DNA from: an uncultured Opitutia bacterium
GTDB taxonomy: Bacteria > Verrucomicrobiota > Verrucomicrobiia > Opitutales > Opitutaceae
Direction of reading: 5' to 3'
NCBI GenBank assembly: GCA_903859715.1
Contig: CAIONS010000065.1
Span: forward strand, 1-64,000
Length of the DNA: 64,000 bases
Part shown: one piece after another, positions 1-64,000 of the stretch
How positions within the stretch are numbered: the stretch's first letter is position 1
Layout of the letters: each line of letters begins with the position of its first letter
Notes under the pieces: model-generated
Database searches by the model: none
What the model saw: the letters and a program-made list of their open reading frames with translations, nothing else
Told to the model about the DNA's origin: nothing
Made by a program: the position numbers and the translations under genes

Positions 1-108
1 GGCGCCCCGCCGCGGTTGAGTCGGAACGCGGCGAGGGCGCCGCGGCTCCATTTGCCGGATCGCTTTCAGGTTGGCGGTCCGGGGCACGACCCGTTTGCTG
101 GGAGACGA

Positions 109-804
109 ATGACGGACGAACTCCCTTCCAGCATCATCGCGGGCATCAGCTTCATCGGCCGCAGTGGCGGACTCGTGAAGACCCTGGGCGGGTTCAAGAA
201 AGGCCATCACACCGTGCCCGACGCTGCGAATGCGGTGACGAATGCGTTCCTCGGGAAAATCTGTGAAGGCGAGTTGTCGGCGCAAGCGGAGAAGCTCTTC
301 CAGGACGCGCGAGCCCAACTGGGCTACAAGCGGAAGGACGTGACGCTGACAGTGGCGGCCGGGGCCGCAGTGCTGACGGCCCGGGATTTCACGGTGGAGA
401 TTTTCTACGCGCTCGAGGAGGCCGCGCCGGCGCGCTACGCTGTCACGACGACGCTGCGCGGGTTGAAGAATGCCGACCTGGCGCAGACGGAAGAATTTTC
501 CGGCGTATTTCATGGATGCTTCACCGAGATCGCATTTGCCCTGAAAAAGGGGGCGAAGGTGGAGTCCATCGTCGACGTGATCGAGGCGCTCGACGGTGAA
601 GGCGGACTGGCGGTGACGTACCCGTCGGATTGCCGCGAGTGCCTGATCAGCGTTGAAGGCGTGGAAGCGCAGGTGCGCTGCACGGGTGCGGCCCTGGAAA
701 TGGTGTTTCCCCGGGTGGGCTCGCCACGGGAACTGATGGCGGCGTTTGCCGAGGTCCGGGGCGCATTCAGCGTGAGCCGGGTGCTGGCGGGGCTGATGAC
801 GTAG
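109..804 (+). CDS. Hypothetical protein, 231 aa
   Basis: I do not recognise this protein. It is a soluble-looking 231-residue product without an obvious signal peptide or membrane segment, although a glycine-rich hydrophobic stretch (IIAGISFIGRSGG) lies near the N-terminus. A reading frame continues upstream to base 16, but the ATG at 109 is preceded at proper distance by GGGAG, so I start there. The middle contains alternating charged and hydrophobic residues and three cysteines (CRECLISVEG area). It stands 52 bases before the glycosidase on the same strand and could be co-transcribed with it. Function unknown; coding status is supported by length and by GC-rich codon use like its neighbours. 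Confidence 0.7.
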   Translation: MTDELPSSIIAGISFIGRSGGLVKTLGGFKKGHHTVPDAANAVTNAFLGKICEGELSAQAEKLFQDARAQLGYKRKDVTLTVAAGAAVLTARDFTVEIFYALEEAAPARYAVTTTLRGLKNADLAQTEEFSGVFHGCFTEIAFALKKGAKVESIVDVIEALDGEGGLAVTYPSDCRECLISVEGVEAQVRCTGAALEMVFPRVGSPRELMAAFAEVRGAFSVSRVLAGLMT

Positions 805-856
805 GCCGGGTTAAAAAATCACTCGCCCGCCCGGCGCAGCCCGATAAGGCCGAGGG

Positions 857-3265
857 ATGCTTTTTGCCCCCTTTGCCGGTGAAGAGATCTGCCGCCGCGT
901 GACTTCCCCGGCCGTTCCCCACGGCACGCCGAACATGGAGCCTCTGCATGCGCTCGATGGCGCGGCCTGGCTTTGGCACCCGCAGCTCGCGGAGCAGGAG
1001 CCGGGTTTTGTGCTGTTTCGTCTCAATGTGAAGGTGGCTCGCGCCGAGACCGTGCGGCTGCAGGTGAGTGCGGACCTGTGCTATGCCCTGGCACTCGATG
1101 GCGCGTTGATCGGGCGCGGGCCCGACACGGGCGACGTGACGCACTGGTCGTATGCCACCTATGAAATCGCGTTGAAGCCGGGGACCCACCGCTTGGAGGC
1201 GCTGGTCTGGTGGGCCGCGACGCCGCAGGCGCCCGAGGGCCGCATGACGTGGCGCGGCGGGTTTGCCTGCGCGGGATTGGGGAGCGCGGCGAAGCGGTTC
1301 ACCACGGGAATGGCGCCGTGGCGGGCGGCGCGGCTGGATGGAGTGGAGTGGGGCCCGAAGCTCAACCGCTCGTACCACGTAATCGGCTGCTCGGCGCAGA
1401 TGGATTTCGCCCGGTTCGATCCGCGCCGCGCGAAATGGGTGAAGCCGGCGGTGGTGCGCGCGCCCGTCGAATTCAATCCCTGCGGGGTGCTGGCCCATGG
1501 CTGGCAGCTGCGGCCGGCGGCGCTGCCGGAACAGCGGCATGATTTGTGGCGCGGTGGAAAAGTACGCGCGCAGCTGCCGCGGTGGAGCGCGGCGGTGAGA
1601 ACCAAATTCGGGGCCGAGATTGCGGCGAGAGCAGCGGAGGGCTGGACGCGCTTGCTGCAATCGGGTGAGGCGTTGACGCTGCCGGCGCGCCACGAGGTCA
1701 CGGTGCTGATCGACACGGACGACTACCTCTGCGGCTACCCGGTGCTGGAGTTTTCCGGCGGCGCCGGCACGCAGGTGCGCTGCGAGTGGGCGGAGTCGCT
1801 GTTTGACCGAGAGGATCCGACGATCGACAACACGCCCGGACCCAAGGGCGACCGCAGTGCCGTCGCCGGGAAGGTTTTTTTTGGCTTCGGTGACACTTGG
1901 CGACTGGGCGGCCGCGGCCGCCGGTGGGCGAGCACCCCGTGGTGGCGCGCGGGGCGTTATCTGCTCGTGAGTGTGAAGGTGGGGGCGAAACCGGTGGTGC
2001 TGCACACCCTCGCGGTGGAGCGCACGGGTTTTCCGCTGGTGGCGCGGGCGGCGCTGGCGACGGACGATCCCACGCTGCCGCCGATCATCGCCTTGAGCGA
2101 GCGGGGACTGCGCGCCTGCATGCACGATATCTTCGTCGATTGCCCGTACTACGAGCAGATGATGTACGTGGCGGACACGCGCATCCAGATGCTGCTGGCT
2201 TATGTCATGGCCGGCGAGGAACGGCTGCCGCGCCGCGGCATGGAGCTGTTTGATTTCTCCCGCGGCCGGAGCGGGTACCCGACGATGCGGCATCCGTCGC
2301 AGGAGCGGCAGGAAAGCGCCACGTTCGCGATGTTCTGGCCATGGATGCTCCACGATTACGCGCTGTGGCGGGACGACCCCGCGTGGCTGCGGCAGCGGCT
2401 GCCGGGTTTGCGGGCGCTAATGGAGGCGTTCCGGATTGAGGAGGACGCGGAAGGCCTGCTGGTGAATCCGCCGGGCTGGCTGTTCATGGACTGGATTGCC
2501 GGCTGGCCGGCCGGCTGGGCGCCGGGACAACGGGAGGGACTTCGCTCGGGTCTCATCAATCTCCAATACCTGATCACGCTACAGCGTGCCACGGAACTGG
2601 AGGCTTGGGTGGGAGATCCCCGGATGGCCCAGCGCTGGTCAGAGCGCGCCGGCGTGCTGGCGGCCTCGTTGACGCGGCACTTTTGGGATGAGTCGCGCGG
2701 GTTGTGGGCGGATGCGGCGTCGCACGCGACGTTCAGCCAGCATGGACAGGCCTTGGCGGTGATCGGCGGTTTGCGTACGCCCGACCCGGCGTTGTGGGCG
2801 GATGCGGCGGCCAACGGACTCACCGGGGCGACGATTTATTTTCAGCACTACCTGTTTGAGGCCCTGGGGCGGGCGGGGCGGGGCGACCTGATCCTCGAGC
2901 GCCTCGAGATGTGGCGCGGACTGGTGAAGCAGGGATTCAAGACGCCGGTCGAGAGCCCGGAGCCGGCGCGGTCGGACTGTCACGCATGGGGTGCGCACCC
3001 CGTGTTTCATCTGCATGCGACGATCGCCGGCATTCGGCCGGCGGCGCCGGGATTCAAAAAAGTGCGGATTGCGCCGCAACCGGGCGGCCTGAAAAAGCTC
3101 GAGAGCGAGCTGCCGCATCCGCGCGGGACGATCCGGCTGCGGGCGAAATTCGAGGGCGCGCGGGTGGAAGCCACGGTCGAACTGCCGGCGGAAACCACCG
3201 GTGTTTTTGTCTGGGGTGGGCGCGAGACGGAACTGAAACCGGGGATGCAGACGCTGCGGCTATAA
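857..3265 (+). CDS. GH78-type alpha-L-rhamnosidase-like glycosidase
   Basis: An 802-residue protein of the bacterial alpha-L-rhamnosidase (GH78) type. The N-terminal half is beta-rich (accessory and carbohydrate-binding-like region); the (alpha/alpha)6 catalytic barrel starts about residue 400. The general-acid segment reads DCPYYEQMMYVADTR, a form of the family motif with the acidic residue kept, followed by a Trp-rich region (WLFMDWIAGWPAGWAP) and a C-terminal beta-sandwich that begins near HPVFHLHATIAGIRPAAPG. The expected reaction is hydrolysis of terminal alpha-L-rhamnose or a related sugar from plant or microbial glycans, but exact specificity cannot be read. No lipoprotein or clear signal peptide is visible; a second in-frame ATG at 935 is an alternative start and fits the domain boundary well. 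Confidence 0.85.
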   Translation: MLFAPFAGEEICRRVTSPAVPHGTPNMEPLHALDGAAWLWHPQLAEQEPGFVLFRLNVKVARAETVRLQVSADLCYALALDGALIGRGPDTGDVTHWSYATYEIALKPGTHRLEALVWWAATPQAPEGRMTWRGGFACAGLGSAAKRFTTGMAPWRAARLDGVEWGPKLNRSYHVIGCSAQMDFARFDPRRAKWVKPAVVRAPVEFNPCGVLAHGWQLRPAALPEQRHDLWRGGKVRAQLPRWSAAVRTKFGAEIAARAAEGWTRLLQSGEALTLPARHEVTVLIDTDDYLCGYPVLEFSGGAGTQVRCEWAESLFDREDPTIDNTPGPKGDRSAVAGKVFFGFGDTWRLGGRGRRWASTPWWRAGRYLLVSVKVGAKPVVLHTLAVERTGFPLVARAALATDDPTLPPIIALSERGLRACMHDIFVDCPYYEQMMYVADTRIQMLLAYVMAGEERLPRRGMELFDFSRGRSGYPTMRHPSQERQESATFAMFWPWMLHDYALWRDDPAWLRQRLPGLRALMEAFRIEEDAEGLLVNPPGWLFMDWIAGWPAGWAPGQREGLRSGLINLQYLITLQRATELEAWVGDPRMAQRWSERAGVLAASLTRHFWDESRGLWADAASHATFSQHGQALAVIGGLRTPDPALWADAAANGLTGATIYFQHYLFEALGRAGRGDLILERLEMWRGLVKQGFKTPVESPEPARSDCHAWGAHPVFHLHATIAGIRPAAPGFKKVRIAPQPGGLKKLESELPHPRGTIRLRAKFEGARVEATVELPAETTGVFVWGGRETELKPGMQTLRL

Positions 3266-3296
3266 GCGGGAATCTGCCGTCATCCGGCATTCCGTG

Positions 3297-3370
3297 GTAG
3301 GGCGCGACCGCTGGGCGCGCCGGCTCGGCCGGGGGAACGACAATCGGCGGTCCCAGCGGTCCCGCCCTAC
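3297..3370. repeat. Palindromic element, family A (GTAGGGCGGGACCGC)
   Basis: Imperfect inverted repeat: GTAGGGCGCGACCGCTGGG at 3297 pairs with CCCAGCGGTCCCGCCCTAC ending at 3370. It lies between the convergent glycosidase and malate dehydrogenase genes, where its hairpin could end transcription from both sides. The same family occurs at 35027-35094, there inside a gene. Confidence 0.8.
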
Positions 3371-3390
3371 CTCGAGCCGTTTCGCGCAAC

Positions 3391-4374
3391 CTACGTGATC
3401 ATGTCGGCGACGAAGGCGCGCTCCTCGGTGAGCTCCTTGTTTGTCGCGGCGATCTTCGACTTGGCAAAGTCATCCATGGCGTAGCCGGTGATGACTTCAT
3501 ATGAACCGGGCGTCGTGGTGCGCACGGGCATGCCGGCCCAGACGTTGGCGTCGAAACCGTAGAGGCCGTTGGATTTCACGGCGACCGAATGGATGGCACC
3601 GGGGGTCACGAGCGAGCGGACGTGATCGACCAGCGCGTTGGCAGCCGAAGCGGCGGAGGAAAGTCCGCGCGCGGCGATGATGGCGGCGCCGCGCTTGCCG
3701 ACGGTCTCGCAGAATGCGCCTTGCAGCCAGGCGGTGTCGGTGATGACCGAGGTGGCCGGCTTGCCGTCGATGGTGGCATGCGCGTAGGACGGAAACATGG
3801 TCGGGCTGTGATTGCCGTAGATGAAGATGTCCTTCACCGCGGTCAGATCGACGCCGGCCTTCTTCGCGAGCTGGGTCTGGGCGCGGTTCTGGTCGAGGCG
3901 GACCATGGCGGTGAAGCGCTCGGCCGGCAGGCGTTTGGCCTGGCTGGCGGCGATCATGCAGTTCGTGTTCGCGGGATTGCCGACGACGGCGACGCGGGCA
4001 TCCGCGGCGGCGACGGCGTCGATGATCTGGCCCTGGCCGATGAAGATCTTGCCGTTGTCCTTCAGCAGGTCGGCGCGTTCCATGCCGGGTCCGCGGGGCT
4101 TGGCGCCGACGAGGAGGCACCAGTTGGCGTCCTTGAAGCCGACGGCGGCATCCGAGGTCTGGACGATGCCCTTCAGGAGCGGAAACGCGCAGTCATCGAG
4201 CTCCATCGCGACACCCTGGAGGGCGAGCAGGGCCTTCTCGATCGGGGCCTCGATGAGCTGGAGGATGACGGGCTGGTCGGGGCCGAACATGGCGCCGGAG
4301 GCGATGCGGAAAAGGAGGGAGTAGCCGATCTGGCCGGCTGCACCGGTAACGGCGACGCGGATGGGAGTTTTCAT
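3391..4374 (-). CDS. mdh: Malate dehydrogenase
   Basis: A 327-residue NAD-dependent malate dehydrogenase, the usual length, catalysing malate to oxaloacetate in the TCA cycle in the cytoplasm. The Rossmann glycine motif [11 protein letters not shown] is at residues 11-21. Substrate-binding arginines lie in [13 protein letters not shown], the NAD-contacting [10 protein letters not shown] follows, and the catalytic histidine is in [13 protein letters not shown]. This places it in the cytosolic-type MDH branch rather than the lactate-dehydrogenase-like branch. It is monocistronic: a palindromic element lies at its 3-prime side and word-repeat elements at its 5-prime side. Start ATG at 4374 gives a normal N-terminus ([15 protein letters not shown]). 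Confidence 0.95.
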
Positions 4375-4389
4375 GGGCGGAACGGGAAA

Positions 4390-4420
4390 TTAACCACGAA
4401 GGGCGCGAAGGCCACGAAGA
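4390..4420. repeat. Word-repeat run, CACGAAGG family
   Basis: Three copies of a CACGAAGG/GCGAAGG word at 9-base spacing, beginning TTAACCACGAAGG, just upstream of mdh. No clear complementary arm is seen here, so this is a single-armed or decayed member of the family found in two-armed form at 21661, 25552 and 29901. Confidence 0.6.
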
Positions 4421-4488
4421 ATTTTCGGGCGCGGAGGGGAATTAGGAACAATGAGAAAGAAGCAGGGGAGATTTAATGCCGCCAAGGC

Positions 4489-4569
4489 GATCGCGGAAGC
4501 GCGGAGGGGCGGAAGCACGGAACGGCAGATCGAAATTCAGCGTTTCCGCTCCTCTGCGTTTCCGCGATC
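4489..4569. repeat. Inverted repeat, GCGGAAGC family
   Basis: Left arm begins GATCGCGGAAGCGCGG (4489) and right arm ends TTTCCGCGATC (4569); arms of about 29 bases match with a few differences, and each is a run of GCGGAAGC-like words. It fills the gap between mdh and the DAHP synthase gene, both on the minus strand. Confidence 0.75.
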
Positions 4570-4593
4570 ACGATTGATTCAGCGATTTCGCGC

Positions 4594-5649
4594 TCACTTG
4601 AACCGCGGGGCGAGGGCGGTGTGGAGTTCGCGGACCAGCTTTTCAGTGGTCGGCCAGTCGATGCAGCCGTCGGTGATGGAGATGCCGTAGCGGAGTTTCT
4701 CCTTGGGCTGCGGGAAGGGTTGGCTGCCGGCACCGAGGTTGCTCTCGATCATCGCGCCCATGATCGACGTGCTGCCGGCGGCGATCTGCTGGAGCAGCTC
4801 GTGCATGACCTCGGGCTGGCGCTCGGGCTGCTTGGCAGAGTTGTCGTGGGAGCAATCGACGAGGATGGACTTGATCAGCCCGGCCTTGGTGAGGAGCTGC
4901 TCGGTCTGCGCGATGTGCGCAGGGGAATAATTGGGGCCGGTGGCGCCGCCGCGGAGCACGACGTGGCAGTCGGGGTTGCCGCGCGTCACGATGGCGGAGG
5001 CGGAACCGTCGAGGTTGATGCCGAGGAAGGTGTGCGGCTGGGCGGCGGCCTTGATGGCGTTGATCGCGGTGGCGATGGAGCCGTCGGTGCCGTTTTTGAA
5101 TCCGAGGGGCATCGAAAGACCGGACGCCATCTGGCGGTGCGTCTGGGACTCTGCGGTGCGCGCGCCGATGGCGGACCAGCAGATCAGGTCGGCGATGTAT
5201 TGGGGCGTGATCGGGTCGAGCAGTTCGGTCGCGGTGGGCAGGCCGAGGTCGAGGACATCGCGCAGGAAGGTCCGGGCGAGGCGCAGGCCGGCGGCGATGT
5301 CGTGGGAGCCGTCGAGGTGCGGGTCCATCACGAGGCCTTTCCAGCCGACGGTGGTGCGCGGTTTCTCGAAATAGACGCGCATCACGATCAGGACGCGGTC
5401 GGAGACCTCGCGGGAAAGGGCGGCCAGGCGGCGCGCGTAGTCGCGGCCGGCGTCGAGGTCATGGATCGAGCACGGGCCGACGATCAGGAGGAAACGCTGG
5501 TCGTCGGTGAAGATGAGCCGGTGGATTTCCCGGCGGGCGCGGGTGACGAATTCCGCCTGGGCGGCGGTTTTCGGCAGCTCCGCCAGCAGGGCGGCGGGCG
5601 ACGGCAGGGCGCGGGTCTCGACGACATTGATGTCCGATGTTCTCTGCAT
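4594..5649 (-). CDS. 3-deoxy-7-phosphoheptulonate (DAHP) synthase, class I
   Basis: A 351-residue class I DAHP synthase, which condenses phosphoenolpyruvate and erythrose 4-phosphate at the entry of the shikimate pathway. Family signatures are all present: LLIVGPCSIHD, KPRTTVGWKGL, the metal and substrate region SAIGARTAESQTHRQMASG, GFKNGTDGS, ILRGG-type VVLRGGATGPNY, and VDCSHDNSAKQ. Length equals the AroF/AroG/AroH class. The open frame runs 95 codons further upstream to 5934, but that extension crosses a palindromic element and has no homology, so I place the start at the ATG at 5649 (MQRTSDINVVETRALPS). Which aromatic amino acid inhibits it cannot be read. aroE of the same pathway is 6 kb away. 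Confidence 0.95.
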   Translation of the reverse strand: MQRTSDINVVETRALPSPAALLAELPKTAAQAEFVTRARREIHRLIFTDDQRFLLIVGPCSIHDLDAGRDYARRLAALSREVSDRVLIVMRVYFEKPRTTVGWKGLVMDPHLDGSHDIAAGLRLARTFLRDVLDLGLPTATELLDPITPQYIADLICWSAIGARTAESQTHRQMASGLSMPLGFKNGTDGSIATAINAIKAAAQPHTFLGINLDGSASAIVTRGNPDCHVVLRGGATGPNYSPAHIAQTEQLLTKAGLIKSILVDCSHDNSAKQPERQPEVMHELLQQIAAGSTSIMGAMIESNLGAGSQPFPQPKEKLRYGISITDGCIDWPTTEKLVRELHTALAPRFK

Positions 5650-5765
5650 GAACTGCCAGCTTGGCGGGGCGGATCGGAATGGTGCAAGCTCGGTGTCCGT
5701 CAGGGAATGCGGCGTAGAATAGGTTGGCTGAAAGCGGGCGAACAGAATCCCAAAACAAGGAGGAG

Positions 5766-5848
5766 GAATCTTAATCTGGAACTCAGGAACTTGGGAATCA
5801 GGCAGCACGATCCGGTTCCAGCGTTCCTGAGTTCCACATTCAAATCTG
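5766..5848. repeat. Palindromic element, family D (TGGAACTCAGGAAC)
   Basis: TGGAACTCAGGAAC at 5777-5790 pairs perfectly with GTTCCTGAGTTCCA at 5823-5836, with weaker complementarity on both sides. It lies upstream of the DAHP synthase. A longer, better-preserved copy is at 48517-48622. Confidence 0.8.
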
Positions 5849-5924
5849 AGGTTAGGCCGAGCTCGATTTCGACGGCGCGAACTAGCTTCAAAGCCGCGAA
5901 TCCTTGGTATTTGGGCAAAAAAGT

Positions 5925-5965
5925 GGCCGGCCACTTACCCCTAAGTGGCCGGCCTTTGCTTTCTT
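5925..5965. terminator. Strong bidirectional hairpin, terminator-like
   Basis: GGCCGGCCACTTA (5925-5937), loop CCCC, then TAAGTGGCCGGCC (5942-5954): a perfect 13-base-pair stem. On the plus strand it is followed by TTTGCTTTCTT; on the minus strand by ACTTTTTTG. This suits a rho-independent terminator usable from both sides, although both flanking genes point away from it (DAHP synthase left, ygfZ right). A second small hairpin, CTCCCGC-TAG-GCGGGAG, follows at 5979-5995. Confidence 0.6.
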
Positions 5966-5995
5966 GGTTACCCCAAAACTCCCGCTAGGCGGGAG

Positions 5996-6111
5996 AAGTG
6001 TTAAACTGATGAGTTGATAGGTATGGCAGTTTCCAGCATCGTCAACTCTTAGTTAGCAAATTCTCTCACTTTCTTTTGCTAGTAGCTGGAAAACGGCATC
6101 TTATTAAATTC
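5996..6111. promoter_or_regulatory. AT-rich leader upstream of ygfZ operon
   Basis: This stretch is clearly poorer in GC than everything around it and sits between the strong hairpin and the ygfZ start. It holds an inverted pair GAGTTGA ... TCAACTC (about 6012-6049). It is the most likely place for the operon promoter; I cannot assign -35 and -10 boxes with confidence. Confidence 0.35.
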
Positions 6112-6987
6112 ATGAATCTTGGGATCGAGGCTGATTTTTATCGGTGGAAGCCGGCGGCCGCGCTGCGGATTTCGGGCGAAGATTCGCCCAGTTTCCTACA
6201 GGGGCAATTTACCAACGATTTGCATAAGCAAGGAATCGGCGGGGCGGTTTACGGACTTTGGCTGAATCAGAAAGGAAAGGTGCTGGCGGACAGTTTTGTC
6301 CTGAAAATCGCGGCCCAAGAGTTCTGGGTAGTGAGCTATTTTTCACCGGCGGCGGTCATCCGTGAGCGGTTGGAGGCCTACGTGATTGCGGACGATGTCG
6401 TGATCGAGGACCTCACGGAGGAAATGGCGGGACTCACGGTTTTTGGCCAGGCGGCCCCGGCGGATTGGGTTCCTGCGGGCGGACAGAGTTTCCTCGGCCG
6501 ACGCACGCAGGGTCTTCAGGCGGAGATTATTTTCCCGGTGAGCGCGGAGGCGGCCATGGGCGCAAAACTCGCGGGCGCGACGCTGCTTGCTCCGCTGGAA
6601 GTGGAACGCCGCCGCATTGCGGCGGAAATTCCGGCAGTGCCGGCGGACATTGGTTCGGCGGACTTGCCCAATGAAGGCGGACTCGAGACGGATGCGATCT
6701 CTTACACGAAGGGCTGTTACCTCGGCCAAGAAGTGATGGCGCGCCTGAAGTCGATGGGGAAGGTTCGCCGCCAACTGGTGCGCGTGCGTGGTGAAGGAAC
6801 GCTGCCGGGATTGCCCGCGCTCCTGTTTCAAGGCGGCCGGAAGGCGGGCGAGTTGCGCTCGGCGGCGCCGGAAGGTGCGGGCTGGATCGGACTCGCGCTG
6901 GTTTCCCTGCTGCAGGTTCAGCGGGCTGACGGGCTGTCGCTCGCGGCGCAAGGCGCTCCGACGATTGCCTTTTTCGAGACGTCATGA
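6112..6987 (+). CDS. ygfZ: YgfZ/GcvT-domain folate-binding protein
   Basis: A 291-residue homologue of YgfZ (COG0354, IBA57-like), a folate-binding protein that supports repair and assembly of certain iron-sulphur enzymes. The family signature K-G-C-Y-x-G-Q-E is present as TKGCYLGQEVMARL around residue 205, and the N-terminal part matches the GcvT fold (LRISGEDSPSFLQGQFTNDL). The frame could begin at a TTG at 6076, but the ATG at 6112 (MNLGIEADFYRWKPAAALR) gives the usual N-terminus. It overlaps the next gene by four bases (ATGA), so the two are translationally coupled. Confidence 0.9.
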   Translation: MNLGIEADFYRWKPAAALRISGEDSPSFLQGQFTNDLHKQGIGGAVYGLWLNQKGKVLADSFVLKIAAQEFWVVSYFSPAAVIRERLEAYVIADDVVIEDLTEEMAGLTVFGQAAPADWVPAGGQSFLGRRTQGLQAEIIFPVSAEAAMGAKLAGATLLAPLEVERRRIAAEIPAVPADIGSADLPNEGGLETDAISYTKGCYLGQEVMARLKSMGKVRRQLVRVRGEGTLPGLPALLFQGGRKAGELRSAAPEGAGWIGLALVSLLQVQRADGLSLAAQGAPTIAFFETS

Positions 6988-7208
6988 GCGAAGACGAACA
7001 ACTGCGGGCGCTTTGCGAGCGGCTGGGAGCAAGCCCGGCACAGGCGGCGACGATGGCGGCGCAACTGCTGAAACGCGCGGGTCAGCTGGCGATTGAGCGT
7101 GGCATCACGCGTGAGGCCGCTTTGGCGCATCTGCTCAATGTCGTGGTCAAGGGCCGCAGCGGCGAGGTGCCGGCGGATTTCCCGCCGCCACCCGGTCCGC
7201 CGGCCTGA
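6984..7208 (+). CDS. Small hypothetical protein coupled to ygfZ
   Basis: A 74-residue acidic, helical-looking protein starting MSEDEQLRALCERLG and ending in a proline-rich tail (PPPPGPPA). The ATG overlaps the ygfZ stop (ATGA), which argues for real translation. I do not recognise a family. An alanine-rich amphipathic helix pair (residues 15-55) is the only visible structure. It may be a partner of YgfZ or simply a downstream passenger. Confidence 0.6.
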   Translation: MSEDEQLRALCERLGASPAQAATMAAQLLKRAGQLAIERGITREAALAHLLNVVVKGRSGEVPADFPPPPGPPA

Positions 7209-7282
7209 AATGGGATTGCGCCGCGCTGGAGGGCGTTTCTTCGTTTGAGCCGCCACGCATCCGGAGTCCCACTCTTTCCCCC

Positions 7283-7558
7283 ATGAACAAAGCTGAATTG
7301 ATCGACGAAGTGCAGAAACGTCTCGGGGGTGAAACCTCCAAGGCGGCGGCGGAACGGGCGGTCGATGCCGTGCTCGAGGCCGTCGGCAAGGGCATCAAGC
7401 GCGACCGGGAGGTGCAGCTGGTCGGCTTCGGGGCCTTTGCCATCGCCACCCGCGCGGCGCGGCGCGGCTACAATCCGCACACCAAGCGTCCTATGAAAAT
7501 CCCGGCGATGAAGACGATCCGTTTCAAGGCCGGGCTCGACCTCAAGGCGGCCGTTTGA
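7283..7558 (+). CDS. HU-family DNA-binding protein
   Basis: A 91-residue histone-like HU/IHF protein. It begins MNKAELIDEVQKRLG and carries the family core VQLVGFGAFAIATRAARRGYNPHTK, in which the arginine-rich beta arm and the Asn-Pro that intercalates in the DNA minor groove (GYNPHTK) are present. It probably acts as a homodimer that bends and compacts DNA. Length is standard. It lies 74 bases after the small ygfZ-coupled gene and before galK, all on the same strand. Confidence 0.95.
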   Translation: MNKAELIDEVQKRLGGETSKAAAERAVDAVLEAVGKGIKRDREVQLVGFGAFAIATRAARRGYNPHTKRPMKIPAMKTIRFKAGLDLKAAV

Positions 7559-7640
7559 GCGCCATGAGCCGTTCCGTGCGATCAAAGGCGTCGGCGATTG
7601 GCGCGCGTCAGATTTTCGGGCGGCTGGCCTGCGCTTCATC

Positions 7641-8786
7641 ATGAAGGAAATGCTGAGGGAGGAATTTCGGGCGGTGTTCGGCCGGGAGCCGGCGGTGATC
7701 GCGCGGGCGCCGGGCCGGATCGAATTCATCGGCAATCACACGGACTACAACGGCGGCACGGTGCTCGGCGCCTCGATCGACCGCGATGTGTGGGTGGCGG
7801 TGGCGGCGCGCGACGACGGCCAGTGGCGGTTTGCGACCGCGGCCAAGGACGGAGTCGTCACGGTGCCCGCCGTGAGCCTGCCGGTTCGGCAAAGCGGCGA
7901 GGGCAGCTGGGTGAATTATCCGCTGGGTGTGATCGCGGCGTTCCCGGCCTTTGGCCTGAAGGCGCCGGCGGGTTTTGATTTTCTTGCGGTGTCCGACCTG
8001 CCCGTGGGCGCGGGCTTGAGCAGCAGCGCGGCGCTCGAACTCGCATCGGCGCTGGCCTTCCTCGAGCTCAGCGACCAGGCCGCGCCGCGGGAGACAGTCG
8101 TGAAGCTTTGCCGGCAGGCGGAGAACAACTTTGTCGGAGTGCCCTGCGGCATCCTCGATCAGGGCGTGTCGGGCTTCGGCCAAAAGGATCACCTCGTGTT
8201 CATCGACTGCCGCGGACCGGTGTTTGCGACCGTGCCGCTGCCGGCGGCGGCGTGCTTCTGGATTTTCAACACGCACACGAAGCATGCGCTGGTCGACGGG
8301 TTCTATGCGGCCCGGCACCGCGAGTGCATGGAGGCCGCGGCGCTGCTCGGCGTGACGGTGCTGGCCGAAGTCCCGCCGGCGGCGCTCGAGGCCGCGCAGG
8401 CGAAATTGCCGCCCGTGGTTTTCCGCCGGGCGAAGCATGTGGTTGAAGAGATCGCGCGGGTGGACGCCACGGCTGCTGCCCTGCGCGCGGGTGACCTGGC
8501 GGCGGTGGGTCGGTTGCTGACGGCGTCCCATCGCAGTTCGCAGCATTTGTTTGAGAACAGCACGCCGGAGCTCGATTTCCTGGTGGACCAGCTGGCCGCT
8601 GTGCCGTCCGTCCACGGCGCCCGGCTGACCGGCGGCGGGTTTGGCGGCGCGGTCATGGCGCTGACGACGCCGGAGTTTGGTGACTCACAGGCCGCGGCGG
8701 TCGTGGCCGCGTATGCGGTTCGGTTCGGGAACCGGCCCGAGGTGCTGCGCACGCAGACCGGCGACGGCGCGGCGCTGGTGGACTGA
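7641..8786 (+). CDS. galK: Galactokinase
   Basis: A 381-residue GHMP-family galactokinase, phosphorylating galactose to galactose 1-phosphate with ATP (Leloir pathway). The galactokinase signature near the N-terminus reads PGRIEFIGNHTDYNGG; the GHMP ATP-binding loop is PVGAGLSSSAALELA; the C-terminal glycine loop is LTGGGFGGAVMAL. Catalytic aspartate and arginine of the family are expected in CGILDQ and in APGRIEF and are visible. galT, galE and galM are not in the window. It ends 48 bases before the convergent PRPP synthetase-like gene. Confidence 0.95.
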   Translation: MKEMLREEFRAVFGREPAVIARAPGRIEFIGNHTDYNGGTVLGASIDRDVWVAVAARDDGQWRFATAAKDGVVTVPAVSLPVRQSGEGSWVNYPLGVIAAFPAFGLKAPAGFDFLAVSDLPVGAGLSSSAALELASALAFLELSDQAAPRETVVKLCRQAENNFVGVPCGILDQGVSGFGQKDHLVFIDCRGPVFATVPLPAAACFWIFNTHTKHALVDGFYAARHRECMEAAALLGVTVLAEVPPAALEAAQAKLPPVVFRRAKHVVEEIARVDATAAALRAGDLAAVGRLLTASHRSSQHLFENSTPELDFLVDQLAAVPSVHGARLTGGGFGGAVMALTTPEFGDSQAAAVVAAYAVRFGNRPEVLRTQTGDGAALVD

Positions 8787-8834
8787 CGCGCGGCACTTTT
8801 TGCCCCGGGATTTGCGCCGTCGGCGCGGGGCGGC

Positions 8835-10037
8835 CTAGCGGTGGTTGAGGGTCTTCAGCTGCTCGCTGAGCCAGATCTTGTGCTTCCAACGCAGGTTCTT
8901 CGAGGACATGTCGATCGCATACAGGCTGTCGTTCGTGCTGATCTGCGGCAGGTCGAGGATGGCGCAGAGGTTCAGCGCGAGCCATTTCTCGATTTTCAAG
9001 ACAACCATCTTCTTGCGCAGCCGGCCCTGGATGTCGCGGTTGAGCACCGTGGGAATCGTGTTCAGCGTGAGGATTTCGTCGATGGCGGTGTGGGCCATCT
9101 TCACGCGGCCCTCCTCGCTGGCGTAGAAATGCGTGAGCGCGAAGACGGTTTTGCCCGGATTGATCTGCTTTAGCAGCTGGCAGGACTGCACGACGGTCGA
9201 GCCGGTCCGCACCATGTCGTCGAACAGCACGATGTCGTGGCCCTGGATGTCCTCGAGGCGCCATTCGCTCTCGGCGTGGACGGTGATCTCCACCTTGCGC
9301 TCGCCGGTGCGCACCTTGTCGAGCAGCACGAACTTGGCCTTGGGCAGGTTCAGGCGCCGGGACATCTCCTGCACGAAGTCGCGCGCTCCCTTGTCCGGGG
9401 CGCACAAGGCCAGGCCCGCGCCGTCCTTGCCGTAGTTCACGATGTTCGAGTTCAACAGGTAATCCACGTAGATGTCATACGGGATGATGTTGTGGAATTT
9501 TCCCTCGAAGACGTCGGTGAACATCTGCTGCACGGAATGCGAATGATTGTGCACCGTGAGCACGCGGTCGACGCCGGCCAGCTTGAGCAGCTGGGCGTAG
9601 AGTTTCGCGGTGAAGGGCTGGCCGTCGAATTTCTTCAGGTCATGCCGGTCGCGCGTGAAACTGGTTTCGCCAAGGTCGGCGCGCGGGCCGCGGTCCTGGG
9701 CGCTGTAGTACAGGTCGGGCTCGACCAGGATGACCTCCGACGCGCCATTCTCCTTGGCGGCCCGGGCGATCATGAGGGTGCGCATGGTCAGGCTCTGCCG
9801 GCTCACGGCAAGGCTGCTGGTGCTGACGATGATGACGCTCTTGCCCCGCAGCTTGGCGCCGATGTCGGTGAAATCCTGCTCATCGGAGATGAACCGCGGG
9901 CAGAATTCCGAGTTGGCGAACCGCTTCATGCTGATCAGGTCCGCGACGTCCTCCCGCTGGCCCATGGCGAAGGCGACGTCGATGGCGAAGGGGTCGTCCG
10001 AGGAGTTTCCGACAACAAGGTATTTCGATCCAGTCAT
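8835..10037 (-). CDS. Ribose-phosphate pyrophosphokinase-like protein (long form)
   Basis: A 400-residue member of the PRPP synthetase/phosphoribosyltransferase superfamily. Alignable landmarks are LRGKSVIIVSTSSLAVS (position of the catalytic flexible region), EPDLYYSAQDR (ATP-binding PYxxYxRQDR region, altered) and the ribose-5-phosphate/PRPP loop DIVLFDDMVRTGSTVV. It is about 85 residues longer than typical Prs and clearly diverged, so it might be a PRPP synthetase paralogue rather than the main enzyme. An open frame reaches 10778 on this strand, but the ATG at 10037, with GGAG eight bases upstream, gives a natural N-terminus (MTGSKYLVVGNSS). It is last in a run with pilD, aroE and the SirB1-like gene. 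Confidence 0.75.
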   Translation of the reverse strand: MTGSKYLVVGNSSDDPFAIDVAFAMGQREDVADLISMKRFANSEFCPRFISDEQDFTDIGAKLRGKSVIIVSTSSLAVSRQSLTMRTLMIARAAKENGASEVILVEPDLYYSAQDRGPRADLGETSFTRDRHDLKKFDGQPFTAKLYAQLLKLAGVDRVLTVHNHSHSVQQMFTDVFEGKFHNIIPYDIYVDYLLNSNIVNYGKDGAGLALCAPDKGARDFVQEMSRRLNLPKAKFVLLDKVRTGERKVEITVHAESEWRLEDIQGHDIVLFDDMVRTGSTVVQSCQLLKQINPGKTVFALTHFYASEEGRVKMAHTAIDEILTLNTIPTVLNRDIQGRLRKKMVVLKIEKWLALNLCAILDLPQISTNDSLYAIDMSSKNLRWKHKIWLSEQLKTLNHR

Positions 10038-10051
10038 GGCGGCTCCGTGGT

Positions 10052-10975
10052 TCAGAGTAATTCCGCGATGGTCGCGAAGTAGTCGGCGACGGCGCGGTGG
10101 AACCAGAGAAAATACAGCAGGCCGGCAACCGCGAGCATCGGCCCGAACGGTACATGCACGCCGAAGCCGAGGGCGGCCGGTTCGCTCGCGGGGTTTTCCG
10201 CCGAGGCCGACTCTGCCGGAGCCGAGACCCCGACCTTTTTTCCGGAAACCTTCTGCCAGAGCAGAGCGAGGGCGAACCAGACGGTGCCGACGATCGCGCC
10301 GCCAAAGATGGCGAACACGGCGCCCTTCCAACCGCAGAAGGCGCCGATCATGCCGACGAATTTCACGTCGCCGAAACCCATGGCCTCCTTCTTGAGCGCC
10401 AGCTCGGCGAGCAGGGCGATCCACAGCACGAGACCGGAACCGATGAGCAGCCCTTCCAGCGAGGCGGTGCCGGCGCGGAGGCTGTCGACGATGTACATGC
10501 CCTCCTGCTGGCCGTGCAGGGACGGGACGAGAAACGACAGCAGCACGCCAAAGAGACCGGCGCCGATGGTGAACACATCCGGGATGATCATATGGTCGAG
10601 ATCGATGAACGTGGCCGAGATGAGCACGCTGACAAAGATCATGCCGCATAGCGCCTTGGCGGGCGGGAAGAGCAGCCAGCACGCGAGGAACAACGCGGCG
10701 GTCAGCAGCTCGACGAACGCATAGCGGAAGGAATAGGGCCGGCCGCAGCAGCGCGCCTTGCCGCGCAGAAGAAACCAACTCAGGACGGGGATGTTGTCAT
10801 ACCACTTGATCGGCTGGCCGCACGCGCAGTGAGAACCGGGGGTGACGATCGATTTTTCCGCCGGAATCCGGTAGATGCAGACATTCAGGAAACTGCCGAC
10901 GATCGCCCCGAACAAGGCGGCGCCCAGGGGAAAAAACCAGGGAAACGCCGCGGCGAACTCATGATAGGCGAGCAT
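10052..10975 (-). CDS. Prepilin peptidase (A24 family)
   Basis: A 307-residue inner-membrane leader peptidase and N-methyltransferase for type IV pilins and type II secretion pseudopilins. An early GSFLNVCIYRIP segment is typical. The zinc-type cysteines of the methyltransferase loop are CACG and CCGR around residues 50-75; the two catalytic aspartates are in FIDLDHMIIPD and GFGDVKF. About eight hydrophobic segments follow. A 26-residue upstream extension of the frame overlaps aroE; the ATG at 10975 lies two bases after the aroE stop and is preferred. No pilin or secretion genes are in the window, so its substrates are encoded elsewhere. Confidence 0.93.
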   Translation of the reverse strand: MLAYHEFAAAFPWFFPLGAALFGAIVGSFLNVCIYRIPAEKSIVTPGSHCACGQPIKWYDNIPVLSWFLLRGKARCCGRPYSFRYAFVELLTAALFLACWLLFPPAKALCGMIFVSVLISATFIDLDHMIIPDVFTIGAGLFGVLLSFLVPSLHGQQEGMYIVDSLRAGTASLEGLLIGSGLVLWIALLAELALKKEAMGFGDVKFVGMIGAFCGWKGAVFAIFGGAIVGTVWFALALLWQKVSGKKVGVSAPAESASAENPASEPAALGFGVHVPFGPMLAVAGLLYFLWFHRAVADYFATIAELL

Positions 10976-10977
10976 GT

Positions 10978-11949
10978 TCAGTTGGAGGCCAAGGCCCGGG
11001 TTGCGGCCGTTTGCATCGTGGGGGCGAGCCGCGTGGCGGCGACGCCGGTCCAAATCTCCAAGGCCTTCGCGCCCTGGTGCACGAGCATGGCCAGGCCGTT
11101 GGCCCAGGGCAGGCCGAGCGACTCGGCCTGGCGCAACAGCCGCGTGCGCGACGGATTGTAGATCATGTCGTACACGCTGGCAGGACGGGGCAGGCGCTGC
11201 AAATCAATCGGCGCGGAATCGGTTTCATGGAGGCCGGCGCTGGTGGCGTTGATCACGACGGCGCCGGCGGGCAGGTCGACGGGGGGAGCATCCGGCGCGA
11301 AGCCGCGCACCGGCACGCCGCCGGCCAGCGGAGCGAGGAGGGCCAGCAGGGCATCGAGGTTTTCGCGGGTGCGATTGGCGAGGCTGAGCGAGGCACAGCG
11401 TTGCTGCAGACACTCGACGGCGGCGCCGCGGGCGGCTCCACCGGCACCGAGCAGAATCACATGCGCGCCGGCGAGCTTGCAGCCGAGGGTCTCGCGCAGC
11501 GCGGTGGCGAGGCCATAGCCGTCGGTATTGTGCCCGAGCCAGCCGTGGTCGGTCCGGAGCAGGGTGTTCACGGCGCCGACGGGACGGGCGGAGTCATCGA
11601 CCGCTGCAACCTGATCGAAGGCCAGGACCTTGTGGGGCAGGGTGAGGTTCAGGCCCCGGAATTTTTTGGCGTGCAGCAATTTCAGGGCATCGGACAGGTC
11701 GGCCGGCGGAACATCGAAGCGGAAGTATTTCCAGCCGGCGAAACGCGGGTCGGTGCGCGCCAGTTCGGCGAGCGTGGCGTTGTGCATGGGCGGGCTGATC
11801 GAGTGCCCGATGGGATGCCCGAGCACGGCGAGCGAAACGCCGGGGTGCGACCAGGACGCGAGATCGCGGAGGGTCAGGACGGGATCGGCGGAATTTTCGA
11901 TTTTCGATTTCAGATTTTCGATTAAAGGGCCGGCGATCGCCGGGCGCAA
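10978..11949 (-). CDS. aroE: Shikimate dehydrogenase
   Basis: A 323-residue NADPH-dependent shikimate dehydrogenase. Substrate-binding residues are in LGHPIGHSISPPMHN (residues about 43-57); the catalytic Lys-Asp pair is in LNLTLPHKVLAF and HNTDGYG; the NADPH loop is LLGAGGAARGAAVE and ANRTREN. The mature domain begins about residue 38, roughly 35 residues later than in E. coli AroE. The extra N-terminal residues, including the start codon at 11949, are encoded by a word-repeat palindrome (11891-11984). No other good ATG, GTG or TTG precedes the domain, so the repeat seems to provide the start. It is followed after two bases by pilD. Confidence 0.93.
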   Translation of the reverse strand: MRPAIAGPLIENLKSKIENSADPVLTLRDLASWSHPGVSLAVLGHPIGHSISPPMHNATLAELARTDPRFAGWKYFRFDVPPADLSDALKLLHAKKFRGLNLTLPHKVLAFDQVAAVDDSARPVGAVNTLLRTDHGWLGHNTDGYGLATALRETLGCKLAGAHVILLGAGGAARGAAVECLQQRCASLSLANRTRENLDALLALLAPLAGGVPVRGFAPDAPPVDLPAGAVVINATSAGLHETDSAPIDLQRLPRPASVYDMIYNPSRTRLLRQAESLGLPWANGLAMLVHQGAKALEIWTGVAATRLAPTMQTAATRALASN

Positions 11950-11984
11950 AATCCAAAATCAAGAATCCAAAATCCAAAATCAGG
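11891..11984. repeat. Inverted word-repeat, GATTTTCGATTTT family, overlapping aroE start
   Basis: Left arm has repeated ATTTTCGATTTC words (11891-11925); right arm has repeated AATCCAAAATC words (11948-11984); the loop contains a perfect palindrome CCGGCGATCGCCGG. The element contains the aroE start codon (11947-11949) and the stop codon of the SirB1-like gene (11980-11982). Its base composition is far more AT-rich than the genes it joins. Confidence 0.8.
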
Positions 11985-12909
11985 TGGCGTGCCGCTCGTA
12001 CGTGGTCTCGAATTCCTCGACGAAGCTGGCGAAGAGCCGGGCGTGCTCGGTGTCGCCGACCGTCGTGTAGTGATTGGCGAGATTGCGGCAGTTGCGGCAG
12101 AGGACCTCGCGGATCGGCGTGGGGGCGAGGTCGGTTTCCTTCGGCGAGATGTGGTTGGCGCGCAGCAGCGTGAAAATCTCGTCGGGATCGAGGAAGACGC
12201 CCTTGTCGAAGGGATCGACGAAGAACGGCGGGGACTCCTCAAAGCAGCCGACAATGAAGTGGCCGGGGAGGCCGACGGGTTCCAGCGCCAGCCCGAGCCG
12301 CTGGGCCACGAGCAGGTAGACAATACTGAGGGAAAGCGGGATGCCGGTCCGGCGCGCGAGCACCTGGTCGAGGAAGCTGTTCAGCGGGTCGGTGTAATGC
12401 TCCACGTTGCCGTGGAAACCCCACTCGTGAAACAGGACGCGGTTGATCACGCGGCATTTTTCGCGGGCGGAGGCGGGTTCGCTGATGAGCTCGGCGCACC
12501 GGGCGGAGATCTTGTCGAGCTCGGTGCAGCAGGCGCCGACGTCGAGCGCGGGCGTCACGGTGCGGCTGAGCAGCAGTGCGCCGGTTTCGAGCTCGTAGTT
12601 GAGCGAGCGGATGAAGCCGCGGAACTCCGCGACGGGATCGGCGAATTTCAGCTCCTCGAGAAACCACGCGGCGTGGCGCGCGAGCACGCGATTGGAGCCG
12701 CGGGCGGTGTGCTGCAGGAAATGCATCGCCTCCGGACCGAGCGCGAGAAAGTGGGCGAGCAACGCGCGGCGCACCGGCGGGCTGGAATCGTCGAGCAAAC
12801 TCCGAAGCGCCTCCTGCCGGGCTTCGTCAAGTTTTTCAGCTTCCACCCCCAGAGGCGAAAAAAGTTTTGCTCCGCTGGCAATCCGGAAACGAAAAAAATC
12901 GGCATCCAT
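11980..12909 (-). CDS. SirB1-type transglutaminase-like/TPR protein
   Basis: A 309-residue protein of the SirB1 family (COG2912; transglutaminase-like domain plus TPR-like end). The core segment has WGFHGNVEHYTDPLNSFLDQ, then RTGIPLSLSIVYLLVAQRLG and VGLPGHFIVGCF, the classic pattern of the family. The usual catalytic cysteine of true transglutaminases is not evident, as is common here; biochemical role is unknown. The frame continues 22 residues upstream, but that part translates an ACGAATGG word repeat, so I use the ATG at 12909 (MDADFFRFRIASG). It is upstream of aroE in the same transcriptional direction. Confidence 0.85.
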   Translation of the reverse strand: MDADFFRFRIASGAKLFSPLGVEAEKLDEARQEALRSLLDDSSPPVRRALLAHFLALGPEAMHFLQHTARGSNRVLARHAAWFLEELKFADPVAEFRGFIRSLNYELETGALLLSRTVTPALDVGACCTELDKISARCAELISEPASAREKCRVINRVLFHEWGFHGNVEHYTDPLNSFLDQVLARRTGIPLSLSIVYLLVAQRLGLALEPVGLPGHFIVGCFEESPPFFVDPFDKGVFLDPDEIFTLLRANHISPKETDLAPTPIREVLCRNCRNLANHYTTVGDTEHARLFASFVEEFETTYERHAT

Positions 12910-12920
12910 CCCCGGTTTGA

Positions 12921-13072
12921 AACCACGAATGGACACGAATCCACACGAATGGATCAGACATACGGCCAAAGCCATTTAACCACGGATTGCACGGATGTCA
13001 CGGATCAGGCCTCGAACCTTTCCGCTGGGAGAGGATGAAATCCGTGTTATCCGCGCAATCCGTGGTCAAAAT
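12921..13072. repeat. Word-repeat elements: ACGAATGG run and CACGGATTG inverted repeat
   Basis: At 12921-12955 a single-armed run ACCACGAATGG-ACACGAATCC-ACACGAATGG with 10-base period. At 12975-13072 a two-armed element: TTTAACCACGGATTGCACGG at the left pairs with ATCCGCGCAATCCGTGGTCA at the right, with a word period of nine. They separate yggS from the SirB1-like gene. Confidence 0.8.
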
Positions 13073-13078
13073 CAGGGT

Positions 13079-13783
13079 TCAGGCCGCCGGTTCGCGCGCG
13101 CCGTACAGGGCGGTGCCGACGCGCACAAGGGTACTGCCGGCGGCGATGGCGGCGGCAAAATCACCGCTCATGCCCATGGAAAGCTCGCGCAGCGGTGCGC
13201 CGGTCTCGCCGGCGAGCCGGTCGCGGAGTTCGCGCAGGGTGGTGAAGGTGCGCGTGGCAACCGTGGAGTCGTCGCTGAGCGGCGCGATGGTCATTAACCC
13301 CTCGACCCGCAGGTGGCTGCGGGCGAGCGCGGCGTCGAGCAGGCGCGGGGCGTCCTCCAGTTCGGCGCCGAACTTCGCGGGATCGCGGCCGGCGTTGATC
13401 TGGAGGAGTACCGGCAGGATTTTGCCCACTTCGCCGGCGGACCGGTCGAGGAGGAGCAGCAGTTTTTCACTGTCGACGCTCTGCACGCGGTCAAAGTGGG
13501 CGGCAGCGAGCTTCGCCTTGTTGGATTGAAGGTGACCGATGAGTTCCCAGCGCACCTCCGCCGTGGTCTGGGCGCGTTTATCGACGCCCTCCTGCACGCG
13601 GTTTTCACCGACCGCCGGCAGCCCATAGCGGGCGGCATACTCGGCCGCCGCGGCCGGATGATTCTTGGTCACGGCGAGCAATCCGACTTCCTGCGGGTCG
13701 CGGTCCGCCGCCCCGCAGGCCGCGGCGATGTCGGCGCGGACCACGTCGGCGCGGCGGCAAAACTCCTCGTAGGTGATGAACAT
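13079..13783 (-). CDS. yggS: YggS-family pyridoxal-phosphate homeostasis protein
   Basis: A 234-residue PLP-binding protein of the YggS/PROSC family (alanine-racemase-fold TIM barrel) that controls free PLP and amino-acid balance. The PLP lysine lies in LLAVTKNHPAAAA; further signatures are GENRVQEGVDK, WELIGHLQSNKAK and the C-terminal phosphate-binding LSMGMSGDFAAAIAAGST followed by VRVGTALYG. Length is standard. It is divergent from the LysR gene with a 73-base intergenic region that should hold both promoters. Confidence 0.95.
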   Translation of the reverse strand: MFITYEEFCRRADVVRADIAAACGAADRDPQEVGLLAVTKNHPAAAAEYAARYGLPAVGENRVQEGVDKRAQTTAEVRWELIGHLQSNKAKLAAAHFDRVQSVDSEKLLLLLDRSAGEVGKILPVLLQINAGRDPAKFGAELEDAPRLLDAALARSHLRVEGLMTIAPLSDDSTVATRTFTTLRELRDRLAGETGAPLRELSMGMSGDFAAAIAAGSTLVRVGTALYGAREPAA

Positions 13784-13856
13784 CGGTGAAAGCGGAACTG
13801 CTTATGGGTTGCTGTTAAATTAGAGACCGTTATGGTCGGTGGCATCCGCGCCAGCC

Positions 13857-14756
13857 ATGCAAATCGAAAACTTCAAAATATTTGCCGACCTCGTCGAGAC
13901 CAAGAGTTTCTCAAAATCGGCGAAGCTCAACGGCATCACGCAGTCGGCGGTCAGCCAGCAGGCGCGCGCCATGGAGCGCCACTTCAAGACGCTGCTGATC
14001 GACCGCAGCCAGAAGCAGTTCCAGCTCACGCGCGAAGGCCAGCGGGTCTATGAGTCGGCGAAGGAAATCCTCCATACCTACGACAAGCTGCTGTCCGAGC
14101 TGCAGGAGATGAAGAAGGTCATCAGCGGCACGATCCGGATCTCGACGATCTACTCGATCGGCCTGCACGAGCTGCCGGCGTACATCAAAAAATTCCTGCA
14201 CGACTTTCCCTCGGTCAACGTGCGGGTGGAGTACCGCCGGTCCAACCTCGTGTACGAGGACATCCTGCACAACGCCGTGGACTTCGGCCTCGTGGCGTTC
14301 CCGGTCCGCCAGCGGCAGATCGAGGTGCTGCCCTTCCGCGACGACCACCTGGTGCTGATCACGCATCCCGGCCATGCGCTGGCGAAGGGCGGGGAGATCG
14401 ACCTCAAGCAGCTGGCCGGGCAGAAGTTCATCGGTTTCGATCCCGACATCCCGACCCGCAAGGCGGTCGACCAGATTTTCCGCGACAACAAGCTCGAGAT
14501 CGAGCCGGTGATGGAATTCGACAACATCGAGACGGTGAAGCGGGCGGTCGAGATCGACCACGGCATCGCCATCGTGCCGCTGGCCACGGTGCTGCAGGAG
14601 ATCAAGCAGGGGACGCTCACGGCGGTGCATTTCAAGGGCAAGGACTTCACCCGCCCCCTCGCGATCCTGCACCGCAAGGGCCGCGTGCTGACGCCGGCGA
14701 TGAAGAAATTCATCGAGGTCCTCGGGCTCGATCTGCCGGACTCGCGGAGCAGCTGA
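13857..14756 (+). CDS. LysR-family transcriptional regulator
   Basis: A 299-residue LysR-type regulator. The winged helix-turn-helix covers residues 1-60 (MQIENFKIFADLVETKSFSK, ITQSAVSQQARAMERHFK); the effector-binding domain starts about residue 90 with GTIRISTIYSIGLHELPAYI. The sequence resembles the CysB/CysL side of the family, but the ligand cannot be read. A GTG at 13839 could add six residues; the ATG at 13857 is the typical family start. Divergent from yggS, which is a candidate target, although LysR proteins often regulate only themselves and the adjacent divergent gene. Confidence 0.9.
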   Translation: MQIENFKIFADLVETKSFSKSAKLNGITQSAVSQQARAMERHFKTLLIDRSQKQFQLTREGQRVYESAKEILHTYDKLLSELQEMKKVISGTIRISTIYSIGLHELPAYIKKFLHDFPSVNVRVEYRRSNLVYEDILHNAVDFGLVAFPVRQRQIEVLPFRDDHLVLITHPGHALAKGGEIDLKQLAGQKFIGFDPDIPTRKAVDQIFRDNKLEIEPVMEFDNIETVKRAVEIDHGIAIVPLATVLQEIKQGTLTAVHFKGKDFTRPLAILHRKGRVLTPAMKKFIEVLGLDLPDSRSS

Positions 14757-14879
14757 GTGCCTGACAGGACTGCGCCAGGTGGGACGTGCCCGCCCACCTA
14801 ACGCAGAGTCAGGGTTGAAAGTTCGGCGGGAATGAATTGGCTGTGCCGGTCTCCTATGTTTGGGCCGCCGCTCTCTCCC

Positions 14880-15374
14880 ATGAAACTTCTCCGCTCCGCC
14901 CTTGGTTTTCTCTCCTTGCTTTCATTGACCGCGCTGCTGCACGCCGAGCCGGTCGCGCCGACGCCCGCGCCGGCGTGGAAACTCCAGGACGTGGACGGCA
15001 ACGTCATCAGTTCCACCCAATTCAAGGGCAAGGTCGTGGTCTTGGATTTCTGGGCCACCTGGTGCCCGCCCTGTCGCGCGGAAATTCCCGGTTATATCGC
15101 CCTGCAGAAAAAATACCGCGATGCCGGCCTCGTGATCATCGGGGTCTCGGTTGACCAGCAGGGGCCGGGTGTCGTGAAGAAGTTCATCGCCAGCATGCAC
15201 GTGGATTATCAGATCGTGATGGCGGATGAGAACATCCAGGCGGCGTTCGGCCCCATGGACGCGATCCCGACGACGTTCATCATCGATCGCGCCGGCATTA
15301 TCCGCGACCGCAAGGTCGGCCTAGAACCGGCAGCGGATTACGAGCAGGCAGTGTTGAAGTATCTGAAGCCCTGA
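14880..15374 (+). CDS. TlpA/ResA-like thioredoxin-fold protein, exported
   Basis: A 164-residue exported thiol-disulphide oxidoreductase of the TlpA/ResA type. Residues 1-24 form a signal peptide (MKLLRSALGFLSLLSLTALL, cleavage near LHA-EP). The thioredoxin domain has the active site FWATWCPPCRAEIPGY and the cis-proline loop AIPTTFIIDRAG. Upstream in-frame codons to 14832 are possible but would spoil the signal peptide. It probably reduces periplasmic disulphides, for example in cytochrome c maturation, though no such genes are adjacent. Confidence 0.9.
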   Translation: MKLLRSALGFLSLLSLTALLHAEPVAPTPAPAWKLQDVDGNVISSTQFKGKVVVLDFWATWCPPCRAEIPGYIALQKKYRDAGLVIIGVSVDQQGPGVVKKFIASMHVDYQIVMADENIQAAFGPMDAIPTTFIIDRAGIIRDRKVGLEPAADYEQAVLKYLKP

Positions 15375-15391
15375 ACGGGCGACGGATTTTA

Positions 15392-15606
15392 TTAACCGCG
15401 AAGGTCGCGAAAGCCGGACCTCGGATTCCGGAGGTGTTGGCCACAAAGAGGCGCAAAAATTTCCGGGGCTTCGTCTCGAATCTCCTGCGCGCCTATAGGC
15501 GCGATGGTGACTCCTTTGCAGTCCCACGACCCTTGGGCCTTTTTGTGGCCAACCCTCCGGGATTGGCAGGTCGAACCTTCGCGGACTTGGCGCCCTTGGC
15601 GGTTGA
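15392..15606. repeat. Long composite inverted element, copy 1 (~215 bp)
   Basis: Outer arms are AACCGCGAAGGTCGCGAA (left) and CTTCGCGGACTTGGCGCCC (right). Inner parts include GGTGTTGGCCACAAAGAGGC, pairing with TTTTTGTGGCCAACCC, and a central GCGCCTATAGGCGC palindrome. The second copy at 52001-52194 shares the GGTGTTGGCC-CAAAGAGGC core and the GCGCCTATGGGCGC centre. It lies between the convergent tlpA-like and GH3-family genes. Confidence 0.75.
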
Positions 15607-15609
15607 AAT

Positions 15610-17259
15610 TCAGTCCGCGTTGAAGCGCGCGACCTGGGCGAGTTCGTCGGCGACGAGGCGGTCGCTGCGGCAGCGGGGCATTTTGCTCTGTCCGCCCCAT
15701 TTGCCGTGATGACGCATCCAGTGCTCGAACACACCGGGCATCACGAGCCGCACCACGGGTGGCTCCAGGCCGCCGCCCTTGCGCTTGGCCTCATAATCCT
15801 CGTTGCGCGCCCTCAGCTCGGTGTCGAGCTGGGCCCCCATGGGGACGCCGGTGGGCGTTTGCACGGTGCCGGGCCGAAGCTCGATCCACCACTCGTGCCG
15901 TCCGCGGTTCTGCCCGGTGAGCGACGTGGTGAACAGCGGGGCGACGTGGAAGTTGACGATGGTCCAGCCGTGCTCGTGGCAGACGGCGAGGAGCGAATCG
16001 GTCAGCTCCTTCTCGATCACATGTTCGCCAAAGGCGCTGAGCTGAAGCTGGGTGCGGCCGACGTAGATCAGCCGGGGCGGCTCGGTGGAAATGAACCGCA
16101 CCACGTCGCCAATGACGTAACGGCAGAGTCCGGCCGGCGTGGTCAGGACCAGGGCGTAGTCCTGGCCGGCCTGAACATCCGCGAGAGGCACGGCTTTGGC
16201 GCCAAGCGACGGAAGCCGGGCCTCGTCGAACTCCCGCATCGGCACAAATTCGAAGAACAGCCCGGCCTCGGCCATGAGCCGCAAGCCTTCGCCGGGCGTG
16301 GCGTCCTGCGCGGCGATGAAGCCTTCGGACGCCGGATACACCTCGTGGAAATTCACGGTCGGCCCGAACGCCTCGCGGAGATCCTCGTGGAAGGGGCCGG
16401 ACGGCACGCCGCCGTGGACGAGACACTCCAGGTTGGGCCAGATTTCCTGCAGGTTGGGCGGACTGGCTCCGCCTTGCGCGGCGTCGGCGCGCAGGGCTTC
16501 GGCCAGGATCAGCAGCCAGCTGGGAATGCCGGCCACGAGGGAGATGTCGAGCGGGCGGGTGCGCGCCACGATGGCAGCGATTTTGGCCGGCCAGTCGCTC
16601 ATCTGCGCGATGTCGGTGCCGGGCTCGTAGAGATGGTGCTCGATCGACTTCGGCAGGTGAAGCGCGGTGAGTCCGCTCAAGTCGCCGGTCTGCGCAATGA
16701 AAGGCTCCACGTCCGGAACCGGCGTGAGCGTGGTGGAACCGCCGAGAAACAGGTGCCGCCCGCGGAACACGCGGGCGTGCCCCACGCGGGCGCTGTAGTA
16801 GAGCAACGAGTCGAGCCCCGCGCGTTTGAAATGGGCGAACATCTCGGCGGTGATGGGCAGGTACTTGGTGCGGCCAACCGTCGTGCCGGAGGACACAGCA
16901 TAAAACGAACACTGCCCCGGCCAGAGCACATCGGCCTCGCCGCGCTTCATCCGCTCGATGCTGGGCGCGAGCTGCTCATAGGTGTGCAGCGGCACGCGCG
17001 CCTGGAACCCGGCGTAGGTCATGCCGGACTCGACGCCGCTGCGCCGGCCGAACGACGTTGCGGCGAGTTTTGACGTTAACGAGCGGAACGTCTGCTCCTG
17101 GGCGGGCACCGCCGCGGATTTTTGTGCGAGCCTCCGCCTCATGCGGGCGGTCTGCAGGCTCGCGCCAAGGGTCAGGAGGCTTTTGGGAAGAACCGGCATC
17201 GCGGCGGCGGAGGGCGCTTCAGGCCACTGCGCCGGACGGGCCGCCGCAAGCGCATTCAT
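15610..17259 (-). CDS. GH3-family acyl-acid amido synthetase-like protein
   Basis: A 549-residue member of the GH3 auxin-responsive-promoter family (ANL adenylating superfamily). The adenylation motif SSGTTVGRTKYLP is at about residue 125, YPASEGFIAAQD marks motif II, and YVIGDVVRFI the third. Plant members conjugate amino acids to indole-acetate or jasmonate; bacterial members act on unknown carboxylic acids. It follows the alpha/beta hydrolase gene with a four-base overlap, so the two are coupled: a plausible ligase/hydrolase pair on one acyl or amide substrate. Length and all motifs look intact. Confidence 0.9.
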   Translation of the reverse strand: MNALAAARPAQWPEAPSAAAMPVLPKSLLTLGASLQTARMRRRLAQKSAAVPAQEQTFRSLTSKLAATSFGRRSGVESGMTYAGFQARVPLHTYEQLAPSIERMKRGEADVLWPGQCSFYAVSSGTTVGRTKYLPITAEMFAHFKRAGLDSLLYYSARVGHARVFRGRHLFLGGSTTLTPVPDVEPFIAQTGDLSGLTALHLPKSIEHHLYEPGTDIAQMSDWPAKIAAIVARTRPLDISLVAGIPSWLLILAEALRADAAQGGASPPNLQEIWPNLECLVHGGVPSGPFHEDLREAFGPTVNFHEVYPASEGFIAAQDATPGEGLRLMAEAGLFFEFVPMREFDEARLPSLGAKAVPLADVQAGQDYALVLTTPAGLCRYVIGDVVRFISTEPPRLIYVGRTQLQLSAFGEHVIEKELTDSLLAVCHEHGWTIVNFHVAPLFTTSLTGQNRGRHEWWIELRPGTVQTPTGVPMGAQLDTELRARNEDYEAKRKGGGLEPPVVRLVMPGVFEHWMRHHGKWGGQSKMPRCRSDRLVADELAQVARFNAD

Positions 17260-18371
17260 GCCGCCGCCTTCAGCTTACCGGTTTTTAACCGCTGGTAGAA
17301 GGTGCTGATCGCCGGCAGGAAATCGAATACGTGGAAAATCAGCGAGGCGTGCTGCACGGGCGGGCCGAAGGGCTGCGCGATCCGTTGCACGCGGCCGGCG
17401 GGGAAATATGCGCGGTGCGCCGATTCGAAGGTGAAGCGCGTGGGCGACGCGGGATCGAGCACGGCGTCCTCCTTTTCCGCAAAGAGGATCAGGGCCGGGG
17501 CCTCCGAGAGCGGCAGCAGGGCCGGGGAAAAATAGTCCGGCGGTGCGGCCATGTCCTGCAGCGCCCGGACGCGTTCGCGGGCGCCGGTGAAGGTGATGCC
17601 GCGGATCGTGGCCATCACGGTTGCATGCAGGTGCCGGAGTTCGTCCGGGGTCATGAGCGTGTGCAACGCCGCCTTGTTCTGCGCGCCGGCCTCGAACATG
17701 CGGGTAAAAATCGTGCGTGATTTCTCGATCGGCCCCGTATCGTCAGCCGCGGTGGAGTCAAAGTAGGGCTTGAGCGCGCGGCCGAGCAGGGTGGCCGGCT
17801 TGGCCGCGGTGGGCGAAATCAGGTCCGCCGCGCAGGCCACGGGACTCACCAGCACGACGCCGGCCAGCGCGGGGTTGCGACCGGCCCGGCGGGCCCGGCC
17901 CAGCCACTCGAGCAGCAGCCCGGACCCGAAGCTCACCGAAAATATCACCGGAGCCTGGTGGTGCCGGGCGGCGAGCTCGGCCACGAGGTCGTCGAGTTGG
18001 GCGCACAGCAGGTCGAGGGAGAAACCATGGCGCGGATAGTTGAGGCAGTAAAGGTCGCCCGTGCGCAGGAAATGCCGGCGCAGCAGAAACACCTGCTCGG
18101 TCGAGTCGGGCACAAATCCGCCGAGCACAATCGTGGGCACGGAGCCCCTGCCTGACTCGCGCAGCACGGTGGCGAGCTGGTGCGGCCCGGTGTCGCCGCG
18201 CGCGAGGACAAGCTCCTGTGCGGTGCGGACGACGGGCAGATGCGGCCGGGCATGCGACGGATGCAGTTTTTCCTCGGTGGTGCGGAGGAAGGTGCGGAGC
18301 GGCCGTCCGGAGGAGACGCGGTGAAATGCGGCGAGGAAGGAGAGGGCGGGAGCGAAGCTCAACGCGGGCAT
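17256..18371 (-). CDS. Alpha/beta-hydrolase coupled to GH3-family gene
   Basis: A 371-residue alpha/beta-hydrolase-fold protein. The nucleophile elbow reads FSVSFGSG, in the place of G-x-S-x-G with the first glycine replaced. An acidic residue candidate is in AEKEDAVLDP and the catalytic histidine is probably in GPPVQHASLIFH near the C-terminus. The N-terminal 60 residues are basic and not conserved-looking. It overlaps the GH3-family ligase by four bases and is transcribed first. Substrate unknown; esterase, amidase or acyltransferase are all possible. Confidence 0.8.
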   Translation of the reverse strand: MPALSFAPALSFLAAFHRVSSGRPLRTFLRTTEEKLHPSHARPHLPVVRTAQELVLARGDTGPHQLATVLRESGRGSVPTIVLGGFVPDSTEQVFLLRRHFLRTGDLYCLNYPRHGFSLDLLCAQLDDLVAELAARHHQAPVIFSVSFGSGLLLEWLGRARRAGRNPALAGVVLVSPVACAADLISPTAAKPATLLGRALKPYFDSTAADDTGPIEKSRTIFTRMFEAGAQNKAALHTLMTPDELRHLHATVMATIRGITFTGARERVRALQDMAAPPDYFSPALLPLSEAPALILFAEKEDAVLDPASPTRFTFESAHRAYFPAGRVQRIAQPFGPPVQHASLIFHVFDFLPAISTFYQRLKTGKLKAAA

Positions 18372-18480
18372 GCGGAGTTCGTCGGGGGCGGACCCGGCGC
18401 AGGCAAAACGAAAGCGCCTGTGTCACCGAAATGTTGCCCGGCTGGAACGCGGGCGTGGCTTTCGGGCACCCAAGGTCCGG

Positions 18481-18664
18481 ATTTTTAACCACGGATTTCA
18501 CAGATGACACGGATCAGAAATCGGAATCGCGAACTTCAAGCCCTCTTACAGGAGGAAACGGAGGGAACGGAGAAAAGGGAATCGGCGCTCTCTGTTTCCT
18601 CCGTTACCTCCTGTAAATGATCGATGGTTTGAGATCCCCATCCGGGAAATCCGCCATTAAAATT
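18481..18664. repeat. Nested inverted elements: CACGGATTT outer, GAGGAAACG inner
   Basis: Outer arms are ATTTTTAACCACGGATTTCA (18481) and CGGGAAATCCGCCATTAAAA (ending about 18662). Inside them lies a complete second element: TTACAGGAGGAAACGGAGGG (18546) paired with CCTCCGTTACCTCCTGTAA (ending 18617). The arrangement looks like one element inserted in the loop of another. It fills most of the gap between the hydrolase and the pseudouridine synthase, which diverge here. Confidence 0.8.
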
Positions 18665-18672
18665 CCGCCGGC

Positions 18673-19542
18673 TTGGATTGCGGCCGGGCGGCGTGCCGGT
18701 CATGCGTGGTGGGATTGAATCCGAATTCCCCGCCCCGGCGGCTTCCGCCCATCCTGCATGAGGACGACGTCATGCTCGCGTTCGACAAACCAACCGGGCT
18801 GCCCGTCGCGAAGGATCGCGCGACCAAGGGGCAGGAGACGCTCATGGACCTCGTGCGCGCGCAATTTGGTGCCGACGTGGCCAACGTGCACCGGCTCGAC
18901 ACCGAGGCGAGCGGCGTGCTGCTCTGCGCGAAGACGAAGGTGGCGCTCGATTTCCTCAGCGGGCAGTTCCAGTCGAAGACCGCGGACAAATGGTACCTGG
19001 CCCTGGTCGCGGTCTTGCCCGTGGAACGGGCGATGCCGGCGGTGGCGTCGCTGCGCGCCTTGGATGGCGGTTTGCCGGACACTTTCTCGATGGACCTGCC
19101 GCTGGTGGATGACATCCGCGAGCCCGGAAAAATGCGGGTGGGCAAGGGGCGCGGCTCCCGGGAATGCCTGACAGAGTTTCGCGTGCTGGAGCGCTTCGGT
19201 CGTTTTCTTTGGATGGAGTGCCGGCCGGTCACGGGACGGACGCACCAGCTGCGGGTGCACCTCGCGGCGATGGGCGCGCCGGTGCTGAACGACGCGCTTT
19301 ATGGCGACCTGACGGTCCAACTGCTGCTGTCCGACCTGAAGCGCGGTTACAAGGGCCGCGACGAAGAAAAGCCCCTGCTGGCGCGCTTCACGCTGCACGC
19401 CAGTGAACTCACGGTGAAGCACCCGGCCACGCGCGAGCCGTTCACCTTGCGCGCTCCGTTGCCGTCGGAATTTGAGATCGCGTTGAAATATCTGCGGAAA
19501 TTTCCCCCGTGCCGCGGCTTCATGAAACCGAGGACATTCTGA
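18673..19542 (+). CDS. RluA-family RNA pseudouridine synthase
   Basis: A protein of about 289 residues of the RluA/RsuA pseudouridine synthase group, isomerising uridines in rRNA or tRNA. The catalytic aspartate is in NVHRLDTEASGVLLC (about residue 76); other family segments are VMLAFDKPTGLPV, CRPVTGRTHQLRVHLA and GAPVLNDALYGD. An S4 domain is absent. The start is uncertain: the longest frame uses a TTG at 18673, with GTG codons at 18706 and 18709 as alternatives; the conserved domain begins about residue 26. The end MKPRTF has no further domain. Confidence 0.88.
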   Translation: MDCGRAACRSCVVGLNPNSPPRRLPPILHEDDVMLAFDKPTGLPVAKDRATKGQETLMDLVRAQFGADVANVHRLDTEASGVLLCAKTKVALDFLSGQFQSKTADKWYLALVAVLPVERAMPAVASLRALDGGLPDTFSMDLPLVDDIREPGKMRVGKGRGSRECLTEFRVLERFGRFLWMECRPVTGRTHQLRVHLAAMGAPVLNDALYGDLTVQLLLSDLKRGYKGRDEEKPLLARFTLHASELTVKHPATREPFTLRAPLPSEFEIALKYLRKFPPCRGFMKPRTF

Positions 19543-19621
19543 GTCGGAATTTCCCCGCGAATCCCGCGGATTGACGCGAATAAGATCCGCTGCCCATGGT
19601 TTTTAAAGTTACCCGAACCCC

Positions 19622-21649
19622 ATGAATCCGACTGTCACTCATTCCGTGGATGGCGAGGGCGTCGGCTGGATCGTGTTCGATGATCCGGCGGCCCGCGCCA
19701 ATGTGTTCACCCCGGCGGTTCACGCCGACCTCCGGGCGGCCCTCGCCGCGCTCGCGGCCTTGCCGGTCAAGGCGGTGGTCGTGCTGAGCGCGAAGGAGCG
19801 CATCTTCATCGCGGGTGCCGACCTCAAGTGGCTGTCGCAGCTGCCCGATGCCGCGGCGGTGGCCGCCGCTTCCCGCGATGGCCAGGCCTCGTTCAACGCG
19901 GTGGCGGATTTCAAGGTCCCGGTCGTGTGCGCCATCCATGGGGCATGTGCCGGAGGCGGGTTTGAACTCGCGCTGGCGTGTCACTGGCGCCTGGCGAGTG
20001 CGGCGAAGGAAACGGTGATCGGGTTGCCGGAGACGAGCATCGGCACGATTCCCGGCTGGGGCGGAACGGTCCGGCTGCCGCGGCTGATCGGAGCGAAGGC
20101 GGCGCTCGGGCATATTTTGAAGGCGGCACTGCTGCCCGCCGCCGAGGCGCAGACCGCGGGATTGGTGGACGAAGTGGTGCCGGCCACTGAACTCAAGGCG
20201 CGGGCGAAGGCAGCCGCGCTGCGGCTGGCGGCGGACGGTCTGCCCGCCCGAACGGCTCCGTCTGCAGCGGACGCGGCGGTTTTTGCCGGAGCGCGAGCCG
20301 ACGTGGCGAAGAAGACGTGGGGTCGCGAGCCGGCGCCCCTGGCAGCCATCGCGCTGATCGAGCGGACGGCAGGCTTGGCGCTGGACGCGGCGCTGGCCGA
20401 GGAAGCCCGGATGTTCGGTGAAGTGACGGCGGGAGAAATCTGCAAAAACCTCATCCATGTTTTCTTCCTCAAGGACGCAGTGAAGAAGCTCACGGTCGAT
20501 GCCTGGTTTCCGAAACCAGCCGCGCCCGCGGCGCCGGCGCCTTTCAAAAAAATCGGCGTCGTTGGGGCCGGGGTGATGGGCTCGGGCATCGCGCAATGGT
20601 GTGCGGCGCGCGGACATGATGTCGTGTTGCGCGATGTGAAGCCGGAATTCGTTGAGCGCGGGCTCGCGGTGATCCGCGGGGTGTTCGACGAGTCGGTGGC
20701 ACGGAAGAAACTGACGCCGGAGGCCGCGGCGGCGGGACTGGCCCGCGTGAGGACGACCACGGCGTGGGACGGATTCGATGAATGCGATCTCGTGATCGAG
20801 GCCATCGTTGAGAACGTGGCGGCGAAGCAGCAGCTCTTCGCGGAACTGGCGAAGGTCGTGCGGCCCGACTGCGTGCTCGCTTCAAACACGTCGGCGCTGC
20901 CGATCGAGGAACTGACGGCGCCCGTGACTCATCCCGACCGCACGATCGGAATCCATTTCTTCAACCCGGTGAGCCGGATGGCGCTGATGGAGCTCGTACT
21001 GAGCCCGCACACGACGCGCGACACAGCGGAGCGCACGCTCGCGTTCGCGAAGGCACTCGGGAAAACGCCGGTCATCTGCCGGTCATCGCCGGGTTTCCTC
21101 GTCACGCGGGTACTTTTTTTCTATCTCAACGAGGCCTGCCGCCTCTGGGAACAAGGTGTGCCGACGGATGTGCTCGATGGCGCGCTGCGCGACTGGGGCT
21201 GGCCGATGGGTCCGGCGCGCCTGATCGACGAAGTGGGCGTCGACGTGACGGATTTCATCTTCGGGGAGATGGCGCATTATTATCCGGACCGCTTCAAGAG
21301 CTCGGCGGTGTGCCGCCGGATGCTCGATGCCGGAATGAAAGGCCGGAAGAACGGCGCGGGCACGGGCTTCTACACGTATGCCGGAGGCAAGGAGGCGCTG
21401 AACCCGGCGATGACAGCGTTTGTATCGGACGCGAAGTCAGAGTTTACCCCGACGGCGAAGTCGGGGCTCAGCGCCGAGGCCATCGCCGGGCGCCTGAACC
21501 GCGTGATGATCGACGAAACGAAGCGGGTGCTCGACGAAGGCGTGCTGAAGACAGCCGACGATGCCGACTTCGCGCTGCTCATGGGCACGGGCTTCCCGGC
21601 CTTCCGCGGCGGTCTGATGCGGTATGCACGGCGGGTCGGAGTGATTTGA
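19622..21649 (+). CDS. FadB/FadJ-type enoyl-CoA hydratase / 3-hydroxyacyl-CoA dehydrogenase
   Basis: A 675-residue bifunctional beta-oxidation enzyme. Residues 1-190 are a crotonase domain: CoA-binding FIAGADLKWL and both catalytic glutamates (E115 in CAGGGFELALA, E137 in IGLPETSIGTIPG). Residues 310-650 are the dehydrogenase: NAD loop GVVGAGVMGSGIAQWCAARG, catalytic histidine in GIHFFNPVSRMALMELV, and the two C-terminal HCDH lobes. It should form an alpha2-beta2 complex with a thiolase (FadA), which is not in the window. Slightly shorter than E. coli FadB (729). Ordinary catalytic residues suggest full activity. Confidence 0.93.
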   Translation: MNPTVTHSVDGEGVGWIVFDDPAARANVFTPAVHADLRAALAALAALPVKAVVVLSAKERIFIAGADLKWLSQLPDAAAVAAASRDGQASFNAVADFKVPVVCAIHGACAGGGFELALACHWRLASAAKETVIGLPETSIGTIPGWGGTVRLPRLIGAKAALGHILKAALLPAAEAQTAGLVDEVVPATELKARAKAAALRLAADGLPARTAPSAADAAVFAGARADVAKKTWGREPAPLAAIALIERTAGLALDAALAEEARMFGEVTAGEICKNLIHVFFLKDAVKKLTVDAWFPKPAAPAAPAPFKKIGVVGAGVMGSGIAQWCAARGHDVVLRDVKPEFVERGLAVIRGVFDESVARKKLTPEAAAAGLARVRTTTAWDGFDECDLVIEAIVENVAAKQQLFAELAKVVRPDCVLASNTSALPIEELTAPVTHPDRTIGIHFFNPVSRMALMELVLSPHTTRDTAERTLAFAKALGKTPVICRSSPGFLVTRVLFFYLNEACRLWEQGVPTDVLDGALRDWGWPMGPARLIDEVGVDVTDFIFGEMAHYYPDRFKSSAVCRRMLDAGMKGRKNGAGTGFYTYAGGKEALNPAMTAFVSDAKSEFTPTAKSGLSAEAIAGRLNRVMIDETKRVLDEGVLKTADDADFALLMGTGFPAFRGGLMRYARRVGVI

Positions 21650-21660
21650 TCGAGGCTTGG

Positions 21661-21808
21661 TTTAACCACGAAGATCACGAAGGGCACGAAGTTCGATCCC
21701 ATGAGTTGATCGCGGAAACGCGGAGGAGCGGAAGCGCGGAAACAATCGTTGGATCGACGATTCAATCTGGGTCTGAAGGATCGGCCTTCGCGATCTCCGT
21801 GATGAAAC
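21661..21808. repeat. Nested inverted elements: CACGAAGG outer, GCGGAAAC inner
   Basis: Outer left arm TTTAACCACGAAGATCACGAA has its partner at CCTTCGCGATCTCCGTGATG near the right end. Between them is a GCGGAAACGCGGAGGAGCGG run (21710-21741), the GCGGAAGC family. The element separates the convergent FadB-type and ADOP permease genes. Confidence 0.75.
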
Positions 21809-21809
21809 C

Positions 21810-24293
21810 TCATTCCGCCCTCAGCGCCACGATGGGGTCGACCTTGGTCGCGCGGCGGGCGGGGACCCAGCAGGCGAGGAGGGCGATGGCGGAGAGGAGC
21901 ACGATGATGGCGAAGTACGAAACCGGGTCGTAGGGGCTGACGTTGAACAGCAGCGCGCTGATCAACCGGGTGCTGACGAGCGCACCGGCGGTGCCAAACA
22001 GCAATCCGATGCCGATGATGCGCGAGCCGCTGCCGAGGACGAGACGCAGCACATCCCGCGGCAGCGCACCCAGCGCCATGCGGATGCCGATCTCATGGGT
22101 GCGCTGATTCACCGAGTACGCCATCACGCCATAGATGCCGATGGCGGCGAGGACGAGGGCGATGACGGAGAACAGGGTGAAGAGGATCATGTTGAAGCGC
22201 TGCTGCGTCCACCACCACTCGAGCGTGTTGATCAGCGGGTAAAGCGTGTCGAACCGGACATCCTTATCCAAGGAGTGGAAGACATCACGGATGGCGGGCA
22301 CCATGCCCGGCGCCGGCCCCTTGGTGCGGACCACGAGGGTCATGAGTTGCTCGGGCATTTGATCGAACGCCTCGTAGACCTGCGGCCCGGTCTCGCTTTG
22401 GGGCCCACGCGGTTTCACGTCCCCGACGACGCCGATGATTTCCGACCAGATCTCGGGCGCCGGCTTGCTCGGATCGCTGTCCACCACGCGGATGCGCTGG
22501 CCCAGCGGATCCTTGCCGGCAAAGTGCCGCCGCACCATTTCCCGGTTGACGATCACGACGCGGGCCGTGGCGACGGTGTCGTGGGAATTGAAAACGCGGC
22601 CGCGGATGAGCGGGACGCTCATCACCTTGAAGTAATCGGGCGTCACGGCGTAGCGGTCCGTCGTGAGTCCGGGCTCGGACGGCGACGTGGACGCGTGCCC
22701 GCCCTCGAGGACGAATTCCCGCTGCTGCACCCGGCCGCGGTTGCCGGCCGAGGGGTAACCGAGGGTGATGCACGCGGAATCTATGTCCGGCAGACCCTGC
22801 ACGCGTTCGAGCATGATGTGGGTAAAAGTCAGGATTTTTTCAGGCGTGTTGTAACGCTGCTGCGAGTTGAGCGTGAACTGGGCGCCGGACACATTTTCCG
22901 GCTTTAATCCCTGATCGAAGGTCTGCATCGCGTGGAGGCTGCGGACCAGCAGACCGGTGCTCACCAGGAGCATGAGCGCAATGGAGATCTCGAGGATGAC
23001 CAGGAAATTGCGGACGCGCAGCCGCTCGCGGCCGCCGGAGGAGTTGTGACTGCTCTCTTTGATCGCCCCGATGAGGTCGCCGCGCGTGGCCTGCAGGGCG
23101 GGCACCAGACCGAAGCCCAAGCCGGCCACCACCATGACGCCGCACATCACGAGGAGAACGTTGCCGTCCACGGCGATGCGGTCGGCGTGAGGCATGAAGT
23201 GCTTCGCGAGCACGATCAAGGGTCCCATCGAGGCATAGGCCAGCATGATGCCAAGCGCGCCGCCGAAGACCGCGATCAGCAGGCTTTCGCAGAGGAACTG
23301 GCGGATGATGCGGCCGCGGCTGGCACCGAGGGCGGCGCGGACCGCGATTTCCTTCTGGCGGGAGTTCGCGCGGGCGAGCAGGAGGCTGGCGACATTGACG
23401 CAGGCAATCAGCAGCAGAAAACCCACGGCGCCGAGCAAGGCATACAGCTGGGGCTTGAGATCGGAGGTCCAGTCGTCGATTTCGCGGATCACCTTGATGC
23501 CGCGGTCCTTTTCGGTGTCGGGATGCTCCAGGGCCGCGCGCCGGGCGATCAGCTGCATCTCCATCTGAGCCTGTTCGAAGGTGGCGCCGGGCTTGAGCCG
23601 GCCCTCCATCCACAGGATGCGCGTCTTGAAATCCTGACGTTCCGACGCTTCGACTCCGGGCAGATAGACATAACTGCCAGTGCGCTCCGTATCCCAAACG
23701 ACGCCCACGATCGTGTAGGTCTGGTCGTCGAGCCGGAGCGTCTGCCCGATCATATCATCGCGGCCGCCGAACTGCTCCTTCCACAGGGCGTGGCTCAGGA
23801 TAACCACCTGATTCTTGCCCGCTCGCATTTCCTCCGGCAGAAACAGCCGGCCCTTCTCGGCCGAGAAGCGATAGACGGAAAAGAAATTGGCGGTGCAGCT
23901 GATGGCGAACAAATCCATGTAACGGTCGCCCTGCGCCAGCTTCACACCGCGAAAAGACACGGCGGCCAGTTCGTCGAAGACCGTGGCTTGGTGCAGCCAT
24001 TCGTTATAGATGCCCGGGGAGATCGGCATCTCCAGGTTCTTCGGCAGCTGATTTCCGGAAAGGTAAACCAGTCGGTCGGGTTCCTCGTAGTTGAGCGGGT
24101 GGAGGACGACCTTGTTGACGACGCTGAAGAGGGCGGTGCAGGCGCCGATGCCGAGGGCGATCGTGAGGATGGAGATCGTGGCGAAGCCGGGAGCCTTGAT
24201 GAGCTGGCGCAGGCCGTAGCGCACGTCCTGGCCGAATTGTCCGAGCCAAGGCAGTCCGCGCAGCGACCGCGAGGGGTGGGCGGGCTGGTTCAT
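21810..24293 (-). CDS. ADOP-type ABC transporter permease (MacB/FtsX fold)
   Basis: An 827-residue duplicated permease of the ADOP class common in Acidobacteria and Verrucomicrobia. The first transmembrane segment (about 40-65) is followed by a large MacB-like periplasmic domain; three segments lie around 280-410, with the FtsX motif REIAV-type [17 protein letters not shown]; a second periplasmic domain follows; and the last FtsX block contains [20 protein letters not shown] and ends [17 protein letters not shown]. No ATPase gene is adjacent. Probable role is mechanotransmission or export of an unknown substrate. It is under the neighbouring PadR gene, together with a decayed paralogue. Confidence 0.9.
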
Positions 24294-24356
24294 CGCTCTT
24301 ATTCGCAGGGCAAGGCGGTCATGGGGTCAATGCTGGCAAAGAAGCGAAGATCGATT

Positions 24357-24530
24357 GGGGCACCATGAAAGACACGAAATGCGGAGGGACGGAATTCGAT
24401 CTTCAGGTGGCGAAATCTGATCCCCGGCCCGATGGATTGTTCCGTGATTCCGCTTTTCCACGATCAAGCGGACCGGCCTTCGCGCTCTTCGCGTCCTTGG
24501 TCGCCTTTGGCGACCTTCGTGGTGAACCCT
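24357..24530. repeat. Decayed CACGAAGG inverted element between ADOP genes
   Basis: CACCATGAAAGACACGAAATG at the left corresponds to GGCGACCTTCGTGGTGAACC at the right, with runs of CTTCGCG/TTGG words in the right half. The left arm is poorly preserved. It lies between the intact permease and the truncated one. Confidence 0.55.
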
Positions 24531-25099
24531 CACTCCGTCCGCAGCGCTATCATCGGGTCGACCGTGGTGGCGCGGCGGGCGGGGAGCCAGCAGGCGAGGA
24601 AGGCGATGAAACTGAGAAACAGCGGGACGATCACGTAGGCCAGTGGATCATGCGTGCTGATCTCGAAGAGCAGGGAGCCGAGAAAGTGCGTCGCCCCGAG
24701 GGACGCGATCAGGCCGATCACGACGCCAAGTCCGACCATCCGGCCCGTCTGGGAAAATACCAGGCGCAGGATGTCGCCTGCTTGGGCGCCGAGCGCCATG
24801 CGGATGCCGATCTCCTGGGTGCGTTGAGTAACGGCATAGGCCACCACGCCGTAAATCCCCAGCGCGCTGAGCAGCAGCGCCACGCCGGCAAAGGTCGCAA
24901 AGACGAAGAGCGCAAAGCGCTGCGGGGCGATGGTCTCGTTGAGGAACCCCTTGAGATCGATCTTGGTGACGAGCGAGAGCGGCATGTCGGGGTCCACCAA
25001 GTCCAGCGCCTGCCGCAGCGAGTGCTCGAGACCGGCGAGCGGGCCCTGCACGCGCACGAGCAGGCTGGGAGTCGCAAACGGAGCCTGAGCGAAAGGCAC
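24530..25099 (-). pseudogene. C-terminal remnant of a second ADOP permease
   Basis: A 189-residue open frame that matches, residue for residue along its length, only the last quarter of an ADOP permease: it begins inside the second periplasmic domain (PSLLVRVQGPLAGLEHS) and includes [20 protein letters not shown] and the ending PARRATTVDPMIALRTE. The intact neighbour has the same blocks near residues 640-827. The N-terminal 600 or so residues are missing, and only 42 bases separate it from padR, so a large deletion is the simplest explanation. The remaining frame has three or four membrane segments and might still be translated. Confidence 0.85.
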
Positions 25100-25141
25100 A
25101 TAGATTCCTCAAGGGTTTCATGCGCTTGCTACGGGTCGCTC

Positions 25142-25474
25142 TTACGTGACTTTCAGGACCAGGTTAATCGCGGCGGAGACCTGTTCCCAATTCGAGGTCT
25201 CCACGGCGAGCTGCTTCCGGCCGGCGGGTGTCAGGGTATAGAAGCGGGCCTTGCGGTTGTTGTCTGAGACGCCCCATTCCGCCTTGATCCAGCCCTGCTC
25301 CTCCAGCCGGTAGAGGGCGGGGTAGAGAGAGCCTTGCTCCACCTGCAGGACATCCTGCGACATTTGCCGGATCTGCACCGAGATGCCGAAGCCGTGGACC
25401 GGCCCGCGCTGCAGTGATTTCAGGACCAGCAGGTCCAAGGTGCCTTGCAACAAATCATTTTTTTCTTTGGCCAT
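25142..25474 (-). CDS. PadR-family transcriptional regulator
   Basis: A 110-residue PadR-type winged-helix repressor, short (PadR-s1) form. Visible signatures are LLQGTLDLLVLKSLQRGPVHG, the recognition part VEQGSLYPALYRLEEQGWI, and ARFYTLTPAGRKQL. PadR genes of this kind usually precede ADOP permease genes, as here. It probably represses its own operon through the TCTAG-type palindromes directly upstream (25482-25525). The inducer is unknown. Confidence 0.95.
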   Translation of the reverse strand: MAKEKNDLLQGTLDLLVLKSLQRGPVHGFGISVQIRQMSQDVLQVEQGSLYPALYRLEEQGWIKAEWGVSDNNRKARFYTLTPAGRKQLAVETSNWEQVSAAINLVLKVT

Positions 25475-25481
25475 GGGTATT

Positions 25482-25525
25482 CCTAGATGTTCTAGGAGAG
25501 ACTCAAAAACGGGCTCTCCTAGAAC
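25482..25525. promoter_or_regulatory. Probable PadR operator
   Basis: GTTCTAGGAGAG (25489-25500) and CTCTCCTAGAAC (25514-25525) form a perfect 12-base inverted repeat with a 13-base spacer; CCTAGA-TGT-TCTAGG (25482-25496) makes a second, overlapping palindrome. These lie 8 to 51 bases upstream of the padR ATG, the classical place for PadR autorepression sites. Confidence 0.65.
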
Positions 25526-25551
25526 GTCAACAGGAAAGAAGGCCCGGAGTT

Positions 25552-25797
25552 ATCACCACGAAAAAAACGAAGCACACGAAAACCGGACCACGAAGGCGGC
25601 CTCATGGATTTATCGCGGAAGCCGGAAGGACGGAAACGTGGAAGAATCTTCCATCCGTAGCAGCCGACGTCAGGAGGCTGGTGAAGCACGCGCCGAAGCT
25701 CAGCCTCCTCACGTCGGCTGCTACTACCTCTGCTGGATTGCTTCTGCGATCACTCCCCGGATCGGGTTTCGTGTCGTTCGTGTGTTTCGTGGTGACC
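25552..25797. repeat. Triply nested inverted elements (CACGAAGG / GCGGAAGC / GTAGCAGCC)
   Basis: Outer arms TATCACCACGAAAAAAACGA and TTCGTGTGTTTCGTGGTGA; within them TCGCGGAAGCCGGAAGG paired with TTGCTTCTGCGATCA; in the centre a 24-base-arm palindrome starting GTAGCAGCCGACGTCAGG (25657) and ending TCACGTCGGCTGCTAC (25724), with one mismatch between the arms. Three families are thus stacked concentrically in the 425-base gap between padR and the 2-oxoacid dehydrogenase gene. Confidence 0.85.
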
Positions 25798-25899
25798 ATT
25801 CTGTCCGGTCAAAAGCGGAAAACGCGTTGCGTTGGCGGGCATTTGGGTGAGCGTTGAGGGCATCGAAAACATCTGCGCCCAATCCCCTTTGGAGTCCTC

Positions 25900-28800
25900 A
25901 TGCCCACTGTCGCGTCCCGCCTGTCCTCTCAACTGAAACGCCGGCTGCTGACGACCATCCTGGAGAGTCGTCAGGGCGATCTGCGGGAGGAAAACCTCAA
26001 CCGCCAGGGCAAGGGGCACTTTCATGTGTCCGGCCGCGGCCACGAGGCCCTCGCGGCCGTGAGCGTGCAGTTGCAGCCCGACGATTACATCGTGCCCTAC
26101 TACCGCGACCGCGGCCTTGTGCTGGGCCGTGGCGTGACCACGCGGCAGCTCGCGCTCGACTACATGGCCAAGCGCGAGTCGTCGTCGCGCGGCCGGCAGA
26201 TGCCGTCGCACTACAGCTATCGCGAACAGAACATCTGGAGCGTGCCGACGCCGACCGCCGCGCAACTGCTCCCGGCCTGCGGCATGGCGTGGGGCATGCA
26301 GCTCGACGGAAAGAAGAGCCTGGTCGTCACGACCGTGGGCGACGCCGCGACACGGCAGGGTGATTTCTACGAGGCGGTGTGCTTCGCGCAGGAGCGCAAG
26401 CTGCCGATGCTGTTCATCGTCGAGGACAACGGCTTTGGCATCAGCACGCCGACGGCCCGGACGACACCGCGGGCGCTCGCCGTGCTGAACGAGGAGCAAT
26501 GGCGCGCGGTGGACGGCTGGGATGTCGAGGCGGTGTATGCCGCCGCCGAGACCGCCGCGGCGGAAATCCGCGCCGGCAAGGGCCCGGTGCTGCTCTGGGC
26601 CCGGATGGAGCGGCTCTCAAGCCACACGAGTTCGGACGACCAGGCGATTTACCGGAGCAAGGACGAACTGGCCACGCTGGCGGAACGCGACCCGCTGATG
26701 ACGCTGAAGGCACAGCTGATCGCCGAGGGCGAGCTGACCGAGGCGGAGTTTGATCAACTGGAAAAGGACCTGAAGGAACGCATCCGGCTCGATTACGCCG
26801 AGGCGGAAAAAGCAGAGAATCCGGTGGCCAACGAACTGGAGCCCAACGTTTCGTCGCAACCCGCCGCGCTCGACGAGCAGGTGCTCAAGCCCGGCAGCTA
26901 CCGGATGGGCGATGTGATCAACCTCACGCTGCGCGCCGGGCTCGATGCCGACCCGGGCCGGCTGATCTTCGGCGAGGACGTCGAGGATCCCAAGGGCGGG
27001 GTGTTCCGGCTCACGCAGAAACTCTCCACGGATTTTCCGGAGCAGGTTTTCAACTCACCGCTGGCGGAGAGCACGATTCTTGGCGTGGCGTGCGGGCTGG
27101 CGAGCTACGGCAAGCGGCCGGTGTTCGAGATGCAGTTCATCGATTTCATTTATCCAGGCTGGAACCAGCTCGTGACGAACCTCGCGACGCTGCGCTGGCG
27201 CACCTACGGCCGCTGGTCGTGTCCGGTGGTCATCTATGCGCCGTACGGTGCGTACCTGCCGGGTGGATCGCTCTGGCATTCGCAGGCCAACGAGGCGGCC
27301 ATCGCGCATTTTCCGGGGCTCAACGTCGTCATTCCCAGCACGCCCGAAGATGCGGCGGGGTTGTTGTGGACGGCGATGCACACGGAGGACCCGGTGATTT
27401 TCCTCGCGCCGAAACATCTGCTCTGGGCCGAGCGCCGGATCGCCGAGCCCGCGATGGCAGTGCCGATCGGGCATGCGCGCCTCCGGCAGGAAGGCAACGA
27501 CGTCACACTGCTCGCGTGGGGCAACACGATGGAAAAAGCCCTGGAGGCGGTTGCCGCGATCGGGGACGGGGTCAGCATCGAGCTGATCGACCTGCGTTCG
27601 ATCGTGCCGTGGGACCACGAGATGATCGAGGAGTCGGTGCGCAAGACCGGCCGGCTCGTCGTGGTGCAGGAGGACACGGAGAACTGCTCCGTCGGCCAGA
27701 TGATCATTTCCCACATGGCGGGCCGGCCCGACGTCTGGAGCCGGATGGTGGCGCCGCCGGTGCTCGTTTCGAAGGGCAACGTCATGATCGGCTACAACCC
27801 GATCTACGAATACGCCGCGCTGCCCGACACCCCGCGCATCATCGATGCGCTGCGCCGCGTGGTGGCGACCTCGGTGGAGCGCGGGAGCTATGCCGCATCG
27901 TCCGTGGCTCCATTCGCGCCCGCGCCGCTGGTGGCATCCGTTTCTGCTTCCGACCCGGCGCATGCACCGGTAAACAGCGTCGTGCCTGGAACCAGCGACA
28001 TCATTGTGAAAGTCCCCATCATGGGCGAAGGCCTGCGCTCGGCGCGGGTGGTCGCGCTGCACAAGCAGGCCGGCGACAAGGTCAGTCACGACGACGTGCT
28101 GTGCGAAGTCGAGACGGACAAGGCGGTCTACCCGATCGAGGCGTCGTTCAGCGGCACGTTCAAGACGTGGAAGATCAAGGCCGATGACACGGTGGAGATC
28201 GGGCAGGAGATCGCGGTCGTCGCCGGCGATGCGGCAAGTGTCGCTACGATGGCGGCGCCGGTCGTGCCGCCGGCCCATCCGAGCCTGCAGCAGCTTCAAG
28301 GCAACCGGAGCGAATCAACCGGCGGTCAGCCAGCGTCCGCGCCCGGGCTGGCGGGTGAGCGCCGCGATCCGGCGCTGCCGGCGGCGATCACGCGCCGGCT
28401 CGACAGCGTGGTCCCTGCCAACATGGAGATGGATGTCCGCTATGGCGCACTGCGCGCGGCGCGCGAGCAGGCGAAAAAGGATCTCGGCAAGGCGGCACCC
28501 TCGCCGTCGGCGATGATGGGTTGGTGCGTGGTCCGTGCGATGGAGAAGCACGCGGGTTTCCGGCGGATTGTCACCAAGGACGGCACGATCCTGGAACAGA
28601 AGGACTTTGAGCTGGGCATCGCCGTGGCATTGGAAGGCGACCGGCTCGGCACGGCGGTCGTCCGCCGGAGCAACCGGCTCGGCTGGGCGGAATTTGTGAC
28701 CGCCTACACCGCGGCGGTGGATTCCACGCGCACGGGAAAAATCGAGGACGTGCAGGCGCCGCTGAACCTGACGAGCCTGGGGGCCTTCGGCATTGAAAAG

Positions 28801-29010
28801 GCGTGGCCGATCGTGGTGCCGCCAGCGATGAGCACCCTGTTTGTCGGCACGGCGCACGAGCGCATGATCAACGACGGCGGGGTGGTTTATCCCGTGGAAG
28901 TCGTGACGCTCTCGATCACCTTCGACCACCGGGTGGTCAACGGCGTGGGTGCGGCGGCGTTCCTGCAGGAACTGAAGGCGCAGTTCGAGGGGTTCAAGCT
29001 GCCGGGTTGA
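25900..29010 (+). CDS. Fused 2-oxoacid dehydrogenase: E1-alpha, E1-beta, lipoyl, E2
   Basis: A 1036-residue single chain holding the catalytic parts of a branched-chain/pyruvate-type dehydrogenase complex. Residues 1-300: E1-alpha with the thiamine-diphosphate motif GDAATRQGDF...VEDNGFGIST. Residues 330-660: E1-beta (GEDVEDPKGGVFRLT, FNSPLAESTILG, GSLWHSQANEAAIAHFPG). Residues 700-775: lipoyl domain with target lysine K741 in CEVETDKAVYP. Residues 820-1036: E2 acyltransferase with the active-site segment FDHRVVNGVGAA. The canonical DHRxxDG motif has Asn1014 for Asp. No peripheral-subunit-binding domain is evident in the 775-820 linker, which is Ala/Pro/Gly-rich. No E3 gene is nearby. Substrate uncertain (pyruvate, branched-chain or acetoin-type). 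Confidence 0.9.
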   Translation: MPTVASRLSSQLKRRLLTTILESRQGDLREENLNRQGKGHFHVSGRGHEALAAVSVQLQPDDYIVPYYRDRGLVLGRGVTTRQLALDYMAKRESSSRGRQMPSHYSYREQNIWSVPTPTAAQLLPACGMAWGMQLDGKKSLVVTTVGDAATRQGDFYEAVCFAQERKLPMLFIVEDNGFGISTPTARTTPRALAVLNEEQWRAVDGWDVEAVYAAAETAAAEIRAGKGPVLLWARMERLSSHTSSDDQAIYRSKDELATLAERDPLMTLKAQLIAEGELTEAEFDQLEKDLKERIRLDYAEAEKAENPVANELEPNVSSQPAALDEQVLKPGSYRMGDVINLTLRAGLDADPGRLIFGEDVEDPKGGVFRLTQKLSTDFPEQVFNSPLAESTILGVACGLASYGKRPVFEMQFIDFIYPGWNQLVTNLATLRWRTYGRWSCPVVIYAPYGAYLPGGSLWHSQANEAAIAHFPGLNVVIPSTPEDAAGLLWTAMHTEDPVIFLAPKHLLWAERRIAEPAMAVPIGHARLRQEGNDVTLLAWGNTMEKALEAVAAIGDGVSIELIDLRSIVPWDHEMIEESVRKTGRLVVVQEDTENCSVGQMIISHMAGRPDVWSRMVAPPVLVSKGNVMIGYNPIYEYAALPDTPRIIDALRRVVATSVERGSYAASSVAPFAPAPLVASVSASDPAHAPVNSVVPGTSDIIVKVPIMGEGLRSARVVALHKQAGDKVSHDDVLCEVETDKAVYPIEASFSGTFKTWKIKADDTVEIGQEIAVVAGDAASVATMAAPVVPPAHPSLQQLQGNRSESTGGQPASAPGLAGERRDPALPAAITRRLDSVVPANMEMDVRYGALRAAREQAKKDLGKAAPSPSAMMGWCVVRAMEKHAGFRRIVTKDGTILEQKDFELGIAVALEGDRLGTAVVRRSNRLGWAEFVTAYTAAVDSTRTGKIEDVQAPLNLTSLGAFGIEKAWPIVVPPAMSTLFVGTAHERMINDGGVVYPVEVVTLSITFDHRVVNGVGAAAFLQELKAQFEGFKLPG

Positions 29011-29016
29011 AGGCGG

Positions 29017-29062
29017 GATCGCGGAAGCGCGGAGGGACGGAAGCGCGGAAGCGGAGGCGGGC
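29017..29062. repeat. Single-armed GCGGAAGC word run
   Basis: Four to five GCGGAAGC-like words beginning GATCGCGGAAGCGCGGAGGG, with no complementary arm. It lies between the stop codons of the convergent dehydrogenase and TPR genes. Confidence 0.6.
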
Positions 29063-29069
29063 GGGCAGA

Positions 29070-29831
29070 TTATAAATCCGCCAAGGCTTCGCGGGCGCGG
29101 CGGAAGGACTCGGTGTCGTATTTCTCCACCTGCGGCATGGCGAGTGCCTCCTCGAAAGTCCGGCGCGCGGCGTCGCGGCGGCCGTCGGCGAGCAGCGCGA
29201 AGCCCAGCTCCACGCGATGCGCGGGCCGGTGCGGGGAAATTTCCACAGCCCGCTGCAGTTGTCGCACGGCCTCGGCGGTCGAGGCCGGGGGCAGGCCGCC
29301 GTAAATCAGCCGCACGATCACGCGGGTGCCAAAGCCCAGGGATGCGACCTCATAATTCCAGCGGCCGAGCACGTGGTGGGCGTAATCATAATTGGGATCG
29401 AGCGCGAGGGCTTGCTCGGCGTAATCCTTCACGAGCCGCGAGTATTCGATCTTGGTGCGGGTGTCGCTGTAGAGGCCCAGCTTGCCGTAGCAGATGGCGA
29501 GGGAGAGGACATTGACGGCGTTCCGGGGCGCCAGATCGACAGCGCGTTTCGCGTAGGCCAACGCTTCGGTGCAGAGACGCTTCTTTTCCGCCACGTCGGC
29601 GATGTCGGCGGTGGAGTCGGAGTATTGACGCGAGATTTTCTGCAGGATCAGCGGGTCATTCGGGCGCGCGGTGTTAGCCTGCAAGAACAGCGTGAGCGCG
29701 GTCTTGGTGTCGAACCGGTCCTCGGCGGTGCGGGCCGACTGGAGTAGCGACGCCAGATCGGTGGCGTGCAGGGAGAAGACGCAGGCCAGTCCGACGACGA
29801 GAAGCAGGATTCGGCGGCGGCGGTGCATCAA
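29070..29831 (-). CDS. Exported TPR-repeat protein
   Basis: A 253-residue protein with a basic signal peptide (MMHRRRRILLLVVGLACVFS, cleavage near LHA-TD). The rest is a tetratricopeptide solenoid: repeated patterns such as ALAYAKRAVDLAPRNAVN, YAEQALALDPNYDYAHH and RQLQRAVEISPHRPAHRVEL spaced at about 34 residues. A hydrophobic stretch GTRVIVRLIYGG is typical of the RMD1-like TPR group. Probably a periplasmic scaffold; partner unknown. Transcribed alone. Confidence 0.8.
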   Translation of the reverse strand: MMHRRRRILLLVVGLACVFSLHATDLASLLQSARTAEDRFDTKTALTLFLQANTARPNDPLILQKISRQYSDSTADIADVAEKKRLCTEALAYAKRAVDLAPRNAVNVLSLAICYGKLGLYSDTRTKIEYSRLVKDYAEQALALDPNYDYAHHVLGRWNYEVASLGFGTRVIVRLIYGGLPPASTAEAVRQLQRAVEISPHRPAHRVELGFALLADGRRDAARRTFEEALAMPQVEKYDTESFRRAREALADL

Positions 29832-29900
29832 TCAGGCTACGCTTACGATGGGAGTATGGATGCCAAGTGGATGATCAGGCTTCAGGCGGGTCCATGCAGG

Positions 29901-30006
29901 TTTACCGCAAAGGGCGCCAAGATCGCGAAGGACGATGCTCGGATTTTGGGAGTGAAGCGTTCCTTGCTGATGGGCCTTCGTGATCTTGGCGGTCTTCGCG
30001 GTTTAA
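29901..30006. repeat. Inverted element, CGCAAAGGGCGCCAAG family
   Basis: TTTACCGCAAAGGGCGCCAA (29901) pairs with TTGGCGGTCTTCGCGGTTTAA (ending 30006); the ~32-base arms are runs of a CGCGAAGG-like word at 9-10 base spacing. It lies between the TPR gene and the CFA-family gene on the minus strand. Confidence 0.75.
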
Positions 30007-30025
30007 TCGATCGATTCACGCGGGC

Positions 30026-30050
30026 CCAGCCTCCTTACGTCGGCTGCTAC
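30026..30050. repeat. Half of a GTAGCAGCC-family palindrome
   Basis: CCAGCCTCCTTACGTCGGC plus TGCTAC matches the right arm of the elements at 25657 and 39518, but no left arm is present. Either a decayed copy or a solitary arm. Confidence 0.65.
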
Positions 30051-30070
30051 TGGCTGATGGGGATCTTCTC

Positions 30071-31081
30071 TCAGGGTTTGCGGAAGAGGTAGTGGCTCAC
30101 GAGCCACTCCTGGCCGCCGCGGTAGCCCCAGAGTTCGGCGCAGCTCATGTAGAAGACGCGCCAGTAGGCCCACCATTTCGTGGCCTGATCCCGACCGTAG
30201 GTGTCGATGAAGAGCGGGAAGATCTCTTCGTGGTGGGCGTCCATGTTTTTCAGCCAGTGCTCGGCCGTCCGCTGGTAATGGGTGCCGTCGACCTTCCAGT
30301 CGGAGACCAGCTGCAGGTCGCCCTGGAACTGCGGCAGCAGATCGTGAGCGGGCATCTGGCCGCCGGTGAAAAAGTAGCGGCTCATCCAGTCTCCGGGGCC
30401 CTGGGAGACAAAATGGTAGGAGAGCCGGTGGTGGGTGAAGATATGGACGAACAGCAGGCCGCCGGGCTTGAGCCAGCGGGCGATGTTCGCGAAGAGGCGC
30501 TCGTAGTTTTTCAGGTGCTCGAACATCTCGACCGAGACCACGCGGTCGAACTGGCCGGGGGAGATATCGAAGGTGTTGATGTCGCAGGTGAGGATCCGGA
30601 GGTTGGTGAGGCCGCGCTTGCGGGCCTCGGTGTCGATGTACTCTTTCTGCGTGCGGGAATTGGAGATGGCGGTGATCCGGGAATTCGGGAACCGCGCGGC
30701 ATTGTAGAGGGCGAGGGAACCCCAGCCGCAACCGAGCTCGAGGATATTCTGGCCGTCGGCGAGCTGGGCGCGCTCGGCGTACAGCGCGAGCATGAGCTCC
30801 TCGGCCTGATCGAGCGTCTCGGTGCCGGTGGGATAAAGGCAGCCGGAGTATTTCAGCCTTTCCCCCAGGCAGAACTGGTAGAACGGCGTGGGCACCTCGT
30901 AGTGCTGCTCGTTGGCCGCGCCGGTCTGCTCGGCGAGGGCGCGCGTCTTCAGGTCGGCGACATAAGCGGCGCGATCATACACCGCGGACTCGTCGCGGAT
31001 CCGCTGCGCGAGCAGGCGGCGGATGCCGAAACGGACGAGGCCGTCGGGCAGGAGATTTTTTTCAAGCAGGGAGTCGAGCAT
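30071..31081 (-). CDS. CFA-family SAM-dependent methyltransferase (short form)
   Basis: A 336-residue member of the cyclopropane-fatty-acid synthase family. The SAM loop is ILELGCGWGSLALYNAARFP; VVSVEMFEHLKNYE corresponds to the bicarbonate/active-site region, and GPGDWMSRYFFTGGQMP is typical of the short, coclaurine-methyltransferase-like branch. It lacks the extra N-terminal domain of E. coli Cfa and of its paralogue at 33129. It may methylate, rather than cyclopropanate, unsaturated acyl chains. Last gene of the lipid run, separated from DUF1295 by a palindromic element. Confidence 0.88.
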   Translation of the reverse strand: MLDSLLEKNLLPDGLVRFGIRRLLAQRIRDESAVYDRAAYVADLKTRALAEQTGAANEQHYEVPTPFYQFCLGERLKYSGCLYPTGTETLDQAEELMLALYAERAQLADGQNILELGCGWGSLALYNAARFPNSRITAISNSRTQKEYIDTEARKRGLTNLRILTCDINTFDISPGQFDRVVSVEMFEHLKNYERLFANIARWLKPGGLLFVHIFTHHRLSYHFVSQGPGDWMSRYFFTGGQMPAHDLLPQFQGDLQLVSDWKVDGTHYQRTAEHWLKNMDAHHEEIFPLFIDTYGRDQATKWWAYWRVFYMSCAELWGYRGGQEWLVSHYLFRKP

Positions 31082-31093
31082 GGGACTAGCGAA

Positions 31094-31186
31094 TCGTTCT
31101 CTTTCTTCTTAATCTTAATCTTTCTCTCGTCCGGACCGGCACAGGTACCCTGACGAACGAGAAAGAGAATGAGGAAAGGGAACGAG
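31094..31186. repeat. Inverted word-repeat, CGTTCTCTTTCTT family
   Basis: Pyrimidine-rich left arm CGTTCTCTTTCTTCTTAATC pairs with the purine-rich right arm GAAAGAGAATGAGGAAAGGG AACGAG, words repeating about every 6-8 bases; the loop has TCCGGACCGG. It lies between DUF1295 and the short CFA-family gene inside the presumed operon. Confidence 0.75.
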
Positions 31187-31191
31187 TGGGT

Positions 31192-31986
31192 TCAGACGGA
31201 TGGTTTGCGCGGGAACCAAGGAATAAACGCGCTCGTCGTCTGCTGGTAGCGCCTGTAGGCGTCGCCGCGGCTGCGAAGGCTTTGTTCCTCGGTCATGGGT
31301 ATGCCTGTTACGCGCAGCAGGAGAAAAAGGATGCTGGCGGGACCGATGACCGCGACCCAACCCCAGGGCGAACCGAGGGCGAACACGAAATAGGCGACCC
31401 AGATGAGCCATTCGAAAAAATAATTGGGATGCCGGCTGTAGCGCCACAGGCCGGCGTCGCAGACCCTGCCCCGGTTGGCTGGTCCGCGCTTGAAAGCGGC
31501 GAGCTGGGCGTCGGCGAGCGCCTCGCCGCTCAGCGCGATAAGCCAGAGGAGGACACCTGCGATTTCGAGCGGGTGCAGTTCCGGGGCGGGGTTGAGGGAG
31601 GCGAGCAGAAAGGCGGCGCCGAGCAGGACGACCGAGACGGCCTGCAGTTGGAAGAATCCGAACATCTTCGCGGCGAAGTTGGCCGCCCAGTCCTTCCGCA
31701 GCTGCTGGTAGCGGCCATCCTCGACCGGATGATGGCCGATCACGCGCACGGCGAGATGAGTACCGAGCCGCGCGCTCCAGAGCACGGCCATTGCGGCGAT
31801 GAGCGCACGGCGGATCGGCCATCCCGGCCCGGCCAGGGCGTAAAACGCGGCGAGCGCGCCGAAGGCATACGACCAGGCGATGTCGACGATGCCATAGTTG
31901 TCGATGCGGCGGGCGACGCCATAGAGCCCGGCAAAGGCCACGCAGAGCGCGGCGAGGGCCAGCAGGAAGAGCGACAGTGCGCTCAT
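31192..31986 (-). CDS. DUF1295 membrane protein (steroid-reductase/ICMT-like)
   Basis: A 264-residue integral membrane protein of the DUF1295 family, related to the steroid 5-alpha-reductase and isoprenylcysteine methyltransferase fold. About seven hydrophobic segments are visible; the hallmark C-terminal part is LWRYSRHPNYFFEWLIW, followed by GIPMTEEQSLRSRGDAYRRY. The reductase relatives use NADPH. In many bacteria DUF1295 genes neighbour CFA-synthase, DUF1365 and FAD-oxidoreductase genes, as here, suggesting a step in modified fatty-acid synthesis. It overlaps DUF2062 by four bases. Confidence 0.9.
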   Translation of the reverse strand: MSALSLFLLALAALCVAFAGLYGVARRIDNYGIVDIAWSYAFGALAAFYALAGPGWPIRRALIAAMAVLWSARLGTHLAVRVIGHHPVEDGRYQQLRKDWAANFAAKMFGFFQLQAVSVVLLGAAFLLASLNPAPELHPLEIAGVLLWLIALSGEALADAQLAAFKRGPANRGRVCDAGLWRYSRHPNYFFEWLIWVAYFVFALGSPWGWVAVIGPASILFLLLRVTGIPMTEEQSLRSRGDAYRRYQQTTSAFIPWFPRKPSV

Positions 31987-32564
31987 GGCGTGGGCGGGGG
32001 CGTTTCCTTCGCCACCTCGATCTCCGCCTTGCGCTTCAGGTAGGTGATTTCCCGGGTGATCGGCAGGGCGATGTAATAAACGGCCGTGATGTAGAAGGGC
32101 GTGAGCACGGCCCAGGCGACCACGGCATAGAGCACGCTCAGGCCGAACTGGTGGAAGAACAGCCCGGGATCGGTCCAGAGATGTTCACGCATATAACGGA
32201 TGCTGAAGTGAACATGCGGCGCGCCAAAGAGGGATTCGCCCAGGCGGATGCAGGCGAAGATCGCCGGGATGTGCGCGGGCCACAGCGCCTGGTTGACCAG
32301 CTGGACAAGGGGCTGGTTGAGCCGCAGGGCGATCGCCACGAGAAAGCACAGCAGGGTGGTGGTCCCAATGACGGGAAACAGGGCGAAGGCACTGCCGACC
32401 GCCAGGGTCAGCGCGATTTTCTCCGGCGTGATGCCCTGCGTCAGTTGGGCGATAATCGGGTCGCGCACACGCCGCTGCCACAATGTTCGCGGAGGGAGCG
32501 AGTCGGGACTGGGAGGCGCTTCGGACACAGGCGGAAAGCGATAAACGCGGCCCCGGCCGGGCAC
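31983..32564 (-). CDS. DUF2062 membrane protein
   Basis: A 193-residue membrane protein of the DUF2062 family. The family core is the glycine/proline-rich hydrophobic segment GITPEKIALTLAVGSAFALF followed by PVIGTTTLLCFLVAIALRLN. Two or three further hydrophobic segments follow. Biochemical function unknown. The start is taken as the GTG at 32564; no ATG is well placed. It is coupled to DUF1295 by an ATGA overlap and lies 16 bases after the small DUF1475-like gene. Confidence 0.8.
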   Translation of the reverse strand: MPGRGRVYRFPPVSEAPPSPDSLPPRTLWQRRVRDPIIAQLTQGITPEKIALTLAVGSAFALFPVIGTTTLLCFLVAIALRLNQPLVQLVNQALWPAHIPAIFACIRLGESLFGAPHVHFSIRYMREHLWTDPGLFFHQFGLSVLYAVVAWAVLTPFYITAVYYIALPITREITYLKRKAEIEVAKETPPPTP

Positions 32565-32580
32565 AAGCTGTGTTCATGGT

Positions 32581-32988
32581 TCAGCGACCCGTCAGGCCCA
32601 GCAGGGTGACGGCGAGGCCCACGGCGGCCAAGGTGAGTCCCAGTCCGCCGATGCCCAGGCGCCGCACGGTGAGTACGTCCGCGATGCGACCCTCGCGTGG
32701 AGTCCGGAAAAGTTCGGCGAGGCAGTAGAGCGACATGGCGACATTGCCGAGGAGCATGATGGCAAGGAACCACGCGATGCGGGCGGTCCACGAGGTCTGC
32801 TTGTAGCAGACCCAGACAAAGAACGTCGTGAAGCCCCAGTAGGCGTCGGCCAGCGTCGCGATGAACCAGGGATGCGTGAACACCTCGCGCGGAATGCCGA
32901 ACAGCGGACACTGCAGGCTCGCCCAGCTCGTGACCCAAAGCATCGAGAGCAGAATGGCGATGAACAGGCCGCGGAGGAAGGTGATCAT
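32581..32988 (-). CDS. Small membrane protein, DUF1475-like
   Basis: A 135-residue protein with four hydrophobic segments. The pattern SWASLQCPLFGIP, HPWFIATLADAYWGFTTFFVWV and the charged WTARIAWFLAIMLLGN resembles the DUF1475/DUF2834 groups of small membrane proteins often found in lipid-modification clusters. The assignment is by eye and tentative. Position in the run, 16 bases ahead of DUF2062, supports a shared role. Confidence 0.65.
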   Translation of the reverse strand: MITFLRGLFIAILLSMLWVTSWASLQCPLFGIPREVFTHPWFIATLADAYWGFTTFFVWVCYKQTSWTARIAWFLAIMLLGNVAMSLYCLAELFRTPREGRIADVLTVRRLGIGGLGLTLAAVGLAVTLLGLTGR

Positions 32989-32996
32989 GGCTGCTG

Positions 32997-33125
32997 AAGT
33001 CGAGAGGTCGAAAGGGCGAGGCGTCGAAAAGCTGTCGCAGAAGTAGGGAAGGCGAGCAGTCGAAGGGGCGGGGTCAGCGGCTGAAGTGTTTCTGGCTCAT
33101 CGACTGCTCGTCATTTCGACTTCTT
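32997..33125. repeat. Inverted word-repeat, AAGTCGAGAGGTCGAAAG family
   Basis: Repeated GTCGAAAGG/GGCGAGG words on the left (32997-33070) and their complement CATCGACTGCTCGTCATTTC GACTTC on the right (33099-33124). It separates the DUF1475-like gene from the longer CFA synthase gene. Confidence 0.7.
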
Positions 33126-33128
33126 GGC

Positions 33129-34424
33129 TCACAGCGCCAGATTGTTGGCGCGCGTGTGGAGGGTCTGGACGACCGAGATGTTGCGCATCGCGAAGGCGGC
33201 TTCGCAGTAGCCGAGATAGTAACTCCACTTGCGGATGAAACGGTCGTCGAAGCCGAGGGCGCGGACCTCGTCGAGCCGGGAGCGGAAGTTGTCATGCCAG
33301 GCCCGCAGGGTGGTCACGTAGTCGTGGCCGTAATCCTCGGCGCCGTGGAGCACGAAGCCGCCGGCGCGCGCGAGCTGGTCGTTGACGCGGTTGAGCGAGA
33401 GCAGGAGCGAGCCGGGGAAGACATGCTTCTGGATGAAATCGACGCCCTTCCGGAACTGGTCGTAGCGCGAGTCCGGGCACGTGATGAACTGCAGCGCAAG
33501 CAAGCCGTCGGGTTTCAGGACGCGGCCGAGGGTGGCACAGAATTCGGGCAAGTAACGATGACCGATGGCCTCCATCATCTCGATCGAGACGATTTTATCG
33601 TACTGGCCGGTGAGGTCGCGGTAGTCGCGGAGCTGCACGTCGACGCGGTCCGCGAGACCGGCGATGGCCACGCGCTGGCGGGCGAGGTCGAACTGCTGCT
33701 GGGAAATCGTGACCGTGGTGACGCGGCAGTCATACGTCCGGGCCGCATGGATCGACCATCCGCCCCAGCCGCTGCCGATCTCGAGGACGTGGTCGCTGGG
33801 CGCAAGCCGGAGCTTGCGGCAGAGCGCGTCGTTTTTCGCGCGCTGGGCTTCGGCGAGGGTGAGGCCCGGGGTTTGCCAGTGAGCGCCCGAGTACATCATC
33901 GACGGATCGAGGAAGAGGGCGAAGAAATCGTTGGAGAGGTCGTAGTGCTCGCGGATGTTGCGGCGGGCAGTGGTCCGGGAATTGGGCCGCAGCAGGTGGC
34001 CGACGCGGTTGGCGAAGCGGAGCAGGTTAAGCGCGAGGGACCGGGCCTGCTGCGAGCCAGAGAGCGTGGGCGCATGCTCGAGGTTGAGAATGAACCAGGC
34101 GACGACGGCCGCGATGTCGGGGGTTTCCCAATCGCCGTCGATGAATGCCTCGGCGAAACCGATGTCACCCGACCAGAAGCACTTTTTGAAAAAAGCCGGG
34201 CGGAGCACGCGGATGGAGGCGCGGGCCGGCAGGCCGAGCGGAAGGGACTCCTCCGCGGCGCGGGAACCGAACTCATGGACGAGGCCGCCGGGCAGCTCGA
34301 TGCGCAGATGGCCGCGCGGCATGGCGGCAAAAGCGCCCAGCACGGAGCGCTGTTCGAACGTGCCGCCGGGTGCGCGGGCGTAGTCGGCGACGATGGCGGG
34401 GGAGGGCGTGGAATTGGAGCTCAT
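33129..34424 (-). CDS. cfa: Cyclopropane-fatty-acyl-phospholipid synthase
   Basis: A 431-residue full-length cyclopropane synthase that adds a SAM methylene to cis double bonds of membrane phospholipids. The N-terminal lipid-binding domain includes SGDIGFAEAFIDGDWETPD; the catalytic half has REHYDLSNDFFALFLDPSMM, the SAM motif VLEIGSGWGGWSIHAAR, IVSIEMMEAIGHRY, and the C-terminal WHDNFRSRLDEVRALGFDDR. The frame is open further upstream to 34598, but the ATG at 34424 overlaps the DUF1365 stop (ATGA). The desaturase in the same run could provide the unsaturated acyl chains. Confidence 0.93.
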   Translation of the reverse strand: MSSNSTPSPAIVADYARAPGGTFEQRSVLGAFAAMPRGHLRIELPGGLVHEFGSRAAEESLPLGLPARASIRVLRPAFFKKCFWSGDIGFAEAFIDGDWETPDIAAVVAWFILNLEHAPTLSGSQQARSLALNLLRFANRVGHLLRPNSRTTARRNIREHYDLSNDFFALFLDPSMMYSGAHWQTPGLTLAEAQRAKNDALCRKLRLAPSDHVLEIGSGWGGWSIHAARTYDCRVTTVTISQQQFDLARQRVAIAGLADRVDVQLRDYRDLTGQYDKIVSIEMMEAIGHRYLPEFCATLGRVLKPDGLLALQFITCPDSRYDQFRKGVDFIQKHVFPGSLLLSLNRVNDQLARAGGFVLHGAEDYGHDYVTTLRAWHDNFRSRLDEVRALGFDDRFIRKWSYYLGYCEAAFAMRNISVVQTLHTRANNLAL

Positions 34425-35305
34425 GCGACGTCGGGAGTGTGGGCGATGGAAGGGTGCGGGCGGTAGAGCGCCCGCTGGTCGGCGGGGCGCGCGGCTTTGG
34501 CAAACCACGGCACGCGTTTCAGCCAGAGGAGGAAGGCGTGCCAGTAGATCAGGGAGATGATCTTGAGGGTGATGAGGGGGTATTTCAGCGCGTACCATGC
34601 CAGCCGCGGGCCGGTGAGCTCGCGGCGCGGGCCGGTGAGCGTGCTGGTGAGGGTGCGATCGGCGCCGATGAAGTCGTCGATCTGGATGGAAAGATTCTCC
34701 CCGGGAGCACGCAGCTTGAAGTCGAAGGCGACATCCACGTCGGCAAACGGGGAGACATAAAAATGCTTCGGCGTGCGCACCGCGAAGGCACGGGCGGCGT
34801 CGCGCGTCGCCGGCCCGAGGAAATAGGGCTTCATCTCCTTGAACGTATTGGTGACCTCGGCCAGCGCGGCGACGGGCGTGCCCGTGCTGTCGTAGCAGAA
34901 ATAAAACGAGACGGGATTGAACAGATAGCCGAGCACGCGCGGCAGCGTGACGAGCAGCACGCGGCCGCCGGTCAGGTCCACGCCGCGTTCGGCGAGGAAC
35001 GCGATGACGCGGGATTTGAGATTGAGGTAGGGCGGGACCGCTGGGCCCGCCGTCCAGCTGGTTGTTCCCGGCGGGCCCAGCGGTCCCGCCCTACCATTGA
35101 AAACGGCTTCGCCGGTGGGCAGGAAATCGCGCTCACGAAACGAATAGAGATTGGGGCGGTTGACAGAAAACAGCGCGAGCCGGCCGGAGAGCGCACCGAG
35201 TTCATCCAGATCAATCGCAAACATGAAGATCCGGTAGAGAAAACGGTGCTGTCGCGGCGAGAACCGCGCGTGCATGACATGGCACTCGTAAAGGCAGGAA
35301 TTCAT
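34421..35305 (-). CDS. DUF1365 protein with repeat-encoded insertion
   Basis: A 294-residue DUF1365 family protein. Family landmarks are LYECHVMHARFSPRQHRFLY, LGYLFNPVSFYFCYD, AEVTNTFKEM and KHFYVSPFADVDVAFDFKL. Bacterial DUF1365 proteins occur with CFA synthases and FAD oxidoreductases in clusters for unusual fatty acids; the reaction is not known. Residues 70-94, rich in Gly, Pro and Ala, are encoded by a 68-base perfect palindrome of a family that is otherwise intergenic (35027-35094); the protein resumes its normal sequence after it. The frame stays open across the insertion, so a longer but potentially functional protein is made. Confidence 0.9.
   Translation of the reverse strand: MNSCLYECHVMHARFSPRQHRFLYRIFMFAIDLDELGALSGRLALFSVNRPNLYSFRERDFLPTGEAVFNGRAGPLGPPGTTSWTAGPAVPPYLNLKSRVIAFLAERGVDLTGGRVLLVTLPRVLGYLFNPVSFYFCYDSTGTPVAALAEVTNTFKEMKPYFLGPATRDAARAFAVRTPKHFYVSPFADVDVAFDFKLRAPGENLSIQIDDFIGADRTLTSTLTGPRRELTGPRLAWYALKYPLITLKIISLIYWHAFLLWLKRVPWFAKAARPADQRALYRPHPSIAHTPDVA
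35027..35094. repeat. Palindromic element, family A, inside DUF1365
   Basis: Two perfect 26-base arms, starting GTAGGGCGGGACCGCTGGG and ending CCCAGCGGTCCCGCCCTAC, with a 16-base loop. Identical in design to 3297-3370 but better preserved, and wholly within the coding frame of the DUF1365 gene, where it codes for residues 70-94. Confidence 0.92.
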
Positions 35306-35392
35306 GCGGCAGGTGGAGGAAGGCGACAGTCCTGATACGGGCGAGTCCAGGCTTTGGACGCGGTTGCCCAGCTTGAATCCCGCGCCTCCGAT

Positions 35393-35489
35393 TTTTAACC
35401 ACGGATTTCACGGATTCGATCCGGATAAATCCCATGCCGGGGAAGATCCGGTATTCCCGTCCGTGGCATCCGTGAAATCCGTGGTTAAA
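35393..35489. repeat. Inverted word-repeat, CACGGATTT family
   Basis: TTTTAACCACGGATTTCACG at the left and CGTGAAATCCGTGGTTAAAT at the right, nearly perfect over 24 bases, with a loop containing GATCCGG/CCGGAT words. It lies between the FAD oxidoreductase and DUF1365 genes on the same strand. Confidence 0.85.
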
Positions 35490-35498
35490 TTGCCTGAT

Positions 35499-36785
35499 TC
35501 AAGCCGTCCACGGATCGCGGCCGAGGAGCTGGGTGCTGAGGTTGTAAGCGCTCAGCAGACCGTCCTCGTGAAAGCCGTAGCGCTGCCAGGCGCCGGCGAA
35601 GAAGGTCTGGGTGGTGCGCTGGGCGGCCAGGTTGAGACCCGGCAGTTCGTCCTGGGCACGCACGGCCCCGAGGCTGAACAGCGGATGCTCATAGTGGATG
35701 CGACGGAGCACCTTTTCCGGATCGACGGCTTCGGGGCGGTTGATGCTGACGAAATAGTTCTCGCGGTTCGAAACGCCCTGCAGCGAATTCATCCAGTAGT
35801 GCGTAGCCGTCGAGATGCGGCCGTCGGGTCCGCGGTTGATCTCATAATTCCAGCTCGACCACGCCAGGGGCGTGCGCGGCATCACCCGGGTGTCGGTATG
35901 CAGGGTAGCGACGTTGGCCTGGTATTTGAATTCACCGAGCAGCCGGCCCTCGTCGGCGGTGGGGCTGTCGATCAGCCGCAGGGCCTGGTCGCCGTGGCAG
36001 GCGAGGATGACATGATCGAAGTGCTGGGCCGTGCCGGTGGAGGTCATCACGGTCACGCCGCGCGGCGAGCGGACGACATGGGTCGCGGCCTGGCCGAGCC
36101 GGATGCGATCGCGCCATGGGGCGGAAATTTTTCCGACATAGGTTTTGGCGCCACCGTCCACCGTCCACCACTGATGCTGGGTGTTGAGCCCGAGGAAGCC
36201 GTGGTTGTGGAAGAAACGCAGCAGGGAGGTCGCGGGGAATTCCAGCATCCGCTCCGGCGGCGTGCTCCAGACGGCGGAGCTCATGGGCACGAGATAAAGG
36301 TGGAAGAAATCCTTGCCGTAGCCGCGCCGTTTCACGTAGTCGCCGAGCGTTTCATCCCGGGCGGCGGGATCGGCGAGGGCGGCGACCGCCTCGGAGTTGA
36401 AGCGGTTGATCGCGGCTAGCATCCGGTAAAACCGCGGCCGGAAAAGATTGCGGCGTTGCGCGAAGAGGTGGTTGAGCGAGGAGCCGGCGAACTCCAGGCC
36501 GCTGTCGGCGTGGCGCACGCTGAACGACATCAGGGTCGGCTTGGTCGGAACCGCCAGGTCGCGGAACAGCCGGGTGAGCAGCGGATAGGTGGCGTGGTTG
36601 AACACCATGAACGCGGTGTCGATCGGCACGGCGCGGCCGGTGCCGGGCTCGGGGGTCGTGACGGTGTGCGTATGACCGCCTGCGTAGTCATTTTGCTCGA
36701 ACAGCGTGAGGTCGAAATGCCGGTGGAGGAAATGGGCGCAGCCGAGGCCGGCGATGCCGGTGCCGATGATCGCAAGTTTGGCCAT
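35499..36785 (-). CDS. FAD-dependent amine-oxidase-like oxidoreductase
   Basis: A 428-residue flavoprotein of the NAD(P)/FAD amine-oxidase fold. The dinucleotide motif is LAIIGTGIAGLGCAHFL at residues 4-20, followed by FEQNDYAGGHTHTV; a GAK-type segment WTVDGGAKTYV and the C-terminal FAD-binding FFAGAWQRYGFHEDGLLSA are present. Homologues sit beside DUF1365 and CFA synthase genes in many bacteria and are predicted to oxidise or desaturate modified acyl chains. It is 39 bases downstream of the desaturase gene. Confidence 0.9.
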   Translation of the reverse strand: MAKLAIIGTGIAGLGCAHFLHRHFDLTLFEQNDYAGGHTHTVTTPEPGTGRAVPIDTAFMVFNHATYPLLTRLFRDLAVPTKPTLMSFSVRHADSGLEFAGSSLNHLFAQRRNLFRPRFYRMLAAINRFNSEAVAALADPAARDETLGDYVKRRGYGKDFFHLYLVPMSSAVWSTPPERMLEFPATSLLRFFHNHGFLGLNTQHQWWTVDGGAKTYVGKISAPWRDRIRLGQAATHVVRSPRGVTVMTSTGTAQHFDHVILACHGDQALRLIDSPTADEGRLLGEFKYQANVATLHTDTRVMPRTPLAWSSWNYEINRGPDGRISTATHYWMNSLQGVSNRENYFVSINRPEAVDPEKVLRRIHYEHPLFSLGAVRAQDELPGLNLAAQRTTQTFFAGAWQRYGFHEDGLLSAYNLSTQLLGRDPWTA

Positions 36786-36824
36786 GGTTGGTGTCCTGAC
36801 TACGCGCGGGGAGCGCGGCCGGAT

Positions 36825-38003
36825 TCAACCGTGGGGCGGGGACGGATCGGCCGGCCGGGCCAGTTCGCCGACCTGCTGGCGGATGGCCGGGCCGGTGGCG
36901 CGGCGGGGCGCGATGACATGGGCGGTGTTGACGGTGGCCATGGCCAGGGCGGCGGCGGCGGGCACGACCTTCTTGAAAGAGGAAAATTCGGGATGAAGGA
37001 GCGCGGCGCGCTCGGCGGCGGCGATCGAGCCCGCGAGGTCGGCGCGGGCGGCCTCCTCCATGATGGAAGCCGGCACGGGTTTCAGGTCGCGGATGAAGCC
37101 GGTGGCGGCGAGCAGCTTGAGCCCGTAATAGGTCGGGTCGATTTCCCACCAGTAGAAACCCTGGCGCGTGGCGCTCATGTAGCGGTGGTGGTTGTTGTGC
37201 CAGCCCTCGCCGAGGGTGATGAAGGTGAGGATCCAGCTGTTGCGCGAGTCATCGGCGGTTTGAAATCGGCGACGGCCCATCAGGTGCGCGAGGGAGTTGA
37301 TGCAGGACGTGCCGTGGAACAGGGCGGTGGTGCTGACAAAGAAGCCCCATCCCAGCATCTGCCAGCGCGTGGTGTGGAGGCCGGGGGCATAAAGTTCGAG
37401 GAGCCAGCCGAGGCCCCAGAGGCCGGTGGCAAAGAGGATGGGGACGACGGTGTCGAAGCGGTTCAGCCAGACGAGCTCGGGATAGGCCGCGAGATCGCGG
37501 ATCTTCGAGTAGTCGGTCGGGAAATTGCGCCGGCTCGTGATCCAGCCGATGTGCGACCACCAGAAACCATGCACGTGCGGGGAGTGGGCGTCCTCCGGGT
37601 CGTCGGAATGCTGATGATGATGGCGGTGGTGATAAGCCCACCACAGCGCGCCGCGCTGCACGGCGGTTGCGCCCCAGAGCGCGAGCAGAAACTGGCCGAC
37701 GCGGGACGTGCGGTAGGTCTTATGGGAAAAATAGCGGTGATAGATGCCGGTGACGGCGAACATCCGGAGAAAATAAAGCGCCACCGCGGCCCCGACGGCG
37801 AACGGGCTCCAGCCTGCCCACAGGACCATGAGGCAGCCGGCATGCAGGATGATGAATGGAATGCAGCGAACCCAGTCGACCCGGTCGGGTTCAGCGCGCA
37901 TTTTTTCCGCGCCACCCGGCGCATGGTCGGAGTCAAACCATTGCACGAAAGCCGCGAGGATCCGGTGAAGCGGTGAGAGGCAGGAAGGGAGGGAGACCGT
38001 CAT
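36825..38003 (-). CDS. Delta-9-type acyl desaturase
   Basis: A 392-residue membrane fatty-acyl desaturase of the stearoyl-CoA/acyl-CoA delta-9 type. All three histidine boxes that bind the di-iron centre are present: HRYFSH (about 89-94), HHRHHHQH (125-132) and HNNHH (269-273). Four transmembrane segments surround them. It would introduce a cis double bond into acyl chains, the substrate needed by the two CFA-family enzymes downstream. An upstream extension of the frame translates a repeat, so I start at the ATG at 38003 (MTVSLPSCLSPLHRIL). First gene of the lipid run. Confidence 0.92.
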   Translation of the reverse strand: MTVSLPSCLSPLHRILAAFVQWFDSDHAPGGAEKMRAEPDRVDWVRCIPFIILHAGCLMVLWAGWSPFAVGAAVALYFLRMFAVTGIYHRYFSHKTYRTSRVGQFLLALWGATAVQRGALWWAYHHRHHHQHSDDPEDAHSPHVHGFWWSHIGWITSRRNFPTDYSKIRDLAAYPELVWLNRFDTVVPILFATGLWGLGWLLELYAPGLHTTRWQMLGWGFFVSTTALFHGTSCINSLAHLMGRRRFQTADDSRNSWILTFITLGEGWHNNHHRYMSATRQGFYWWEIDPTYYGLKLLAATGFIRDLKPVPASIMEEAARADLAGSIAAAERAALLHPEFSSFKKVVPAAAALAMATVNTAHVIAPRRATGPAIRQQVGELARPADPSPPHG

Positions 38004-38066
38004 GGAGCTGGGCGGGATGCCGTGGAGAGTGCCGCTGTTACGGGCAGGAACGGTAGGCCGGATGCG

Positions 38067-38219
38067 GGCAATTTCGGATTTGGGATACCGGAAACCGGAA
38101 AGCCGGGTTAGAACGATGGCGTGGTCCACGAGTGAACGAGGATGAAAGCCGCTTGAACGGTTCTGCCTTGGTTGGTGCCAGGCTAGGCCAATCCAGTATT
38201 CGAGATCCGAAATTTAGCC
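38067..38219. repeat. Inverted element, AATTTCGGATTT family, carrying a stop codon
   Basis: GGCAATTTCGGATTTGGGAT (38067) pairs with TCGAGATCCGAAATTTAGCC (ending 38219), imperfectly. The TAA stop of the MFS gene (38214-38216, minus strand) lies in the right arm. It separates the MFS gene from the desaturase. Confidence 0.65.
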
Positions 38220-39491
38220 GGCCGTTCTGGGCGTGCTGCGGTGGAATATGGCGGCCGCTGTGAGGCAGATCGTGCCGCAGACGGCGATGGCCACGGGTGC
38301 GCCAAAGGCCGAGGCGGCGGCGCCGGTCAGCAGGCTGCCCACGGGAAACATGCTCTGGCCCGTGGTGAAGAGGCTCATGATGCGCCCGCGTTTGTCGTGG
38401 TCCACGCTGGCCTGCAGGAGCGTGTTGCTCGAGGCCATGACCAGGACGCCGCCGGCGCCCGCCGCGGCGAAACACGGCAGGCCGGAGAGAAAGGACGTGG
38501 TGAACGCCATGCCCACCAAGCCGGTGCCGCCGATGACCGCGCCCAGCGCGACGATCCGTTCGAGGCCGGCGGGCGAGGAGCGGAGCGTCAGCGACAGGCC
38601 CGCGAGCAGGGCGCCGATGCCGGTGGCAGAGAGGAGAAAGCCGAACATGCGCGCATCACCGTGATAGATTTTCCCGGTGAAGACCGGCGCAAGGATGCTG
38701 TGGGCGAAACCCACGAGCCCGATGACCGGGACCATGAGCAGGACCCGCCGGATGGTGGGGTGGTGCAGGGCGTAGCGTACGCCCTCGCGCAGATCGGCGA
38801 GGGGATGGGCTTGGCTGGCGCGCGTGGTGCGGGCCGGAATCCTGACCCCGGCGAGGGCAAGGAGGACGGCCAGATACGTCACGGCATCGACGGCGAAACA
38901 GACGCCGGGGCTGGTCGCGGCGATGATCAGCCCGGCGACGGCGGGGCCGATCAGGCGCGCGATATTGAAAATGATCGAATTGAGGACGATGACGTTTTCC
39001 AGCAGCGCGGGGTCGCCGGCGAGCGGGTAGGTGAGGGCCTGCCGGGCGGGCCAGTCGAGGGCATTGATCACACCCTGGACCAGGCAAAGGGCGATGAGCA
39101 GCGGCACGGTCATGTGGCCGGTGAGCGCGAGCACGGCCAGGGACGCGGATTGCAGCATCGAGAGAATCTGGGTGAAGCGCACGACGCGGAGCGAATCGAG
39201 GCGGTCAACCCACACGCCGGCAAACGGCGCGAGGATGAGCACGGGAATCTGGTTCGCAAAGCCCACGAGCCCGACATGCCACGGATCACCCGACAGCTGA
39301 TAGACCAGCCACAGGGCGGCCGTGGTCGTCATCCAATTGCCCATCAACGACACGCACTGGCCGATGAAATACCGCCGGTAGTTGGGCGAGGAGAGGGCGC
39401 GCAGGAAACGGGGTGGAGTCACAAGGTTGGGGCTCCAGCGCAAAATAAAGTGGCGCCGGGTGCAAGGGTGCGTCTTCGGCCTGCCTTCCAT
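38214..39491 (-). CDS. MFS transporter (EntS/TetV-like)
   Basis: A 425-residue major-facilitator protein of the MFS_3 type (EntS/macrolide-efflux-like). About ten to twelve hydrophobic segments; the motif-A equivalent between segments 2 and 3 is GVWVDRLDSLRVVRFTQ. N-terminal FLRALSSPNYRRYFIGQCVS is typical for the class. Residues 1-23 are hydrophilic and may not be translated; a GTG at 39422 gives the start usual for the family. Substrate unknown. It precedes the desaturase on the same strand but is separated by a 210-base element-bearing gap. Confidence 0.88.
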   Translation of the reverse strand: MEGRPKTHPCTRRHFILRWSPNLVTPPRFLRALSSPNYRRYFIGQCVSLMGNWMTTTAALWLVYQLSGDPWHVGLVGFANQIPVLILAPFAGVWVDRLDSLRVVRFTQILSMLQSASLAVLALTGHMTVPLLIALCLVQGVINALDWPARQALTYPLAGDPALLENVIVLNSIIFNIARLIGPAVAGLIIAATSPGVCFAVDAVTYLAVLLALAGVRIPARTTRASQAHPLADLREGVRYALHHPTIRRVLLMVPVIGLVGFAHSILAPVFTGKIYHGDARMFGFLLSATGIGALLAGLSLTLRSSPAGLERIVALGAVIGGTGLVGMAFTTSFLSGLPCFAAAGAGGVLVMASSNTLLQASVDHDKRGRIMSLFTTGQSMFPVGSLLTGAAASAFGAPVAIAVCGTICLTAAAIFHRSTPRTAG

Positions 39492-39517
39492 GCGGGACCG
39501 GAATCAGCCGCCGGCCG

Positions 39518-39589
39518 GTGGCAGCCGACGTAAGGAGGCTGGTTCGCTTGGCAGTGCGCCCTAACCAGCCTCCTCACGTCGGCTGCTAC
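39518..39589. repeat. Palindromic element, family B (GTAGCAGCCGACG)
   Basis: GTGGCAGCCGACGTAAGGAG at 39518 pairs with CTCCTCACGTCGGCTGCTAC ending 39589; the arms differ at two positions. The same family forms the core of the nested element at 25657 and the half-copy at 30026. Confidence 0.85.
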
Positions 39590-39624
39590 GCTTACATCAG
39601 TGCAACCAACTGCCCGGCAAACGA

Positions 39625-39708
39625 CTAGGCATCGCCCCGGCCCGAGGAATCGGGTTCGGTTGCCACGAGGGCGGTGAGGAGTGCGATGACTATGACGGGA
39701 GCGAGCAT
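39625..39708 (-). CDS. Candidate 27-residue membrane microprotein
   Basis: A short frame MLAPVIVIALLTALVATEPD plus seven polar residues: one hydrophobic segment followed by an acidic tail. It has no clear ribosome-binding site and no recognised family. It lies downstream of a structured stretch (39771-39870). Size and shape resemble accessory subunits such as KdpF or CydX in general terms only, and it may be the leftover of a deleted operon. Confidence 0.2.
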   Translation of the reverse strand: MLAPVIVIALLTALVATEPDSSGRGDA

Positions 39709-39770
39709 GGGCTGGGTTTAAGCGGGAAAAGAATCAGCCAAGCACAATAGCCTGGTTCAGGTAAATAGAA

Positions 39771-39788
39771 ATACGCGCCGGCGCGTAT
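39771..39788. promoter_or_regulatory. Perfect 18-base palindrome ATACGCGCCGGCGCGTAT
   Basis: A perfectly self-complementary 18-mer in the 382-base gap after the chimeric gene. It is not a word-repeat element. It could be an operator or the core of a terminator hairpin; a nearby CCTGGTTCAGG adds a second small palindrome. Not assignable to a regulator. Confidence 0.35.
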
Positions 39789-39873
39789 AATCGTTGCGCG
39801 GTTCCCACATAAGCCGGGCTGGCGACGTAACGATGCAGTGTGTCCCCGAAACTGTGAGGCGGTTCCGGGAAGT

Positions 39874-40347
39874 TTACTCCGCGGCCATCCAGGCCACGAT
39901 GCCGGTCGCCAGCATGATCGCCACCGCCAGCAGGGCAAAAGCATGGGCGAAACCGAGCACGCCGAGCTTGAGGGCGGTCTTCATGCGACCCTGGCCGTAG
40001 ATCACCCGGAAGGAACGGAAGAGATACCACAGCGCCCAACGGCCGAGCTCGACCAGATCGGGCGCGGCGCCGCCAATCACATGGGTCGTACCCCAGCTGG
40101 AATAGACCGGCAGCGGGATGGCGAGTTGTTCGATGCGGACATTGGGGTGGAGTTCTTCATAGTCGTGGATGAGCACGTCGAACGCCTGGCGGGTGGTGCC
40201 TTCCAGCTGCCAGTGGGCGAAGCGCAGGGTGATTTGGCCCGTATGGTTTTCGCGCAGGGCGCGCCGGGCCAGCCGCCAGCCCGCCAGCAGAAAGACGGCG
40301 GCCAGCAGGATCCATCCGAGGCGTCGAAACCAGCGTGCGCGGATCAT
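39874..40347 (-). pseudogene. Chimera: solute-binding protein N-terminus joined to DUF3667-like C-terminus
   Basis: A 157-residue frame in two unlike parts. Residues 1-102: an N-terminal anchor (WFRRLGWILLAAVFLLAGW) and the start of a family 1 extracellular solute-binding protein for sugars (TLRFAHWQLEGTTRQAFDVL, YEELHPNVRIEQLAIP, IGGAAPDLVELG), which normally continues for another 300-400 residues. Residues 103-157: a membrane C-terminus (ALWYLFRSFRVIYGQGRMKT, then a hydrophobic segment) that resembles the end of DUF3667-type membrane proteins. The start overlaps the TPR gene stop (ATGA), as expected for an intact operon. A deletion joining two genes near base 40040 best explains it; the DUF3667 label is moderately sure. 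Confidence 0.7.
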
Positions 40348-41168
40348 GGCCGGGATTTTTTCTCCAGGGTTTCGAGCCGGCGGTGAACCTCGTCGGCCTT
40401 GATGTCGCGCGGGAATTCCCCGAGGAACCGCCGGTAATAGGTGATGGCCGCGGGCGTGTTGCCCAGCTGACGGGCGGACTCGGCGGCCTGCAGCAGCAGG
40501 GCGTTGAGGTGCGGGAGGCGGGTCACCACACCGGGCTCGAGGCAGGCGGTGACGAGCGGATAGGCACGGGCATGATCACGCCGCAGCCGGATCAGGGCGC
40601 CGGCGAGCACGAGACGGGTGTCACGCACGGCCTCGGTCGCGGTCAGCCGCGGGAGCAGGGCCTCGATCTCGGCCACCCGGCGCTCCCATTCGTCGCGCGA
40701 CACGTCGTCATAGAGCAGCAGCACGGCGAGTTTCGGTGCGGCCATCTGGGCGAAGTGATTGTCCGGGTGGGCGGCCAGCAGCCCGCGATAGGCGGCCACG
40801 GCAGCCGGCCGGTCGGGCGTGGCGCCATGCAACTGCTGGATACGCGCGAGATAATACGCCGCGCCGATGCCCTCGTCGTCCTGCGCGTTTTCCGTGCGCA
40901 GGGTCTCGAGCAATTGGGCGGCCGTCGTGATATTTCCATCGGTCCGCGGCTGGACGCTGAGGAGCGAAATGGCCGTGCCGAGTCGGGCCTCGCGGCTGGC
41001 GGGATCGGCCTCCGTCGCGGCGGCAAACAGATCGCGGGCCTCGTTCGCATTCAGCAGCGAGAGTTCCTTCCAGCCGGCGCGCGGGCCGGCAGCGGCCGCC
41101 ATGCCTGCGGCCGTCAGGGCAAGCAGGCAGCAGGCGAAGGACCGAGAACCAGGGGCAAGTTCTCCCAT
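40344..41168 (-). CDS. Exported TPR-like protein of a sugar-uptake locus
   Basis: A 274-residue protein with a signal peptide (MGELAPGSRSFACCLLALTA, cleavage near AAA-GP) and a helical repeat body with TPR-like units (NANEARDLFAAATEADPASR, AAYRGLLAAHPDNHFAQMAA, AAITYYRRFLGEFPRDIKAD). The open frame continues upstream to 41765, antisense-like and without homology, so the ATG at 41168 is used. It overlaps the solute-binding-protein remnant, which suggests it once belonged to a carbohydrate ABC-transporter operon. Confidence 0.8.
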   Translation of the reverse strand: MGELAPGSRSFACCLLALTAAGMAAAAGPRAGWKELSLLNANEARDLFAAATEADPASREARLGTAISLLSVQPRTDGNITTAAQLLETLRTENAQDDEGIGAAYYLARIQQLHGATPDRPAAVAAYRGLLAAHPDNHFAQMAAPKLAVLLLYDDVSRDEWERRVAEIEALLPRLTATEAVRDTRLVLAGALIRLRRDHARAYPLVTACLEPGVVTRLPHLNALLLQAAESARQLGNTPAAITYYRRFLGEFPRDIKADEVHRRLETLEKKSRP

Positions 41169-41248
41169 ACCCCGGAAAAATAATGCGTATGACCGGCGCC
41201 GGGCGAGGGCTAATTCCCGGTGGAGCCCGCGCAGGCTGGGTTCACCTT

Positions 41249-43018
41249 TCAGCCGACCGCCATGACAGCCAGCTCGAGGCTGACGACCGTGACCGGCTGG
41301 CCGGCGCCGTTCTCCACGACGATTTCGTTCCAGCCGTCGCGAACGAGGGAGACGGGGAAAACATAATTGTACGCGACGTGATCCGGCGTGTGGTGCGTCA
41401 GCGAGCCGCACGGGAAGAGCAGGCGGTCGGTCGCGGTGCGCGCGGCGGAAGGCCAGCTGGCATTGAACGCCACGGGCAGGTCGCCGGTGGGATCGGATTT
41501 CTTCAGCACGACTTGGACGACCAGCCTGAGCCCGCGATCCGCCGGCTCGGCGCACATCGGCAGCCGAAACGACTGACGCCACGTGTGCTCCAGAACCACC
41601 GGCAATTGGGGCGGCGCCTCGAAGGGCGGTTGCGCCAGGCCGGTAAACCCGCGGTCGGAAAAAGCGTAGTGCTTTGGCTGGCCGCGCAGGAATTCCAAGC
41701 GGTGGATGTCGCGCAGGAACGTGTAGTCCGAGACCAGCCCCGGGATCCGGGCCTGGTCCGTGCAATAGAAGTTAAACCACTCGATGCCGTCCGCCCCCAG
41801 CACGAGTTTGCCGGCGGCGTTCGCGTACAGCATCTCGCGGCTCGAGGAGAGATAGCGGATGTCGCGCGTCATCTTGAGCGATGGCGCCAGGGTGGGAATG
41901 GCATTCGCGCCGTCCTCGATGACGCCGTAAATCGCCGGATACTCCCCGACCTGCCGGCGGAGCTCGTCGTGTGGCATGTCCCACGTGGTGCGCCAGAAGC
42001 CGGACGGGCAGATGAAATCGAGCGTGCCTTCGCGGCTGAGCGTCACGACATCGATGCCGATGCTGCGCAGGGTCTCGAGCCGGCCGGGAATGCGGAGGCC
42101 GAAATAATACGGCCGGCCGTTCTTCGCCGCGCGACGCTGGGTCAGGACGCGTACGGAACGGAACCACTCTGTCATCATCGCCACCGTGGCCTCGTCGGCC
42201 GTCGGCTCGCAGCACAGCGGGTTGCGCCACCAGTCGAGCTCGAGCCCGTCGAAGTCGTAGTCCTCCACGACTTCGCGAATCTGCGCAAACATCGTGTCCC
42301 GGACTTCCTTGAGGCCGTAGTTGAGGCCCTCGCGATAGGTGAGGTCGCCGGCCATGGACGGATAGGTGCTGTGGTGCAGCCGCATCTCCGGGCGCCGGAG
42401 CAGCGGATGGTTGAAGAAGCTGCCCGTGAAATTCTTGTGACCGTGCAGGTCGTTCATGCGGATACTGACCCAGGGTGCCACGCCGCGCTGCCGGCAGGCC
42501 ACGGAGGTTTCGGCGAGCCAGTCGGTGCCCGCCTCGACGAGATCGAGGTAGCGGTTGAAGAACAGGACCGTGGTATCGAGGTACGCCCCGACCTCCGCGG
42601 GCTTCGTGAACCCGGCGCAGATTGCATGGCCGCGGAAGAACTCGCGGTCGCCGCGGCGATAGCCGTCGAGGATGGTCGGCAGGGTCTTGCTCGGGTACCA
42701 CGCCTTCGAGGCGTTGGCATTGATCAGGAAGGTATCGATGCCGTTGCCCTGCAGGGTCTCGATGTAGCGGTGGATCGCCCGGGCGGAAAACGGGCCGCCT
42801 TCCGGCTGCCAGCGCTCGGGGTTGTAGAAATAAACACAGGTGTCGCCGTTGAAGAGATTGCGGTGGCGATCGAGCAGGGTGGTCTTCGCGGATGCGGCGG
42901 CCGGGGCGGACGCAAGGCCCGGCGGAGAGTCTGCGGTGGCGAGCAAACGCGGCAGGATCGTGGCGGCGGTCGCGCCCAGCGCGGCGGAGCGGAGGAAATC
43001 GCGGCGGGTATTGGTCAT
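41249..43018 (-). CDS. TAT-exported glycoside-hydrolase-like protein
   Basis: A 589-residue protein with a twin-arginine signal (TNTRRDFLRSAALGATAAT) and a long TIM-barrel-like domain. The segment DYDFDGLELDWWRNP looks like a glycosidase beta-strand end with acidic residues, and ITLQGNGIDTFLINANAS-like and GVAPWVSIRMNDLHG segments resemble COG1649/GHL-type barrels. The C-terminal 120 residues are beta-rich (DGWNEIVVENGAGQPVTVVS). Substrate unknown, presumably a glycan. It precedes the TPR gene by 80 bases on the same strand and probably belongs to the same, now truncated, sugar-use locus. Confidence 0.75.
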   Translation of the reverse strand: MTNTRRDFLRSAALGATAATILPRLLATADSPPGLASAPAAASAKTTLLDRHRNLFNGDTCVYFYNPERWQPEGGPFSARAIHRYIETLQGNGIDTFLINANASKAWYPSKTLPTILDGYRRGDREFFRGHAICAGFTKPAEVGAYLDTTVLFFNRYLDLVEAGTDWLAETSVACRQRGVAPWVSIRMNDLHGHKNFTGSFFNHPLLRRPEMRLHHSTYPSMAGDLTYREGLNYGLKEVRDTMFAQIREVVEDYDFDGLELDWWRNPLCCEPTADEATVAMMTEWFRSVRVLTQRRAAKNGRPYYFGLRIPGRLETLRSIGIDVVTLSREGTLDFICPSGFWRTTWDMPHDELRRQVGEYPAIYGVIEDGANAIPTLAPSLKMTRDIRYLSSSREMLYANAAGKLVLGADGIEWFNFYCTDQARIPGLVSDYTFLRDIHRLEFLRGQPKHYAFSDRGFTGLAQPPFEAPPQLPVVLEHTWRQSFRLPMCAEPADRGLRLVVQVVLKKSDPTGDLPVAFNASWPSAARTATDRLLFPCGSLTHHTPDHVAYNYVFPVSLVRDGWNEIVVENGAGQPVTVVSLELAVMAVG

Positions 43019-43057
43019 GGGGTGGGGTAAGGCGTGACCGGGCCCGGGCCTGCTGAT

Positions 43058-43159
43058 TCAGGACGTGTCGGTGCCCGCTTGAAGGGTGCGGTAATCGTCG
43101 GGGAGGTAACCGAAGCCGATATGCTCCCAGAAAGGCAGGCCGGCGAGGTTGTAATCCAT
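43058..43159 (-). pseudogene. Possible acetyltransferase C-terminal remnant
   Basis: A 33-residue frame MDYNLAGLPFWEHIGFGYLP followed by DDYRTLQAGTDTS. The pattern N-x-A-G-x-x-F-W-E-x-x-G-F is that of GNAT acetyltransferase C-termini. No upstream portion is found in the 95 bases before the metal-sensor gene. Probably debris; the rest of the 236-base gap shows only small palindromes (GAGTC-GACTC). Confidence 0.35.
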
Positions 43160-43254
43160 CACGAGTCCTCTTTGAGACTCATGTCCTCCGTCCGGGACTG
43201 GAGACAAATCCGTCGTCCTGGCCGCCCGGGTCATCAGCCGGGTTTCCGACGACC

Positions 43255-43539
43255 TTACTCGATGTAGCGTTCGAGCACCTCGACCAGCTCGCGCAGGGCG
43301 CGGCGGCCGGAATCCTCGCGGGCGGCCTGCTTGATACTGTGGTGCAGGTGCTGGTGAATGATTTTCTCGGACAGCGACTTGAGCGCCCGCCGGGCGGAGA
43401 CCAGCTGGTTGAGGATCTCCGCGCAGCCGCACTCGCGGTCCAGCATCGCCTCGATGCCCTTGAGCTGGCCGGCCACCCGGCGCAACCGGAGCTGCAGGGC
43501 GTGGCGTTCCGCCTCGGGGTGGGGGGAGTCGTGGGACAT
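43255..43539 (-). CDS. CsoR/RcnR-family metal-sensing repressor
   Basis: A 94-residue four-helix repressor of the CsoR/RcnR/FrmR family (DUF156). The frame extends to 43572, but the ATG at 43539 (MSHDSPHPEAE) places a histidine at position 3 as in RcnR. Core: LRRVAGQLKGIEAMLDRECG, with C39 equivalent to RcnR Cys35, and H64 equivalent to His60 in IIHQHLHHSI. The fourth ligand position (RcnR His64) is Ser68, with His66 and His67 nearby, so the ligand set is unusual. Together with the divergent Ni/Co exporter this suggests nickel or cobalt sensing. Confidence 0.88.
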   Translation of the reverse strand: MSHDSPHPEAERHALQLRLRRVAGQLKGIEAMLDRECGCAEILNQLVSARRALKSLSEKIIHQHLHHSIKQAAREDSGRRALRELVEVLERYIE

Positions 43540-43552
43540 GGGCGTGACATTA

Positions 43553-43613
43553 CGGGGACCACCCCGGCGCACAAATGCATTTTTTGGGTTTGCCGCGGCA
43601 TGGGGGGAGGGGG
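43553..43613. promoter_or_regulatory. Probable operator region of the metal-sensor/exporter pair
   Basis: CGGGG-ACCA-CCCCG (43553-43566) is a G/C-tract inverted repeat and a 12-base G-rich tract interrupted by one A follows at 43602-43613. RcnR/CsoR-type repressors bind G/C-tract palindromes flanked by A/T. The region is the whole intergenic stretch between the two divergent genes. Confidence 0.5.
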
Positions 43614-43625
43614 TATGATCCTTTA

Positions 43626-44702
43626 ATGAACCTGGCGTTTATCCTGCAACCCGAGACCACGGTCAGCTGGCTTTACCTGCCCGCGGCGGTGCTGCTGGGG
43701 GCGCTGCACGGGCTGGAGCCCGGGCACTCCAAGACCATGATGGCGGCGTTCATCGTCGCGGTGCGCGGCACGGTCGCGCAGGCGTTCCTGCTCGGGCTTG
43801 CGGCGGCCTTCTCCCACACGCTCATCATCTGGGCGCTGGTGGGCCTCGCCCTGCATTATGGCAGCCAATGGAATGTCGAGGCAACGGAGCCCTACCTGCA
43901 ACTCGGCACGGGCGCGATCGTGATCGGCCTGGCGCTGTGGACGCTGTGGCGGATCCGGCGGGACCGGGGCGGCCACGATCACCATCACCACGATCACGCG
44001 CACGACGAAAGCCGCACCCTGACGAGTCCTTGGGGTGAAGTTGAGTTGAAGCTCGATGAAGCGGAAGGCCCGGCCAACTGGCGGGTCAGAGTGCCGGCGG
44101 AGGCCCAGGCCGGGGCGATCGTGGTCACGCTCCGGCGTCCGGAAGGACCGGCGGAAGTTTTCAAGCTTCAAGCGAACGGGGGTGATTGGGTCAGTGAAGA
44201 GGTGGTCGCGGAACCGCACGAGTTCACGGCGGAAGTTTCCGTGTACGGGCCCAAGGGCGGATTTACCGGCGAGGTGGAGTTCCACGAGTGCGCGCACGCC
44301 CATGAGACGGGGGAGGACGGGGAGCTGGACGCCCACGCCGCGGCGCACGCAGCGGACATCCGCCGGCGGTTTGACGGCAGCCGCCCGGTGACGACCGGCC
44401 AGATCATCCTGTTCGGCCTGACCGGCGGACTGATGCCCTGTCCGGCCGCGTTCTCGGTGCTGCTGCTTTGCCTCCAGATGAAAAAGCTCACGCTGGGGTT
44501 TGCGTTGGTGGCGGCGTTCAGCCTCGGGCTGGCGGTGACGCTGGTGAGCGTGGGCATGGTGGCCGCCTGGGGCGCCAGCCGGCTGGTGAAAAGTCCCGGG
44601 CGCTTCAGTGCCTTGGCTCGCAATGCCCCTTATTTTTCCTCCAGCCTCCTCCTTCTGCTCGGCGTGGTGCTCATGGCCCGCGGGGCCTATCACCTGATCT
44701 GA
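43626..44702 (+). CDS. Nickel/cobalt exporter (RcnA/NreB type) with inserted domain
   Basis: A 358-residue membrane exporter of the NiCoT/RcnA class. The metal motif HGLEPGHSK (28-36) and the second block GLTGGLMPCPAAFSVLLLC (264-282) are classical. Between membrane segments 3 and 4 a soluble loop runs from residue 115 to 255: a histidine cluster HDHHHHDHAHD (117-127), about 90 residues of beta-rich sequence (WRVRVPAEAQAGAIVVTLRR, TAEVSVYGPKGG) and a second His cluster HECAHAHE. Most relatives have only the short His loop, so the inserted domain is notable. Start at the ATG at 43626; divergent from its likely repressor. Confidence 0.88.
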   Translation: MNLAFILQPETTVSWLYLPAAVLLGALHGLEPGHSKTMMAAFIVAVRGTVAQAFLLGLAAAFSHTLIIWALVGLALHYGSQWNVEATEPYLQLGTGAIVIGLALWTLWRIRRDRGGHDHHHHDHAHDESRTLTSPWGEVELKLDEAEGPANWRVRVPAEAQAGAIVVTLRRPEGPAEVFKLQANGGDWVSEEVVAEPHEFTAEVSVYGPKGGFTGEVEFHECAHAHETGEDGELDAHAAAHAADIRRRFDGSRPVTTGQIILFGLTGGLMPCPAAFSVLLLCLQMKKLTLGFALVAAFSLGLAVTLVSVGMVAAWGASRLVKSPGRFSALARNAPYFSSSLLLLLGVVLMARGAYHLI

Positions 44703-44721
44703 CCGGCTGACCTGATTTCCC

Positions 44722-46461
44722 ATGAGCATGACCGCCACGCTGTCCCGCCCCGAGCGAGAACGTCCGGCCATCTGGTTCGAGGCGGTGGTCGTGCTGGGCG
44801 TGGCGGCTTTGCTGCTGGGCGGGGTGGAGGTGGTGTCGCAGTGGCGGCAGCCGTTGCGGCAGACCGTGGAAATCGATCTCTCGGTGCGGGCGCTGCCGGG
44901 TTACGCGCTGCTCTCGCTGGCCCGCGGCTGGATCGCTTATTTTTTCTCGCTGCTCTTCACCCTCGTGGTGGCGTCGTGGGCGTTTTACGACACGCGAGCG
45001 CGCCGCTACATCCTGCCGGCGCTGGACGTGCTGCAGAGCATTCCGGTGCTCGGTTTCCTGCCCGGGCTCGTGCTGGCGCTCGTGGCGCTGTTCCCGCACA
45101 GCAACACCGGCCTGGAACTGTCGTGCGTGATCATGATTTTCACCGGCCAGGTCTGGAACATGGCCTTCAGCTACTATGATTCTCTGTGCGGTGTGCCGGC
45201 GGACTACCGGATGCTCGGCCGGCTGTATGGGTTCAAATGGTGGCATCGGTTCCTGAAGATCGAGCTGCCCTTTGGCGCGCAGGGTCTGCTGTACAACAGC
45301 ATGGTCTCGATGGCGGGCGGCTGGTTTTTCCTGAGCATCACCGAGGCCTTCAAGCTGGGCGACCAGGACTTCCGCGTGCCGGGCATCGGTTCCTACATGA
45401 GCGTGGCCATCGAGCGCGGCGACGTGCGGGCGCAGCTGCTCGGGGTCGTGGCCATGGGCATTGTCATCGTCGTGGTCGACCGGCTGGTGTGGTGGCCGCT
45501 GGTGGTGTGGTCGCGCAAATTCAAGATGGACGACTTCGGTTCCGGGCGGATTAACCAGCCGGGCTGGCAGCGCTGGCTGGCGCGATCGCGGGCGATGCAG
45601 GCGGCCACGCGCCGGATCGGGCTTTGGCTGGCGCCGCTGTCCGCGGTGCCGGGCCCGCCGCCGGCCAGTCCGTTGCCGGCTGCGACCACGGCGACGGCTT
45701 CCTCCGGCCGCACGGCCCGCGGGATCTATTACCTGTTGCTCGCCGCCCTGCTGGGCGCCCTGGCGTGGGGCGGAGTGCAGCTGACCTCGCTGCTGACACG
45801 GGTGAGCGTGGCTGACTGGATTGAAATCCTGCGCAACACCGGGCTGAGTTTCCTGCGGGTGCTCGCGGCCGTGGCGCTGGGCACGCTGTGGACGGTGCCG
45901 CTGGGCGTCTGGATCGGACTGAACCCGAAACTTTCGAGCCGGCTGCAACCCTTCATCCAGTTCGTGGCGTCATTTCCTGCGCCCATGATCTATCCCTGGA
46001 TCCTCCTCCTCGTGCTGAGGACCGGCGGCAGCCTCCAGTGGGGCTCCGTGCCGCTGATCATGATGGGCACGCAGTGGTACATCCTCTTCAACGTCGCCGC
46101 GGCGGCTTCCGCGGTACCCAACGATATCGTGAGCTGCGCCGAGGTGCTGCGGCTCTCGGGCTGGCGGCGCTGGCGAAAATTCCTGCTGCCGGCGGTGTTT
46201 CCCGGGCTCGTCACGGGCTGGATCACGGCCGCCGGCGGGGCGTGGAATGCCACCATTGTTTCCGAGTACGTCCAGATCGGCGACAAGCTCTACCAGGCCA
46301 CGGGGCTCGGCGCCTACATCAGCCGCGCGACCAACGACGGCAATTTCCCGCGGCTCGCCGCCGCCGTGCTGGTCATGGCGCTCGTGGTGGTTGGCATCAA
46401 CCGCTCCCTTTGGAAACGTCTCCAGGTCTTTGCCAACGAACGCTGCCGTTTCCTCACCTGA
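44722..46461 (+). CDS. ABC transporter permease, two fused permease domains
   Basis: A 579-residue inner-membrane protein made of two BPD_transp_1 permease domains in tandem (about 70-270 and 355-565), of the nitrate/sulphonate/taurine importer type. EAA-loop-like segments are YRMLGRLYGFKWWHRFLKIE and CAEVLRLSGWRRWRKFLLPA. The linker (about 300-335) is Pro/Ala-rich. A single chain thus replaces the usual permease dimer. The start is 19 bases after the exporter stop and the stop is three bases ahead of the ATPase ATG, so all are probably one operon. No solute-binding protein is encoded nearby. Confidence 0.92.
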   Translation: MSMTATLSRPERERPAIWFEAVVVLGVAALLLGGVEVVSQWRQPLRQTVEIDLSVRALPGYALLSLARGWIAYFFSLLFTLVVASWAFYDTRARRYILPALDVLQSIPVLGFLPGLVLALVALFPHSNTGLELSCVIMIFTGQVWNMAFSYYDSLCGVPADYRMLGRLYGFKWWHRFLKIELPFGAQGLLYNSMVSMAGGWFFLSITEAFKLGDQDFRVPGIGSYMSVAIERGDVRAQLLGVVAMGIVIVVVDRLVWWPLVVWSRKFKMDDFGSGRINQPGWQRWLARSRAMQAATRRIGLWLAPLSAVPGPPPASPLPAATTATASSGRTARGIYYLLLAALLGALAWGGVQLTSLLTRVSVADWIEILRNTGLSFLRVLAAVALGTLWTVPLGVWIGLNPKLSSRLQPFIQFVASFPAPMIYPWILLLVLRTGGSLQWGSVPLIMMGTQWYILFNVAAAASAVPNDIVSCAEVLRLSGWRRWRKFLLPAVFPGLVTGWITAAGGAWNATIVSEYVQIGDKLYQATGLGAYISRATNDGNFPRLAAAVLVMALVVVGINRSLWKRLQVFANERCRFLT

Positions 46462-46464
46462 GCC

Positions 46465-47790
46465 ATGCCTGATTCCCCTCCCATCCTCATCGAACTCCGC
46501 AGCGTCTGCCACGAATACGCCGCTGGCAGTCCGGAAAACGAGCTCGTCCTGAGCGACGTCAACCTCACCGTGGCGGAGCGCGACGTGGTTGTGCTGCTCG
46601 GCCCCTCGGGCTGCGGCAAGTCCACACTGGTCCGCATCATGGCCGGCCTGATCAAGCCCACGCGCGGCGAGGTGGAGTACCGCGGCATCCCGCTGCACGG
46701 CGTGTCGCCGGGCGTGGCGATGGTGTTTCAGAATTTCGCCCTGTTTCCCTGGCTGACCGTGCGGCAGAACGTGCTGCTGCCCGTCGGCCGGCTGCCGGCG
46801 GAGGAACAGCAGTCGCGGCTGACGAAGGTCCTGGCGACCGTCGGGCTCGGCGCCTACGAGCAGGCTTATCCGCGCGAGCTCTCCGGCGGCATGAAGCAGC
46901 GCGTCGGCATTGCCCGCGCCCTGATCGCCGAGCCGGAGGTGCTCTGCATGGACGAACCGTTCAGCGCGCTGGACGTCCTCACCGCCGAGACGCTCCGCAA
47001 TGAAATCGGCCGGCTGCTCGCCAGTCCCGAGCATCCGCTGCGCACCATGGTGATGGTCACGCACAACATCGTAGAGGCCGTCTATTTCGCGACGCGCATC
47101 GTGGTCATGGCCACGCAACCCGGCCGGGTGGACGTGGTGGTGCCGGTGGACCTGCCTTACCCACGCGATCCGGACGTCCCGGGATTCCGCGCGATCGTGG
47201 AAAAGCTCCACGCCATCCTTACGCGCACCAACCTGCCCGATGCCGGCGAAGTGACGAAGGTCGTGACGACGGAGGCCGGGGGCACCCGCCGCCGGATCGC
47301 GCCGGTTTCGCTGCCGTATGTCACGCCCGGCGAGGTGCTCGGCCTGCTGTCGCTGCTGGGCGACGCCGAATACGATGTCTTCGAGATCGCGGAGCGCCTC
47401 GGCAAGGAGTTCGGTGCGATCATCCGCGTCGTCAAGGCCTCCGAACTGCTCGGCTTCATCGAGACGCCCGGGCAGGAGGTGCGGCTGACCACGCTGGGCC
47501 GGGAGCTCGTGGCGGCTTCGACCGAAAACCAGCGCAGCATCATCCGGGAGCGGCTGATGCAGCTGAAGATTTTCGAACTGCTGGTGCGGCTGATCCGCGT
47601 GCAGCCGGAGCATTGCCTGCCGGACGAGGAATTGCTGCGCGAGTTGCGCACGGCGCTGCCGCACGAGAAGCCGCGTCCGCTGTTCCGGACGCTGCTGAGC
47701 TGGGGCCGCTACGCCGGGCTCATCAGCCACGACCAGCGCCGGCACGTCATCAAGCTCCACCACCACGAGGATCCGCCGCCGCCGGCTTGA
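46465..47790 (+). CDS. ABC transporter ATPase with AAA-associated C-terminal domain
   Basis: A 441-residue ATPase. Residues 1-245 are the nucleotide-binding domain of the nitrate/taurine class: Walker [11 protein letters not shown]-loop [10 protein letters not shown], signature [15 protein letters not shown], Walker [14 protein letters not shown]-loop MVTHNIVEA. Residues 300-430 are the AAA-associated C-terminal domain (winged-helix-like: [20 protein letters not shown]), which is usual for ATPases paired with duplicated permeases and may sense substrate or regulate. Ends in a His/Pro-rich tail. Confidence 0.92.
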
Positions 47791-47876
47791 CCGGGATGTT
47801 TCACCCGCGTCACGCCGTTGTCATCCAGCCAGACCATGCTGCGGGTTTCGCCCGGCCTGATTCGCCGCCCGTTTCC

Positions 47877-48512
47877 ATGAAATCATTTTCCGCGCGTCCT
47901 GCCTTCTGGTTCCTGGCGCTGGCGCTGCTCGCGTTTGGGCCGCGGACGGGCGCCACGATCGTGGGGTTGAACCAGATCGTGACTCCGGACATCCAGCCGA
48001 CGGGGGTGCTGGCGCTGAGCGCGCAGGCCCAGCACACGCTCATCGGCAACAGCCAGCAGCTGCAACTCGAACTGGGGCTCACGCCGCGGCTCGAGGTGGC
48101 GTGGTTCGAGGGGCTCAAGCCGAACGAGGGTTTGTTCAGCACAGAATTCAACCTGGTGCAGCAGGGCCCGAATCTGCTGACGGTCGGGGCGCTCAATTGG
48201 TCGACCCTGGGCGGCTCGCCCCAGCCGGTGGTGGAGTACGGCTATTACACGGCCTCGGACGATTTCATCATCGGGACGATCCGGGTGGACCAGCGGAATG
48301 CCCTGCTGGCCGGGTACAAGCATGTGCTGACAGAGAAGCTCCAGTTTTCCACCGACTTTCAATCGGGCACGGGCGGCGCGGCCACGGTGGGCCTGACCTG
48401 GAACATCACGCCGTCGCTCTCGATCAATCCGGCGCTGTACCGGATGAATTCCTCCCCGCACCACCTGCTCGGTTATGTGGTGCTGACGTGGAACTTTGTC
48501 CTCTGGAAGTGA
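47877..48512 (+). CDS. Exported beta-rich protein, probably outer-membrane
   Basis: A 211-residue protein with a signal peptide (SARPAFWFLALALLAFGPRTG, cleavage near GAT-IV). The rest is alternating hydrophobic/polar beta strands (QLQLELGLTPRLEVAWFEGL, GTIRVDQRNALLAGYKHVL, QFSTDFQSGTGGAATVGLTW) ending in an aromatic-rich strand (YVVLTWNFVLWK), all typical of a small outer-membrane barrel. The frame is open upstream to 47613, inside the ATPase gene; the ATG at 47877 is the sensible start. It may be the outer-membrane channel or sensor for the ABC system before it. Confidence 0.75.
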   Translation: MKSFSARPAFWFLALALLAFGPRTGATIVGLNQIVTPDIQPTGVLALSAQAQHTLIGNSQQLQLELGLTPRLEVAWFEGLKPNEGLFSTEFNLVQQGPNLLTVGALNWSTLGGSPQPVVEYGYYTASDDFIIGTIRVDQRNALLAGYKHVLTEKLQFSTDFQSGTGGAATVGLTWNITPSLSINPALYRMNSSPHHLLGYVVLTWNFVLWK

Positions 48513-48516
48513 CGGA

Positions 48517-48622
48517 TTTTATGTGGAACTCAGGAACTCTGGAATCGATCCGCTGAATTCTGGCCTTGGATCAATTCATCTGGTTTGGGGATTGGCCCAG
48601 AGTTCCTGAGTTCCACATAAAA
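48517..48622. repeat. Palindromic element, family D (TTTTATGTGGAACTC)
   Basis: Two perfect 26-base arms (48517-48542 and 48597-48622; TTTTATGTGGAACTCAGGAA at the left) with a 54-base loop that itself contains GATCC/GGATC. Between two convergent genes, where it may serve as a terminator. A worn copy is at 5766-5848. Confidence 0.9.
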
Positions 48623-48644
48623 CCAAGCCAGCCGGCTTCCCGGC

Positions 48645-49460
48645 TCACGCCGTGGCGCCTTGGGATTTGCGAAGGCGGTTGTGCTCGATGCTGGCGTTCC
48701 AGAATTCCAAGGGCTGGCTGAGATGGACTTTCCGCGCGGGCGAGGCGGTCTCGAGCATGATGTTGCCATAAGGCTGGCGGGAGCCGTGGCCATACATGTG
48801 CCAGTCGCAGTACGAAACCAGGTCGTCGATCTCGGTGGAGGTTTTCGCGCGGCGGCCGAGGTTCATCGTGAACATGCGCCGGCGGGTGCCGCCACCAAAC
48901 GAAGCGTGCAGGGTGCGATGGTTGAAGAGCAGGACATCGCCGGGTTCGTTCTCGAGCGGGTAGGCGGGCAGCTCGCGCTGGTGCATTCCCCAATGGGTTT
49001 CGGCGGCGCGGAGTTTCACATCCTCCCACGCCGCGAGGCCGGCCTCGGTATGGGAACCGGGAATCACGCGGAGGCAGCCGGTGTCCTTCGTCACGGGATC
49101 GAGGTAGAGCGCCAGTTTGATGTAGCTGTTGCTTTGATAATTGCTGTCGCGGTGCCAGGTGGTCTCGCCGGTGTAGTAGTTGCCGTCGCTGCTGACGTAG
49201 TTGAAGTCGGGACCGAGGAGATTGCCGACGGCCTCCAGGATGGCCGGATGGTCAAGCAAGGTGCAGAGACCGGCGCTCTGGTCGACGAACGGGATGATCG
49301 AAGTATTCCGGGTGCCGTCATGCTTCAGGCCGTGTTTGGCGAAGACCGACTCGAAGTCGGCGATGATCGTGGGTGCCTCACGCTTGAGGAGGCCGGGGAG
49401 CTTGAGGAAGCCGAAGGTCTCGAAAAAGGCGCGCTGCTGGGCGAGGGTGAGGGTGCTCAT
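48645..49460 (-). CDS. Phytanoyl-CoA dioxygenase (PhyH) family protein 1
   Basis: A 271-residue Fe(II)/2-oxoglutarate dioxygenase. Iron ligands: HxD in ETTWHRDSNYQSN and the distal histidine in FNHRTLHASFGGG; the 2-oxoglutarate arginine is in RRRMFTMNL. GCLRVIPGSHTEAG is the typical PhyH box. The frame is open to 49511, but the ATG at 49460 (MSTLTLAQQRAFF) fits the family. Substrate unknown; in Verrucomicrobia and Planctomycetes such enzymes occur in many copies near carbohydrate genes. Confidence 0.9.
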   Translation of the reverse strand: MSTLTLAQQRAFFETFGFLKLPGLLKREAPTIIADFESVFAKHGLKHDGTRNTSIIPFVDQSAGLCTLLDHPAILEAVGNLLGPDFNYVSSDGNYYTGETTWHRDSNYQSNSYIKLALYLDPVTKDTGCLRVIPGSHTEAGLAAWEDVKLRAAETHWGMHQRELPAYPLENEPGDVLLFNHRTLHASFGGGTRRRMFTMNLGRRAKTSTEIDDLVSYCDWHMYGHGSRQPYGNIMLETASPARKVHLSQPLEFWNASIEHNRLRKSQGATA

Positions 49461-49648
49461 GGGGAAGGGGAAACGGCCGCCATGCTCCGCGGAGATTTCC
49501 CGCGGCGGCAATAGCGAACGCGGCGGATTGGGTGGAATTCAGGGTGGAGCGACTTGCCCCCAAGGCGCTGGTTCGGAAGGCAGACTCACCGGCTCAACCA
49601 ACGCGTTGAGGGCAACACGTTCCACCTTTGGAGCCTACTGCCTATCGC

Positions 49649-50713
49649 CTACGGCTTAGTGCTCGTGGTCGCAGCAGCGGCCGCTGCGGCCGCCGCGACC
49701 TCATCCTTGTACTTCAGACTGTCGCCGCCCCATTTGGCGCAGCCGCCCTGGCCGCTCGGGCGGACGCTCGGGCGGTTGAGATCGGAGTAGCCTTTCCACG
49801 CGTACGGATCCTGGCCGGCGACGATGATGACGTCGCGGAAATCGAAGTGCGCGATATGGTCATTCTCGGCCAGCTTGCCCCATGGGAGGTGCGACTCACA
49901 GCTCATGAAGTGGTTGACCAGCGAGCGGCGGTAGGTGCCGGCGGGCGCGTGGTTGGGCATCGAGCGGTGGAGCAGGTAGCCGTTGAAGAAGACCACGGAG
50001 CCGGCCTCGACCTCGACGGGGATGGACTGGTCGTCCGTGTAAGGGAAACCGACCGACTGCGAGGCGCAGTCGAAGCGGCGGTCGCCGTGCCATTGCTGTT
50101 CCCAGAGGATGCCGGCGCGGTGCGAACCGGGCATCACCCAGAGACAGCCGTTGTCCGTCGTGGCGCGGTCCATCGCGATCCAGGCGCCGACCAGCGAGCG
50201 GTCGCGGGTGGCGATGTAGTCCTCATCCTGGTGCCAGGCCTGGCCGGGTTTGCCGGAGGACTTGATGAAGAGCATCGACTGCATGCACTTCACGTTGGGG
50301 CCGATGATGGTGGTGAGAGCTTTGACCGTGGGCTGACTGTGAATGGCCGAGAGCATCACCTCCGAGCACTTGTGCGGAAAATGGATGCAGAGGAAACGGG
50401 ACAACACCGACTCGTCGGACTCGGCGGCTTCGGCTTTCGGATGATCAGGCAGTTCGCCGCGGTCGCCGCGGCAGATGAGCGTGGTCTCGCGCTTGAGCGC
50501 CTCGATTTCGGCGGGCGTGAACCCGTTCTCCAGGACGAAATAGCCGTTGGCCTGATAGAACGCTTTGATCGCGGCCGGGTCGGCGTCGGGGGAAAAATAG
50601 CCCGGCGGACGGACCTTCGGGAAGGTGCTCTGGCGCGTGCCCGCGAAGCCGCCGGTGAGAGTGACAAGGGACGGCGGGGGGGCGGGCGGGGACTCGAGGG
50701 TTGCGGAATTCAT
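49649..50713 (-). CDS. Phytanoyl-CoA dioxygenase (PhyH) family protein 2
   Basis: A 354-residue Fe(II)/2-oxoglutarate dioxygenase. Iron ligands: HxD in GQAWHQDEDYIATRD and distal His in NGYLLHRSMPNHAPAGT; the arginine for 2-oxoglutarate in YRRSLVNHFM; PhyH box GCLWVMPGSHRAGIL. Residues 1-35 are Ser/Pro-rich. The C-terminus carries an alanine-only tract of nine residues encoded by GC-rich codons including GCGGCCGC, unlike its neighbours. It is divergent from the AraC gene by only 47 bases and is the likely target. Confidence 0.9.
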   Translation of the reverse strand: MNSATLESPPAPPPSLVTLTGGFAGTRQSTFPKVRPPGYFSPDADPAAIKAFYQANGYFVLENGFTPAEIEALKRETTLICRGDRGELPDHPKAEAAESDESVLSRFLCIHFPHKCSEVMLSAIHSQPTVKALTTIIGPNVKCMQSMLFIKSSGKPGQAWHQDEDYIATRDRSLVGAWIAMDRATTDNGCLWVMPGSHRAGILWEQQWHGDRRFDCASQSVGFPYTDDQSIPVEVEAGSVVFFNGYLLHRSMPNHAPAGTYRRSLVNHFMSCESHLPWGKLAENDHIAHFDFRDVIIVAGQDPYAWKGYSDLNRPSVRPSGQGGCAKWGGDSLKYKDEVAAAAAAAAATTSTKP

Positions 50714-50760
50714 GGGGCGCTCATACCTATTAGCATACTTTCGCGATTTTGTGTAGCAAC

Positions 50761-51576
50761 ATGGCTCTCCAAAACATACCCAAAAGACTACGCTTAGCCC
50801 GGTCCGCCCGGGTGCAGTTCGGCGACGTGGTGTACGAACCGGGCGGAAGCTGCGGTCCGCGGGTGCAGCAGGACTACCAGCTGGTCGTGCTTCTGGAGGG
50901 CGATGCGCAGGTGGACGTGGCCGGCCGGGAGGTGCGGGTGGCGGCGGGACAGGTCGGCCTGTTCCGGCCGGGCCGGCGGGAGCTCTTCCGGCTCTCGGAG
51001 CAGCGCAAGACCCACCACACGTGGTGCGCGGTGCATCCTTCGATGGTGACGGGTGCGCTGGCCAAGAGCTGTGAAGCTGCGCCTGATGTGCTGCCGGTGA
51101 CGCGCCGTTTCGAACAACTCATGGAGCTGGGATTGTCGCTGCCGCGCACGGTGGGCGAGCGGGCGCCGGGGCTGGTGGAATCGCTCGGGCTGGCGACGCT
51201 GCAGGAGTATTTGTTTGCCGGTGAACGGGCGGTGGAGACCGGGCCGGACGAGCCCGATGCGCTGCGCCGCGCGCTGGAATGGATCGGGCAGGACGGCCAT
51301 CAGGCCGTCGACCTGGCGGCGCTGGCGCGGGAGGCGGGGGTGTCGCCGGCGCAACTCGTGAAACTGTTCCGCCGGCATCTGGGGACGACGCCGATCCGGC
51401 ATGTGTGGGAGGCGCGCACGCGGCGCGGGGCGCAGCTCCTGCGCGAGACGGGGCTGACGGTGGGCGAGGTGGCGTTCCGCTGCGGTTTCCAGACGCCGTT
51501 TCATTTTTCCCGCTGGGTACGGGAGCTGTTCGGGGTGTCGCCGCGCGCGCTGCGGACGAAGGCGTGGGAGCGGTGA
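50761..51576 (+). CDS. AraC-family transcriptional regulator
   Basis: A 271-residue AraC/XylS regulator: a cupin-like sensor domain (about 10-110, QQDYQLVVLLEGDAQVDVAG, AAGQVGLFRPGRRELFRLSE) and two C-terminal helix-turn-helix motifs (VDLAALAREAGVSPAQLVKL and LTVGEVAFRCGFQTPFHFSR). The family signature near the end reads FHFSRWVRELFGVSPRALR. The frame opens at a TTG at 50749, but the ATG at 50761 is preferred. Probably regulates the divergent dioxygenase gene in response to a small carbohydrate or acid. Confidence 0.92.
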   Translation: MALQNIPKRLRLARSARVQFGDVVYEPGGSCGPRVQQDYQLVVLLEGDAQVDVAGREVRVAAGQVGLFRPGRRELFRLSEQRKTHHTWCAVHPSMVTGALAKSCEAAPDVLPVTRRFEQLMELGLSLPRTVGERAPGLVESLGLATLQEYLFAGERAVETGPDEPDALRRALEWIGQDGHQAVDLAALAREAGVSPAQLVKLFRRHLGTTPIRHVWEARTRRGAQLLRETGLTVGEVAFRCGFQTPFHFSRWVRELFGVSPRALRTKAWER

Positions 51577-51687
51577 GGTTCGAAGTTCAAAATCCGAAGC
51601 TCGAAATCCGAAACTCGAATCAACTTGAAGCGTGGCGCCGGTATGCCTGATCGGGCTTGTCTTCGGATTTCGAGCTTCGACCTTCCC
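51577..51687. repeat. Inverted word-repeat, TCGAAATCCGAA family
   Basis: Left arm is a run of CGAAGTTCAAAATCCGAAGC-type words (51577-51620), four words at 9-10 base period; right arm CTTCGGATTTCGAGCTTCGA (51661-51680). It lies between the AraC and LapA genes. Confidence 0.8.
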
Positions 51688-51746
51688 GTGGCGGTCCCCT
51701 GCACAATCAAATTGCGCCCCATCCCGGCGGCGGGTTATCTCCCCCC

Positions 51747-51986
51747 ATGAGCTTCAAGGCCATCCTCAAGACGATCTGCTTTCTCGCGCTGCTGTTTGTC
51801 ATGCTCTACGTGGGCATGAACAACCCCGACCCGATCAATTTCAATTTCCCCATCGCCGGCACGACGGCGAAGACCCCGATCCGCGCCTCGGCGGCCCTCA
51901 TCTTTTTTGGCGTGTTCGCCATCGGCGTTTTCGCCGGGATGGCGCTGCACACCGGCGGCGGGAAGAAGAAGGCCGGGAAGGATTGA
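51747..51986 (+). CDS. LapA-domain membrane protein (DUF1049)
   Basis: A 79-residue protein with two membrane segments: residues 6-25 (LKTICFLALLFVMLYVGMNN) and 50-70 (AALIFFGVFAIGVFAGMALH). NNPDPINFNFP between them is the family hallmark of LapA/YciS, an inner-membrane protein that in E. coli helps control lipopolysaccharide synthesis. The C-terminus is lysine-rich (GGGKKKAGKD) and lacks the coiled coil seen in longer relatives. Start ATG at 51747. Confidence 0.85.
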   Translation: MSFKAILKTICFLALLFVMLYVGMNNPDPINFNFPIAGTTAKTPIRASAALIFFGVFAIGVFAGMALHTGGGKKKAGKD

Positions 51987-52000
51987 GGCGGACGCGGATT

Positions 52001-52194
52001 TTTCACCGCAAAGAGCGCGAAGGCCGAGCCCAGACGAGGTGTTGGCCGCAAAGAGGCACAAGGGCCTTGAGGCATAGGATGGAATCTCCATCGCGCCTAT
52101 GGGCGCGCGGGAGACTTGAGTCGCAGCCTCGGAATTTTTTTGCGCCTCTTTGCGGCTAAACTTCCGGTGGTCTTTGCACTTCGCGGTTAATTTT
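52001..52194. repeat. Long composite inverted element, copy 2
   Basis: Outer arms TTTCACCGCAAAGAGCGCGA and CACTTCGCGGTTAATTTT; inner GGTGTTGGCCGCAAAGAGGC pairing with GCGCCTCTTTGCGGCTAAAC; centre GCGCCTATGGGCGC. Same design as 15392-15606. The stop codon of the RNA methyltransferase (52187-52189, minus) is inside the right arm. Confidence 0.8.
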
Positions 52195-52990
52195 CCCGGG
52201 GAGCTTGCTGGGCGCGGCGGAGATTGTCGCACACGATGGCGGCGGCGACGCCGGCATTGAGCGATTCCGCCCCGCCGAAACGCGTGATTGTCACGTAATG
52301 GGTGACAAACTTCCGCACCACGGGGGAGAGGCCGGAGCCCTCGCTGCCGATCACAATGACGGCGTCGCGCAGCGCGGGAACGGTGTGCACGTCGCCGCCG
52401 GTGAGGTCGCAGCCGAGCACGGGAACGCAGGTGGTGGCGAGCACGGAGGCGAGGTCGGCGGTGTGGGCGCGGACGCGGGCGAACGAGCCCATGCTGGCGT
52501 TGATGACCTTCTGGTGAAACAGGTCGGCGGAGTCGGGAGAGAGGACGACGCGGTCGAGGGCGAACCAATCGGCGATGCGCAGGAGCGTGCCGACGTTGCC
52601 GGCGTCCTGCACGCCGTCGAGCGCGAGGGTCAGGCCGCGGTCGAGGGCGCCGGTGGGGAGCGGAGTGCGATTGATTCGGCCGACGGCGAGGACGGCTGAA
52701 GGTGTTGGGAAATGACTGGCACGGGCCATTTCATCAGCAGCGATCTCGCGATAGAGTGTGGGCGGGGTGCCCTCACCCCGCGTCGCGCCGATGGCGGGTG
52801 AGGGCACCCGCCCCACATCGGATTTATTCGTCGCCCAAGCCGGGGTGAAATAAATTTCCTCAAAGGCGAACCCCGCCGCGAGCAGTTCGGCTACGACCTT
52901 TTCCCCCTCGACGACGAAGAGGCCGAGCGCCTCGCGGTGTTTCTTCTCGCGGAGCGAACGCAGGCGCTGGAGTTCGGCTTTCGTGAGCAT
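52187..52990 (-). CDS. TrmH/SpoU-family RNA 2-prime-O-methyltransferase with repeat insertion
   Basis: A 267-residue SPOUT-fold RNA methyltransferase (RlmB/TsnR-like). N-terminal substrate-binding part: LRSLREKKHREALGLFVVEG; catalytic half: LALDGVQDAGNVGTLLRIAD, VVLSPDSADLFHQKVINASM, VIVIGSEGSGLSP and FGGAESLNAGVAAAIVCDNL, the three SPOUT motifs. Residues about 58-80, rich in Pro, Gly and Arg, are encoded by a palindromic element (52757-52817) that interrupts the usual N-domain-to-catalytic-domain linker without breaking the frame. Target RNA unknown. Divergent from the Gfo-AKR fusion gene. Confidence 0.9.
   Translation of the reverse strand: MLTKAELQRLRSLREKKHREALGLFVVEGEKVVAELLAAGFAFEEIYFTPAWATNKSDVGRVPSPAIGATRGEGTPPTLYREIAADEMARASHFPTPSAVLAVGRINRTPLPTGALDRGLTLALDGVQDAGNVGTLLRIADWFALDRVVLSPDSADLFHQKVINASMGSFARVRAHTADLASVLATTCVPVLGCDLTGGDVHTVPALRDAVIVIGSEGSGLSPVVRKFVTHYVTITRFGGAESLNAGVAAAIVCDNLRRAQQAPREN
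52757..52817. repeat. Palindromic element inside RNA methyltransferase gene
   Basis: TGTGGGCGGGGTGCCCTCAC (52757) pairs with GTGAGGGCACCCGCCCCACA (ending 52817), with few mismatches over 25 bases and an 11-base loop. It lies fully inside the coding frame and codes for residues about 58-78. Confidence 0.88.
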
Positions 52991-53058
52991 GGCCGAGCTT
53001 CAGCCGCCGGGCCGCGCGAAGGCAAGGGCGGCGCAAACTCCTGGTCGCGCAGGGGAGG

Positions 53059-53087
53059 GTCAATGTCACATATTACGTGACATTGAC
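53059..53087. promoter_or_regulatory. Perfect operator-like palindrome upstream of Gfo-AKR gene
   Basis: GTCAATGTCAC (53059-53069), a 7-base spacer ATATTAC, and GTGACATTGAC (53077-53087): perfect 11-base arms in the 178-base region between two divergent genes, 81 bases before the ATG at 53169. AT-richer than its surroundings and not a word-repeat element; the shape fits a dimeric regulator site. Confidence 0.5.
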
Positions 53088-53168
53088 GTGGTGCTGCTGG
53101 GCGGGAAAGCGCGCTCCATTTCGGTCCCAATTGCATTCGGGCCGAAAATTCCTCTATGGTGGCGGGGT

Positions 53169-55178
53169 ATGACCTTACCGCTGAACTGGGGCATCCTGAG
53201 CACGGGCCGCATCGCTGGCATTTTTGCCACCGGCGTCGCCCACTCCAAACTCGGCCGGGTGGCCGCCGTCGCGAGCCGCACGCAGGCCGCCGCCGACAAA
53301 TTTGCCGCGGAGTTCAAAGTGCCGCGTGCCCATGGCAGCTATGAGGCGCTGCTGGCCGACCCGGAAGTACAGGCGGTCTACATCGCCACGCCGCACCCGC
53401 AGCATCTCGAGTGGATCATCCGCGCCGCCGAGGCCGGCAAGCATGTGCTCTGCGAGAAGCCGCTGGGCCTCAACCATCCCGAGGCGACGGTCGCCGCACA
53501 GGTCTGCCGTGAGCACAATGTGGTGCTCATGGAGGCGTTCATGTACCGCTGCCATCCGCAGACGGCCAAGCTCGTCGAGCTCGTGAAGAGCGGAGCAATT
53601 GGCGAGGTGAAACTCATCCAGGCGACGTTCAGCTTCAACTCCGGCTACAGCCCCGAGTCGCGCCTCTGGAACAACGCCCTCGGCGGCGGCGGTATCCTCG
53701 ATGTCGGCTGCTACCCGGTGTCGTTCTCCCGGCTCATTGCCGGCGCGGCGGCGGGCGAGGCGTTCCTGAACCCGGTCGCCGTCTCCGGTGCCGGCCACCT
53801 GCATCCGCAGACGGGCATCGATGTCTACGCGGCGGCGACGCTGAAATTCGCCAACGGAATCGTCGCGCAGGTCGCCACCGGCGTGGGCCTTTCGCAGGAT
53901 AACTCGGCGCGCATCTACGGTACGACGGGCTGGATTTATGTGCCCTCGCCGTGGATCCCGGCCGGCGAAAACGCCCCGTGCTCCTTCACGCTCCACAAGG
54001 CCGGCGCGCAGCCGGAGGAGATCACGGTCACGACGCCTGAGCATCTTTACGGCCTCGAGGCCGACGCATTCGCCACGGCGCTGGCCGCCGGCTCGCGCGA
54101 TGTGCCGCAGATGTCCGTCGCCGATACGCTCGGCAATCTCGCTGCGCTCGACGCGTGGCGCAATGCCATCGGCCTCGTGTACGAGTCGGAGCAGCCGGCG
54201 GCCATGACCCAGACCTATTCGCGCCGGCCGCTGACGCGCCGCGCCGATGCGCCGATGATCTACGGCACGATCCCGGGCGTGGCCAAGCCGGTCTCGCGAC
54301 TGATCATCGGCTGCGACAACCAGATGAACATGCCGCATGGCGTCGCGGTCTGGGACGACTACGTGCAGCGCGGCGGCAACGCCTTCGACACGGCCTTCGG
54401 GTACTGGGACGGCATCATGGAAAAGCTGCTGGGCCAGTGGATGAAGAACCGCGGCAACCGCGAGCAGGTGATGGTCATCGGCAAGGGCGCCCATACGCCC
54501 TTGTGCACGCCGGAGTGGCTGACGAAACAGCTGCTCATCACGCTCGACCGCCTGCAGACCAGTTATGTCGACATCTATATGATGCACCGCGACAACCTGG
54601 ACGTGCCAGTCGGCGAGTTCGTGGACGTGCTGAACGAGCACGTGAACGCGGGACGGATCAAGGTTTTCGGCGGCTCAAACTGGACGATCGAGCGTCTGGG
54701 CGCGGCCAACCGCTATGCGAAGCGCAAGGGCCTGCAGGGCTTCGGCGTGCTCAGCAACAACTTCAGCCTCGCCCGCATGGTGGAGGCGCCGTGGACGGGG
54801 TGCATCGCCGCGAGCGACCCGGAGTCGCGCAAGTGGCTCAAGAAAACGCAGACGCCGCTGCTTTCGTGGTCGAGCCAGGCCCGCGGCTTCTTCACGCCGC
54901 GGGCCGGCCGCGACAAACTGTCGGACGCCGAGCTGGTGCGCTGCTGGTACGCGGATGACAATTTTGCGCGTCGCGACCGCGCGATCGAACTGGCGAAGGC
55001 CAAGGGCGTGTCGCCGATCAACATCGCGGCCGCCTATGTGCTCACGCAGCCGTTCCCGACCTTTGCGCTAGTCGGCCCGCGGCAGATCAGTGAGACGGCG
55101 GATTCGCTCGGCTGCCTCGGCGTGACCCTCACGCCGAAGGAAGTCGCGTGGTTGAATCTCGAGCGCGAACGGCGGTGA
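53169..55178 (+). CDS. Gfo/Idh/MocA oxidoreductase fused to aldo/keto reductase
   Basis: A 669-residue two-enzyme chain. Residues 1-335: Gfo/Idh/MocA dehydrogenase with NAD(P) motif WGILSTGRIAGIFATGVAHS, the conserved CEKPLGLN loop and the YPVSFSRLIAG catalytic-side region with GGGGILDVGCY. Residues 365-669: aldo/keto reductase with the tetrad Asp407 and Tyr412 in NAFDTAFGYWDG, Lys439 in VIGKGAH and His473 in YMMHRDN. The linker (340-362) is polar with RRPLTRRAD. Such a pair could oxidise and reduce one sugar or polyol, passing NAD(P)H within one protein. The frame is open upstream to 52983, but the ATG at 53169 starts the family domain. Confidence 0.92.
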   Translation: MTLPLNWGILSTGRIAGIFATGVAHSKLGRVAAVASRTQAAADKFAAEFKVPRAHGSYEALLADPEVQAVYIATPHPQHLEWIIRAAEAGKHVLCEKPLGLNHPEATVAAQVCREHNVVLMEAFMYRCHPQTAKLVELVKSGAIGEVKLIQATFSFNSGYSPESRLWNNALGGGGILDVGCYPVSFSRLIAGAAAGEAFLNPVAVSGAGHLHPQTGIDVYAAATLKFANGIVAQVATGVGLSQDNSARIYGTTGWIYVPSPWIPAGENAPCSFTLHKAGAQPEEITVTTPEHLYGLEADAFATALAAGSRDVPQMSVADTLGNLAALDAWRNAIGLVYESEQPAAMTQTYSRRPLTRRADAPMIYGTIPGVAKPVSRLIIGCDNQMNMPHGVAVWDDYVQRGGNAFDTAFGYWDGIMEKLLGQWMKNRGNREQVMVIGKGAHTPLCTPEWLTKQLLITLDRLQTSYVDIYMMHRDNLDVPVGEFVDVLNEHVNAGRIKVFGGSNWTIERLGAANRYAKRKGLQGFGVLSNNFSLARMVEAPWTGCIAASDPESRKWLKKTQTPLLSWSSQARGFFTPRAGRDKLSDAELVRCWYADDNFARRDRAIELAKAKGVSPINIAAAYVLTQPFPTFALVGPRQISETADSLGCLGVTLTPKEVAWLNLERERR

Positions 55179-55184
55179 CTGCAA

Positions 55185-55330
55185 CCACGCCGCGGTGCGG
55201 CGTGGTGGAGAAGGGAGCGGGGAGAAAGGAGAAGGGAGCGATCTTTTCTCCTGAGCCGGCGTGATTGAAAGGTAGGATTCACCCTACCTTCGAGCCGAGG
55301 AGTGGTGATGCGTGTATTACGCGCGCCTTC
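55185..55330. repeat. Hairpin and purine word-repeat cluster
   Basis: CCACGCCG-CGGTG-CGGCGTGG (55185-55205) is a perfect 8-base stem directly after the fusion gene stop, probably a terminator. A run of GGAGAAGGGAGC words follows (55207-55240), then the small palindrome GGTAGG-ATTCA-CCCTACC (55271-55288) and CCTTCTCCTT, the complement of the purine run. Confidence 0.6.
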
Positions 55331-55369
55331 TCCTTGCTGCTCGTGGTGCCGGCGGCAAACTGCGCCGGC

Positions 55370-56590
55370 ATGAAACGACTCGCCCCGCTGTTTCTGATGG
55401 TGGCCATGCTGTCGGTGATTTCCACCCCGCTGCTGGCTGTCGCAGCCGGGGCGCCGGCCAAACCGGACGATGACCGTTCGCCGGGTGTCGCTCTGGCCGT
55501 GACCATTTCGACCGTGACCGGCATCGCGATTTCGCCGCTGCTCGGCACGGGCGTCTATGGCGCCTACCAGTGGTCGGAGGCCGGGACCGACGCCGAACGG
55601 GCGAAACTGCCGTGGTATGCGCAGATGAGTTTCTGGTTGCCGGCCCTCGTGGTCGTCGGCTTGTGCGCGGCGAAGGATGGCCTCGGCACGGTGCTGCCGC
55701 CTGGGTTCAAGAAACCGCTGGATATGCTCGAAGTCGTCGAGAACAAGGTCAGCGGACTTGTCGCGGCGGGTGCGGTGATCCCTTTCGTGATGGGCGCGTT
55801 GTCCAAATTGCTGACGGGCGGTCAGACCGCCATGGCGGGTCACGGGTCCGCCGGGCATGGACTCGCGATGATCTCCTTCGGGATGTTCGATGGGTCATGG
55901 CTGCTGAACGTCCTGACGGTGCCGGTTGCGATCGCCTTGTTTGCAGTCGTCTGGATGGCATCGCACGCGGTCAACGTGCTGGTCCTGCTCAGCCCCTGGG
56001 GCGCCATTGACGCGGCGTTGAAGGTGCTGCGCACGGCGCTGCTCGTCCTGGTGGCGGTGACGGCCCTGATCAATCCATGGGTGGGCGCCGCGCTTTCGGT
56101 CCTGGTGATCATCATTGCCTACCTGATCGCGGGCTGGGCGTTCCGGCTGACGGTGTTCGGCTCGGTGTTCTGCTGGGATTTTTTCACGGTGCGACGGCTG
56201 CGGTTTTCGCCGGCGGAGAATGACAACCGGGTTTTCGCCGGGGCGAACCTGCCCGGCGTGTCGCCGCGCACCTCGGGCCGGCTGGTGCTCCGTTCGGGCG
56301 GCACGCTGGAATTCTATTATCGGCCATGGTTGGTGCTGACGGAGCGCAGCGCGGCGGTGCCGGGGGACAAGGCGCAGCTGGCGGTGGGCAAGGGGCTGTT
56401 TTTTTCGAGCATCAGTGGCGACGAGACCGGCACGCTTTTCCTGCTGGCGCCACGGTACCACGGCCATGAGGACGTGGTGGCGCGGGCCTATCTGCTGGGC
56501 GGCGGCGTGAAGGACGCCGGGCTGCGCCGGGCGTGGAACGTGCTCAAGGAACTCTTCGGCGGCGCGGCGGCCCGAACCCAGGTCGTATGA
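55370..56590 (+). CDS. Exported multi-pass membrane protein, DUF4126-like architecture unclear
   Basis: A 406-residue protein, family not recognised. It begins with a signal-like segment (MKRLAPLFLMVAMLSVISTP). Several hydrophobic stretches follow (ALAVTISTVTGIAISPLLGT, MSFWLPALVVVGLCAAKD, GLVAAGAVIPFVMGALSKL, LLNVLTVPVAIALFAVVW, LLVLVAVTALINPWVGAAL). The last 130 residues are soluble and beta-rich (GGTLEFYYRPWLVLTERSAA). A frame running upstream to 55265 is repeat-derived and not used. The stop overlaps the next ATG by four bases, coupling it to the DoxX-like gene. No function is assigned. Confidence 0.7.
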   Translation: MKRLAPLFLMVAMLSVISTPLLAVAAGAPAKPDDDRSPGVALAVTISTVTGIAISPLLGTGVYGAYQWSEAGTDAERAKLPWYAQMSFWLPALVVVGLCAAKDGLGTVLPPGFKKPLDMLEVVENKVSGLVAAGAVIPFVMGALSKLLTGGQTAMAGHGSAGHGLAMISFGMFDGSWLLNVLTVPVAIALFAVVWMASHAVNVLVLLSPWGAIDAALKVLRTALLVLVAVTALINPWVGAALSVLVIIIAYLIAGWAFRLTVFGSVFCWDFFTVRRLRFSPAENDNRVFAGANLPGVSPRTSGRLVLRSGGTLEFYYRPWLVLTERSAAVPGDKAQLAVGKGLFFSSISGDETGTLFLLAPRYHGHEDVVARAYLLGGGVKDAGLRRAWNVLKELFGGAAARTQVV

Positions 56591-56913
56591 GCCGGCTGCG
56601 GCTGCTCCTGCGCGGAGTGCTGGCGGTGTTTTTCATCGTGGCCGGTGCGAATCATTTCCGGATGCCAGGGATTTATTTCGGCATGATGCCGGCATGGCTG
56701 CCTTGGCCCGGAGTAATCAACGTCATCGCGGGCGGGGCGGAAATCCTCGGCGGACTCGGGCTCATGGTTGGGTCGGTGCGACGATTGGCCGGTTGGGGAC
56801 TCATTATTTTGCTGATCGCGGTGTTTCCGGCGAACCTGCATGTGGCGCTGCAGGGAAAAATGCCGGGCTTGGAGGTCGCGCCGCTCACGCTCTGGCTGCG
56901 CCTGCCATTCTAG
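56587..56913 (+). CDS. DoxX-like membrane protein, probably cut short by a stop codon
   Basis: A 108-residue protein of the DoxX-like group with four hydrophobic segments, including LLLRGVLAVFFIVAGANHFR, VINVIAGGAEILGGLGLMVG and WGLIILLIAVFPANLHVAL. Relatives end with R-L-P-x-Q followed by one more hydrophobic stretch. Here the codon after WLRLPF is TAG, and the frame then reads AVFIAWVWWVAL, a good match for the lost end. A CAG to TAG change is therefore likely. It starts inside the stop of the previous gene (ATGA). Confidence 0.75.
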   Translation: MSRLRLLLRGVLAVFFIVAGANHFRMPGIYFGMMPAWLPWPGVINVIAGGAEILGGLGLMVGSVRRLAGWGLIILLIAVFPANLHVALQGKMPGLEVAPLTLWLRLPF

Positions 56914-56961
56914 GCGGTGTTCATCGCGTGGGTTTGGTGGGTGGCGTTGAAGCGGGACGGA

Positions 56962-57040
56962 AGGATCGCGGAAACGCGGAAGGGTGGAAACGCGGCGCCG
57001 GAGCACGTCCGAAAGTAGCGCAGGCAGCCTGCGCTGCTTT
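56962..57040. repeat. GCGGAAAC word run and AGCGCAGGC palindrome
   Basis: A single-armed run GATCGCGGAAACGCGGAAGG (56963-56995) is followed by a compact palindrome AAAGTAGCGCAGGC-A-GCCTGCGCTGCTTT (57012-57040, one mismatch). The second type recurs at 59907. Both fill the 200-base gap before the next membrane protein. Confidence 0.75.
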
Positions 57041-57111
57041 GCCTCCATGGCGGCGCTGACCCTAATGGAAAGGGCTCGCGCGTCATTTTCCGGTGTCCAC
57101 GCTCCTGCCCG

Positions 57112-57690
57112 ATGAAACCGCCGCCGCTACCTGAAGAGACGCTGGTCCGCGTGTTGCGGATCTCGAAGCTGAACGGGCTCAGCGTGCTGATCATTGCGGG
57201 CCTTGGGGCCCTCTTTTCCCTGGCCACATGGGATCTGGTCGGCGTGGTGGTCGGCGGGCTGGTGGCTTACGGCGGATGGATGGAACTGTCCGGGCGCAAG
57301 CATCTGCTTCGCGGTGAGGCCGTTGAAGGGATGCGCCGGCTGGTGCGCAGCCAATGGATCGTGCTGGGGGTGATCCTGGTTTATTGTGTCTCGCGGCTCG
57401 CGAGTTTCGACGCCGAATCGGCCCTGGGTCCCCTGACCCCGGAGATGCGCACGCAACTGGTCGAAGCGGGAGTCGATCTCGCCTCGATCATGCCCCTGAT
57501 CCGGCTGGCATTCTACTACGGCCTCTACGGATCGGTGGCCTTGGTCACGCTCATCTACCAAGGTGGCATGGCCCGCTATTACCGGCGCCGCACCGACGTG
57601 GTGAAACAGGCGCTGGAAACGCGGCTGCGGCCGCCGCCGGTAGTAAGGCTCGTGAAGACCGGTCCCGATCCGGAAGATTTGCTGACGTAG
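57112..57690 (+). CDS. Hypothetical membrane protein, 192 aa
   Basis: A 192-residue protein with four hydrophobic segments: NGLSVLIIAGLGALFSLATW, LVGVVVGGLVAYGGWMEL, WIVLGVILVYCVSRLASF and LAFYYGLYGSVALVTLIY. The N-terminus is proline-rich (MKPPPLPEETLVRVLRISK) and the C-terminus basic, then acidic. No family recognised. It stands alone between two element-bearing gaps. Confidence 0.75.
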   Translation: MKPPPLPEETLVRVLRISKLNGLSVLIIAGLGALFSLATWDLVGVVVGGLVAYGGWMELSGRKHLLRGEAVEGMRRLVRSQWIVLGVILVYCVSRLASFDAESALGPLTPEMRTQLVEAGVDLASIMPLIRLAFYYGLYGSVALVTLIYQGGMARYYRRRTDVVKQALETRLRPPPVVRLVKTGPDPEDLLT

Positions 57691-57825
57691 GATCGAGAAT
57701 AGCGACGAGCATGAGGCGGGGATGCGAAAAGGCCTGGGTTCCCCGCTGAAGCGACTTGCGGTCCGGACGCACGCCGGCAAGCTGCGGCCGTTTTCCGTTT
57801 CACCCCGATTGCGCAGGATTATCCC

Positions 57826-58587
57826 ATGCTGACCTTTGAACAGACCCAGGCGTTTGATCGCGACGGCTTTGTCCTCGTGCCGGACGTTTTCACCCCGCAG
57901 GAAATTGAAATCCTGCTGTCCCATGTGACGAAGGAAGGCCGGGTGACGAAGCACCAGGGCAACATGCCCGACTCCGCCGGCCGCTCCAGCAAGCTCGCGC
58001 TGTGGATGGATGTGAGCGACGACATCTTTGGTGCGGTGACCACGAGCCCGCGGATCGTGAACAACGTGCGGATGCTGCTGCGCGAGGACGTTTACCACTG
58101 GCACAGCAAGGTGATGCTCAAGGAAGCGCGCGTCGGCGGCGCGTGGGAGTGGCACCAGGATTACGGCTACTGGTACGGCGATGGCTGCCTCGCCCCGCGG
58201 CTGATCTCCTGCATGATCGCGCTTGATCCGGCGACGAAGGCGAACGGCTGCCTGAAAGTGATCCCGGGTTCGCATACGCTCGGACGGTTTGACCACGGCC
58301 GCGTGGGCAACCAATCCGGCGCGGACCAGGAACGGGTCGCGGCGCTCATTGAGCGGCTCGGTGTGACGTACTGCGAGGCGCCCGCGGGCAGCGCGCTGTT
58401 TTTCCACGGCAATTTGTTTCACGCCTCCGAGCCGAACCTTTCAGACAAGCACCGCCGGGCCTACATCTGCTGCTACAACGCGCTCTCGAATGTTCCGTAC
58501 GGCGGCAAGGGTCACGGGCGGCCCGTGCCGATCACGCTGTCGCCGGACGATTCGATCCTGACCTTCGCCGAGCCTGTGCTCGCCTGA
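57826..58587 (+). CDS. Phytanoyl-CoA dioxygenase (PhyH) family protein 3
   Basis: A 253-residue Fe(II)/2-oxoglutarate dioxygenase: HxD in AWEWHQDYGYWYGDGCLAPR, distal histidine in FFHGNLFHASEPNLSDKHRR, PhyH box GCLKVIPGSHTLGRFDHG. The region REDVYHWHSKVMLKE is typical of the ectoine-hydroxylase-like branch, though ectoine genes are absent. It is three bases ahead of the glycosidase-like gene, so the two are co-transcribed. Confidence 0.92.
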   Translation: MLTFEQTQAFDRDGFVLVPDVFTPQEIEILLSHVTKEGRVTKHQGNMPDSAGRSSKLALWMDVSDDIFGAVTTSPRIVNNVRMLLREDVYHWHSKVMLKEARVGGAWEWHQDYGYWYGDGCLAPRLISCMIALDPATKANGCLKVIPGSHTLGRFDHGRVGNQSGADQERVAALIERLGVTYCEAPAGSALFFHGNLFHASEPNLSDKHRRAYICCYNALSNVPYGGKGHGRPVPITLSPDDSILTFAEPVLA

Positions 58588-58590
58588 TTC

Positions 58591-59907
58591 ATGGCCGCAG
58601 CCGACTCCGCGCCGCCGCCGGCTGACGACGCGACGATCATCCGCCAGGGCGTGACCGCCGCGATCAAGCAGACGCTCGAGCCGGCCGCGACGGAGAAGGC
58701 CTACCCCGGGCATTTCACCATCGTGGCCGACGGCCACTGGTTCGGGCAGGAGAACACCTGGCCGGGGCTCGACTCGTGGCAGATGGCGGGCGCCTATCTG
58801 CTGCTGGGCCGGACGCAGCTTGCGCTGGATTATTTTGACTACGTGCAGGCATCGCAGCGCGCCGATGGCAACATCCCCTATGCGATCGTCGCGGCCGAGA
58901 CGCCGCCGGATCACCTGACGACCTACAACAAAGGCATGCGTTATCCGGAGGACGTGTTCACCTACGATCCGAAGCGTGCAGGATACACCGCGCGCAAATG
59001 GATCGGCTCCTACAGTCACTGGATCGCCGGGATCAACCCGCTCGGCACGCTGGCCGCGGTCAGCTATGTGTTGCTCGGCGACGAGATTTTCACCGCCACC
59101 GGTGACCAGGCCTGGTTGGAGTCGAAGCTCGCCTCACTGGAACGGGCGGCGAAGTACCTGCTTTCGCGGAAAAGCGGAAACGGCCTGATCGCGGGCGCCG
59201 GTTTTTATACGGAGATGCCGCCGCGCCACCAATGGGACGGCGTCGCCCAGTGCTATGTGGTCCATGTGTTCAACAAATGCGCACGGCTGAATGCCGTGCT
59301 CGGCCGCGCACCGGCTGCGGCGCAGTGGCGGATGGAATCGGCCACCCTGGGGGCGCGGTTCCGCGAGGTTTTCTGGCGCGGCGATCATTACGCGGAGTAC
59401 GTGCACCCCGAGCGCGGCGTGGTCGACCTGCACGGCCTGTCGGATGTGAACTGGGCGGCGGTGGCCTATGACGTGGCAACACCGGCGCAGGCGGACGCGC
59501 TCTGGCCGCGAATGACGGGCGAGCCGGCGTTCTGGCATGGCGACATGCCGACGCAAACGGTGTCGAAACCCTTCACTTATCAGGAGTGGGAATTTTTCTC
59601 CTCCCACGAGGACGTGGGCTTCGCGATTCCCGTCGGCCAGCTCTACGACGCGGCGGCGATGGGCCGCGTGTGGTTCCTCGAGTGGCAGGCCTGCGCGAAG
59701 CGCGGGGAGACGAAACGCCTGCGCGAATCCGTGGTGAAAGTCTGCCAGATGGGCCTGAAGGACGGCGGATTCTGGCATGAGCGCTATCATCCGCTGCAGG
59801 TGGCGCGGGTGGATTGGACCGGCCCGCGCGGTTACGGCGAATATCCCGCGATCCTCGTGCGCGCCGTGCTGGGAAATCCGGCGGTGTTTGCCGATGTAGG
59901 GCTGTGA
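58591..59907 (+). CDS. (Alpha/alpha)6 glycosidase-like protein
   Basis: A 438-residue protein of the six-hairpin glycosidase fold, resembling the amylo-alpha-1,6-glucosidase/glucosylglycerate-hydrolase superfamily. Typical segments are DGHWFGQENTWPGLDSWQMA, GAYLLLGRTQLALDYFDYVQ and ASQRADGNIPYA, then SDVNWAAVAYDVAT and GLKDGGFWHERYHPLQVARV near the end. Candidate acids are in the ENTWPGLD and KDGGFWHERYH segments. No signal peptide, so it probably acts in the cytoplasm. Coupled with the dioxygenase by a three-base gap. Its stop touches a palindrome shared with the convergent gene. Confidence 0.8.
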   Translation: MAAADSAPPPADDATIIRQGVTAAIKQTLEPAATEKAYPGHFTIVADGHWFGQENTWPGLDSWQMAGAYLLLGRTQLALDYFDYVQASQRADGNIPYAIVAAETPPDHLTTYNKGMRYPEDVFTYDPKRAGYTARKWIGSYSHWIAGINPLGTLAAVSYVLLGDEIFTATGDQAWLESKLASLERAAKYLLSRKSGNGLIAGAGFYTEMPPRHQWDGVAQCYVVHVFNKCARLNAVLGRAPAAAQWRMESATLGARFREVFWRGDHYAEYVHPERGVVDLHGLSDVNWAAVAYDVATPAQADALWPRMTGEPAFWHGDMPTQTVSKPFTYQEWEFFSSHEDVGFAIPVGQLYDAAAMGRVWFLEWQACAKRGETKRLRESVVKVCQMGLKDGGFWHERYHPLQVARVDWTGPRGYGEYPAILVRAVLGNPAVFADVGL

Positions 59908-59937
59908 AGCAGCGCAGGCTTCCAGCCTGCGCTACTT
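59907..59937. repeat. Palindromic element, AGCGCAGGC family, over two stop codons
   Basis: AAGCAGCGCAGGCT-TCC-AGCCTGCGCTACTT, one mismatch between arms. It overlaps the last base of the glycosidase stop and contains the TAG stop of the convergent SnoaL-like gene (59932-59934). A very compact two-way terminator in function. Confidence 0.85.
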
Positions 59938-60390
59938 GCCGGGTGCGACCACCGCCGGCTCGGACAGCTTGGCGGATTGGTAAGCCACCATCCGCCAGGC
60001 GCCGTCCTCGCGCCGCCAGACCGAGAGGAACGACAGAGTAAACTCGACATGCAGCGTGCCGGCGGTGGCCCGCAGGCGGGCACGGCCGCTCATGAGAGCG
60101 ACGTCGTCGGTCACCCGTGTGACCTTCACGTCGCCGTAATTGTAGGCCTCGTATTTGATCTGAGCGGTTTTGACGGCGGCGAGGAACTCGGCCTTGGTCT
60201 GCACGCGGCCGTCGGCGTGCATGTAGTGGAGTGAGTTAGAAAGCAGCGGCTCAAGCCGGGTGACATTGCCGGCGATGGTCGCCAGTACCCGGGATGTGTC
60301 GGCGGCGCGCACGTCCTCCTCCAGCGAGGCGGCGCGAAGCGGCAGGGCAGCAAGGAAGGCGAAAATCAGCAGGCAGGGAAAACGGCGCAT
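59932..60390 (-). CDS. SnoaL/DUF4440-like exported protein
   Basis: A 152-residue NTF2-fold protein with a signal peptide (MRRFPCLLIFAFLAALPLRA). The domain has the pattern LEPLLSNSLHYMHADGRVQT, AEFLAAVKTAQIKYEAYNYG and FTLSFLSVWRREDGAWRMVA, typical of DUF4440/SnoaL-like proteins, which serve as small-molecule binding or isomerase folds; function here is unknown. Six bases after the thioesterase gene, so one operon. Confidence 0.85.
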   Translation of the reverse strand: MRRFPCLLIFAFLAALPLRAASLEEDVRAADTSRVLATIAGNVTRLEPLLSNSLHYMHADGRVQTKAEFLAAVKTAQIKYEAYNYGDVKVTRVTDDVALMSGRARLRATAGTLHVEFTLSFLSVWRREDGAWRMVAYQSAKLSEPAVVAPGK

Positions 60391-60396
60391 GGGGAA

Positions 60397-60795
60397 TCAG
60401 CGCTTGACGGGGTGGGGTTTGCCTTCGCTGTCGAGAGCTACGTAGGTGAAGCACCCGCGAGTGACTTGTTGCTGCGTGCTGGCCGAGTAACGGTGGACCC
60501 AGGCTTCGACGGAGATCTTCATCGAGGTGCGTCCGATGGTGAGCAGCTGGGCATAGCAGGTGACGATGTCGCCCACGCCCACGGGCCGGAGAAAGGAAAT
60601 CGCATCGATCGCCACGGTGGTCACGCGACTGAGAGCGGTGCTGCGGGCGAGGATCGCGCCGCCGATATCCATCTGGGAAACGAGCCAGCCGCCAAAGATG
60701 TCGCCGTTGTTGTTCGTGTCGGCGGGCATCGCGATGGTCCGGATGACGACGTCGCCGCTGGGCGCGGCGGGAGCGGGGGAGGCGGGCGCGGTCAT
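60397..60795 (-). CDS. Acyl-CoA thioesterase, hotdog fold (YciA-like)
   Basis: A 132-residue hotdog-fold thioesterase of the YciA/BACH class, hydrolysing acyl-CoA to free acid and CoA. The family segment RTIAMPADTNNNGDIFGGWL contains the catalytic-aspartate region (NxxGDIFGGW), then VAIDAISFLRPVGVGDIVTC. The open frame continues to 61095, opposite deoC, without homology; the ATG at 60795 is used. Probably forms a hexamer like YciA. It is divergent from deoC. Confidence 0.9.
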   Translation of the reverse strand: MTAPASPAPAAPSGDVVIRTIAMPADTNNNGDIFGGWLVSQMDIGGAILARSTALSRVTTVAIDAISFLRPVGVGDIVTCYAQLLTIGRTSMKISVEAWVHRYSASTQQQVTRGCFTYVALDSEGKPHPVKR

Positions 60796-60901
60796 GCTGG
60801 ACAACAAATCCCCGCGGCCGGGGCCGCGCAAGCCGCATGCGCGGTTCGCGGCGAGTTTTCCGTTGTTTTCCCGGTCAACGGGCAGCATGGTCTGCGACCT
60901 T

Positions 60902-61840
60902 ATGAACGCAGGCCAGTCAGCGTCGTTTCGCCGGCTGTTCGACGAAGTCGGCCCGGTCGACGCCGTCGGCATCGAGGAGCGCGTCGCCAAATATACGACC
61001 CGGAGCATCAAGAAGTCCGCCAAGCTCTGGGGCCTGAAGACGGCGGTCACGATGGTCGATCTCACGACACTCGAGGGCAAGGACACGCCCGGCAAGGTGG
61101 CCTCGCTGTGCCAGAAGGCGCTGCATCCGTCCGATGATTCGACCGTGCCGCCGGTCGCCGCGGTCTGCGTTTATCCCGCCATGGTGCGCCATGCGCGCCG
61201 GGCGCTCGGGCCGGGTGCGAAGGTGCGGATCGCCTCGGTGGCGACGGCATTTCCGTCCGGGCAGACGGCGCTCGTCACGCGCCTCGCCGAGGTGCGAAGG
61301 GCCGTCGCGGACGGGGCCGATGAGATCGACATGGTCATCAACCGCGGGGCGTTTCTCGCGGGCGAGTTTGCCGAGGTGCAGGACGAGATCGCCGCCGTGG
61401 TGGCGGCGTGCGGCGCGGCGACCCTCAAGGTCATCCTCGAAGTCAGCGAACTCGAGACGTACGACAAGATCCGGGCTGCGTCCTTTCTGGCCATGAGCGT
61501 AATCCGCCCGGGCGACTTCATCAAGACCAGCACGGGCAAGACCACGCTCAACGCCACGCTGGGCAACAACCAGGTGATGCTCGAGGCGATCCGCGATTTC
61601 TACCTTGATACCGGCACGGCCATCGCGATGAAACCGGCCGGCGGCATCCGCACGGCGAAGCAGGCGCTGCAATTCCTCATCGCGGTAAAGGAAACGCTCG
61701 GCGATGCCTGGCTGAACAACAAACGCTACCGCTTCGGGGCGAGTTCCCTGCTCAACGATCTGCTCCGCCAGATCGAGAAGGAGCGGACTGGAGCCTACCA
61801 AGCCCCTTACTATTTCAGCGAAGCCGCCGAATCCTATTAA
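60902..61840 (+). CDS. deoC: Deoxyribose-phosphate aldolase
   Basis: A 312-residue DERA, cleaving 2-deoxyribose 5-phosphate to glyceraldehyde 3-phosphate and acetaldehyde. The Schiff-base lysine lies in GDFIKTSTGKTTLNATLG and the second active-site lysine in IAMKPAGGIRTAKQAL; DEIDMVINRGAFLAGEF and VKVI-type LKVILEVSELETYDKI are conserved. It belongs to the longer (about 310-residue) subgroup, with an N-terminal helix region. ATG at 60887 is an alternative start. Aldehyde dehydrogenase genes follow, which would oxidise the acetaldehyde. Confidence 0.93.
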   Translation: MNAGQSASFRRLFDEVGPVDAVGIEERVAKYTTRSIKKSAKLWGLKTAVTMVDLTTLEGKDTPGKVASLCQKALHPSDDSTVPPVAAVCVYPAMVRHARRALGPGAKVRIASVATAFPSGQTALVTRLAEVRRAVADGADEIDMVINRGAFLAGEFAEVQDEIAAVVAACGAATLKVILEVSELETYDKIRAASFLAMSVIRPGDFIKTSTGKTTLNATLGNNQVMLEAIRDFYLDTGTAIAMKPAGGIRTAKQALQFLIAVKETLGDAWLNNKRYRFGASSLLNDLLRQIEKERTGAYQAPYYFSEAAESY

Positions 61841-61929
61841 TTTTCACAGGAGGAAACGGAGAGAACGGAGCAATGCGACAGACCCTTCCTTCTTTCTCCT
61901 CTGTTTCCTCCGTTACCTCCTGTAAAAAA
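61841..61929. repeat. Inverted word-repeat, GGAGGAAACGGAG family
   Basis: CACAGGAGGAAACGGAGAGA (61845) pairs with TCTGTTTCCTCCGTTACCTC (ending 61920) followed by CTGTAAAA. It lies between deoC and the first aldehyde dehydrogenase. The sister copy at 18546-18617 is nested in another element. Confidence 0.85.
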
Positions 61930-61940
61930 TAGATCTCTCC

Positions 61941-63449
61941 ATGCCAACCTTAGCCGCCGGAAAAAAACAGACTCCCCGCCGCCAGGGCCGCCCCGCGCCC
62001 GAGCTCATCTTCGGTGACCTCTGGACGTACGATCCCGCACCGGAGACGGCGGATCCGAAGCTGAAGAAACGCTACGAACTCTTCATCAACGGCCGGTTCG
62101 TCGCGCCGAAGTCGGGGAAGTATTTCAGCTCCATCAACCCGGCCAACGAGCAGAAGCTCGCCGAGATCGCACTGGCGGATCGGGCGGATGTCGATGCCGC
62201 GTACCGCGCAGCGAAAAAGGCGTACGACACCACCTGGGGCAAAATGCCGGGGGCGGAGCGGGCCAAATATCTTTTCCGAATTGCGCGGCTGCTGCAGGAC
62301 CGGGCCCGCGAATTTGCCGTCGCCGAGACGATGGACGGCGGCAAGCCGATCAAGGAGTCGCGCGACTTCGACGTGCCGATGGCGGCGGCGCATTTCTTTT
62401 ATCACGCCGGCTGGGCGGACAAGCTCGACTACGTGGCGCCGGGCCGCCGGATCGCGCCGCTGGGCGTGGTGGGGCAGGTCATCCCGTGGAACTTCCCCCT
62501 GCTGATGTGTGCATGGAAACTCGCGCCCGCGCTGGCGATGGGCAACTGCGTTGTGCTGAAGCCCGCCGAGACGACCTCGATTACTGCGCTCAAGCTCGCC
62601 GAGATCATCCAGGACGCGGGCCTGCCGCCGGGCGTGGTGAACATCGTGACCGGGGCGGGCGAAACCGGTGCGGCGGTGATGGGCCATCCGATTCCGGCGA
62701 AGGTCGCGTTCACGGGCTCGACCGAAGTGGGCAAGATCATCATGCGCTCGCTCGCAGGCACAGACAAAAAGATGACGATGGAACTCGGCGGCAAGGCCGC
62801 GAACATCATCTTCGACGACGCGCCGCTCGACCAGGCGGTCGAGGGCATCATCAACGGCATTTTCTTCAACCAGGGGCACGTCTGTTGCGCCGGCTCACGC
62901 CTGCTGGTGCATGAGCCCGTGGCGGACCGGGTCATTGCAAAGCTCAAGCAGCGGATGAAGGTGCTGCGCGTCGGCGATCCGCTCGACAAGAACACCGACG
63001 TCGGAGCGATCAACTCGAAGGAGCAGCTCGCAAGGATCACGGCACTCGTCAAAAGCGGCGTGAAGGAAGGCGCCGAGATGTTTCAGCCGGCCTGCACGCT
63101 GCCGGCGAAGGGCTGGTATTTTCCGCCGACGATTTTCTCCGGTGTGTCGATGAGCCACCGCATTGCGCGCGAGGAGATCTTCGGCCCGGTGCTTTCGATC
63201 CTCACGTTCCGCACGCCGGAAGAGGCAGTCGAGAAGGCCAACAACACCGCCTATGGTCTCAGTGCCGGCGTGTGGACAGACAAGGGTTCACGGATCCTGA
63301 AGATGTCCACGGAGCTGAAGGCCGGCGTGGTCTGGGCCAACACCTACAATAAGTTCGACCCGACCTCGCCGTTCGGCGGGTACAAGGAAAGCGGCTTCGG
63401 CCGCGAAGGCGGCCGGCAGGGCCTGCTGGATTACTGCCGGCTGGTTTAA
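61941..63449 (+). CDS. Aldehyde dehydrogenase 1
   Basis: A 502-residue NAD(P)-dependent aldehyde dehydrogenase. Catalytic cysteine in NQGHVCCAGSRLLVH, general base glutamate in TMELGGKAANIIFDD, the cofactor segments VIPWNFPLLMCAWKLAPAL and FTGSTEVGKIIMRSLA, and the late NPFGG-type DPTSPFGGYKESGFGREGG. The N-terminal 45 residues are an extension (KKQTPRRQGRPAPELIFGDLW). Directly after deoC it should act on acetaldehyde or a related short aldehyde. Confidence 0.93.
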   Translation: MPTLAAGKKQTPRRQGRPAPELIFGDLWTYDPAPETADPKLKKRYELFINGRFVAPKSGKYFSSINPANEQKLAEIALADRADVDAAYRAAKKAYDTTWGKMPGAERAKYLFRIARLLQDRAREFAVAETMDGGKPIKESRDFDVPMAAAHFFYHAGWADKLDYVAPGRRIAPLGVVGQVIPWNFPLLMCAWKLAPALAMGNCVVLKPAETTSITALKLAEIIQDAGLPPGVVNIVTGAGETGAAVMGHPIPAKVAFTGSTEVGKIIMRSLAGTDKKMTMELGGKAANIIFDDAPLDQAVEGIINGIFFNQGHVCCAGSRLLVHEPVADRVIAKLKQRMKVLRVGDPLDKNTDVGAINSKEQLARITALVKSGVKEGAEMFQPACTLPAKGWYFPPTIFSGVSMSHRIAREEIFGPVLSILTFRTPEEAVEKANNTAYGLSAGVWTDKGSRILKMSTELKAGVVWANTYNKFDPTSPFGGYKESGFGREGGRQGLLDYCRLV

Positions 63450-63470
63450 CCCGAAGGACGAAAAATTACC

Positions 63471-64000
63471 ATGTCCCGTTTACCCATCACCAAGACCCCG
63501 AAGGTTTATGTCGGCGGTGCGTTCATCCGCTCCGAGAGTGCGCGGGTGTTTCCGATCCGGGATGCCGTCGGCCACTTCTTCGCGAACATCCCACAATGCA
63601 CCCGCAAGGATCTGCGCAACGCTGTCGAGGCCGCTGCCAAGGCTGGTCCCGGCTGGGCGAAGCGCACCGCCTACAACCGCGGCCAGATTCTTTACCGCCT
63701 CGGCGAGATGCTCGAGGCGCGTGCGGCCGAGATGATTGAGGCCCTTGCAATGGGCGCTTCTTCTCCCCGCATCCGCGCCGCAGCGGCACGCGAAGTCACT
63801 GCGACGGTCGACCGGCTCATCTATTATGCCGGCTGGGCGGACAAGTATGAGCAGGTGCTGGGCAACGTGAATCCCGTGGCTGCGCCGTATTTCAATTTCA
63901 CGGTCACGGAGCCGATGGGCGTGATCGGCGTGATCGCGCCCGATGCGGCGCCGCTGCTCGGGTTGGTTTCACTGCTGGCCCCGGCCATTGTCAGCGGCAA
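63471..64000 (+). CDS. Aldehyde dehydrogenase 2 (5-prime part, cut by window end)
   Basis: An open frame from the ATG at 63471 to the window edge (176 residues seen). It begins MSRLPITKTPKVYVGGAFIR and contains AEMIEALAMGASSPRIRAAA and GVIGVIAPDAAPLLGLVSLL, the cofactor-binding start of the aldehyde-dehydrogenase domain. The usual PWNFP is replaced here by APDAA, and the catalytic Cys is beyond the window. It follows ALDH1 by 21 bases; deoC-ALDH-ALDH triplets are known from other bacteria. Confidence 0.85.
   Translation, partial: MSRLPITKTPKVYVGGAFIRSESARVFPIRDAVGHFFANIPQCTRKDLRNAVEAAAKAGPGWAKRTAYNRGQILYRLGEMLEARAAEMIEALAMGASSPRIRAAAAREVTATVDRLIYYAGWADKYEQVLGNVNPVAAPYFNFTVTEPMGVIGVIAPDAAPLLGLVSLLAPAIVSG

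Follow-up and report, generated by a model that had tools for sequence, protein, structure and literature searches.

A GTAG-tagged REP doublet nested within a probably older, composite hairpin element in an Opitutaceae genome

Dimers of GTAG-tagged REPs have been described by Di Nocera and co-workers (2013, PMC3733652). In the sections of that report considered here, several families are assigned to Opitutus terrae, and REP dimers are reported to reside inside palindromes in A. variabilis, T. roseum and H. neapolitanus. A dimer enclosed by two further inverted repeats is found in an uncultured Opitutia bacterium, in a stretch of 64,000 nucleotides (contig CAIONS010000065.1, hereafter the window) taken from a draft genome of 3.18 Mb (G000). 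The nest lies in the gap (25475-25899) between a PadR-like regulator gene (25142-25474, minus strand; PF03551, E 4.7e-21) and a gene encoding a fused E1/E2 2-oxoacid dehydrogenase (25900-29010, plus strand; PF00676, PF02779, PF02780, PF00364, PF00198). The reading favored here, to which we assign a probability of about 0.7, is that an older CACGAA/GCGGAA hairpin element, probably a composite, was later entered by a REP doublet. The original prediction was that each newcomer enters the loop or the cruciform tip of an older element, and that depth in the nest gives the age.

The outer element has 33-nt arms (25553-25585, plus strand, made of CACGAA-type units, and 25763-25795, minus strand), which are 85% complementary and 177 nt apart. 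An extra CACGAAGG unit is assigned to the left arm (25587-25597, plus strand), and its ACCACGAA residues pair with 25786-25793. The left arm of the middle element, which belongs to the GCGGAA family, spans 25610-25645 (plus strand) and aligns with window 21707-21741 and 4489-4522. At the opposite side a remnant of 13 nt (25740-25752, minus strand) differs by 1 mismatch from the family core TGATCGCGGAAGC. As the core, with at most one mismatch, has only 12 matches on both strands of 856 kb, the middle arm pair is unlikely to be fortuitous. The inner element is made by two 24-nt units in inverse orientation (25657-25680, plus strand, and 25701-25724, minus strand), members of a genome-wide family, which are 96% complementary and pair across a 20-nt loop (25681-25700) varying in sequence among copies. 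The three nested palindromic families are real, although the middle one retains only those 13 nt of its right arm. The claim that both halves of every element are symmetrically placed went too far, as the outer arms are separated from the doublet by 71 and 38 nt, and the layout is concentric, not strictly symmetrical. No target-site duplication is visible beside 25553/25795.

Other palindromes are found close to the flanking genes. One, at 25486-25528 (GATGTTCTAGGAGAG/CTCTCCTAGAACGTC), lies ahead of the PadR-like gene, has a similar counterpart in the congener G009, and is possibly the operator of the regulator itself. Another, resembling ACTCCGAAnGGAGT, is located right before GGAAAACGC, upstream of the dehydrogenase gene, in the congeners L020, L024, L026 and L043; in the window and in the sister species G005 only a degenerate form is found, adjoining the end of the repeat.

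Each inner half reads GTAG-CAGCC...GGCTG, a GTAG tetranucleotide adjoining a small palindrome. Two such REPs, set in inverse orientation, can form a single hairpin, and by its sequence the innermost element, a doublet of GTAG-tagged REPs, belongs with the REPINs, miniature mobile elements of a known type. A strict pattern identified 20 doublets in G000, against none in the reversed control. Most sampled doublets (18 of 21) reside in predicted intergenic gaps. Within the window, the family is represented also by a doublet that is not nested (39518-39589, plus strand) and by a single unit (30026-30050, minus strand). GTAGCAGCC doublets have near-identical arms and loops which are almost fully different in sequence, most being similar in length, as known for other REPs. 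Capture of loops by the arms was considered; some loops look alike by eye, and inherited, fast-changing loops may suffice. A palindromic target site was not detected for the REP doublets, since covariation of the flanks did not exceed permutation (39 doublets, P 0.63); among eight families tried, the lowest P value, uncorrected, was 0.02, for TTGGCCACAAAGAGGC.

Two Y1 transposase (Y1_Tnp) genes are present in G000. A different GTAG REP is copied on both sides of one of them (L017). The other (L016) matches NF047646 with 58 bits, under the cut-off of 80, and has perfect 23-bp terminal inverted repeats (1404-1426 and 2440-2462) containing GGGGTCAG; as far as the relevant parts of PMC3733652 and PMC6006769 go, it resembles the TIR-associated tyrosine transposases described there. 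A cognate RAYT for the GTAGCAGCC REP family was not found in the draft genome. By analogy with known REPINs, a Y1 (RAYT-type) transposase would have mobilised the doublet in the form of a single-stranded hairpin. The REP-flanked and the TIR-flanked genes were counted in favor of an older element later joined by a doublet.

The same site was analyzed in the sister species G005, which corresponds to L039/L019 (G005 and L039 are identical over the 800 bases compared), and whose dehydrogenase gene is identical to that of the window at 729 of 800 bases. In G005 the left arms of both the CACGAA and the GCGGAA type are present, as is the TTCGTGGTGA end, about as far from the gene as in the window. 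The site aligns to the window nest with a score of 44.5 (shuffle maximum 26), and the doublet is absent. Because the outer repeat is decayed in G005 (10 nt of perfect pairing remain) and the left neighbour is a different gene (no PadR hit), the case for orthology depends on the right flank and the arms, and the doublet may have been lost in G005, instead of inserted in G000. With outer and middle parts and no doublet, G005 points to a secondary insertion in G000. As the two enclosing elements exist without it in the sister species, the doublet appears, on comparison of the two sequences, to be the youngest layer of the nest. A short non-autonomous hairpin element, with CACGAA-type outer and GCGGAA-type inner arms, would have occupied the site before the two species separated, and the GTAG-type doublet would have landed later, near its middle.

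Several other congeners have a GCGGAA hairpin alone in the gap. In G009 the PadR gene is retained, and a left arm of CACGAA type is followed by an unrelated hairpin, a configuration that suits successive, targeted insertions. The location between divergent genes, and the hairpins of other families found in the same gap of congeners, would fit a terminator, attenuator or operator maintained by selection in the promoter region, but sequence, families and nesting vary among congeners, an Rfam search of the window matched no family, and no terminator is needed in a gap whose flanking genes diverge; a function of this sort is improbable.

The succession of a CACGAA arm and a GCGGAA arm is found again at window 21667-21741 (score 45.5, shuffle maximum 23), where the spacer itself is only weakly alike, and at G000:C56:20046-20122 (71%). 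Recurrence of the compound at other loci had been named from the start as the mark of one composite element, and the repeated arm order argues against insertion of the middle element into the outer one at this site; the two probably form a composite, present elsewhere in the genome too, as judged from their sequences. All five CACGAA/GCGGAA pairs in the same orientation reside within the window, two of them making a single remnant at 24.5 kb, and 0 were found in the other 792 kb of the G000 sample, which suggests local duplication. The remnants at 21.7 and 24.5 kb, adjoining a 72% direct repeat, may stem from a single duplication. A second CACGAAG inverted repeat (21659-21809, plus strand) encloses the GCGGAA left arm at 21707-21741. 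The copies of the direct repeat (21781-21961 and 24501-24681) are located at the 3' ends of two adjacent genes of the minus strand, and each is followed by CACGAAG-type remnants.

Composites are common in the genus, and one might view all three layers as a single unit moving as a whole. Only the outer-middle part is known to recur: a whole-compound search of 12 congeneric genomes gave, among the matches listed, no second copy in which a doublet is joined to outer or middle parts, hence no full three-layer unit, and the sister species has the enclosing parts without the doublet. For the doublet, the notion of a single unit is already largely refuted, and we hold it highly improbable.

The outer and middle elements have terminal inverted repeats, occur in many copies and are intergenic, as MITEs are. 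Many inverted-repeat families of these genomes have arms built of successive 7-9-nt units in which some positions vary (CACGGATnn, CACGAAGnn, GGAACTCn, ACGGAGGGA, CGCAAAGnn, others). In the window, such repeats are found at 4489-4569, 5768-5845, 12975-13070, 18546-18616, 29904-30002, 35394-35489, 48517-48622, and elsewhere. The exact pattern ACCACGAAGnnCACGAAGnnCACGAAG marks 20 of 288 genomes of the phylum, distant families included, and occurs 42 times in G000 and 0 times in the reversed control. No description of families with a 9-nt period was recognised in the literature, which is not proof of absence.

Nesting was measured in 856 kb of G000 (window included), 1.09 Mb of G005 and 386 kb of G009, with genes predicted by codon usage. 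The sampled gaps contain 181, 186 and 55 inverted repeats, respectively; the 181 repeats of G000 lie in 149 kb of gaps, and 0 were found at the same threshold after mononucleotide shuffling of every gap. Pairs of elements sharing a gap are nested in 16 of 22 cases in G000, 9 of 20 in G005 and 8 of 9 in G009, and the pooled value for the three congeners, 33 of 51, compares with the 9.49 that random placement of the second element outside the arms would give. Inner elements lie near loop centres (mean asymmetry 0.22, against 0.50 for a uniform distribution; n=34, the G009 threshold being slightly looser). On excising elements and joining their flanks (247 elements with usable flanks; 87 of 334, with short flanks, were dropped), the junction of an enclosing repeat fell 21 times in the loop and 2 times in the arm, a ratio inflated by composites; the control gave 2/300, and simulated uniform insertion gives loop and arm calls at about 1:1. 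Nesting, centring and excision results would by themselves favor loop insertion, as do two more triple concentric nests in G009 (C13:207012-207279 and 216198-216420). In both, spacers are similar on the two sides. Another genus, represented by G015, has no bearing on nesting, with 11 inverted repeats and 0 same-gap pairs in 400 kb.

Many of these nests are not independent events. Among the nested compounds, 22 of 30 match elsewhere across the inner-outer junction; some matches are orthologous sites, others are not, for example C62:2426 and sC10:18746, with 82% along almost the whole length. Three compounds were searched genome-wide, and two recur; the orthologue of the third (C62:24473) matches the outer left arm and spacer only, the inner element being absent. 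Junction-spanning matches at other loci indicate that nests multiply as composites. An inner element, once nested, would be carried along by the outer arms, and the number of nests would grow without any targeting of loops. The first estimate for G000 (16 of 22, P 1e-8) counted composites as independent events, and was superseded by a composite-filtered count. Once recurrent composites are removed, 9 of 27 pairs are nested, against 3.42 expected (P 0.0018; central position P 0.002), and the nine are an upper bound, as recurrence was removed within samples and one of them, C62:9082, recurs at G000:C4:53463. The excess in G005 depends on the threshold, as 9 of 15 pairs are nested at 14 and 1 of 6 at 16 (P 0.45).

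The REP family of the nest shows no preference for loops: 2 of 25 intergenic doublets reside in the loop of another repeat, against 1.42 expected, and 2 of 47 were counted with a coarser motif. The picture for loop preference is divided, the REP family being unenriched, and all families together showing a residual nesting excess (P 0.002). This excess is unexplained by hitch-hiking within outer arms, and was counted against the reading of an older element entered by a doublet. It may be that, in this genus, several unrelated families of miniature hairpin elements favor the tips of hairpins already in place, a preference that insertion into single-stranded or cruciform DNA would predict, with the nests then spreading as composites through their outer arms; we consider this unlikely. 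Targeting of loops is possible as a weak general tendency at most, unproven, and unsupported for this REP family.

Depth in the nest is a poor measure of age. Inner arms are better paired than outer arms in 20 nests, outer arms in 14 (P 0.39), and arm decay thus follows no trend. A partner in the G005 sample was found for 92 of 414 sampled gaps. The inner element is missing and the outer one present in the orthologous gap at the nest site, at window 3293-3374 and at C68:90708; with C62:24473, these sites agree with serial entry into older loops. At C68:57912 and window 18478 the whole nest is common to both species, and at C36:73711 the inner element is shared while the outer is not, against the order of ages that depth had been taken to give. 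Given this gap, the recurring compounds, the unenriched doublets and the loss of the G005 excess at the stricter threshold, a series of insertions each aimed at an older loop is doubtful. Different repeat families often occupy the same place of the same gap in G000 and G005 (e.g. C68:59124, C68:86145, window 61820-61960), as though by reuse of sites or replacement of arms.

The nest is mostly ordinary mobile-repeat biology. If hairpin tips were real targets, nest depth would provide a relative clock for the arrival of repeats, and would point to insertion into single-stranded DNA. The more modest result is that nests can multiply through outer arms carrying an inner element, and nest counts overstate targeting. 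With many small inverted-repeat families, and nests frequent in close species, the genus is a good testing ground for targeting.

Comparison with described systems is based on selected sections of the sources. GTAG tag, stem, inverted dimers, and spacers alike in length and different in sequence are shared with the REPs of PMC3733652; in contrast to the cases reported in those sections, the enclosing palindrome is here itself a repeat family, and enclosure is exceptional for this REP (2 of 25). Likeness to the O. terrae families concerns the described form, not the consensus sequence. The doublet is also akin to Pseudomonas REPINs (Bertels and Rainey 2011, PMC3116915), hairpin-forming REP doublets of ~70 bp with conserved arms and a less conserved spacer, but differs in that its cognate RAYT was not found in the draft genome. 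The outer and middle elements, as the MITEs of PMC10969869, are short and intergenic, with inverted ends and no coding capacity; they differ from MITEs in having arms made by runs of 7-9-nt units with variable positions, and no visible target duplication; no related transposase came to light. Palindromic repeats serve as landing sites also for the insertion sequences that target REPs (Tobes and Pareja 2006, PMC1525189), the incomer being a full insertion sequence there, and a miniature repeat here.

Follow-up and report, generated by a model that had tools for sequence, protein, structure and literature searches.

Textbook 2-oxoacid dehydrogenases are megadalton complexes in which separate E1, E2 and E3 components are assembled on an E2 cage. 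In the window analyzed here, a stretch of 64,000 nucleotides from a contig of an uncultured Opitutia bacterium, one gene had been predicted to encode E1α, E1β, a lipoyl domain and an E2 domain in a single chain, with Asn replacing the Asp of the E2 motif. This raises the questions of whether such a chain is genuine, whether its active sites are likely to be functional and which 2-oxoacid it would use.

Domain organization of the fusion protein

The gene is a single open reading frame with an ATG start preceded by an SD-like GGAG and without internal stop, and the Pfam domains of its product follow the order E1_dh, Transket_pyr, Transketolase_C, Biotin_lipoyl and 2-oxoacid_dh. The features are as follows.

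25900–29010, + strand: E1α–E1β–lipoyl–E2 fusion, 1036 aa (open reading frame, Pfam, orthologues)
25978–26823, + strand: E1α domain, residues 27–308 (Pfam E1_dh, 1.6e-54)
within 25978–26823, + strand: E1α TPP motif GDAATRQGDFYEA...EDNGFGIS and loop SSHTSSDDQAIYRS (invariant in 22 orthologues)
26905–27423, + strand: E1β pyrimidine-binding domain, residues 336–508, with catalytic E390 and H460 (Pfam Transket_pyr, 7.6e-30; both residues invariant)
27469–27768, + strand: E1β C-terminal domain, residues 524–623 (Pfam Transketolase_C, 1.6e-24)
27871–27993, + strand: flexible linker 1, residues 658–698 (AlphaFold pLDDT <50; variable across the family)
28006–28218, + strand: lipoyl domain, residues 703–773 (Pfam Biotin_lipoyl, 5.5e-16)
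28120–28122, + strand: codon of the lipoyl lysine K741, within ETDKA (invariant in 22 orthologues)
28231–28347, + strand: flexible linker 2, residues 778–816, the expected place of a peripheral-subunit-binding domain (PSBD) (no E3_binding match; pLDDT <50)
28393–28989, + strand: E2 acyltransferase catalytic domain, residues 832–1030 (Pfam 2-oxoacid_dh, 1.6e-28; own clade in the E2 tree)
28924–28944, + strand: E2 active-site motif DHRVVNG, preceded by F, with H1010 and N1014 (family-wide motif)

With an intact reading frame and five Pfam domains in order, the single-chain architecture of the original prediction was confirmed, and its coordinates, domain limits, lipoyl lysine and E2 motif were all correct. 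An E1 of the α/β type is represented by the E1_dh, Transket_pyr and Transketolase_C domains, the ThDP motif and the Glu and His of E1β, and an E2 by a lipoylable Lys (K741), a CAT-like catalytic domain and the active-site His (H1010). Two usual E2 features were not found, namely the Asp of DHRxxDG and the PSBD; the latter had already been described as not visible, and Pfam E3_binding indeed gave no match in the fusion protein even at E ≤1. An AlphaFold2 model of the single whole chain, generated from 22 sequences, was of moderate confidence (mean pLDDT 69, pTM 0.58) and showed E1, lipoyl and E2 as separate domains, with residues 658–698 and 778–816 as disordered linkers; the oligomer lies beyond the reach of this model.

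Conservation of the fusion across Verrucomicrobiota

Separate genes are the usual arrangement for these subunits and Pirellulaceae kin carry the E2 as a separate gene, as would be expected if errors of sequencing or assembly had here fused adjacent genes, or if subunits were made from internal starts. However, of 12 genomes of the same genus, 11 have this domain order in one uninterrupted frame, as do 20 of the 57 relatives and, across the phylum, 27 of 387 Verrucomicrobiota genomes; the aa identities of the fusion orthologues were about 46–94% (window protein itself excluded). About 25 named MAG contigs, drawn from many studies, also encoded the same chain. Since dozens of genomes, assembled independently of one another, show the same single reading frame, in several cases in complete contigs, a sequencing or assembly join is excluded. 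Internal starts with an SD-like sequence were found at residues 170, 204, 499, 580 and 616, all of them inside domains, and no SD-preceded start was found at a domain border of the fusion reading frame, which speaks against separately made subunits. An artefact of either kind is therefore extremely improbable, and we conclude that the fusion is genuine and has been inherited widely within Verrucomicrobiota.

In the 22-sequence alignment, the ThDP motif (G147 D148 ... N177), the E1α loop residues H242, D246, D247 and R252, the E1β residues E390 and H460, the lipoyl K741 and the E2 residues S959, H1010 and N1014 were invariant. A chance fusion is thereby excluded, and the pattern speaks for selection at each active site.

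The asparagine of the E2 motif

Most E2s in the E2 tree keep the Asp at the motif position, and the E2 domain could on that account be a structural remnant inactivated by Asn, leaving only the E1 and the lipoyl arm at work. Against this, N1014 is as invariant as H1010 and S959; wherever the motif is readable, family members carry FDH[RK]xxNG, or once IDHRWVNG, and a second E2 of the same genome (on C22) reads ADHRVVNG. The best E2 match in the PDB set was dihydrolipoyl transacetylase of Azotobacter vinelandii (1eaa), the chain of which reads DHRVING, while that of PDB 1dpc reads DHRVIDG. Asn614 is a named residue of A. vinelandii E2p (Hendle et al. 1995, cited in PMC8421416), and it is the aspartate-equivalent of this enzyme (PMC9681731). 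The A. vinelandii E2p (1EAA series) thus shares its native Asn with the fusion, although it belongs to a conventional pyruvate dehydrogenase complex of several subunits and not to a one-chain fusion. Furthermore, an Asp379Ala exchange in E. coli E2o retains 9.5% of complex activity (PMC5986005). The loss of E2 function is accordingly very unlikely, and the Asn, which had been put forward as unusual, is ordinary, neither a lesion nor a novelty, because it is invariant across the family and naturally present in the A. vinelandii enzyme, whose crystal structure serves as the reference for E2p.

Phylogenetic position

In a tree of E1α+β sequences (33 rows), the Verrucomicrobiota fusions formed one supported clade (99/98) with an E1α–β fusion from a Pirellulaceae, another from a Fimbriimonadaceae bin and four from Streptomyces. 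The clade was apart from the PDH of Bacillus and Listeria, from proteobacterial bkdAB and from the other three E1s of the same genome; the deeper position of the family was weakly supported (81/84). An independent E2-domain tree grouped the Verrucomicrobiota fusions with Pirellulaceae and with Streptomyces streptogramin-type proteins (100/100), all with Asn. The E1 and E2 trees agree, and on this sequence evidence the fusion is a distinct subfamily.

Gene context and likely substrate

One gene upstream of the fusion in the window is of interest for its substrate.

19622–21649, + strand: FadJ/FadB-like enoyl-CoA hydratase/3-hydroxyacyl-CoA dehydrogenase (ECH-HCDH)

ABC-permease and PadR-like genes separate it from the fusion gene. 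In eight orthologous loci (L035, L038, L042, L047, L051, L055, L057 and L059), an enoyl-CoA hydratase or ECH-HCDH lies directly upstream of the fusion, the gene being a simple enoyl-CoA hydratase in L055, L057 and L059. A carboxyltransferase of the methylcrotonyl-CoA carboxylase type directly follows the fusion in L057 and is near it in L048 and L050; of the 57 relatives, 7 had this subtype, and each of these also carried the fusion (p 3e-4, not corrected for kinship among the relatives). Further neighbors include an acyl-CoA dehydrogenase (L048), an acetoacetate-CoA ligase (L055), phenylalanine hydroxylase and thiolase (L062) and 4-hydroxyphenylpyruvate dioxygenase (4HPPD; L061). The enoyl-CoA hydratase, methylcrotonyl-CoA carboxylase-type and acyl-CoA dehydrogenase genes point to branched-chain keto acids, and the nearest solved E1β by both sequence and fold (Foldseek) was that of the Thermus branched-chain 2-oxo acid dehydrogenase E1 (1um9). 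Branched-chain 2-oxoacids are thus the likely substrate.

Some observations run against the branched-chain assignment: the E1 tree, weak in its deep branches, does not group the family with annotated proteobacterial bkdAB, and the best NCBIfam models (TIGR03181/TIGR03182, NF006667) are those of pyruvate dehydrogenase E1α and E1β, albeit with scores of 218 vs 411, 164 vs 394 and 196 vs 321 bits (score vs cut-off), far below, and about half, the curated cut-offs. The chain could accordingly be a pyruvate or acetoin dehydrogenase providing a second source of acetyl-CoA. The gene context, however, is unlike that of PDH or acetoin use, and a separate PDH-type E1/E2 set with a PSBD is encoded on C56 of the same genome, with a further set on C22, so that we regard this alternative as rather unlikely.

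The genomic link to branched-chain amino-acid catabolism is seen in the orthologous loci and is weaker in the window's own genome, where neither a close methylcrotonyl-CoA carboxylase nor a match to HMG-CoA lyase was found; full leucine degradation is unsupported there. As its own genome lacks the carboxyltransferase subtype and HMG-CoA lyase, the product may there serve other ends, and it may feed branched fatty-acid starters via one of the two FabH-like enzymes of this genome.

Proposed mechanism, E3 and oligomeric state

Our preferred reading, which we consider reasonably probable, is that the protein is a conserved, active 2-oxoacid dehydrogenase that unites E1 and E2 in one chain and belongs to a distinct subfamily, its most likely substrates being the branched-chain 2-oxoacids derived from Val, Leu and Ile. 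In this scheme, a pair of chains would form the (αβ)2 active sites of E1, where ThDP would decarboxylate the keto acid and the acyl group would pass to lipoyl-K741 of the built-in arm. Swinging on its two flexible linkers, the arm would bring the acyl group to the E2 active site at the interface of an E2 trimer, where H1010, helped by N1014 and S959, would transfer it to CoA, the dihydrolipoyl group then being reoxidized by an E3 acting in trans.

That E3 must come from elsewhere had been foreseen, and candidates exist in the genome in the form of three Pyr_redox_dim proteins. PSBDs are found in the PDH-type E2 (C56), in the E2 on C51, the gene of which adjoins an E3-type gene, and in a stand-alone lipoyl-PSBD protein of 152 aa encoded at 30283–30738 of C3; the last is missing from several fusion-bearing genomes and is therefore not obligatory. 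E3_binding was also absent in L019, L022, L023 and L058. The suggestion that fusion makes a PSBD unnecessary for E1 appears overstated, as a Pirellulaceae relative with separate E1α–β and E2 genes also had no detected PSBD, so that its loss need not follow from fusion.

The original prediction further envisaged a cage in which E1 and E2 occur at a fixed 1:1 ratio, setting it apart from known complexes. In OdhA/KGD, E2o and E1o domains reside on one chain that forms an 800-kDa homohexamer, with dimeric E1 and trimeric E2 (PMC10415282), and a 1:1 ratio is therefore not without precedent. Nor is a cage implied: the C-terminus of the fusion is of the FxLP type and lacks the hydrophobic tail found at the end of two other E2s in this genome, the PDH-type one and that on C51 (NPALLLL, DPARLVLGL), which argues weakly against a cage. 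The combination of a dimeric E1 and a trimeric E2 in one chain suggests a small homo-oligomer instead of a 24- or 60-mer cage, and by analogy with OdhA the fusion may form a hexamer.

Relationship to Streptomyces loading systems

The closest outside kin are the E1α–β fusions of Streptomyces loci L064, L065 and L108 (45–47% identity). There, the E1α–β gene is followed by a PKS/NRPS megasynthase that starts with lipoyl, E2-like, ACP and ketosynthase domains; the motif of the E2-like domain is FDHTVLNG (FDHxxxNG), and a PSBD-like stretch was visible by eye, although not called by Pfam. The gene is surrounded in L064 and L108 by pabB, chorismate mutase, prephenate dehydrogenase, AMP-binding, aminotransferase and ornithine cyclodeaminase genes, and an ABC-F gene occurs in L065. 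Judged by known pristinamycin genes, we take these neighbors to resemble those of streptogramin clusters, and the three loci look like such clusters. The starter of streptogramin A (pristinamycin II) is isobutyryl (PMC6963833), which supports a branched-chain substrate for the E1. The Streptomyces system thus shares the E1α–β fusion, the E2 clade and the Asn with the window fusion, but its lipoyl and E2-like domains lie on the following protein, ahead of ACP and ketosynthase, where the window fusion has one chain. The acyl acceptor in these kin is probably the ACP. It is conceivable, though quite unlikely, that the E2 domain throughout the subfamily hands the acyl group directly to a carrier protein or ketosynthase and not to CoA; if so, the window enzyme could join a wider lipoyl-to-ACP/KAS route in which branched lipids or polyketides are started without free acyl-CoA.

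Acyl transfer towards ACP in these nearest kin also bears on another possible function, that of a transketolase-like, lipoyl-dependent enzyme like QncN/QncL or SclQ, with ThDP taking a C2 unit from a ketose phosphate and glycolyl passing to ACP via the lipoyl arm and the E2-like domain. Its domain content and order equal those described for QncN plus QncL (ThDP; pyrimidine, transketolase C, lipoyl, acyltransferase; PMC6335953). Neither the window nor the classified orthologue neighbors, however, showed an ACP, NRPS or PKS gene beside the fusion, the neighbors belonging instead to acyl-CoA and amino-acid catabolism, and we hold this function to be decidedly unlikely. While QncN/QncL and SclQ2-4 have the same domain set and QncL is itself described as a single E1β–lipoyl–acyltransferase chain, these systems keep E1α separate and pass C2 glycolyl to ACP, unlike the fusion. 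NapB/NapD presumably belong to the same group.

Comparison with known dehydrogenases

The heterotetrameric (α2β2) branched-chain E1b and its E2b (Thermus 1um9, Pseudomonas, human) have the same domains and catalytic residues as the fusion but consist of three polypeptides, whereas the fusion is one chain with no PSBD detected. In these enzymes, the E2b contains a PSBD and assembles into a 24-mer cage. OdhA/KGD shares with the fusion the presence of E1 and E2 on one chain, the 1:1 ratio and E3 in trans. It differs in that E2o precedes an E1o of the single-chain homodimeric type, whereas the fusion begins with an α–β-type E1 and ends with E2; OdhA/KGD, in which the PSBD is absent, has no lipoyl domain of its own and takes its lipoyl groups from E2p, whereas the fusion carries its own swinging arm. 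The Asn and the fixed ratio both have precedents, and what is new is the combination of E1α, E1β, lipoyl and E2 in one chain, the parts being known; nothing relevant on such an enzyme was found in the open-licence literature searched.

A self-contained E1–arm–E2 chain without a detectable PSBD represents a second, differently built joining of E1 and E2 after OdhA/KGD and would make active-site coupling accessible to study in a small, well-defined particle. Through this subfamily, the primary metabolism of Verrucomicrobiota is also connected with the loading machinery of streptogramin-type antibiotics. Related lipoyl–KAS III fusions, on which the open-licence literature likewise held nothing relevant, occur in other Opitutales, where an E1α–β–lipoyl chain, or a lipoyl-PSBD module, is fused directly to KAS III.

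An unfused form of the fusion, and KAS III-linked lipoyl proteins

The subfamily of the window fusion also occurs in an unfused form, represented by a Pirellulaceae pair in which the E1alpha-beta fusion is followed by the lipoyl-E2 gene (Asn motif) and then by phenylalanine hydroxylase and SDR genes.

L062:3772-7325, Pirellulaceae bin, E1alpha-beta fusion and separate lipoyl-E2 gene
Own genome C3:30283-30738 (= L116:1180-1638), lipoyl-PSBD protein, 152 aa
L131:2759-4441 (-), L132:3013-4650 (-), L133:3011-4843 (-), L134 and L135, further loci for this protein and its KAS III-linked orthologues
L025:1441-4797, genome G055 (same taxonomic order), E1alpha-E1beta-lipoyl-KAS III by Pfam, single 1118-aa chain
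Own genome C51, L085:2838-4871 (-), orphan E1alpha-beta fusion, 678 aa
Own genome C22, L086, separate E1alpha/E1beta/E2 set

The lipoyl-PSBD protein on C3 is free-standing, without an E2 domain. In other Opitutaceae its orthologue is joined to KAS III (FabH), in 14/57 relatives as counted by long open frames (three read, two Pfam-confirmed), and KAS III is the neighbouring gene in G014 and G017. All 14 relatives with such frames lacked the E1-lipoyl-E2 fusion. This suggests that acyl-lipoyl groups may be transferred directly to KAS III for branched starters. In the G055 chain, this fatty-acid starter enzyme is joined to E1 and the swinging arm.

Frames resembling the C51 E1alpha-beta fusion, which has no adjacent lipoyl/E2 gene in L085, were found in most Opitutaceae searched; the C51 protein may act as the E1 partner of the lipoyl-PSBD(-KAS III) proteins. 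The C22 E2 carries DHRVVNG, as in the window fusion, with no PSBD detected; phytanoyl-CoA-dioxygenase-like and rhamnulose-aldolase-like genes (identified by eye) flank the set.

Window sequence upstream of the fusion gene

21810-24293, complete ABC permease
24530-25121 (-), ABC permease C-terminal remnant, about 190 aa
25142-25474, PadR-like regulator
4395-4419 and 21667-21691, intergenic CACGAAGnn short repeats

Lying between the FadJ-like and fusion genes, the remnant adjoins the complete permease and the regulator and looks like a decayed second copy. The repeats gave four matches against 0.05 expected.

Follow-up and report, generated by a model that had tools for sequence, protein, structure and literature searches.

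Palindrome within the DUF1365 gene and its dispersed family

The window (the whole 64,000-nucleotide stretch of DNA that was analysed) contains a DUF1365 gene. Its same-strand neighbours match a methyltransferase of the cyclopropane-synthase type (33129-34598), an FAD amine oxidase (35499-36785) and a desaturase of fatty acids (36825-38129). Inside the gene is a 70-bp palindrome whose perfect arms, 27 bp each, are separated by a spacer of 16 nt (Table 1). An earlier reading of this DNA from the sequence only had described a perfect palindrome of 68 bp with 26-base arms; the perfect palindrome was real, but the terminal G/C pair had been missed. The same reading had placed the element wholly within the DUF1365 frame, in frame, in a gene that stays open and conserved around it. 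This was borne out by the PF07103 match, the uninterrupted frame and the homology that resumes on either side. The encoded stretch is indeed Gly/Pro/Ala-rich, although a codon count gives residues 71-93/94 rather than the 70-94 originally assigned.

Table 1. Coordinates of the DUF1365 gene, the parts of its palindrome and the intergenic copy in the window.
Feature	Position	Strand	Description
DUF1365 gene, 294 aa	34421..35305	-	Pfam PF07103, E = 6e-73, residues 5-271; insert in linker modelled as disordered
REPIN-like head-to-head GTAG REP dimer within the DUF1365 gene	35026..35095	-	encodes residues 71-94 (GRAGPLGPPGTTSWTAGPAVPPYL)
First REP arm, coding strand	35069..35095	-	(G)GTAG head, GGCGGG/CCCGCC hairpin; read GRAGPLGPP; stem covariation
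16-nt spacer separating the arms	35053..35068	-	identical to G124 at 12/16; spacers of other genome copies differ
Second REP arm, inverted	35026..35052	+	coding-strand reading AGPAVPPY
Intergenic REPIN-like copy, heterodimer (GC-type and GG-type arms)	3296..3371	+	same family as DUF1365 element

Each arm followed the pattern (G)GTAGGGCG-N-GACCGCTGGG-NN-CGCC, in which an outer GTAG tag precedes a hairpin with the stem GGCGNG/CNCGCC. Both arms carry this unpaired tag at their outer end, as in the GTAG REP superfamily. Among 132 distinct arms from the fetched loci, the variable stem pair was G-C in 71, C-G in 49 and T-G in 5 (125/132), in line with the imperfect palindromic body and paired stem of that superfamily. 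By its sequence, the 70-bp palindrome is two such arms set head to head, and so is built like a dimer of GTAG REPs, or REPIN.

Four matches to the arm pattern were present in the window against 0.01 expected, confirming the earlier proposal that a copy of the same family lies between genes at 3297-3370. Membership of a dispersed palindrome family was likewise upheld, as the genome that includes the window (G000) contained 31 arms and none matching a reversed-pattern control. The element or a close sister type occurs at approximately 25 places in G000, where single arms also occur alone. Surveying Opitutaceae, we detected the arm in 50 of 150 genomes and 24 of 49 genera, with zero control matches; the highest count was 98 arms, in G074. 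The REPs form +/- pairs with a short spacer, mostly 60-81 bp overall, as in the inverted pairs of REPINs. The outermost G/C was invariant in 78/78 flanks of 39 dimers.

Other repeats were also apparent. A sister repeat without the leading G, GTAGGGCGGGATCGCTGACCCCGCC, is dispersed in G000 too (L151, L152, L154-L157). A second inverted-repeat family in the window has a GTAG or GTGG head (GTAGCAGCCGACGTnAGGAGGCTG; 25657-25724 and 39518-39589) and arms that are 93-96% complementary. Inverted repeats of the TTTAACCACGGATTTCACGGAT family are located at 12975-13070 and 35394-35489, the latter in the interval separating DUF1365 from the FAD oxidoreductase gene, and those of the GGAACTCAGGAACT family at 5768-5845 and 48517-48622, the latter with perfect 26-nt arms.

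Age and fate of the insert

Relatives with organism titles were Opitutaceae and Opitutae MAGs. The DUF1365 orthologue of the sister species G124 (88% amino acid identity) has the same insert in a decayed form: its arms differ by 2 + 4 = 6 substitutions, and 12/16 spacer positions are identical. Because G124 has the same insert with a related spacer, the insertion predates the split between G000 and G124, which on this sequence comparison corresponds to a dS of ~0.36 in the rest of the gene. The earlier suggestion that perfect arms indicate a recent insertion is thus not supported. The G000 arms are still perfect and all six arm changes fall in G124 (P ~0.03 under equal lineage rates), a pattern that hints at repair, conversion or constraint rather than pure drift.

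Between G000 and G124, the gene outside the insert showed a dS of 0.36, a dN of 0.053 and a dN/dS of ~0.15, and as judged from these substitutions it is under purifying selection. The insert region showed a dN of 0.18 and a dS of 0.15 in a small sample, values compatible with no constraint on the encoded peptide.

The G015 orthologue carries a shrunken version of the insert. Throughout the orthologue alignment, the stretch between ...LPTxE-hN and LKxRV varied in both length and composition, and five members of the same genus (G151, G154, G059, G150 and G141) had unrelated, shorter linkers. Orthologues had been expected to lack exactly the inserted stretch; instead, they carry other linkers of ~10-14 residues. 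Since the linkers of these congeners are unrelated and shorter, no clean empty site can be recovered by removing the insert. It seems that the ancestral short linker was replaced or lost, and that the insertion was not clean.

The AlphaFold model of the DUF1365 protein (39 sequences) had a mean pLDDT of 81, and residues 66-91 scored below 50. This low-pLDDT linker lies between a strand (54-56) and a helix (96-106), and the model suggests that extra residues here should do no harm. A search for solved structures related by sequence to DUF1365 found none.

Loops and reading frames occupied by intragenic copies

G000 possesses other copies in frame within genes: the genes for MnmA and a TatD-family DNase contain REPINs, and that for a DUF255 protein contains one lone REP. 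Orthologues within the genus mostly lack these other inserts. In DUF1365 itself, the linkers of L072, L075 and L014, which belong to other genera, also hold REPINs of this family. On a tree of 85 DUF1365 orthologues constructed with the linker left out, well supported branches forced at least five changes in REPIN presence at this position, gains and losses being counted together. The linker also holds a TTTGTCAY...RTGACAAA-like palindrome (L008, L012, L015, L024, L123), and linker peptides such as NRKSQIANLKSR (L026, L020, L101, L139) resemble AT-rich repeat DNA. Inverted repeats with 9-bp arms occurred at 1.54 per kb in the DUF1365 linker vs 0.18 per kb elsewhere, in 10/85 linkers, an excess that is clear only with these shorter arms. 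Counts of 9-bp arms discriminate weakly in GC-rich genes, and 12-bp arms were used for MnmA.

Loop reuse is clearest in MnmA. The MnmA loop lies between GHYxR and xxKDQSY, and alignment with solved structures shows it as an insertion relative to these. Across 76 species of the family, the loop has 15-18 residues in 28 and is longer in the others, reaching 86. An inverted repeat with arms of at least 12 bp was present in 13/76 loops, comprising ~11 different sequences as judged by eye, including GGTAGGGCG..., GGTAGGGACGGGCGG..., GTGGGTCGGGCCTTACGCCCGAC..., GTAGGGGCGCTGTCTTGCAGCG..., GTCGTTTTCACTTATTAAGTG... and CAAAGGGGTCATGCTTCGTATAG... The loop had such repeats at a density of 1.88 per kb (13) and the remainder of the gene at 0.01 per kb (1), a difference of ~190-fold. 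The GTAGGGCG family occupies the MnmA loop in four genera (G000, G096, G039 and G010), and in TatD, the loop of G085 holds a different palindrome. On these sequence comparisons, the same loops in DUF1365, MnmA and TatD are occupied by unrelated palindromes in different species.

Two further features of MnmA loops were seen. The 78-aa loop of L192 (G085) contains at least two different palindromes in tandem, an extreme occupation, and the repeat GCGTTGCCCCCAACGCG, read as APNAL, recurs in several genera (L310, L198, L329, L336).

Our census of intragenic copies drew on five genomes and covered 60 loci, in which there were 67 REP groups; most spanning ORFs were scanned with Pfam. Thirteen of the 67 groups (~1/5) were inside Pfam-supported genes, a fraction that comes from genomes picked as repeat-rich and is not a family-wide estimate; one further group, in a GH115 ORF, was uncertain. 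The supported hosts were GcvP, MetH, an AcrB-type gene, B12-binding/MeaB, IspG, HrpA (three times), an antiporter subunit, GH31, DUF3516, MnmA and a nitrogenase component 1-type gene. In G096, one HrpA-type helicase gene (L281, L282) has three same-family REPINs in frame.

The entry arm was read in the frame nGT-AGG (GRAGPLGPP...) in 14 of 15-16 elements in Pfam-supported genes, G000's three included, and in the other frame (VGRDRWAR...) in 1-2. This bias had a P of 0.0005-0.002, or 0.002-0.006 when each gene was counted once. Gly/Pro/Ala are encoded in the favoured frame and Arg/Trp in the other open frame, and such a bias is what a sieve at the protein level would leave.

Origin of the insert and its relation to known elements

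Taken as a whole, the insertion, its tolerance, its drift and the sieve are probably best explained by a non-autonomous REPIN-like element. A RAYT-like Y1 transposase would have acted in trans on single-stranded REP hairpins, an action published for REPs (PMC8266576, PMC3733652). A REPIN copy would thereby have entered the variable DUF1365 linker in the common ancestor of G000 and G124. It would have been kept because it lies in frame and free of stops, presumably being translated into a Gly/Pro/Ala-rich segment of a disordered loop, in a protein that would still fold and function. At the protein level the insert then drifted at a roughly neutral rate. Selection would act as a sieve through which only insertions in permissive loops and a harmless frame survive, which would explain why the same loops (the DUF1365 linker, the MnmA loop and the TatD loop) are repeatedly occupied in different species. 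Y1 transposase genes were present in G000 and in 9/9 REP-rich genomes searched. At the 42 Y1 loci read (128 kb, a subset of the Y1 genes), none adjoined a REP of the DUF1365-element family, so no transposase is tied to this family.

Local DNA features might instead direct mobile palindromes to the loop, with selection mattering less. That the same codons are hit repeatedly in DUF1365, MnmA and TatD is consistent with this, as are the outward flanks of REP dimers, which are pyrimidine-rich at positions 2-3 and T-poor at position 5. However, the flank preference is weak, and the many unrelated element types in the same loops are hard to fit to one enzyme's preference. The favouring of one frame also points to selection at the protein level, and we consider a targeting explanation unlikely.

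It is less probable still that the loop palindromes are kept for a benefit to the gene, for example as a useful linker peptide or as a strong mRNA hairpin within the coding region, slowing translation or shielding the transcript. Under this explanation the perfect G000 arms, against six changes in G124, would be due to selection; the coding-strand RNA of the insert folds at -69.9 kcal/mol, and the same loops are occupied again and again. Yet many species do without, the MnmA loop being bare (15-18 aa) in 28/76. The palindromes within one loop are also unrelated in sequence, amino acids in the insert change at a neutral rate, and decay has been permitted in both G124 and G015.

We regard as very improbable a classical MITE or IS fragment moved by a DDE transposase with target duplication. 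The perfect terminal inverted repeats would suit such an element, and the check for a border duplication proposed with the sequence-only reading did find ATTGA on both sides of the DUF1365 copy. However, this is not typical of the family: flanking 5-mers matched in just 1 of 39 dimers, the DUF1365 copy itself, with 0.19 expected. Target-site duplication was consequently rejected as a family trait, and ATTGA at these borders is probably due to chance. Moreover, every arm forms a hairpin of its own, in which changes are paired, and arms are found singly. Finally, a chance palindrome or assembly artefact, for which nothing speaks beyond the fragmented assembly, can be dismissed in view of the DNA folding (z = -10.8, 0/200 shuffles equally stable) and the many exact relatives with zero in controls, and is refuted by the decayed orthologous copy in the separate assembly of G124.

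The REPIN-like element of the DUF1365 gene is of an already published sort. Di Nocera et al. 2013 (PMC3733652) described intragenic GTAG REPs, commonest in Opitutus terrae, compared them to Rickettsia elements and suggested a location in flexible linkers. The sequence-only reading had overlooked both this description and the fact that each arm is a GTAG REP. Compared by description, the O. terrae repeats share with ours the GTAG-tagged hairpins, head-to-head dimers, a position inside ORFs, 20-30 encoded amino acids and the bacterial family. The host and gene are different, and the present analysis adds a date for the insertion, taken from orthologues, and a measured frame bias. PMC3733652 reports one case of different REPs at approximately the same site (recB of two Xanthomonas), whereas the loops described here hold many palindromes of unrelated sequence. 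This repeated use of the same loops, the frame bias and the dating were not found in PMC3733652, its supplementary tables aside, and our literature search on REPINs in Opitutaceae found none.

Pseudomonas REPINs (Bertels and Rainey 2011, PMC3116915) are similarly dispersed inverted REP doublets with a spacer, foldable as a single hairpin. However, they were defined in extragenic space, whereas ~1/5 of the elements surveyed here are in supported genes and no RAYT was linked to the present family. The likeness in principle to Rickettsia palindromic elements (RPE), pointed out in the sequence-only reading, was justified, since these too are in-frame palindromes within genes; they are translated as extra peptide, as is presumed for the DUF1365 insert, and the likeness is one of analogy only. 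It had already been drawn in PMC3733652, according to which RPE-4 and RPE-6 are CGTC-type REPs, while the DUF1365 element is of the GTAG type and in a different host. As intragenic GTAG REPs and the Rickettsia likeness were both published in 2013, the type of event is already known.

At the DUF1365 locus, the incorporation of a mobile hairpin into a protein-coding gene can be followed by comparison and dated. To some degree the outcome appears predictable, with the same loops and the same frame used by many element types. Intragenic REPs might be neutral passengers or serve as useful linkers, a choice that becomes testable in MnmA, the structure of which is solved. Certain loops of housekeeping proteins in Opitutaceae, chiefly the DUF1365 linker and the MnmA loop that follows GHYxR, may be standing in-frame landing sites for many unrelated mobile palindromes, which are gained, decay and are replaced there because few other coding positions let such DNA persist; we see this proposal as evenly balanced between true and false. 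If it is true, mobile palindromes would keep supplying this family with new protein loops.
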